From: a virus
Reading direction: 5' to 3' (one strand)
Length of the DNA stretch: 23,348 bases
IMG/VR virus record: IMGVR_UViG_3300046513_000151
Location: 1-23,348 of that record
Of this stretch, positions 1-23,348 are shown one piece after another (position 1 is the stretch's first letter; each line of letters opens with the position of its first letter). The notes beneath the pieces are model-generated. The model searched no databases, was not told the DNA's origin, and saw only the letters and a program-made list of their open reading frames with translations. The position numbers were made by a program, and so were the translations under genes.

Positions 1-6
1 CAAACC

Positions 7-249
7 ATGAAGCTGATCCTGAAGCGAGTGGTGCCAATGATCGACGCGCGCAGCCTCGATGACACTGATCCGGTGTACATCCCGGACCATTGCGCAGAGC
101 CGGGCCCGTTCGCGCTGCACACCGAAGACGGCCAGATCCTGCCGTGCCAGCTGATCACTGAGGTGCGCAGTGAGCCGGGGAGGGTTCCGACCCTGACTGT
201 GACGTTCCAACTCGACGGCGACAGGATCAAGTTTCAGGGGGAAGCGTGA
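7..249 (+). CDS. Small hypothetical phage protein
   Basis: This 80-residue protein is not recognised. It is acidic and looks globular, with no signal peptide, membrane segment or coiled coil; its second half (residues 34-80) reads as alternating beta strands. Its stop overlaps the GTG start of the next gene by three bases, so the two are probably translated together. It is the first gene of the late cluster visible here, directly ahead of the terminase genes. The ATG lies 6 bases from the window edge, so its ribosome binding site cannot be seen and a start further upstream cannot be excluded. Confidence 0.6.
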   Translation: MKLILKRVVPMIDARSLDDTDPVYIPDHCAEPGPFALHTEDGQILPCQLITEVRSEPGRVPTLTVTFQLDGDRIKFQGEA

Positions 250-434
250 GTAACGTCACCCGCCTGCATCACGCCCTGCCGCTCCCGCCTGCTGTAGGCG
301 CAGCGATAAAGGATCTGGACGACACCCTGGTGCAAGCCATCAAAGCCGCCAAGGCTGCCGGCCTGCCTCAGGGCCTCATCGTGTCACTGCTCCATGGGCA
401 TGCGCACCATCAAACCGGAATCATGGTGAACTGA
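246..434 (+). CDS. Small hypothetical protein upstream of terminase
   Basis: This 62-residue protein of unknown function starts at a GTG that overlaps the previous stop (GTGA) and is preceded by a strong AGGGGGA ribosome binding site. It ends in TGA immediately followed by the ATG of the terminase small subunit, so it is translationally coupled on both sides. The sequence suggests two short amphipathic helices and a His-rich tail (HGHAHHQTG, residues 51-59). I see no membrane helix, so a holin is unlikely. The tight packing supports a real gene; the function is unknown. Confidence 0.6.
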   Translation: MSNVTRLHHALPLPPAVGAAIKDLDDTLVQAIKAAKAAGLPQGLIVSLLHGHAHHQTGIMVN

Positions 435-956
435 ATGGCAACGAAGCAACCCGACTGGGAGGCGATCCAACGAGCCTACCGGGCCGGGTCGCTTTCCGTG
501 CGATCTATTGGTGAGCAGCACAGCGTCAACCACGCAACGATCCTCAAGCGTGCCAAGAAGGAAGGCTGGACCCGTGACCTCACTGAGCAAGTAAGGACGG
601 CAACCAAGCAGAAGGTAACCAGTGCGGTAACCACGGCCGGTAACCAATCACCAGTGGTTACTGATGCCGAGATAATCGACGAAGCATCCGATCAGGCGGC
701 CGCTGTCGTTCTTGCTCACCGTGCTGGACTGGCCAAGTGGCGCGCCATTGCGGACAAGCTCAGCGATGCCTTGAGCGATATGGACGTTGTCGCCGAGAAC
801 CTGGGAGACATCTCCCGCGCACTGAACGCCGGCGTTGACGCTCAGCTCAAGGTCATCAAGGGCGAGCGCCAGGCTTACAACCTCGACACCGAGGAAAGCG
901 ACAAGACAGTCAGCGGGCTGTCCGACCTGATGGACGAACTATCGAAGGACGCCTGA
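435..956 (+). CDS. terS: Terminase small subunit
   Basis: The small subunit recognises phage DNA and hands it to the large terminase for packaging. The 173-residue protein starts with a helix-turn-helix-like DNA-binding region (about residues 8-45, including SVRSIGEQHSVNHATILKRA and then KKEGW). A short Thr/Val-rich linker (residues 55-76) follows, then a long helical region (80-170) of the kind that oligomerises in TerS rings. It lies directly upstream of the large subunit, separated by two bases, which is the usual order. The linker-coding DNA holds a set of GGTAACCA repeats described separately as a possible packaging site. The role is inferred from the HTH, size and position; the exact family is not determined. 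Confidence 0.85.
   Translation: MATKQPDWEAIQRAYRAGSLSVRSIGEQHSVNHATILKRAKKEGWTRDLTEQVRTATKQKVTSAVTTAGNQSPVVTDAEIIDEASDQAAAVVLAHRAGLAKWRAIADKLSDALSDMDVVAENLGDISRALNAGVDAQLKVIKGERQAYNLDTEESDKTVSGLSDLMDELSKDA
599..661 (+). repeat. GGTAACCA repeat cluster, candidate pac/TerS-binding site
   Basis: Three exact copies of GGTAACCA lie at 614-621, 626-633 and 639-646, 12 and 13 bases apart. A one-mismatch copy (GGCAACCA) lies at 599-606 and an inverted copy of the core (TGGTTAC) at 655-661. The third exact copy is in a different reading frame from the first two, so protein repetition does not explain the set. Packaging sites of several headful phages lie inside the small-terminase gene, which makes TerS binding a reasonable guess. 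This is inference; no packaging data are available. Confidence 0.5.
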
Positions 957-958
957 AC

Positions 959-2446
959 ATGAAGCCCGAGCACATGCAGCTGCTTAGGGACAAGCGGTGG
1001 AGGCTGAACAATCTCTACAACATCACCGACAAGCAGGGTAAGAAAGTCCGCTTCCGGATGACGGACGAGCAGCTCGAGTATTACGACGGCTTGCACACCC
1101 GCAACATCATCCTGAAAGCCCGGCAGCTCGGCTTCACCACTGAGCAGTGCATTATCCAGCTGGACGCCGCCCTGTTCGAGTCGGCCAAGTGCGCCCTGAT
1201 TGCCCACACCCTGACGGACGCTAAGCGCCTGTTCCGGGAAAAGATCAAGTATGCCTATGACAACCTGCCCGCCGAAATCCGCGCAGCCAACCCGGCCAGC
1301 AACGACGCCGCGGGCGAACTGGTTTTCCGAAAAGGCGGCTCGCTGTATGTGAGTACGTCCTTCCGGGGCGGCACCCTGCGCTATCTGCATGTGTCTGAGT
1401 TCGGGAAGATCTGCGCCAAGTTCCCCCACAAGGCGCGGGAGATCGTGACAGGCGCCTTCGAGGCCGTGGCCACCGATTGCTTCGTGACTATCGAGTCCAC
1501 TGCAGAGGGGCGGGCCGGTTACTTCTACGACTACAGCCAGAGTGCCGAGAAACAGCAACTGAGCGGCACCCCCCTGGGCCTGCTGGACTGGAAATTCTTC
1601 TTCTTTTCCTGGTGGAAGAACAAAGGCTACTGGCTGGACCCTATCTGCGCGGTCGTGCCGCAGCGCCTGACCGATTACTTCAACGAGCTGCACGCCAAGC
1701 ACGGGATCATCACGAACGACGGTCAGCGGGCCTGGTATGCGGCCAAGGAGAAGACGCTTGGCGACGACATGAAGCGGGAATACCCGTCGCTACCGGCCGA
1801 GGCCTTCCAGCAGTCGGTAGAGGGCGCCTACTACGCCAAGCAGTTCGCCAAGCTCTATCTAAATCAGCGCATCGGCACCGTTCCGGACAACAGTCACCAA
1901 CCGGTTATGACCTTCTGGGACATCGGTGTCGGCGACTCCACGGCCATCTGGTTCGTGCGCCAGGTCGGAGACGAGTATCACGTCATCGACTACTACGAGA
2001 ACTCGGGCGAAGGCCTGCGGCACTACATGAAGGTGCTCAAGGATCGGGGTTACACCTATTCCGAGCACTGGGGGCCGCACGACATCGACAACCGCGAGTT
2101 CGGCAGCGATGCCAAGACCCGCCGCGAGCTGGCCCGTGAGGGCTACGAGATCGACGGACAGAAATACAGCATGACGTTCCAGGTCGTGCCGAAGCTCGGA
2201 ATCAATGACGGCATCGAGCAGGCGCGCGAGATCCTGCCCAAGTGCGTGTTCGACAACGCCAAATGCGAGGAAGGCATCGCCTGCCTTGAGGGCTACCGCA
2301 AGGAATGGGACGACAAGCGCGGCTGCTGGAAAGACAAGCCGCTGCACGACTGGACATCACACGGCTCCGACGCCTTCCGCTACTTCGCCGTGGCCAAGAG
2401 CGCACGGAAGCCAGTCAAATCAATCAAAATGGGATTCGCACGCTAA
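959..2446 (+). CDS. terL: Terminase large subunit (packaging ATPase and nuclease)
   Basis: The motor ATPase translocates DNA into the prohead and its nuclease cuts the concatemer. In the 495-residue protein the ATPase part shows a Walker A-like KARQLGFTT (residues 53-61), a Walker B position at YLHVSEF (142-148) and the coupling motif TIESTAEG (177-184). The RNase H-like nuclease follows with FWDIGVGDS (319-327, Asp321), GPHDIDNRE (372-380) and SHGSDAFRY (468-475, Asp471), giving the expected acidic triad. The length is normal for the family. Walker B reads Ser-Glu rather than the common Asp-Glu. The start lies two bases after the small-subunit stop, and the stop overlaps the portal start (TAATG). 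Confidence 0.96.
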   Translation: MKPEHMQLLRDKRWRLNNLYNITDKQGKKVRFRMTDEQLEYYDGLHTRNIILKARQLGFTTEQCIIQLDAALFESAKCALIAHTLTDAKRLFREKIKYAYDNLPAEIRAANPASNDAAGELVFRKGGSLYVSTSFRGGTLRYLHVSEFGKICAKFPHKAREIVTGAFEAVATDCFVTIESTAEGRAGYFYDYSQSAEKQQLSGTPLGLLDWKFFFFSWWKNKGYWLDPICAVVPQRLTDYFNELHAKHGIITNDGQRAWYAAKEKTLGDDMKREYPSLPAEAFQQSVEGAYYAKQFAKLYLNQRIGTVPDNSHQPVMTFWDIGVGDSTAIWFVRQVGDEYHVIDYYENSGEGLRHYMKVLKDRGYTYSEHWGPHDIDNREFGSDAKTRRELAREGYEIDGQKYSMTFQVVPKLGINDGIEQAREILPKCVFDNAKCEEGIACLEGYRKEWDDKRGCWKDKPLHDWTSHGSDAFRYFAVAKSARKPVKSIKMGFAR

Positions 2447-3870
2447 TGGCAGACGTCACTTTCACCCGCCCCGAGTACGTCGCGGCGAAAACCCGCTGGC
2501 GCCTGGTGCGCGACGTCTGCAAAGGCTCGGAAACCATCAAGGCTGCGGGCGATCTGTACCTACCGCGGCCTAACTCGACGGATACCAGCGCCGAAAACAA
2601 GGCTCGCTATGAGGATTACAAGAAGCGCTCGGTGTTCTACAACGCCACTGGCCGGACGAAGCATAGTCTGGTTGGGGCGGCGTTCCGCACCTGGCCCACG
2701 CTGACTATTCCCGGCCCTCTCGACTACGTAGCCAAGGACGTAGACGGGCAGGGCGTGAGCATCTATCAGCAATCGCAATCGGTCATCGGGCATCTGCTCG
2801 AAGTCGGCCGGCACGGGCTGTTGGTGGACTACGTCGCTGTCAAAGCTGGCACCGTGAGCAAGGCGGACGAACAATCCGGTCGGGCTCGGGCGAACATTGC
2901 CAGCTATCCGGCCGAGGCAATCATCAACTGGAAGACTCGCCAAGTCGGCGGCCAGCACCTGCTGTGCCTGATCGTGCTGCGCGAGACGGTGGATGTCGAC
3001 ACCGATGACGGGTTTGGCAGCGAGCAGAAGGTTCAGTTTCGGGTTCTGCGCCTCGATGACTCGGGCGTGTACACGCAGGAGGTCTGGGAAGAAGCAGCCA
3101 AGGAGAGTTCGCGGATTGTCGAACCCTTTGCCCCGCTGAATGGCCTCGGCCAGCCATGGCGCGTGATCCCGTTCCAATTCCTTGGCAGCGAGAACAACGA
3201 CTCTTCGATAGACGACTCCCCGCTTTACGACATGGCCGAGATCAACATCGGTCATTACCGCAACAGTGCAGATTACGAAGATTCGGCCTACTTCGCCGGC
3301 CAGCCTCAATTCTGGATCGCCGGCCTAGATGAACAATGGCGCGACCACCTGGAGAAGAACGGCATCTATGTCGGCTCCCGTGCGCCGCTCACGCTACCAA
3401 GGGAAGGGTCGTGCGGGTTTGCCCAGCCCGAGCCAAACACCCTCGTAAAAGAGGCCATGGACGCCAAGAAAGGGGACATGGTCTCCCTCGGCGCGCGGCT
3501 GATCGAGCGTGGCAGCGCGGTGAAGACCGCCACCCAGGCCGACAACGACAGCGCCGCCGAGCACAGCGTTCTGTCGCTGATCGTGAGCAACGTCAGCGAG
3601 GCCTACACCCAGTGCCTGACCTGGATGGCTGAGTTTTCGAACGCCGAAGGCGAGACCATCTACAAGATCAATCAGGACTTCACCCAAGTAAACCTGGACG
3701 CAGCGATCATGTCCGCGCTGTTCAATGCTGTGCAGGCCGGTCGCGTGCCTGAGTCGGATTTCTGGCAATACCTGCGTGATCGCGGTGTGATCGACGCCGA
3801 GAAGACCGACGAGGAAATCCGGGGCGAACTGGAGTCAAGTACGGCGGGCCTGGCCCTTGGCGGTGACTGA
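2446..3870 (+). CDS. Portal protein (DUF4055 type)
   Basis: This protein forms the dodecameric ring at the capsid vertex through which DNA enters and to which the connector binds. The 474-residue product resembles the DUF4055 portal-like family: an N-terminal FTRPEYVAAKTRWRLVRD, a FYNATGRTKHSLVG segment near residue 65, and a helical C-terminal part (STAGLALGGD end). The open frame continues upstream to 2305, but ATG 2446 overlaps the terL stop as TAATG and is the natural coupled start; the upstream part lies inside terL. The stop overlaps the next start as ATGA. Size and position between terminase and the MuF-like gene fit a portal. Confidence 0.88.
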   Translation: MADVTFTRPEYVAAKTRWRLVRDVCKGSETIKAAGDLYLPRPNSTDTSAENKARYEDYKKRSVFYNATGRTKHSLVGAAFRTWPTLTIPGPLDYVAKDVDGQGVSIYQQSQSVIGHLLEVGRHGLLVDYVAVKAGTVSKADEQSGRARANIASYPAEAIINWKTRQVGGQHLLCLIVLRETVDVDTDDGFGSEQKVQFRVLRLDDSGVYTQEVWEEAAKESSRIVEPFAPLNGLGQPWRVIPFQFLGSENNDSSIDDSPLYDMAEINIGHYRNSADYEDSAYFAGQPQFWIAGLDEQWRDHLEKNGIYVGSRAPLTLPREGSCGFAQPEPNTLVKEAMDAKKGDMVSLGARLIERGSAVKTATQADNDSAAEHSVLSLIVSNVSEAYTQCLTWMAEFSNAEGETIYKINQDFTQVNLDAAIMSALFNAVQAGRVPESDFWQYLRDRGVIDAEKTDEEIRGELESSTAGLALGGD

Positions 3871-4940
3871 TGACGACCATCGAGCAGCTCGATAGCAGTA
3901 TCCGCAACATGGTCATGCTGGAGCGGCTGAAGTCGGGAGAGGCGAAGAAGTTCGGCCCCTTCCTGGTGAAGATCGACCAAAGCATCCGGGAGCGGCTGAG
4001 CGGCGACGAGCTGACCAGCTTCACCCGGGCGCGCCTGGACAAGCTACTGAAGGAAGTCGACACGGTCCTGACTGAAATTCTCGGCCGTTACACCGATCAC
4101 ATGCAGCTCGACCTGATGGATATTGCGCAGTCGCAGGCCAGATTTGAGGCCAAGATACTGACCAATACGCTGCCGGTCGGTATCAGCCTCGATGCGGCCG
4201 TGCCAGCGCTCCAGACACTCAGGACAGCAGCCTTCAAGAACCCGCTCAGCATCAAGGGCAACGGAGGCGGCAAGCTGCTCGACTCGTTCATCAAAGACTG
4301 GTCGAAAGCCGAAATCGAGAAGATCGGCGGGGCGATCCGGCAGGGCTGGTTCGAGGGGCAGACCAACGCCGAGATAGTCCGGCAGATCCGCGGCACCAAG
4401 GCGCTCGCCTACTCCGACGGCATCCTGGCCACGACCGAACGCAATGCCGGCACGGTGGTTCGCACGTCGGTGCAGCATGTCGCCAGCCAGGCGCGCAATG
4501 AGGTAGCCAAGGCGAACGACGAGTTCGTCTCCGGTGTGCAACTGATCGCCACTCTGGACAGCAAGACGACGCCGTTGTGTCGATCGATCGATCAGCAGGT
4601 CTACCCGGTCGTCTCGGGGCCTCGGCCACCGTTCCACCCGAACTGCCGCACCAGCTTCATCCTGCTGACCAAGTTCAGCGCGTTGTTTAGCAAGGGCGCG
4701 ACCCGGGCGAGCATCAACGGCCAGGTGTCGGCGAGCCTCAGTTATTACGAATGGCTCAAGACCCAGCCGATGAGCTTTATCGACTTGGCCATCGGGCCGA
4801 ACCGCGCCAAGCTGCTGATGAATGGCGGTCTCGACGCTGACAAGTTCGCTGCCCTGCAGCTGGGGAAGAACTTCAAGCCGATCACTCTGGACCGAATGCG
4901 CGAGCTTGAGCCGGAAATGTTCAAGCGTGCCGGACTTTAA
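3870..4940 (+). CDS. MuF-like minor head protein
   Basis: This is a minor capsid or head-morphogenesis protein of the Mu gpF / SPP1 gp7 group, which associates with the portal and is packaged in the head. The diagnostic C-terminal motif is present in the 356-residue protein: TLDSKTTPLC (residues 228-237), then a Pro-rich turn and FHPNCRTSF (255-263), with Cys237, His256, Cys259 and Arg260 conserved. The N-terminal 120 residues are helical. It starts in an ATGA overlap with the portal stop. It is followed after 16 bases by the Acb2-like gene, before the scaffold and capsid genes. Confidence 0.92.
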   Translation: MTTIEQLDSSIRNMVMLERLKSGEAKKFGPFLVKIDQSIRERLSGDELTSFTRARLDKLLKEVDTVLTEILGRYTDHMQLDLMDIAQSQARFEAKILTNTLPVGISLDAAVPALQTLRTAAFKNPLSIKGNGGGKLLDSFIKDWSKAEIEKIGGAIRQGWFEGQTNAEIVRQIRGTKALAYSDGILATTERNAGTVVRTSVQHVASQARNEVAKANDEFVSGVQLIATLDSKTTPLCRSIDQQVYPVVSGPRPPFHPNCRTSFILLTKFSALFSKGATRASINGQVSASLSYYEWLKTQPMSFIDLAIGPNRAKLLMNGGLDADKFAALQLGKNFKPITLDRMRELEPEMFKRAGL

Positions 4941-4956
4941 CTCTACGAGGCAAGAC

Positions 4957-5187
4957 ATGGACAACCAGCACAAGAAGATCACCGGTTACCGCGACCTCAA
5001 CCAGTCCGAGATTGACGGATTCATCTCCATCAAGGCGCTGGAGGCTGATGCGGCCGATCTGGTCAAGCAGCTGAAGGCCTTGCCCGACGCGGACCAGCGA
5101 GCCATGGCGCTGGCAGTGACCAACCTGCAACAGGCCTGCATGTGGCTGACCAAGGGCGTTGCCCGATCCCACAACCCGTTCGCCTAA
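4957..5187 (+). CDS. acb2: Acb2/Tad1-like cyclic-nucleotide sponge (anti-CBASS)
   Basis: Acb2-family proteins bind cyclic di- and trinucleotide second messengers and so keep CBASS effectors from being activated in infected cells. The 76-residue product shows the family's helical-hairpin pattern: ITGYRDLNQSEIDGFISIK at residues 8-26, a linker helix, then AVTNLQQACMWLTKGVAR at residues 53-70, close to the C-terminal pattern of Tad1 and Acb2. Tyr11 and Lys26, reported as ligand-binding residues in the studied phage PaMx33 Acb2 (from memory), fall at the same numbers here. The start at 4957 has a GAGG site 7 bases upstream. It lies between the MuF-like and scaffold genes and ends ahead of a terminator hairpin. 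Acb2 is preferred over Tad1 because of the GYRDL start; ligand range is untested. Confidence 0.85.
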   Translation: MDNQHKKITGYRDLNQSEIDGFISIKALEADAADLVKQLKALPDADQRAMALAVTNLQQACMWLTKGVARSHNPFA

Positions 5188-5188
5188 T

Positions 5189-5226
5189 TCGCGACACAAA
5201 ACACCGACGCGCAAAACGTGTCGCGA
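5189..5226. repeat. 9-bp perfect inverted repeat downstream of acb2
   Basis: TCGCGACAC (5189-5197) is the exact reverse complement of GTGTCGCGA (5218-5226), with a 20-base spacer. Each arm contains the palindrome TCGCGA. It starts one base after the acb2 stop and lies ahead of the terminator at 5236. It could be an RNA hairpin that stabilises the upstream message or a protein-binding site. Visible in sequence; role unknown. Confidence 0.6.
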
Positions 5227-5235
5227 CAAATCACC

Positions 5236-5260
5236 AAACCCCGCCAAGTGCGGGGTTTTT
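5236..5260 (+). terminator. Rho-independent terminator between acb2 and scaffold
   Basis: A perfect 9-bp stem, AAACCCCGC (5236-5244) with GCGGGGTTT (5250-5258), closes a 5-base loop and ends in a run of five T. It would reduce transcription from the portal/MuF/acb2 genes into the scaffold and capsid genes unless antitermination acts. Confidence 0.85.
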
Positions 5261-5305
5261 CACATCTGCGGGCTGGGCCTGCACCAAAGTCTCTGGGAGA
5301 CAGCA

Positions 5306-6016
5306 ATGACCTTGAAATTCCAACTGGACACCCTCGAAGGCGTCGACGATTCCGTAAAAGCGCTGTACGTCGAGAAGGACGGCAAATTCGTGCTGGGCAT
5401 CGAAGGCTTGCCGCAACCCGAGGACGTGAGCGGCCTAAAGTCGAAGGTCGAGGAACTGCTGAGCGAGAAGAAAGCGGCCGAGAAGGCTCGTCGCGAAGCT
5501 GAGGACGCAGCCCGCGCCGAGCGCGAAGAGGCGGCCCGCAAGTCCGGCAATGTCGAAGAGCTCGAAAGGTCCTGGTCCGAGAAGTACGCCCGCCGCGAAG
5601 CTGAGCTGAACGGCATGTTGGAAAGCGAGCGCGGCACGCTGAGTACTCAGATCCGTGATCTGACTGTCGGCCGTACCGCTACTGACATCGCATCTGCCCT
5701 GGCAATCCCAGGCAGTGCAGAAGCCCTGTTGCCGCACATCGAGCGCCGCCTGAGCGTCGAGCAGCGCGACGGGATGCCTGTTGTTGTCGTACTCGACAAG
5801 CAGGGCAAGCTCTCAGCGTCAACGCTGGACGAGCTGAAAGCTGAATTCGCAAACAACGCGGCCTTCGCGCCGTTGATCGCGGGTAGCAAGGCATCTGGTG
5901 GCGGGGCTTCAGGTGCTGGCAATGGCGGCGGGGCCGCAAAAGGAAAAATCGGCGGCACCAAAGAGGAGCGACAGGCCGCAATCGCGAGCCGGTTCCCTGA
6001 TCTCCCACAATCGTAA
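5306..6016 (+). CDS. Capsid scaffolding protein (probable)
   Basis: This is the probable internal scaffold that guides capsid assembly and then leaves the prohead. The 236-residue protein has a highly charged region predicted to be coiled coil (about residues 41-120, rich in KAAEKARREAEDAARAERE-type runs), a middle domain (122-190), a Gly/Ala/Ser-rich linker (193-217) and a short charged C-terminal helix (218-236), the kind of tail that contacts coat protein. The open frame extends upstream to 5159, but that part overlaps acb2 and the terminator. ATG 5306 has a GGGAGA site 6 bases upstream. It is directly followed by the major capsid gene. Confidence 0.82.
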   Translation: MTLKFQLDTLEGVDDSVKALYVEKDGKFVLGIEGLPQPEDVSGLKSKVEELLSEKKAAEKARREAEDAARAEREEAARKSGNVEELERSWSEKYARREAELNGMLESERGTLSTQIRDLTVGRTATDIASALAIPGSAEALLPHIERRLSVEQRDGMPVVVVLDKQGKLSASTLDELKAEFANNAAFAPLIAGSKASGGGASGAGNGGGAAKGKIGGTKEERQAAIASRFPDLPQS

Positions 6017-6027
6017 GGAAATAACTC

Positions 6028-6996
6028 ATGTCCCTGTCGCAAATGCAGGTTTTCAACGAATACATCATGCCGGCGACTCTTGAGACGCTGGACCAGTATC
6101 TGGCCGCTTTCAACGCTGCCAGCCGCGGCGCAATCGTGCTGTCTCCGGACGGCTTTACCGGCGACTTCCTCCAAGAGTCGTTCTTTCAGACCCTGGCGGC
6201 AGCCCAGCGCCGCGTGGATCGCTACAGCGCAAACGCCACTGTTGCCGCCACCGACCTGACCGAACTGAAAAACACCTCGGTGAAAGTCGCCGGCGGCTTC
6301 GGTCCGATCCGTTACGAGCCGTCGCAAATGACCTGGCTGGAGCGCCCTACCGCGCAAGGCATCGAAGTAGCCAGCCGTGCGTTCGCTGAAATCCTGCTGA
6401 AGGATCAGCTGAACACGGCGATCGCTGCCTTGGTTGCTGCAATCACCGCCCAAGCCGCGGCGGTCAACGATGTGTCGGCTACCGCAGGCATCACCTACGC
6501 CGGCCTGAACAACGCTCACGCGAAGTTCGGCGACGCGAGCCAGAACCTGGTTACTCAGGTGATGCAGGGCACCAGCTACCACAAGTTGGTCGGCCAGAAC
6601 CTGGCGAATCAGCAGCAGCTGTTCCAGGCGGGCAACGTCCGCGTGGTGGACATCCTCGGCAAGATCTCCGTTGTGACGGATGCCCCGGCGCTGATGCAGG
6701 CCGGCACCCCGAACAAGGAAATTATCCTGTCCCTGGTGCAGGGCGCTGCCCTGGTCCACGACGGCCGCGACATCATCAGCAACGTCCAGACCACCAATGG
6801 TAAGGAGCGTATCGAAACCACGCTCCAAACCGACTACACCTTCGGTCTGGGCCTGAAGGGCTACACCTGGGACACCACCACCGGTGGCAAGTCGCCAACC
6901 GACGCCGAGCTGGCGACCGGTACCAACTGGGACAAGACCGCCACCAGCATCAAGCACACCGCCGGTGTTGCTCTGATCGGTGATGCCTCCAAGTAA
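6028..6996 (+). CDS. Major capsid protein
   Basis: This is the probable main shell protein, 322 residues, encoded right after the scaffold as in most tailed phages. It begins MSLSQMQVFNEYIMPATLET, has a long Ala-rich helical segment (about 110-160, comparable to a spine helix of the HK97 fold) and a C-terminal beta-rich part ending GVALIGDASK. An AAGGAA site lies 8 bases before the ATG. A hairpin with a short T-run follows the stop, often seen after highly expressed coat genes. An HK97-type fold is inferred from family knowledge, not shown. Antisense open frames across this gene are shadows. Confidence 0.9.
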   Translation: MSLSQMQVFNEYIMPATLETLDQYLAAFNAASRGAIVLSPDGFTGDFLQESFFQTLAAAQRRVDRYSANATVAATDLTELKNTSVKVAGGFGPIRYEPSQMTWLERPTAQGIEVASRAFAEILLKDQLNTAIAALVAAITAQAAAVNDVSATAGITYAGLNNAHAKFGDASQNLVTQVMQGTSYHKLVGQNLANQQQLFQAGNVRVVDILGKISVVTDAPALMQAGTPNKEIILSLVQGAALVHDGRDIISNVQTTNGKERIETTLQTDYTFGLGLKGYTWDTTTGGKSPTDAELATGTNWDKTATSIKHTAGVALIGDASK

Positions 6997-7008
6997 CCCT
7001 GACAACCG

Positions 7009-7030
7009 AGCCGGGCCCAGTGCCCGGTTT
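7009..7030 (+). terminator. Weak terminator-like hairpin after capsid gene
   Basis: CCGGGC (7011-7016) pairs with GCCCGG (7022-7027) around a CCAGT loop, followed by only three T. It lies just before the GAGGA ribosome binding site of the next gene. It may be a partial terminator or an mRNA-stabilising hairpin that raises coat-protein yield. Confidence 0.5.
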
Positions 7031-7045
7031 GGCGAGGACATGATT

Positions 7046-7540
7046 ATGAGCAACAAGAACATCTGGTATCTGCCCGGCCCGTTCCACCAGTACCAGGAAG
7101 ACGTGAAGGCGCTGGCCAAGGCGGCCGGCCTGCGCATCGTCGACGCCAACGTGACCGAGAGTCGCGACGGTGAATGCGAGAAACCGCCGAAGGTGAAGCT
7201 GAAGGAAGTGGCGGCTCCCCTGGTGGTAGTCGGTGACGATAAAGCCGTGGGGGAAGAGTTGATCGGCAAGCTGCAAGCCGAAAGCGACGCCATTCGCGTG
7301 CTGGTCGACGGCCTGGAATCTGGCGAGATTTTGAAGCCAGAGGCGGGCGAGCTGGCGATCCGCTTGTTCGATTCCCTCGACCATATCCGCACCAAGGTTG
7401 ACGAACTGGCAGAAAGTCGAGATCAGGTCGCCCAGGAGCGTAACGCCCTGCAGGCAGAGGTCGAGGCACTGAAGAAGGCGGCTAAGCCCAAGCCTGACGC
7501 CAAGCAGTCCACTGATAAGGCGGCCCAGGGCAGCGAGTAA
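7046..7540 (+). CDS. Hypothetical coiled-coil phage protein after capsid
   Basis: This protein of 164 residues has no recognised function. The first 65 residues look globular; residues about 120-150 form a likely coiled coil (DELAESRDQVAQERNALQAE, then VEALKK), followed by a disordered Lys/Ala/Gln tail. ATG 7046 is preferred over an upstream in-frame ATG at 7040 because GAGGA (7034-7038) is 7 bases away rather than one. The frame is open upstream to 6980, but that part overlaps the capsid gene. Its place between capsid and connector genes suggests a minor head or decoration role, which is only inference. Confidence 0.7.
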   Translation: MSNKNIWYLPGPFHQYQEDVKALAKAAGLRIVDANVTESRDGECEKPPKVKLKEVAAPLVVVGDDKAVGEELIGKLQAESDAIRVLVDGLESGEILKPEAGELAIRLFDSLDHIRTKVDELAESRDQVAQERNALQAEVEALKKAAKPKPDAKQSTDKAAQGSE

Positions 7541-7551
7541 CCAGTAATGCA

Positions 7552-7569
7552 GCCCTTCTTCGGAGGGGC
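7552..7569 (+). other. Stable C(UUCG)G hairpin before the DnaT-like adaptor gene
   Basis: GCCCTTC (7552-7558) and GAGGGGC (7563-7569) form a 7-bp stem with one G-T pair, closed by a TTCG tetraloop. No T-run follows, so it is not a normal terminator. It occupies the same position, just before a ribosome binding site (GGAGG, 7577-7581), as the terminators elsewhere in the cluster. Confidence 0.55.
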
Positions 7570-7588
7570 GCACCTCGGAGGGGTAGCC

Positions 7589-8092
7589 GTGTCACTGATC
7601 ATTGAAGATGGCACCGGAAAGCCGGATGCCGACAGCTACGCGAGTGCCGCGGACCTGGTCATGTACGCCGGGAAGTTCGGCGTGACCATCCCGGCGGACG
7701 AGACTGCACAAGAAGCGTTGCTTCGTCGGGCCGCTTTGGCAATGGATGGCAAGACCTGGAAGGGGCGCAAGTCCAGCAGCGAGCAGGCTTTGTCCTGGCC
7801 GCGCAGTGGTGTTGAACTGGATGGTGAGATCAAGCCCGACAACTACCTGCCGTCGCGTATCCAGTATGGGCAGATGGCTCTAGCTGCTGAGATCCATACC
7901 GACGACGTCGACCCGATCGAGAAGCGCAAAGGCGCTGTGACGCTGGAGCGGGTTGAAGGTGTGGTGACGCGCGAGTACGCAACGATCCCTAACTCCAGCG
8001 GCAGATTGTTGCCGGCGGCACCGGATCGGCCCAGCGCCACACAGTTTGCCGACTACCTGCAGCGGCGAGGGTTGTTCGCAATTAGGGCTTGA
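7589..8092 (+). CDS. Head-tail adaptor, DnaT-like family
   Basis: The 167-residue protein matches the pattern of the phage 'DnaT-like' connector proteins, which behave as gp6-like adaptor rings attached to the portal: SLIIEDGTGKPDADSYASA at the N-terminus, then AALAMDGKTWKGRKSSSEQ and LSWPRSGV. The family name refers to a weak similarity; a replication role is unlikely here. The start is taken as GTG 7589, with GGAGG (7577-7581) 7 bases upstream. An in-frame ATG at 7547 would add 14 residues encoded by a hairpin. The next + strand gene is 348 bases away, unusual in this tightly packed cluster; that gap holds a minus-strand gene. Confidence 0.8.
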   Translation: MSLIIEDGTGKPDADSYASAADLVMYAGKFGVTIPADETAQEALLRRAALAMDGKTWKGRKSSSEQALSWPRSGVELDGEIKPDNYLPSRIQYGQMALAAEIHTDDVDPIEKRKGAVTLERVEGVVTREYATIPNSSGRLLPAAPDRPSATQFADYLQRRGLFAIRA

Positions 8093-8440
8093 AACTACTC
8101 CAAGAGCTTCCTCGTAATCTTCAACACATATCGCTCATTGAGGACGTGTGAAGGAAGAACGTTGAGGCGACTGTATTCACCCAGGAACTCATTGGAAACA
8201 GCCGCAGCGGTGCGCTCAAGGATTTTCTCTTTAACACTCACCGAGCAATTGGTTTTGTACTTGTAGCCTACGAAGTCGCGAATGTGATTCGTCATGACGA
8301 CATCAAGTGAAGATGGCTTGTTGATCAAAGCATTCCTTGGCATTTCAAACCCTTGTAAGCACTCGCTAAGCGCTCATTACGTTGATAAAAATCCGGCTAA
8401 TTGTCTGATTCTACAAGAAATATACATATGTGAGGCGCTC
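8093..8440. other. AT-richer island interrupting the connector genes
   Basis: This stretch separates the adaptor and head-closure genes, which normally abut. It holds the minus-strand gene (8095-8343) and about 100 bases of AT-rich, possibly promoter-containing DNA. Features in that part are a tandem repeat, TAAGCACTCGC (8356-8366) then TAAGCGCTCAT (8367-8377), a TTGATA hexamer (8382-8387), and GCGCTCAT present both at 8370-8377 and at 8435-8442 over the next start codon. No + strand gene is supported here; the frame open from 8294 is an upstream extension of the next gene. Confidence 0.55.
8095..8343 (-). CDS. Small minus-strand hypothetical protein, possible moron
   Basis: This 82-residue basic protein is encoded against the direction of all surrounding genes. 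It is not recognised; it looks soluble and mixed alpha/beta, with YKYKTN near residue 30 and a C-terminal VLKITRKLLE. The start at 8343 has a good AAGGG site 6 bases upstream; Met17 (codon 8295-8293) lacks one. Upstream on the minus strand is an AT-rich stretch with TAGAAT as a possible -10 but no clear -35. The stop is two bases from the adaptor stop, tail to tail. Base composition looks more A+T-rich than the neighbours, which suggests separate acquisition. It could also be a chance open frame. Confidence 0.5.
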   Translation of the reverse strand: MPRNALINKPSSLDVVMTNHIRDFVGYKYKTNCSVSVKEKILERTAAAVSNEFLGEYSRLNVLPSHVLNERYVLKITRKLLE

Positions 8441-8806
8441 ATGCTCTATGACGAAATGGCCTTGATGGCACTGGAGTTGATCACTGAGTTCGGCCAGCCC
8501 GTAACCATCCGGTCCTTCATTATCGGCGAGTATGACACCGAGACCGGCGAAACCTCGTCGGAGAGGATCACCGAGCAGACTGGCCAGGGCATTTTGATCG
8601 ACTACACCGGTGTGGAATTCCAGGCAAATAGCCTGATTAAGCAGGGCGACAAGAAACTCAAGCTCGCGGCCAAGGGCCTGACCTCGGCGCCGTCGCTGCT
8701 GAGCAAGGTCATCGCCGACGGCAGGACCTGGTCAATCGTGCCTCCGCTGAAAGAGATCAACCCGGCCGGCACGCCTCTGCTGTATGAGCTGCAGGTTCGC
8801 GCGTGA
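8441..8806 (+). CDS. Probable head-closure (stopper) protein
   Basis: The 121-residue protein is assigned mainly by position: it follows the adaptor and precedes the HK97 gp10-like and tail-terminator genes, where siphophages encode the stopper that closes the filled head. The sequence is beta-rich (VTIRSFIIGEYDTETGETSS, GQGILIDYTG, GRTWSIVPPLKEINP), in line with small beta-barrel connector proteins such as lambda FII. ATG 8441 has GAGG 5 bases upstream; the frame runs open to 8294, but that region is AT-rich and lacks a good site. The stop overlaps the next ATG (TGATG). Confidence 0.65.
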   Translation: MLYDEMALMALELITEFGQPVTIRSFIIGEYDTETGETSSERITEQTGQGILIDYTGVEFQANSLIKQGDKKLKLAAKGLTSAPSLLSKVIADGRTWSIVPPLKEINPAGTPLLYELQVRA

Positions 8807-9243
8807 TGGCCAATAAAATGCAGGCCAAGTACGGCGGCAAGTTGGGCAACTTCGCCCTAGAGCTGGCCAAGTTCACCGAGCAGGCGACGGAGGCGATCGA
8901 CTCCAGCCTGCGCGAGATCATTTTCGAGGTTGCCGGATCACTGATTCGCATGTCGCCGGTTGATTCCGGGCGGTTCCGCGGCAACTGGCAGTTCAGCCTC
9001 ATGACGCCGGACAACAGCATCAGCCTGAACGTCGATCCGACAGGCGTCGAGACACTGGGCCGAATTGTTGCGGAGGCAGGCGCCTTCGCCGCGGGCCAGG
9101 TGGCGTACATCACCAATAGCCTGCCGTATGCAATCCCGCTGGAGTATGGCCACTCGACGCAAACGCCCCAGGGCATGGTTCGCGTGACCCTTGCGCGCTT
9201 TCAGCAGATCGTCAACGAGGCAGTCAGGAACCATCAGGTATGA
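8806..9243 (+). CDS. HK97 gp10-like neck / tail completion protein
   Basis: This protein of 145 residues belongs to the HK97 gp10 group of neck proteins that join head and tail. Characteristic parts are the helical first 45 residues, SPVDSGRFRGNWQ in the middle, and AYITNSLPYAIPLEYGHS with QTPQGMVRVTLARF near the C-terminus. A GTG at 8803 is also in frame; ATG 8806 overlapping the preceding TGA is preferred. The stop overlaps the tail-terminator start as ATGA. The motif pattern gives good confidence. Confidence 0.88.
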   Translation: MANKMQAKYGGKLGNFALELAKFTEQATEAIDSSLREIIFEVAGSLIRMSPVDSGRFRGNWQFSLMTPDNSISLNVDPTGVETLGRIVAEAGAFAAGQVAYITNSLPYAIPLEYGHSTQTPQGMVRVTLARFQQIVNEAVRNHQV

Positions 9244-9656
9244 GCCATCGAACCATCCGCCAGATTTACGAGGCCCGCCTCGCCGCCTGGGCTGCCGCCA
9301 GGTCGCAAGTACTGCGCATCGCCTATCAAGGCGTGGCATTCACTCAGGCGCCCGGCGAAACCTACCTCGCGGCCTTCACGCTGCCAGCCGGAACCAGCAG
9401 CGAGACGTTGGGCGGTGACCATAGGGCCTATACCGGGCTGTTTCAGGTCAATGTTGTGACACCTGCAGGCAGTGGAACCGGCAAGGCCGAGGGTATCGTC
9501 GACGAACTCGCTGCCTTGTTCCCGCTCAATGCCCGGTACACAAAGGCAGGGCTCACCGTGATGACGCTGACACCGGTGGCGCCAGGTCCAGAGGTCGAGG
9601 TCGACGTCACCCTGACGGTGTCGGCCAGCTTCGAGTATCGCGCCGACACCAACTGA
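9240..9656 (+). CDS. Tail terminator protein (DUF4128-like)
   Basis: The terminator caps the tail tube when it reaches full length and docks it to the head. The 138-residue protein has the features of the DUF4128 group: an N-terminal helix RQIYEARLAAWAAAR, YTGLFQVNVVTPAGSGTGKAE in the middle, a helix with VDELAALFP and a C-terminal strand pair VDVTLTVSASFEYR. Its position between the gp10-like gene and the tail tube gene is where lambda-like phages place gpU. It starts in an ATGA overlap and is followed by a terminator. Confidence 0.83.
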   Translation: MSHRTIRQIYEARLAAWAAARSQVLRIAYQGVAFTQAPGETYLAAFTLPAGTSSETLGGDHRAYTGLFQVNVVTPAGSGTGKAEGIVDELAALFPLNARYTKAGLTVMTLTPVAPGPEVEVDVTLTVSASFEYRADTN

Positions 9657-9677
9657 CCCGCCGCAGAGCAATACCAG

Positions 9678-9700
9678 AGCCCGCCTTGTGCGGGTTTTTT
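9678..9700 (+). terminator. Terminator before tail tube gene
   Basis: CCCGC (9680-9684) pairs with GCGGG (9690-9694) around CTTGT, extended by weaker A-T and G-T pairs and followed by six T. It lies 22 bases before the tail tube ATG, whose GAGGA site comes directly after the T-run. Confidence 0.8.
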
Positions 9701-9722
9701 CATTTGAGCATGAGGAAAACCC

Positions 9723-10370
9723 ATGTCTGTTTCGCTTCCCAACGGCGCGGTAGTTGCCGCCGCCAACGCCTACGCGGCGCCGAAGACCATCACCGCCATC
9801 AGCAACGCCGCCGAGGCGTCCGTCAGCTCTGTGGCCCACGGCTTCGTGGCTGGTGACATCCTCGAACTGACTTCCGGCTGGTCGCGCCTCAACTCCCGCA
9901 TCGTCCGCGTGAAGTCCCAAACCACCGACGCCTATGTGCTCGAAGGCGTGGACACCAGCAACGTCAACCTGTACCCGGTCGGCGGTGGCACCGGTACCGT
10001 ACGAAAAATCCTGACCTGGACCCAAATCACCCAGGTGCTGGAATTCACCACTTCGGGTGGTGAGCAGCAGTTCGTGACCTATTCCTTCCTCGAGGAAGAC
10101 GTCGAGCACCAGATCCCGACCGTCAAATCGGCATCGAGCTTCGCAATGACCATCGGCGACGACGCATCGCTGCCCTGGTACGCGCTGCTGTCTGCCGCCA
10201 ACGATGACCGCGTGCCGCGCGCCGTGCGCATCACCCTGCCGTCGCAGTCGAGCATCCTCTACAACGGGTATGTGACGCTGAACAAAACCCCGACCCTGAC
10301 CAAGAACGAGATCATGGGCTTGCAGGCGACTGTCTCCCTGACCTCCGAGCCGATGCGCTACTCGGCCTGA
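9723..10370 (+). CDS. Major tail tube protein
   Basis: This 215-residue protein is the probable tail tube subunit, stacked in rings along the tape measure. It is beta-rich; residues 30-95 contain a module seen in many phage tail proteins (SVSSVAHGFVAGDILELTSG, later TDAYVLEGVDTSN). A second half follows with LEFTTSGGEQQFVTYSFLEE, DDRVPRAVRITLPSQSS and a C-terminal LQATVSLTSEP. Its position after the tail terminator and before the chaperone gene is that of lambda gpV. Terminators on both sides make it a separate expression unit, suited to a protein needed in many copies. A GAGGA site precedes the ATG. Confidence 0.87.
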   Translation: MSVSLPNGAVVAAANAYAAPKTITAISNAAEASVSSVAHGFVAGDILELTSGWSRLNSRIVRVKSQTTDAYVLEGVDTSNVNLYPVGGGTGTVRKILTWTQITQVLEFTTSGGEQQFVTYSFLEEDVEHQIPTVKSASSFAMTIGDDASLPWYALLSAANDDRVPRAVRITLPSQSSILYNGYVTLNKTPTLTKNEIMGLQATVSLTSEPMRYSA

Positions 10371-10377
10371 CCACCAT

Positions 10378-10404
10378 AGCCCGCCCCTGTGCGGGCTTTC
10401 TTTT
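10378..10404 (+). terminator. Terminator after tail tube gene
   Basis: AGCCCGC (10378-10384) pairs perfectly with GCGGGCT (10391-10397) around CCCTGT, followed by TTCTTTT. It lies directly before the GGAG site of the tail-assembly chaperone gene. Confidence 0.83.
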
Positions 10405-10417
10405 CTGGAGCAGATAG

Positions 10418-10732
10418 ATGACCGTTAAATTCAGCCTGAAGGCCGCCCCGACGTTCAAAAAGACCGTGGACCTTCCGGTGCATGGCAGTGGCGTCGCCCC
10501 CGTCGAGTTCGAATTCAAGCACCGCACCAAGGACGAGCTGAATGCCTGGCTAGAGGGAATCGAGACGAAATCAGACGCCGACGTTTTGGTCGACTGCGTT
10601 GCAGGGTGGGATCTCAAGGACAAGTGCACCGCTGCCAGCTTCGAGTTGCTGATCCAGAACTACGCCGGTTCCGGCAAGGTGATCGTGCAGAGCTATATTG
10701 ACGAGATCCTGCAGGCACGCCGAAAAAACTGA
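10418..10732 (+). CDS. Tail assembly chaperone (lambda gpG-like)
   Basis: This chaperone coats the tape measure while the tail tube assembles. The 104-residue protein begins MTVKFSLKAAPTFKKTVDLP, has a beta-rich first half and a helical second half, and fits the tail-assembly chaperone group in size and place, between tail tube and tape measure. Its last codons are CGA AAA AAC TGA, so the slippery heptamer A AAA AAC (10723-10729) abuts the stop. A -1 slip there avoids the stop and enters the downstream frame, giving a G-T type fusion. A GGAG site precedes the ATG. Confidence 0.88.
   Translation: MTVKFSLKAAPTFKKTVDLPVHGSGVAPVEFEFKHRTKDELNAWLEGIETKSDADVLVDCVAGWDLKDKCTAASFELLIQNYAGSGKVIVQSYIDEILQARRKN
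10723..10729 (+). promoter_or_regulatory. -1 ribosomal frameshift site A AAA AAC
   Basis: The heptamer is phased as X XXY YYZ relative to the chaperone frame and is followed directly by the TGA stop. After slippage the next codons are CTG ATC GAC and the frame stays open to 11043. The canonical heptamer, its place at the end of a gpG-like gene and the open -1 frame all agree with the lambda G/GT mechanism. No strong downstream pseudoknot is obvious by eye. Confidence 0.88.
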
Positions 10733-11043
10733 TCGACGCTGCCCGTAGGCTGTATGCGAAAGGCCCTGACACAAGCGAGCTGGCCGCGTTCGGCTTCCGC
10801 CCGGAGGATATGGGCAGCGACGAATTCGATATTTGGCCCGACAACTGGAAAATCGTTGACGTATTCATGTCGATGGGTACGCAGTGGCGCACAGGAATGA
10901 ACGGGCCGACCGGGCTGGATTACGGGGTGTTGCCTGACGTGATGCGCCTTCGCGGCGTGCCGAAGGCGGATCGCGCTGAGGTATTCGACTGCATCATGCT
11001 GATGGAAGCAGAGGCGCTCAGTCAGATGCGAGAGTCGAAGTGA
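10729..11043 (+). CDS. Frameshift extension of tail assembly chaperone (lambda gpT-like)
   Basis: This is the second part of a gpG-gpT-like fusion, translated only when ribosomes slip -1 at 10723-10729. It adds 104 residues: KLIDAARRLYAKGP-like helix at the joint, then ELAAFGFRPEDMGSDEFDIW, a middle with VFMSMGTQWRTGMNGPTGLD and a C-terminal helix. An ATG at 10810 could give a separate 77-residue protein, but no good ribosome binding site precedes it and the -1 frame is open back to the slip site. In lambda the T part recruits tail tube subunits to the chaperone-coated tape measure; the same is inferred here. Confidence 0.83.
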   Translation: MIDAARRLYAKGPDTSELAAFGFRPEDMGSDEFDIWPDNWKIVDVFMSMGTQWRTGMNGPTGLDYGVLPDVMRLRGVPKADRAEVFDCIMLMEAEALSQMRESK

Positions 11044-11082
11044 GCATGTTAAAGTTCGAGGATTAACCAAGGACGAAAACCA

Positions 11083-11364
11083 ATGCGCTCATTCCTCGCC
11101 TCACTTTTTCTTGTCGCCGCACTTACCGGCTGCGCTGGCTCACCATTCACTTTTGATCAGGCCCGACAGGTTCGCGTGGGAATGTCCGAGCAACAAGTCA
11201 CCGAAATTATGGGGCGGCCATACCAGGTTGTATCGAGGGCTGAAGAGCAGACTTGGATCTGGAGTCATGCGAATGGGCTGACCGGAGCAAGCCAAGTTAT
11301 TTCCTTCAAGATGAAGGACGGCAAGGTCACCGAGGTTCCGGTGATCCCGTCCAGCTTTCAATAG
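11083..11364 (+). CDS. BamE (SmpA/OmlA)-like lipoprotein
   Basis: This 93-residue protein has a lipoprotein signal peptide: a charged start, hydrophobic residues 4-14 and the lipobox LTGC, with Cys17 to be lipidated. Ala18 follows, so an outer membrane location is likely. The mature part resembles the SmpA/OmlA (BamE-like) fold: FTFDQARQVRVGMSEQQVT, EIMGRPYQV, EQTWIWSH and a C-terminal strand with ISFKMKDGKVTEV. It is not a virion assembly gene, yet lies between the chaperone and tape measure genes and ends ahead of its own terminator. A role at the host envelope, such as superinfection exclusion, is inference. AAGGA precedes the ATG by about 9 bases. Confidence 0.82.
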   Translation: MRSFLASLFLVAALTGCAGSPFTFDQARQVRVGMSEQQVTEIMGRPYQVVSRAEEQTWIWSHANGLTGASQVISFKMKDGKVTEVPVIPSSFQ

Positions 11365-11382
11365 ATACGCCTAATACAACAC

Positions 11383-11404
11383 AACCCGCTTCGGCGGGTT
11401 TTTT
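11383..11404 (+). terminator. Terminator with UUCG loop before tape measure gene
   Basis: AACCCGC (11383-11389) pairs with GCGGGTT (11394-11400) around TTCG, followed by a T-run to 11404. It separates the lipoprotein gene from the tape measure gene, whose GGAGG site follows at 11412. Confidence 0.85.
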
Positions 11405-11421
11405 ATTGCCTGGAGGAAAGC

Positions 11422-14319
11422 ATGACCTCAATTGCCGAACTGGGCATACGCGTAAATTCTACCGAAGCCGCCCAGGCGGCGACCGACCTCGACAAGCTGG
11501 CGCAGTCGGGGGCCAAGGCCGAAAAAGCCACGGTTGGCCTGACCCAGTCGACCGAGAAGTCCGAGAAGTCCTTCAAGGGTATGGGCGAAGGGGCAAAGGG
11601 GGCCGAGAAGTCCACTGAAGGATTGACCAAACAGACCGAAAAGCTCGGGATTTCGGCCAAGCAGACGGCGGCGGCTCTTCGTGGTGTGCCGGCGCAGTTC
11701 ACCGACATTGCTGTCTCGCTCCAGGGCGGCCAGGCTCCGCTGACGGTCCTCCTGCAACAAGGTGGCCAGCTCAAGGATATGTTCGGCGGCGTAGCGCCTG
11801 CGGCTCGGGCGTTGGGCGGCTACGTCGCTGGCCTGGTGAATCCGTTTACCCTGGCGGGCGCTGCCGCTGTGGCCCTGGCCATTGCGTATAACCAAGGCAG
11901 CAAGGAGGCGGACGCCTTCAACAATGCGCTGATCCTGAGCGGGAAAGTCGCCGGCACCACCGCTGACGCCCTGGGCACCATGGCGCGCAACGTCAGTTCG
12001 AGTGTCGGCACCACTGGCGCAGCGGCTGACGTGCTGGCTCAACTGGCCGGCAGCGGCAAGGTCGCAACGGACAGCTTCGAGGAAATCACTGTCGCGGCCC
12101 TGCACATGCAGCAGGCCACCGGCAAGGCTGCCCAGGAAACCGTCGCCGAGTTCGTCAAGATCGGCAAGGACCCGGTCGCCGCAGCGAAAGAGCTGAACGA
12201 CCAATACCACTTCCTGACCCAGTCGATCTATTCGCAGATCGTGGCAGCCAAGGAAAGCGGGAACACGACCGAAGCGTCTCGCCTGCTGACCGAGGCCTAC
12301 GCCAACGCCATTCGCAACCGCACGGCCGAAGTCACCGGCAATCTGGGGTTGATCGAACGCGCCTGGCTGGGGATCAAGAACGCCGCCCTGGGCGCGCTTG
12401 ACGCAACCCTGAATGTTGGCCGGGATAGCACGCTCGGCGAGCAGCTGGCCGATGCCAAGAAGCGCCTTGCAGATCTGACCGCAGGCGGACGCGATGCCGC
12501 CAAGGAAGACCCGTTTCGCTACGAGTCGACGACCAAGGAAATCGGCTTTCTCGAAATGCAGATCGAGGCCGAGAAGTCGCTCGCCAAGTTCGTCGGCGAT
12601 CGGCAGAAGGTCCAGGACGCGGGCGTGGCTGCGGCTGAGCGTGTGGACGCGTTGACGAAGTCGACTTACACCAATGAGCAGAAGCGCGGCGAGGAAATCA
12701 AGAAGTACAAGGCCGATCTCGACAAGATGCGGGAGGCCAACCCGAGCGATGCCAGGCTCAATCAGGCGTCGATCGACAAGAACATCGCCAACATCAACAA
12801 CAAGTACAAGGATGCGAAGGCGCCGAAAGGCCCGACCTTCCGCGAGGATGCCGGCGAGCGACTTCTGACCTCCCTGCGCAGCCAGGAAAGCTCGCTCTCT
12901 GCCCAGCTAAAGAGTGACGACAAGCTGACAGAGGCCGAGCGCAAGCGCGCTGAGATCACCCAGCAGATCGCCGACCTCAAGACGCGGTCGGTGCTGACGG
13001 CGGATCAAAAAAGCCTGCTGGCCAGCGAATCCGGCATCAAGGTCCAGCTCGACAAGAACGTCGCGGTTGCCGAGGAAGTTCGGCTGCACACCGAGACGAT
13101 CAAGCTGCAGGAGCGGTCGGCGCAGATTCAGGCCTCGATCGCCTCGGCCTCCGAGAGCAAAAACGACCAGCGCACCACTGAGCTATCGACCATTGGTCTC
13201 GGGCGACAGGCGGCTGAACGTGCAGCAGAAGAAGCGGCCACTCGCAAGGAATTTCAGCGCTATCAGGACCAGTTGAACAAGGCCACGCCAAAAGCCCAAC
13301 TGGGCGGCCAGGCCTACACTATCGAGGCGAGCAAGATCCAGGAACAGCTAAACCTGGCTTTAGCTGCCAACGAGGATTACTACGACAGACTCGCAGAAAA
13401 GCAGGCCAACTGGAAAAACGGTGCGTCTGATGCGCTTCGGGACTATATGGACGAGGCTCAAAATCTTGCCGGACAGACCTACGACATCATCGGCGGCACC
13501 ATGGAGGCCCTCACAACGGGCATCGCTGATAGCTTCGCGCAGTCGATAGTCATGGGTGACGAGCTTGGCGAGTCAATGCGTAGACTCGGCCAGACAGTTC
13601 TGACCGAAGTCCTCAGCTCAATGATCCAGGTAGGGGTTCGAATCGCTGCAAACACAGCGCTAGAGCAGTCGGGAATAATCGCGGTAACAGGCACAAAAGT
13701 CGCAGCTGAAGGAACCAAAACGGCTGCCGAACTGACCAGAATTGGCGCGATCACCACGGCATCGCTCGCGTCAACCGCTGCTACCACCACCGCCCAAGTG
13801 GCAGCTGCGGGGACCACGCTGTCGGCCTGGCTACCGGCTGCATTGGTGGCGTCGGTTGGCTCGTTCGGCGCAGCGGCAATCGTCGGCGGCACTGCGCTGC
13901 TGGCGGCATTCGCTCTGACCAAGGGCTTCAAGACTGGCGGCTATACCGGCGACGTCGGCACCAACGAAGTGGCGGGCGTGGTTCACGGCAAGGAGTACGT
14001 GTTCGACGCAGCCAGCACGGCTCGCATCGGCAAGAGCAACCTCGACGCGATCCGCGCCGGAAAGATGGAGGCGCCAAGCCCTGCCGGAATCTACACCGGT
14101 TCCGGCCCGGGTGCGGCGGCAAGCGACGCAAAAGCCGCAGCGCCTGGCGGTGTCATCGTCAACCTGCATGAAGACGCCAGCCGCGCCGGCCAAGTGCAAA
14201 CCAGCACCGCGCCGGACGGCAGGCAGCAGATCGAATCCTTTGTTTCGAATATTCGCGGACAAGGCCAGATGGCGAAAACCCTGGAGCAAACCTATGGATT
14301 GAAGAGAGTGGGGCGATGA
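11422..14319 (+). CDS. Tail tape measure protein
   Basis: The tape measure sets tail length and is released during DNA entry. The 965-residue protein is lambda gpH-like. A helical N-terminus is followed by the conserved [20 protein letters not shown] region (89-108), a hydrophobic segment (131-156), a long coiled-coil middle (about 330-690), an Ala/Thr-rich hydrophobic stretch (about 774-835) and a C-terminal [20 protein letters not shown] (839-858). At about 1.5 angstrom per residue the tail would be near 145 nm. A GGAGG site precedes the ATG; the stop overlaps the next start (ATGA). Confidence 0.95.
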
Positions 14320-14801
14320 CGGCACTTGAAACGCTGTACGCCTCTGGCGGCAAAGCCGTGACCATCCCGACGCTTGAACTGTTCTGTATTCCATGGGCAG
14401 CGCCGATTTACATCTGCCAGGGCTTCAACGACATAACTGCGACAACTGAGGCAGGTGTAACCGCGAAGTTCACTGCAGCGGGGTTCGCCGCGGCACTGCC
14501 CAAGCGGGATAACAGTGGCAACCAGAAGCTGACCTTCGCTATCGACAACGTGACAGGGGAAGCTCAGCAACTGATCGACAAGGCGCTGGAAGCTCGAGCG
14601 AATATCGGGCTGGTTTTCCGGATCTTCATCTCTACCGATCTGACCGCCCCGGCGGAGCGGCCTTATCGAATGAAAGTGCTCAACGGGTTCATGGAGGGGC
14701 CGAGCGTGCAACTTAACGCTGGCTACTTCGACCTGATCAACCTCGGCTGGCCACGGCGCAAGTACACCCTGGCCTTCGCGCCCTGCCTTCGGTACATCTA
14801 A
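14316..14801 (+). CDS. Minor tail protein, DUF1833 family
   Basis: The 161-residue product fits the DUF1833 group of phage tail proteins: [21 protein letters not shown] near the N-terminus, [10 protein letters not shown] in the middle and [20 protein letters not shown] towards the end. It lies between the tape measure and an NlpC/P60-like protein, where lambda encodes the tail-tip proteins M, L and K, so it probably belongs to the baseplate hub or its attachment to the tube. It starts in an ATGA overlap with the tape measure and its stop is directly followed by the next ATG (TAAATG). Confidence 0.83.
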
Positions 14802-15203
14802 ATGTTCGAGAAATACCTGAACGCTTCCTACGAGGATGGCGGGCGAGGCCCTGCGCGTCTGGATTGCTGGGGCCTGGCTCGACTTGTCCGGCATGAAGTC
14901 TACGACCTGCCCCTGCTACCAAGTTGGGGGCATGTCCGCAACACCATGCCGAAGGCGTTCACCCAGGCGGTGAACGAGGGCGCAGCAGCCATGGAACGCT
15001 GTGAGCCTGAGGTCGGCGCGATCGCCTGCATATGGCGCGGGCGGTTCTGCATTCATGTCGCCGTAATCATCGAGGTCGATGGCCGGCTTCACGGAATGGA
15101 AATGAAGCCGTCAGGCGCGACGATCAAACCGCTGCGCAAATTCCAAGACCAATACCTGACAGTGAGTTATCACCGTGATCGAACTCTATCCGAGCAAACT
15201 TGA
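14802..15203 (+). CDS. NlpC/P60-like tail peptidase (lambda gpK-like)
   Basis: This 133-residue protein is probably a tail-tip cysteine peptidase that cleaves cell-wall peptide during DNA injection. The nucleophile motif is [11 protein letters not shown] with Cys22; the His motif is [12 protein letters not shown] with His85, followed by polar residues. Lambda gpK carries an additional N-terminal metallopeptidase-like domain, absent here, so only the NlpC/P60 part is present. It follows the DUF1833 gene and precedes the gpJ-like tail tip gene, whose start lies 29 bases inside this gene. Confidence 0.83.
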
Positions 15204-18200
15204 AGGCCAGCCGCTGGAGCGCCACAAGACCGATCGCGTGATGACCATCGAAAGCTGGCTGGTGGCCAAGGTGCCAAGCTATCAGGTGCGCGAGTCGCCG
15301 CCGATCAGCATCGAGGTCAACGGCCTGTTTATCGATCCCGCGCACTGGGCAAAGGTTGAATTCGGTCCGGCCGACACCGTGCGGATCTATCCTGAGCCGA
15401 AAGGTACTGGCCTGGAGATCGCCGCATGGGCCGTCGTCGCTGCGATCGTTGCCGTCGGAGCGATCATGCTCACGCAGAAGCCTTTGGTCACGCCGAGCAC
15501 CGCGAACAATGCAGCATCAGGCAAGGGGCTCGGGCTGGCGAAAACCACCGCGAACCAGGTCAAGCTGGGCGATGTGATCCGCGAGTGCGCGGGCAAGAAC
15601 GAAATATTCCCTGATTACCTCACCCCGACGCGTCGTTACTTTGGCTCCGACCCGAAGGTGCAGTGGGTCGAAATGCTGCTCTGCATCGGTGTGGGCGAGT
15701 TCGAAATTCAGCCTGGCCAGGTCCGTATTGGTGGAACACCGATCGCTTCGCTCGGCAGCACGGCCAGCTATGCCATTTATGGACCAGGTGAGTCGGTAGC
15801 TGCCGAGCCCGCCAGACTCTGGTGGCACAACTCAGAAGAGGTCGGATCGACCTCTACAGGTAGCGCCGGCCTCACGCTCACCGCTACCACCAACATCGAT
15901 CAGCAGCTCAATGCCGCCACCGTGCAGTTCAGTGAGTACGTGGTGTCCGTCCCTGTCGGGGCAGGGTGGTTTCCGACGGGGTGGGATGCAGGCCTAATCG
16001 CGCGGATCGAGGTTCTGTATCCCTACCTGTTCACCGCGCCGGCGGACGGTTCGGCAACCGTTATCAGCGGCGACTATATCCCGATGCTGCGGCCGTTCGT
16101 TGGCATGAAGATCGAGATCACCGGTGCCAATGCCGGCGATTACGTGGTCGCGAGCTATGACCCCTATGTGCCGGCCGTGCCAGCGGTGACCGGCAGCGCT
16201 TCCATGGTTACCGGCAGTGCCGCCCCGACGCGGTACGACTTCGACGTCACGCCGCTGACATTTACGGTCAGCCGCGGCGCGAGCACCTACTCGGTAACCC
16301 TGAGCACGGCGACAACCAACCTCGCCGGGCTGGTCACAGCGGTAAATGCTGCCCTGATCAGCACCGGTCTTGTTGCGAGTGCCTCAGGCAGCTTCCTGCG
16401 GATCGCCGAGTCGGCATCGCCGTACAGTGGTGTCGCCCTGAGCCTGGGCGGTTCGTCGTCAACGGTGTTCGGCTCGTCTCCCGTGTTTGTGACTGGAGTG
16501 AAGACGGTCACAGCTGCTGACGCCGTGCCTGCCAAAATCACCCTGGCTTACGATGGCGGGGCGCCCGCAGTAGGCCTCCAGACCGGCACGCTGTGGTCGT
16601 GCATTGGCTATCGCGATCTTCGGTACCGGATTGCATCGGTATCGGATGATGCTGTTGAGGATGACGAAAGCACCGTAGACGTCAACGAAAGCCACGGACC
16701 ATCAGCGATCACCGTCATTCGGCTGACCGATACCGGCGCCGAAGATGAAGACTGGTTGGGTTACGACGACATCGAAACAAATACAGCCTCGATTACGCTC
16801 GATGGTTCGACCACCGAAGGCGACTGGGCAGGGCCTTTTTATGCCTGTCCTGAAGGCGAGGTCATTCGCCGTTTTGAAGTAGACTTCTTTTTCCCGCAGG
16901 GATTGGTTCGGTACACCGAGAAGAACGGGAACATCCGTTCGCACTGGGCGAAAACAGAGGTCCAGTATCGTGATGCTTCGACCGCTGGAGCCTGGACAAG
17001 TGTGTCCTACACCTTCACCGCAATGAGCCCTGATCAGCAGGGTTACACGCGGGCGATTGTGGCGGCGACGTACATCCGGCCAGAGGTCAGGATTCGCAGA
17101 ATCGGGGAAGAGTCACCGGAAAACTTCAAGTTCAACCGTGTGCAGTGGTACGGACTGCGGGGGCGGATCGATAAGGCGCCGACTCGGTACGAGGGCTGTT
17201 CAGTGATGGCGCTGTATGTGCGTGGCGGCGACAAGTTGTCCGCGCAGTCGCAAAGTCAGGTATCTGTGGTCGGCACACGCAAGCTGCCTGTACTCATAGA
17301 CGGCCAATGGAGCGCCCCGGTCGCCACCCGCGACATCGTGCCCTGGGTGAACTACGTGATGAAGTCCGCCGGTGGAACCGATAGTGACCTCGATCTCGAG
17401 GAGTTTGGGCGGTATGGGGCGATCTGGTCGCCACGCGGCGATTACTTTGACTACAAGGTCGAGGACGATAGCACTGTCAAGGAGTGCATCAATGACGCGC
17501 TTCTGGCTGGCTTCGCCGAGTTCACGCTTGAGCGCGGCCGGGTGACCCCGGTTCGTGATGAGCTGCGCACGCAGATCGGTCATATGTACACGCCTCAAAA
17601 CATGACCGAGCAGCTCAAACGCAGCTTCACGTTGCCAGCTCCCGACGATTACGACGGCGTCGACATCAAGTACATCGACGAGAAGACCCGCGCGACTGAG
17701 GTGGTCAGGTGCAGGCTGCCTGGAGACTTCGGATTGCGCGTTCAGTCAATCACGCTGAAAGGGGTGACGAACCGAGATAAGGCTTGGCGGATCGGGATGC
17801 GCATGCGTCGGGCGCAGGTTTATCGCAACAAAAGCTACAGCTGGAGCACTGAGTTTGACGCCCTGAACAGCGGATACCTCAGTTATGACGCGGTAGCAGA
17901 CGACATCCCTGGTTACGGGCAAAGCTCGATTCTGCTGGGAATGACGACGGGGAATGGCCTCGTGCTTCTGGAAAGCTCCGAACCCCTGACCTGGAAGACT
18001 GGCGTTTCCCATGTTGTCGGCCTGCGACGCCCGGACGGCACCGTCAGCGGGCCTTGGCCTGCAACGCGCGTCGATGACTTCAGGCTCACCATCACTGCGT
18101 TGGATTTTGAACCGGACTTTTCATGGGACATCGATCCGCCGCACCTGCTGTTCGGCGAATCGACACGCTGGTGTTACCCGGTGCTGATCACGTCAATCGA

Positions 18201-18285
18201 CCCAGGCGATCACTCTGCGGATGTCGAGGCGGTCAATTACGACCCGCGTGTTTATGCGGATGACGACAACTTCGCCGACAACTAA
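15175..18285 (+). CDS. Tail tip / host specificity protein (lambda gpJ-like)
   Basis: This 1036-residue protein forms the central tail tip that contacts the cell and carries the fibres. It starts [20 protein letters not shown] at a GTG, with AGTGAG about 8 bases upstream, and overlaps the previous gene by 29 bases. Residues 82-99 form a very hydrophobic segment ([17 protein letters not shown]), common in J-like proteins and possibly membrane-inserting. Residues about 355-435 look like an inserted flagellin IN-like module ([20 protein letters not shown]). The gpJ-like core follows, with [20 protein letters not shown] (about 162-181) and [14 protein letters not shown] (about 565). AAGGA of the next gene follows the stop. 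Confidence 0.9.
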
Positions 18286-18295
18286 GGATCGCGAA

Positions 18296-18772
18296 ATGCT
18301 GACAATGCCTGATGGTATTCCGCTGCCGTTGCGAGACGGTTACGGATTCAAACCGACAAGCCCGATCGTTCGCTCTCGATTCGTAAGCGGTCGATCCAGA
18401 AATCGACGGCGCTACCTGAGTGTGCCGACTGAGGTTTCTGTTTCGTGGCTGTGCAATGCTAAACAGGCACAACTATTTGAGGGATGGTGCAAATGGGGTA
18501 TCGGCTGGGCCGACTGGTTCATATGCCCCATTCGGAGCCCGCTCGGCCTGATGCAAACGCAGGCTCAGTTCACGGATATTTACGACGGACCGACGTTGGT
18601 AGGCGTCAATCTCTGGCGATACACCGCCGTCCTGTCGCTTTTTGAAATGCCGGTTGTCGCCGAGGCCGAGCTGGTTGGGCTGATGTCCGGGATAGACATA
18701 ACCGTCATGAACTCCCAGCTACGAACTCAGTTGCAGCATTGGTACACCGAGTCTTGGCCGGGAGCGACCTAA
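18296..18772 (+). CDS. Minor tail protein downstream of gpJ
   Basis: The 158-residue protein begins MLTMPDGIPLPLRDGYGFKP and contains a basic stretch RSRNRRRYLSVPTEVSVSW, GIGWADWFICPIRSPLG and LVGVNLWRYTAVLSLFEMP. I recall similar proteins next to J-like genes in Pseudomonas prophages, usually annotated only as tail proteins. The beta-rich pattern suggests a small structural protein at the tail tip or fibre base. ATG 18296 has AAGGA about 8 bases upstream, partly inside the J stop region; the open frame extends to 18221 inside J. A terminator follows. Confidence 0.72.
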   Translation: MLTMPDGIPLPLRDGYGFKPTSPIVRSRFVSGRSRNRRRYLSVPTEVSVSWLCNAKQAQLFEGWCKWGIGWADWFICPIRSPLGLMQTQAQFTDIYDGPTLVGVNLWRYTAVLSLFEMPVVAEAELVGLMSGIDITVMNSQLRTQLQHWYTESWPGAT

Positions 18773-18805
18773 CGGCCCGAGCCACCGACCACTTTTCAAT
18801 TCTAT

Positions 18806-18831
18806 AGCCCACCGCTGAGTGGGTTTTTTTT
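18806..18831 (+). terminator. Terminator before tail fibre gene
   Basis: CCCAC (18808-18812) pairs with GTGGG (18819-18823) around CGCTGA, with weaker outer A-T and G-T pairs, followed by a run of eight T. It lies directly before the TGGAG site of the tail fibre gene. Confidence 0.83.
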
Positions 18832-18845
18832 CGCCTGGAGTAAAT

Positions 18846-20369
18846 ATGAGCGGAGCGACTGATCTTGCCCGACTAACGGCAACGATCGATACGGCCAACG
18901 AACTGTTGCTGAGCGATCAAATCAAGATGATGGATGTTGGCAGCGGGGTGATGAGACCTACAAATGCCAAGGTGCTTGCCGACTTGTCGACGCAAATGAG
19001 TGGAGCAATGCTCTATACGACAGTCGCCCTTGGCCTGGCCGGCACGGTATCTGGCGGCTACTTCAGCATTGTCGACTCGGCAGCGGATGGTTACCTAATC
19101 CTGTATCGAAACGATGCAGGGTTGCCGGTGGAGGTCAAGCGATACCCTTCGGCGTCGACAGTCAGCGCACTGGCTGAGCTCCTTTCGGGCACGACCAGCG
19201 AAACTGAATACCTGTCCATCGTGACCGAGGAGGCTGAAAAGGTTGCATCGCTGACGCAATCGCGCTTCACGACCTTGGCTTTTGATATAGCTGCCGATGG
19301 AGGCCCCACCGTGATTGGCGACGAAGAAGGGGGCGCCCTTCTGTTTGCCGATGATAACGGGGTGCGCCTGGGCCCTCTGGAGTTTAAATACACCGACCTG
19401 CCCGGCATCTACGTTGTCTCCGAAGAGGGGGAGATCCTGCAGGACCTTTCCGCCCCCACCCCGGTGGCCGCTTCGGCTGTCGGGCAGGTGGTCCCGTTTG
19501 AGGGGGGAGTACTCTTCCACCCGGTGATTGCCGTGCCCGAACAGGGTGAGGTGTCGATCTACGTGAACAACATACTGTCGCACCGGGAGCGCGCGGCGTC
19601 CGTGGTCGCTGCCCTGGGCAGCATGTCGCTGAATACCTTTTTCGCGGGCGCCTCCGAGGGGCAGGTGCTACGGTTGCAGGCCTCACGTTTTGGGGCAAGT
19701 GCGGCGCTGCATTTGCGCCCGGCGGATAACCCGGACTCGCGCCTGTCGATGGCGCTCAAGATTCTGAAGGTCCCATACCAGTCGCCACCAAAGCCTATCA
19801 ACGTGCTATTGATCGGCGACAGCATTGCCAACCGCCAAGGCGCGCAACTGCTCAAAGCCTACCTGCAAGCGTTGGGCTTCGCGGCCACCATGATCGGGAC
19901 GCTACGCGGCTCGGCGAACCCCGCTGATAGCGATGACTTCACTGGCGAACTCGGTGAGGCGCGTGAAGGTTGGGAAACCGGGGACTACACCAACGCCATC
20001 ACTGATCGATCCTCTCCGGTGGCCGCAGGCAGTGAGGCGGCATACCTGGCCATGCCCAAGAGCACTGCCAAAGAGAAGAACCCGTTCTTGCGTGTTGCCA
20101 CGGGGGGCGACTCTGCCGATATCGTGCGCAATGGCTACGTTTTTGATCCGGCGTTCTACCAGTCGCGGTTTGGCTTGGCGACCCCGGATATTGTCATCAA
20201 CGCCCTGGGCACCAACGACGTTCGGGACCGCACGGCCGAAACCGTCGCCGGGATCGTCTATGACAACGACCTGTTGATGTACAACCAGATGCGCGCCGCT
20301 TGGCCGAATGCACGCATTGTTCGCTCTCTGCCAGGGACGGCGTTCACGGCGGCGCGCAATACGTTATGA
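18846..20369 (+). CDS. Tail fibre with SGNH esterase domain, cut by in-frame TGA
   Basis: This 507-residue product is a probable tail fibre. The N-terminal part (1-115) looks like a fibre attachment region; the C-terminal part from about 315 is an SGNH (GDSL-like) hydrolase that may remove acyl groups from surface polysaccharide. Catalytic block I is LLIGDSIAN (321-329, Ser326) and block III is ALGTNDVRD (453-461, Asn457). The frame stops at TGA 20367-20369, but the same frame stays open to 20627 and encodes the missing end of the domain, including its expected His. The truncated form should therefore be inactive as an esterase. ATG 18846 has TGGAG 5 bases upstream. Confidence 0.82.
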   Translation: MSGATDLARLTATIDTANELLLSDQIKMMDVGSGVMRPTNAKVLADLSTQMSGAMLYTTVALGLAGTVSGGYFSIVDSAADGYLILYRNDAGLPVEVKRYPSASTVSALAELLSGTTSETEYLSIVTEEAEKVASLTQSRFTTLAFDIAADGGPTVIGDEEGGALLFADDNGVRLGPLEFKYTDLPGIYVVSEEGEILQDLSAPTPVAASAVGQVVPFEGGVLFHPVIAVPEQGEVSIYVNNILSHRERAASVVAALGSMSLNTFFAGASEGQVLRLQASRFGASAALHLRPADNPDSRLSMALKILKVPYQSPPKPINVLLIGDSIANRQGAQLLKAYLQALGFAATMIGTLRGSANPADSDDFTGELGEAREGWETGDYTNAITDRSSPVAAGSEAAYLAMPKSTAKEKNPFLRVATGGDSADIVRNGYVFDPAFYQSRFGLATPDIVINALGTNDVRDRTAETVAGIVYDNDLLMYNQMRAAWPNARIVRSLPGTAFTAARNTL

Positions 20370-20627
20370 ACCACCAGTTACACGCCCATGATCCGCGCCA
20401 TGAAAAGCGCGATCGCGACCGCCAATAGCAACAAGATTTATCTGGCCCCGACCTGGGCCTTGGTCAGCTCGGAATCTGGCTATCCGCTTCCCACGGCGAG
20501 CCCGGATTTCGATGGATTTATTCCTGGGAATTTCCTCAATACCATCCACCCCGAAGGCGCTGGACGGCACGGCCTATATGAAGTGCTCGCCACCTACGTG
20601 GCAGCTGCTGCGCTCTCTCTCAACTAA
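20370..20627 (+). pseudogene. C-terminal remainder of the SGNH tail fibre after in-frame TGA
   Basis: These 85 codons continue the tail fibre frame without a shift. They encode TTSYTPMIRAMKSAIATANS, then LAPTWAL and GFIPGNFLNTIHPEGAGRHG, where HPEG carries the expected catalytic His of SGNH block V (His568 if counted through). The residue three before it is Asn, not the usual Asp. An ATG at 20388 exists but has no ribosome binding site, so independent translation is unlikely. Either a nonsense mutation (for example TGG to TGA) or TGA readthrough explains the arrangement. Confidence 0.75.
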
Positions 20628-20646
20628 CAGAATGGAAAAAAATACT

Positions 20647-21396
20647 ATGGGTACTCAAATTACAGCGCGCGGCGTTTCCGGTCCTTGGTACACCAAGGTT
20701 GCACCACCAGTCACTCGCGGTCTTGAAGGGTGGTTCACCCTGGATACAGACGTGCAGCGCTTCGGCTTCAATCGCGCACCGGGCAAGCCAGATGCAACCA
20801 TTGTCGGTGCCCCCTCCGCTTTTGGTGGCTACGGTACGTTCAAGGGGAACGTGAACTACCTGCAAACCCAGATCGCTGATAGTGATGAGTTGACGCTCAT
20901 CGTGGTGGCTCGCTCTAACGCCCCGCTGGTTGCGGGCACAGACGCGGTCATGCTGGTCGGTGCTCACTCAGGCCCGATCCTCACGCCAGGCTACACGGGG
21001 GTAGCATCCGGGGGTAACGTCTTCCTTGACCACCCTACATTGTTCAAGGGTACTGCCACCCGCAACGATGGGACCGGATCAGCCACGACTACCGGCTCTG
21101 TATCCGGCACTGGCACCCCAACGAATGTTTGGGCACTCCGCTCTCTTCGTGCCAAGTCGGGTGCGCTTACGGTACTGACTGACCATACCGCTGGTGTGGT
21201 GGTCACAGGGTCAAACACCAACCAGCGGGTGCTGACCACTAACAAATATCGGATCGGTTCGGCAACCGCTGGCTTCCCGAGCGAGAGCAACATCAGCTTC
21301 GTTGCAATCCATTCCGCACAACTGACGGATTCTGAGCTGGCTTTACAGATCGCTGTAGTGCGCAAGCGTATGGCGCGCTTTGGCATCGTCGTATGA
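20647..21396 (+). CDS. Tail fibre / receptor-binding protein, LamG-like
   Basis: The 249-residue protein follows the SGNH tail fibre gene. Its sequence resembles concanavalin/LamG-like C-terminal domains of phage fibres: EGWFTLDTDVQRFG, ELTLIVVARSN, a Gly/Thr-rich loop near GTATRNDGTGSATTTGSVSG, LRAKSGALTVLTDHTAGVVV, KYRIGSATAG and FVAIHSAQLTDSELALQIA. Such domains often bind sugars, so a role in host recognition is inferred. The start is chosen at 20647, with TGGAAAA upstream; ATG 20632 is also in frame but has no site. Two terminators follow the stop. Confidence 0.72.
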   Translation: MGTQITARGVSGPWYTKVAPPVTRGLEGWFTLDTDVQRFGFNRAPGKPDATIVGAPSAFGGYGTFKGNVNYLQTQIADSDELTLIVVARSNAPLVAGTDAVMLVGAHSGPILTPGYTGVASGGNVFLDHPTLFKGTATRNDGTGSATTTGSVSGTGTPTNVWALRSLRAKSGALTVLTDHTAGVVVTGSNTNQRVLTTNKYRIGSATAGFPSESNISFVAIHSAQLTDSELALQIAVVRKRMARFGIVV

Positions 21397-21419
21397 TCGG
21401 GAACATTCAGAACCAGATA

Positions 21420-21442
21420 TGCCGCCAAATGGCGGTTTTTTT
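21420..21442 (+). terminator. Terminator 1 after tail fibre genes
   Basis: CCGCC (21422-21426) pairs with GGCGG (21431-21435) around AAAT, followed by a run of seven T. It is the first of two tandem hairpins between the fibre and endolysin genes. Confidence 0.85.
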
Positions 21443-21458
21443 GTGCCTGTAACTTGTC

Positions 21459-21483
21459 GGCCCGCTATAGCGGGGGCCTTTTT
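21459..21483 (+). terminator. Terminator 2 before endolysin gene
   Basis: GGCCCGC (21459-21465) pairs with GCGGG (21470-21474) and, past a two-G bulge, CC (21477-21478) around a TATA loop, followed by five T. It lies just before the GGAG site of the endolysin gene. Confidence 0.75.
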
Positions 21484-21499
21484 ACGCCTTGGAGAAACC

Positions 21500-22138
21500 A
21501 TGGCCAGAATCACCCAGCAGCAACTGCTGCAGATCCTCCCGAACGCCGGCCCCGTTGCCGGCGTTTTTGTGTCCGCCCTGAATGACGCAATGGCGCGTTT
21601 CAAGATTGAAAGCCGACAGCGTGTCGCCGCGTTCCTGGCACAAGTCGGTCATGAGTCCGGACAGCTGCGCACGCTTGTGGAAAACCTGAACTACAGCGCC
21701 GAGGGCTTGATCAGGACCTGGCCGAAGCGGTTCAACCTGCTGACAGCCACCGCCGCCGCCCGTAAGCCCGAGCAGATCGCGAACATCGTCTACGCTTCGC
21801 GCCTGGGCAACGGGCCGGCCGTGACGGGTGACGGTTGGCGGTACCGGGGCAGGGGACTGATCCAGGTCACCGGCTGGGTCAACTATCAGGCGTGCGGCTC
21901 AGCCCTGAGCCTGGACCTGCTGACAAAACCGGAACTGCTGGAGCAACCGGCATATGCTGCACTCTCTGCCGCCTGGTACTGGTCGAGCAACGGCCTGAAT
22001 GAATTGGCAGACGCTGGCCAGTTCGAGGCGATCACTCGACGCATCAATGGCGGGCTCAATGGGCAGCCAGAACGATTGAAGTTGTGGGCGAAAGCGTCGG
22101 CGGTGCTATCGGGCGGGACGCATGCCGCTATCCTGTAG
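21500..22138 (+). CDS. Endolysin, GH19 chitinase-like muramidase
   Basis: This 212-residue lysis enzyme cleaves the glycan strands of peptidoglycan. Family 19 features are AAFLAQVGHESGQLRTLVEN (43-62) with the likely catalytic Glu52 and second Glu61, GWRYRGRGLIQVTGWVNYQ (112-130) and a C-terminal AAWYWSSNGLNELAD (157-171). There is no signal peptide, so export needs a holin, which is not seen in this window. ATG 21500 has GGAG 5 bases upstream. A terminator-like hairpin lies inside its first 25 codons. The upstream open frame to 21380 runs through the terminators and is not used. Confidence 0.93.
   Translation: MARITQQQLLQILPNAGPVAGVFVSALNDAMARFKIESRQRVAAFLAQVGHESGQLRTLVENLNYSAEGLIRTWPKRFNLLTATAAARKPEQIANIVYASRLGNGPAVTGDGWRYRGRGLIQVTGWVNYQACGSALSLDLLTKPELLEQPAYAALSAAWYWSSNGLNELADAGQFEAITRRINGGLNGQPERLKLWAKASAVLSGGTHAAIL
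21542..21568 (+). terminator. Terminator-like hairpin inside endolysin gene
   Basis: AACGCCGGC (21542-21550) pairs perfectly with GCCGGCGTT (21557-21565) around CCCGTT and is followed by a T-run to 21568. It starts 42 bases after the endolysin start, so it should terminate untranslated RNA. Translating ribosomes would disrupt it. Structure is seen; effect is inferred. Confidence 0.7.
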
Positions 22139-22164
22139 CCGATCGTTTAAATAAAGGTGGTGGT

Positions 22165-22395
22165 ATGGAAGGCGTAGAGCTGAGCCCAAAGATCGAGCGT
22201 GAAGCCGACAAGCTTCTTGATCAAATCGCCTGGGCGGATTCGATGATTGTTGCGGCGAAAGCTGGCGCACGCGCTGAGGGATTTGTTCTTGGCCTGGAAT
22301 CGGCCCGCGCGTTGAGTGAGGCAACCATTGATCGGCTCTATGTCATCTTCGATTCCGCGACGGAAGAGCGGCTTAGAGCGCTAGCCGCATCTTAG
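22165..22395 (+). CDS. Small hypothetical helical protein after endolysin
   Basis: This 76-residue protein of unknown function is helical and acidic (MEGVELSPKIEREADKLLDQ, then IAWADSMIVAAKAGARAEGF, ending EERLRALAAS). It has no signal peptide or membrane helix, so it is neither a typical holin nor a spanin despite its place after the endolysin. AAAGGTGG lies 5 bases before ATG 22165. Its TAG stop overlaps the TAA stop of the opposing SRAP gene, with no room for a terminator between the two transcription units. Confidence 0.7.
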   Translation: MEGVELSPKIEREADKLLDQIAWADSMIVAAKAGARAEGFVLGLESARALSEATIDRLYVIFDSATEERLRALAAS

Positions 22396-23087
22396 AACAA
22401 ACCGTCTTCCTCGGCTGGCCTGATCAAATCAGGCCCCTGATTGCGCACGTTGCCAATCGCGCGGTCCACCTTGAACCACTCGAACGCCTCGGTCGGTTCG
22501 CCTTGCAGCAGCACCATTTGCTCGGCGCGTTCTTTCGGCGTGGCCGGGTCGAGCCATTCCCGGGCCAGCTCTGGCGATAGCGTCACCGGCCTGCGGTCGT
22601 GGATATCGACCATACCGCCAGCGCTGTCGGCGGTGATGATCACGAAGCCGTCGTGTTCACTGGGTTCATGTTCGGCGTTCGGATATTGGCCGATCGCAGC
22701 GCACAGGATCGGCGACCGGTCCCGCCGGCGGATCAGGTAGGGTTGCTTCTTTGGTCCGCCTTCATCTACCCATTCAAACCAGTTGTTGATGGCGATGATC
22801 GCCCGATGCGGCCAGATAGCGCGAAAGAAGGGGCCGTGTGCGACTTTCTCCACCCTGGCGTTGATCGGTGCTGCGCGGTCCTTAGCCCAATGCGGTCGCC
22901 ATCCCCAGCGCACCATGTCGGCGTGCAGGTATTCGCCTTCCTGGTGAAAGATGGCGAGCTGAGTTGTCGGGGCGGCGTTGTACCGCTCGAAAGGCCGGTC
23001 GCCGGCGCTGTTTACCAGAGGGTTGGGCATGCTGAGTGCCGCCACGAAGTCGTGGATGCCATCGTATTGAGAAAGTCGTCCGCACAT
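22392..23087 (-). CDS. SRAP domain protein (HMCES/YedK family)
   Basis: SRAP proteins form a covalent DNA-protein crosslink with abasic sites in single-stranded DNA through Cys2, protecting them from strand breakage. The 231-residue product starts MCGRLSQY, giving the catalytic Cys2 after Met removal. Other active-site residues are in place: NARVEK (Asn76, Arg78), NNWFEW (Glu105) and DIHDRRPV (His163), matching Cys2/Asn75/Glu105/His160 of E. coli YedK. ATG 23087 has AAGGA 6 bases upstream; an open frame further upstream to 23213 is rejected because the N-terminal Cys must be residue 2. It follows the coiled-coil gene by two bases, so the two form an operon. It is oriented against the late genes. 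Confidence 0.95.
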   Translation of the reverse strand: MCGRLSQYDGIHDFVAALSMPNPLVNSAGDRPFERYNAAPTTQLAIFHQEGEYLHADMVRWGWRPHWAKDRAAPINARVEKVAHGPFFRAIWPHRAIIAINNWFEWVDEGGPKKQPYLIRRRDRSPILCAAIGQYPNAEHEPSEHDGFVIITADSAGGMVDIHDRRPVTLSPELAREWLDPATPKERAEQMVLLQGEPTEAFEWFKVDRAIGNVRNQGPDLIRPAEEDGLF

Positions 23088-23089
23088 TG

Positions 23090-23329
23090 TCAGTCCTTCT
23101 GATTGTCCGCTTGAAGCTCGCGAATGATCCTTTCTTTTTGATCCAGGATCAGCGTCAGGCTTCGGATGTGGAAAAGCTGGTCGGTGGTTTCCGCCTCCAG
23201 GTTCGCCATCCATGCCCGCTTCTTTTGGAGTTCGGTCGACAGCTGGTCGTTCATTTCCACTAGGGTGGAAATATTTTCCTTTGCCGCCTGCAGCTGACGC
23301 TTTAGATCCTGTACGTCTTCCTCGAGCAT
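23090..23329 (-). CDS. Small coiled-coil protein upstream of SRAP gene
   Basis: The 79-residue product is almost entirely coiled coil (heptad pattern in MLEEDVQDLKRQLQAAKENI, STLVEMNDQLSTELQKKR and SLTLILDQKERIIRELQ). I do not recognise its function. Its stop is two bases before the SRAP start, so both are co-transcribed, and a structural or partner role is possible. The ATG at 23329 has no clear ribosome binding site, and the frame is still open at the window edge (19 bases further), so the true start may lie outside the window. Confidence 0.6.
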   Translation of the reverse strand: MLEEDVQDLKRQLQAAKENISTLVEMNDQLSTELQKKRAWMANLEAETTDQLFHIRSLTLILDQKERIIRELQADNQKD

Positions 23330-23348
23330 GCTTGCGTAATGCTTGACG

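Follow-up and report, generated by a model that had tools for sequence, protein, structure and literature searches.

A premature TGA truncates the gene of a CE2-like SGNH esterase tail fibre in a likely Pseudomonas phage

The stretch of DNA analysed here (the window) comprises the 23,348 nucleotides of the virus record IMGVR_UViG_3300046513_000151. It contains a siphophage-like structural module in which a tail-fibre gene follows the tail-tip J gene and precedes that of the endolysin, and its terminase, portal, capsid, tape measure, and J genes all show full-length matches to their respective families. Concerning the fibre itself, a tail-fibre family is weakly matched by the N-terminal part, and phrog_32336 by the remainder; a search against Pfam yields a weak match to GDSL lipases (Lipase_GDSL_2). 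The features of the locus are compiled in the table.

Table. Features of the tail-fibre locus, with positions in the window
Feature	Positions	Strand	Basis or remark
Tail-fibre ORF from ATG up to the premature TGA, 507 aa	18846..20369	+	phrog_32336 (E 5e-53), weak Lipase_GDSL_2
CE2-like module (beta domain and SGNH esterase domain), bridged across the TGA for modelling only	19530..20624	+	model pLDDT 95.8; best PDB matches CE2
Codon of predicted nucleophile Ser326 (IGDSI, block I)	19821..19823	+	invariant
Codon of predicted oxyanion residue Gly351 (block II)	19896..19898	+	invariant
Codon of predicted oxyanion residue Asn457 (GTND, block III)	20214..20216	+	invariant in copies spanning the codon
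Premature in-frame TGA at the invariant Trp508 position	20367..20369	+	TGG in L003/L004; Trp in 59/59 spanning copies
Post-stop remainder of the fibre gene, 85 codons and TAA, end of SGNH domain	20370..20627	+	phrog_32336 positions 529-590
Small hairpin with CGCGC/GCGCG stem, ordinary coding-sequence structure	20389..20415	+	folding
Codon 565, Asn; block V Asp in nearly all relatives	20538..20540	+	Asn only in L003/L033, L004/L034, L035
Codon of predicted catalytic His568, removed by truncation	20547..20549	+	invariant
Next gene, 249 aa, intact; function not assigned by family	20647..21396	+	phrog_4390

According to sequence and translation, the fibre frame runs from an ATG at 18846 to Leu507 and is then interrupted by the TGA. 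The same frame continues beyond it for 85 sense codons (20370-20624) and is closed by a TAA at 20625-20627, such that the gene would comprise 593 codons with the TGA bridged, the last seventh of which is cut off. An earlier interpretation made from the letters alone (the sequence-only reading) had described this continuation, which is borne out, and had taken the downstream codons for the expected end of an esterase domain. Indeed, the residues encoded there share 99% and 91% identity with the C-terminal ends of two intact relatives and therefore do not represent a chance continuation of the frame. The motif with the catalytic His (NTIHPEGAGRHG) is located 3' of the TGA, and the truncated product lacks this residue, as had been stated. 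A separate gene downstream of the TGA is ruled out, as the 85 codons constitute the C-terminus of the family, and an ATG overlapping the TGA (20366-20368) leads, as judged by eye, into no more than a short stretch out of frame. In those parts of the window for which a comparison could be made, no other well-supported premature stop was found.

For the fold of the esterase part, a model was calculated from 49 aligned homologues of the C-terminal module, with the stop bridged (mean pLDDT 95.8). The model matches many SGNH structures, as expected of an alpha/beta/alpha SGNH fold, and in a Foldseek search entries of carbohydrate esterase family 2 (CE2) rank first (E 8e-8 and weaker), followed by many SGNH hydrolases. 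The solved CE2 enzymes (CtCE2, CjCE2A, Est2A) are the best matches of the module among solved structures, and its beta domain preceding the SGNH domain may correspond to the beta jelly-roll domain of CE2; with TM-scores of only about 0.3-0.4 and identities of 12-15%, however, membership in CE2 is tentative. All four characteristic SGNH residues (Ser of block I, Gly of block II, Asn of block III, and His of block V) are invariant among the homologous copies spanning them, whereas the encoded product of 507 aa is devoid of the block V His. The Asp of block V, situated three residues before the His, is replaced by Asn565 in the window and in its relatives L003, L004, and L035, which form a clade; all other relatives spanning this codon possess Asp. 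This suggests that the esterases of the Asn565 clade may use a Ser-His dyad. Such dyads are described for several CE2 enzymes (PMC2661963), and the missing Asp is thus compatible with activity of the intact copies.

Among phage proteins, the organization is most similar to that of SGNH fibres and tailspikes such as gp63.1 of E. coli phage G7C, the receptor-binding proteins of Klebsiella prophages (PMC13123978), and gp41 of Acinetobacter phage Aristophanes (PMC11058221): a C-terminal SGNH esterase domain is carried by a fibre that is encoded close after the tail-tip (J) gene, and the residues of blocks I-III and V are present in the window's family. The window copy differs from them in that it ends upstream of the catalytic His. 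Among phage records, the module is matched best by the Pectobacterium phages MA11 and MA12, at only 26% identity; a search of phage records at the DNA level with the fibre gene gave no match.

In the model, Trp508 corresponds to residue 280, inside the core helix 274-298. From this residue on, the truncation removes most of the core helix, the last strand of the sheet (303-306), the His568-containing loop, and the final helix. Judging from the model and the conserved residues, the product of 507 residues should be catalytically dead and is unlikely to be a working esterase. The most direct consequence to be expected of the truncation is that esterase activity is lost; the change in receptor use that the sequence-only reading had attached to the mutation is conjectural.

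Scans of viral and genome contigs yielded about 60 loci with relatives of the fibre. As the sequence-only reading had proposed, the codon was compared among homologous fibres: Trp508 is present in all 59 homologous copies spanning the site (58 loci, some of them near-identical, with identities down to 24%), and His568 in every homologous copy spanning position 568. The two closest relatives (L003 and L004, 97% and 86-87% identical) possess TGG at codon 508 and the same C-terminus, and in no relative is a stop found at this codon. Consequently, the TGA is derived, by comparison of these sequences, and private to the window's own lineage. That relatives might end at the same place without downstream homology, a possibility raised together with the proposal, is not the case, since they continue into the tail that is 99% and 91% identical.

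Concerning the age of the stop, the changes on the window branch were polarised with L004. The part before the stop has accumulated 33 synonymous and 10 nonsynonymous changes, the part behind it four and one, respectively, a similar ratio. The post-stop part offers about 192 nonsynonymous and about 63 synonymous sites, and at most one nonsynonymous change in five would be expected under neutrality with P about 0.015. Because of this scarcity of nonsynonymous changes, the stop appears to be younger than most of the window's branch, or else the tail is still translated; a young stop would be the simpler of the two. Of the options offered by the sequence-only reading, a recent nonsense mutation therefore gains support from the Trp and the downstream sequence kept by the relatives, and from purifying selection on the post-stop part along the window branch.

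The matches to genome contigs include three named Pseudomonas strains, and the best matches of the J protein are Pseudomonas phages, which makes Pseudomonas the likely host. An integrase was found in six of ten records tested among the relatives and is missing from the window record, which is a fragment; judging from the relatives' integrases, the phage is probably temperate.

The most likely explanation is that the gene of a CE2-like SGNH esterase tail fibre has recently acquired an ordinary nonsense mutation (Trp codon to TGA) and thereby lost its function (probability roughly 0.7). Its main rival is an error of sequencing or assembly, in which case the real phage would possess a sense codon and make a full-length fibre. 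A single base differs from the intact relatives at the codon, the frame is otherwise intact with constraint up to the tip, and the allele is known from one virus-collection contig, where a consensus error would look identical. However, substitution errors are rare in an assembled consensus, and besides that in the relative L055 no premature stop of comparable support is present among the approximately 88,000 codons covered by homology, such that an error seems unlikely, although it deserves more weight than either of the two minor rivals, readthrough and selected truncation. The former of these, the other option of the sequence-only reading, would have tRNA-Trp decode a leaky UGA at a low rate, restore Trp, and yield full-length products for a minority of the fibres, in analogy to the coat gene of Q-beta, with which the fibre gene shares an in-frame UGA and an open frame beyond it. 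The ancestral residue would be inserted, the downstream frame is intact, and the UGA is followed by A, a context that is leaky in E. coli. The stem 24 bases past the TGA lies at the positions first given for it (CGCGC 20394-20398, GCGCG 20407-20411), and one branch-specific synonymous change turns a G-U pair in it into G-C. Nevertheless, L003 folds the same hairpin without having the stop, the 60-nt segment starting at the TGA is equalled or exceeded in folding stability by 83% of the equivalent segments of the gene, and comparison with shuffled sequences depends strongly on the limits chosen (z -2.4 for 94 nt, z 0.25 for 81 nt); neither gene-wide segment folding nor the comparison with L003 revealed a stimulatory structure beyond chance after the TGA. 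TGA is also the commonest terminator in the window: of the 19 other genes examined, 10 end with it, in three cases as TGA-A (435-956, 7547-8092, 14802-15203). No tRNA genes were found in the window, which rules out a suppressor tRNA there, and reassignment of TGA to Trp is ruled out as well, as roughly half of the genes in the window end in TGA and Trp is elsewhere encoded by TGG. Unlike in Q-beta, the stop is not conserved among relatives, which have no stop to conserve, special structure is lacking, and the likely host genus has very low measured readthrough: UGA readthrough amounts to 0.08% in P. putida and 0.04% in P. aeruginosa vs. 12% in E. coli (PMC9481147). Given the ordinary folding, the TGA-A at ordinary gene ends, the lack of a tRNA gene, and these Pseudomonas values, a use of the Q-beta kind is very improbable, the least probable of the explanations considered.

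Selected truncation would mean that loss of the esterase head is adaptive, e.g., on hosts without acetylated glycan, and that stops recur under selection. Here, the relative L055 (46% identical) is of importance: it possesses a premature TAA at another invariant Trp (W486; L055:5309-5311), 22 codons upstream of the window's stop in family numbering, followed by an intact C-terminus. TAA is generally a tight stop, which is a further point against readthrough, and it requires two base changes from TGG. As L055 is placed outside the window's clade in the tree, its truncation arose independently in a separate lineage. In a survey of premature stops among 54 distinct loci, for which a support threshold was applied (rows with 3-5 supports represent gene-boundary or wrong-frame noise), two supported stops were found in 29,891 fibre codons vs. 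none in 58,461 codons of neighbouring genes. This enrichment is, however, not significant (Fisher P 0.11, and 0.34 without the window, which was chosen for its stop). The post-stop segments of both the window and the L055 copy are not decayed, but this is equally expected of short-lived deleterious alleles. That an esterase-bearing fibre can become superfluous is described for Pseudomonas phage DEV: its long fibres contain an esterase-like domain and are required on wild-type P. aeruginosa, but dispensable on O-antigen-free mutants (PMC10925440). Taken together, fibre inactivation appears to recur, judged by these two copies, and recurrent loss under selection is possible only; selected truncation as the explanation of the window's stop is improbable. 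Slightly more doubtful still is the farther-reaching idea that nonsense mutations in invariant Trp codons a short way upstream of the catalytic His represent a repeated, adaptive, and reversible switch-off of deacetylation in temperate phage populations.

Under the preferred reading of an ordinary nonsense allele, a Trp codon would have changed to TGA in the window's lineage, with translation ending after residue 507. Without the rest of the core helix and the elements that follow it, the esterase would be unfolded or catalytically dead, and virions would either lack functional fibre heads or be unable to deacetylate surface polysaccharide. For a short time, such an allele may be maintained in an integrated prophage, or where phages infect hosts without the polysaccharide or its acetyl groups. 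The independent truncation in L055 and the dispensability of the DEV fibres speak for this reading as well. By itself, a broken allele of a fibre gene means little, yet it would offer a naturally occurring loss-of-function variant with which the need for the esterase head during infection could be addressed. It also calls for caution, as an in-frame UGA alone is no basis for assuming readthrough in a phage of a genus in which UGA readthrough is very rare.

Apart from the stop, the window is 93% and 88% identical to the contig IMGVR_UViG_3300047472_000142 at positions 18443-22419 and 4902-7482, respectively, and shows mostly weak or no match to it elsewhere, a pattern pointing to mosaicism of the phage, with exchange of the fibre module. 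A gene matching phrog_1599 (22392-23213, minus strand) contains an MCGR motif, which presumably recalls proteins of the SRAP/YedK type. Among the relatives, the record G008 (94.9 kb) contains two fibre copies of the window's family (L045 and L064) and three integrase matches, and may consist of two adjacent prophages.
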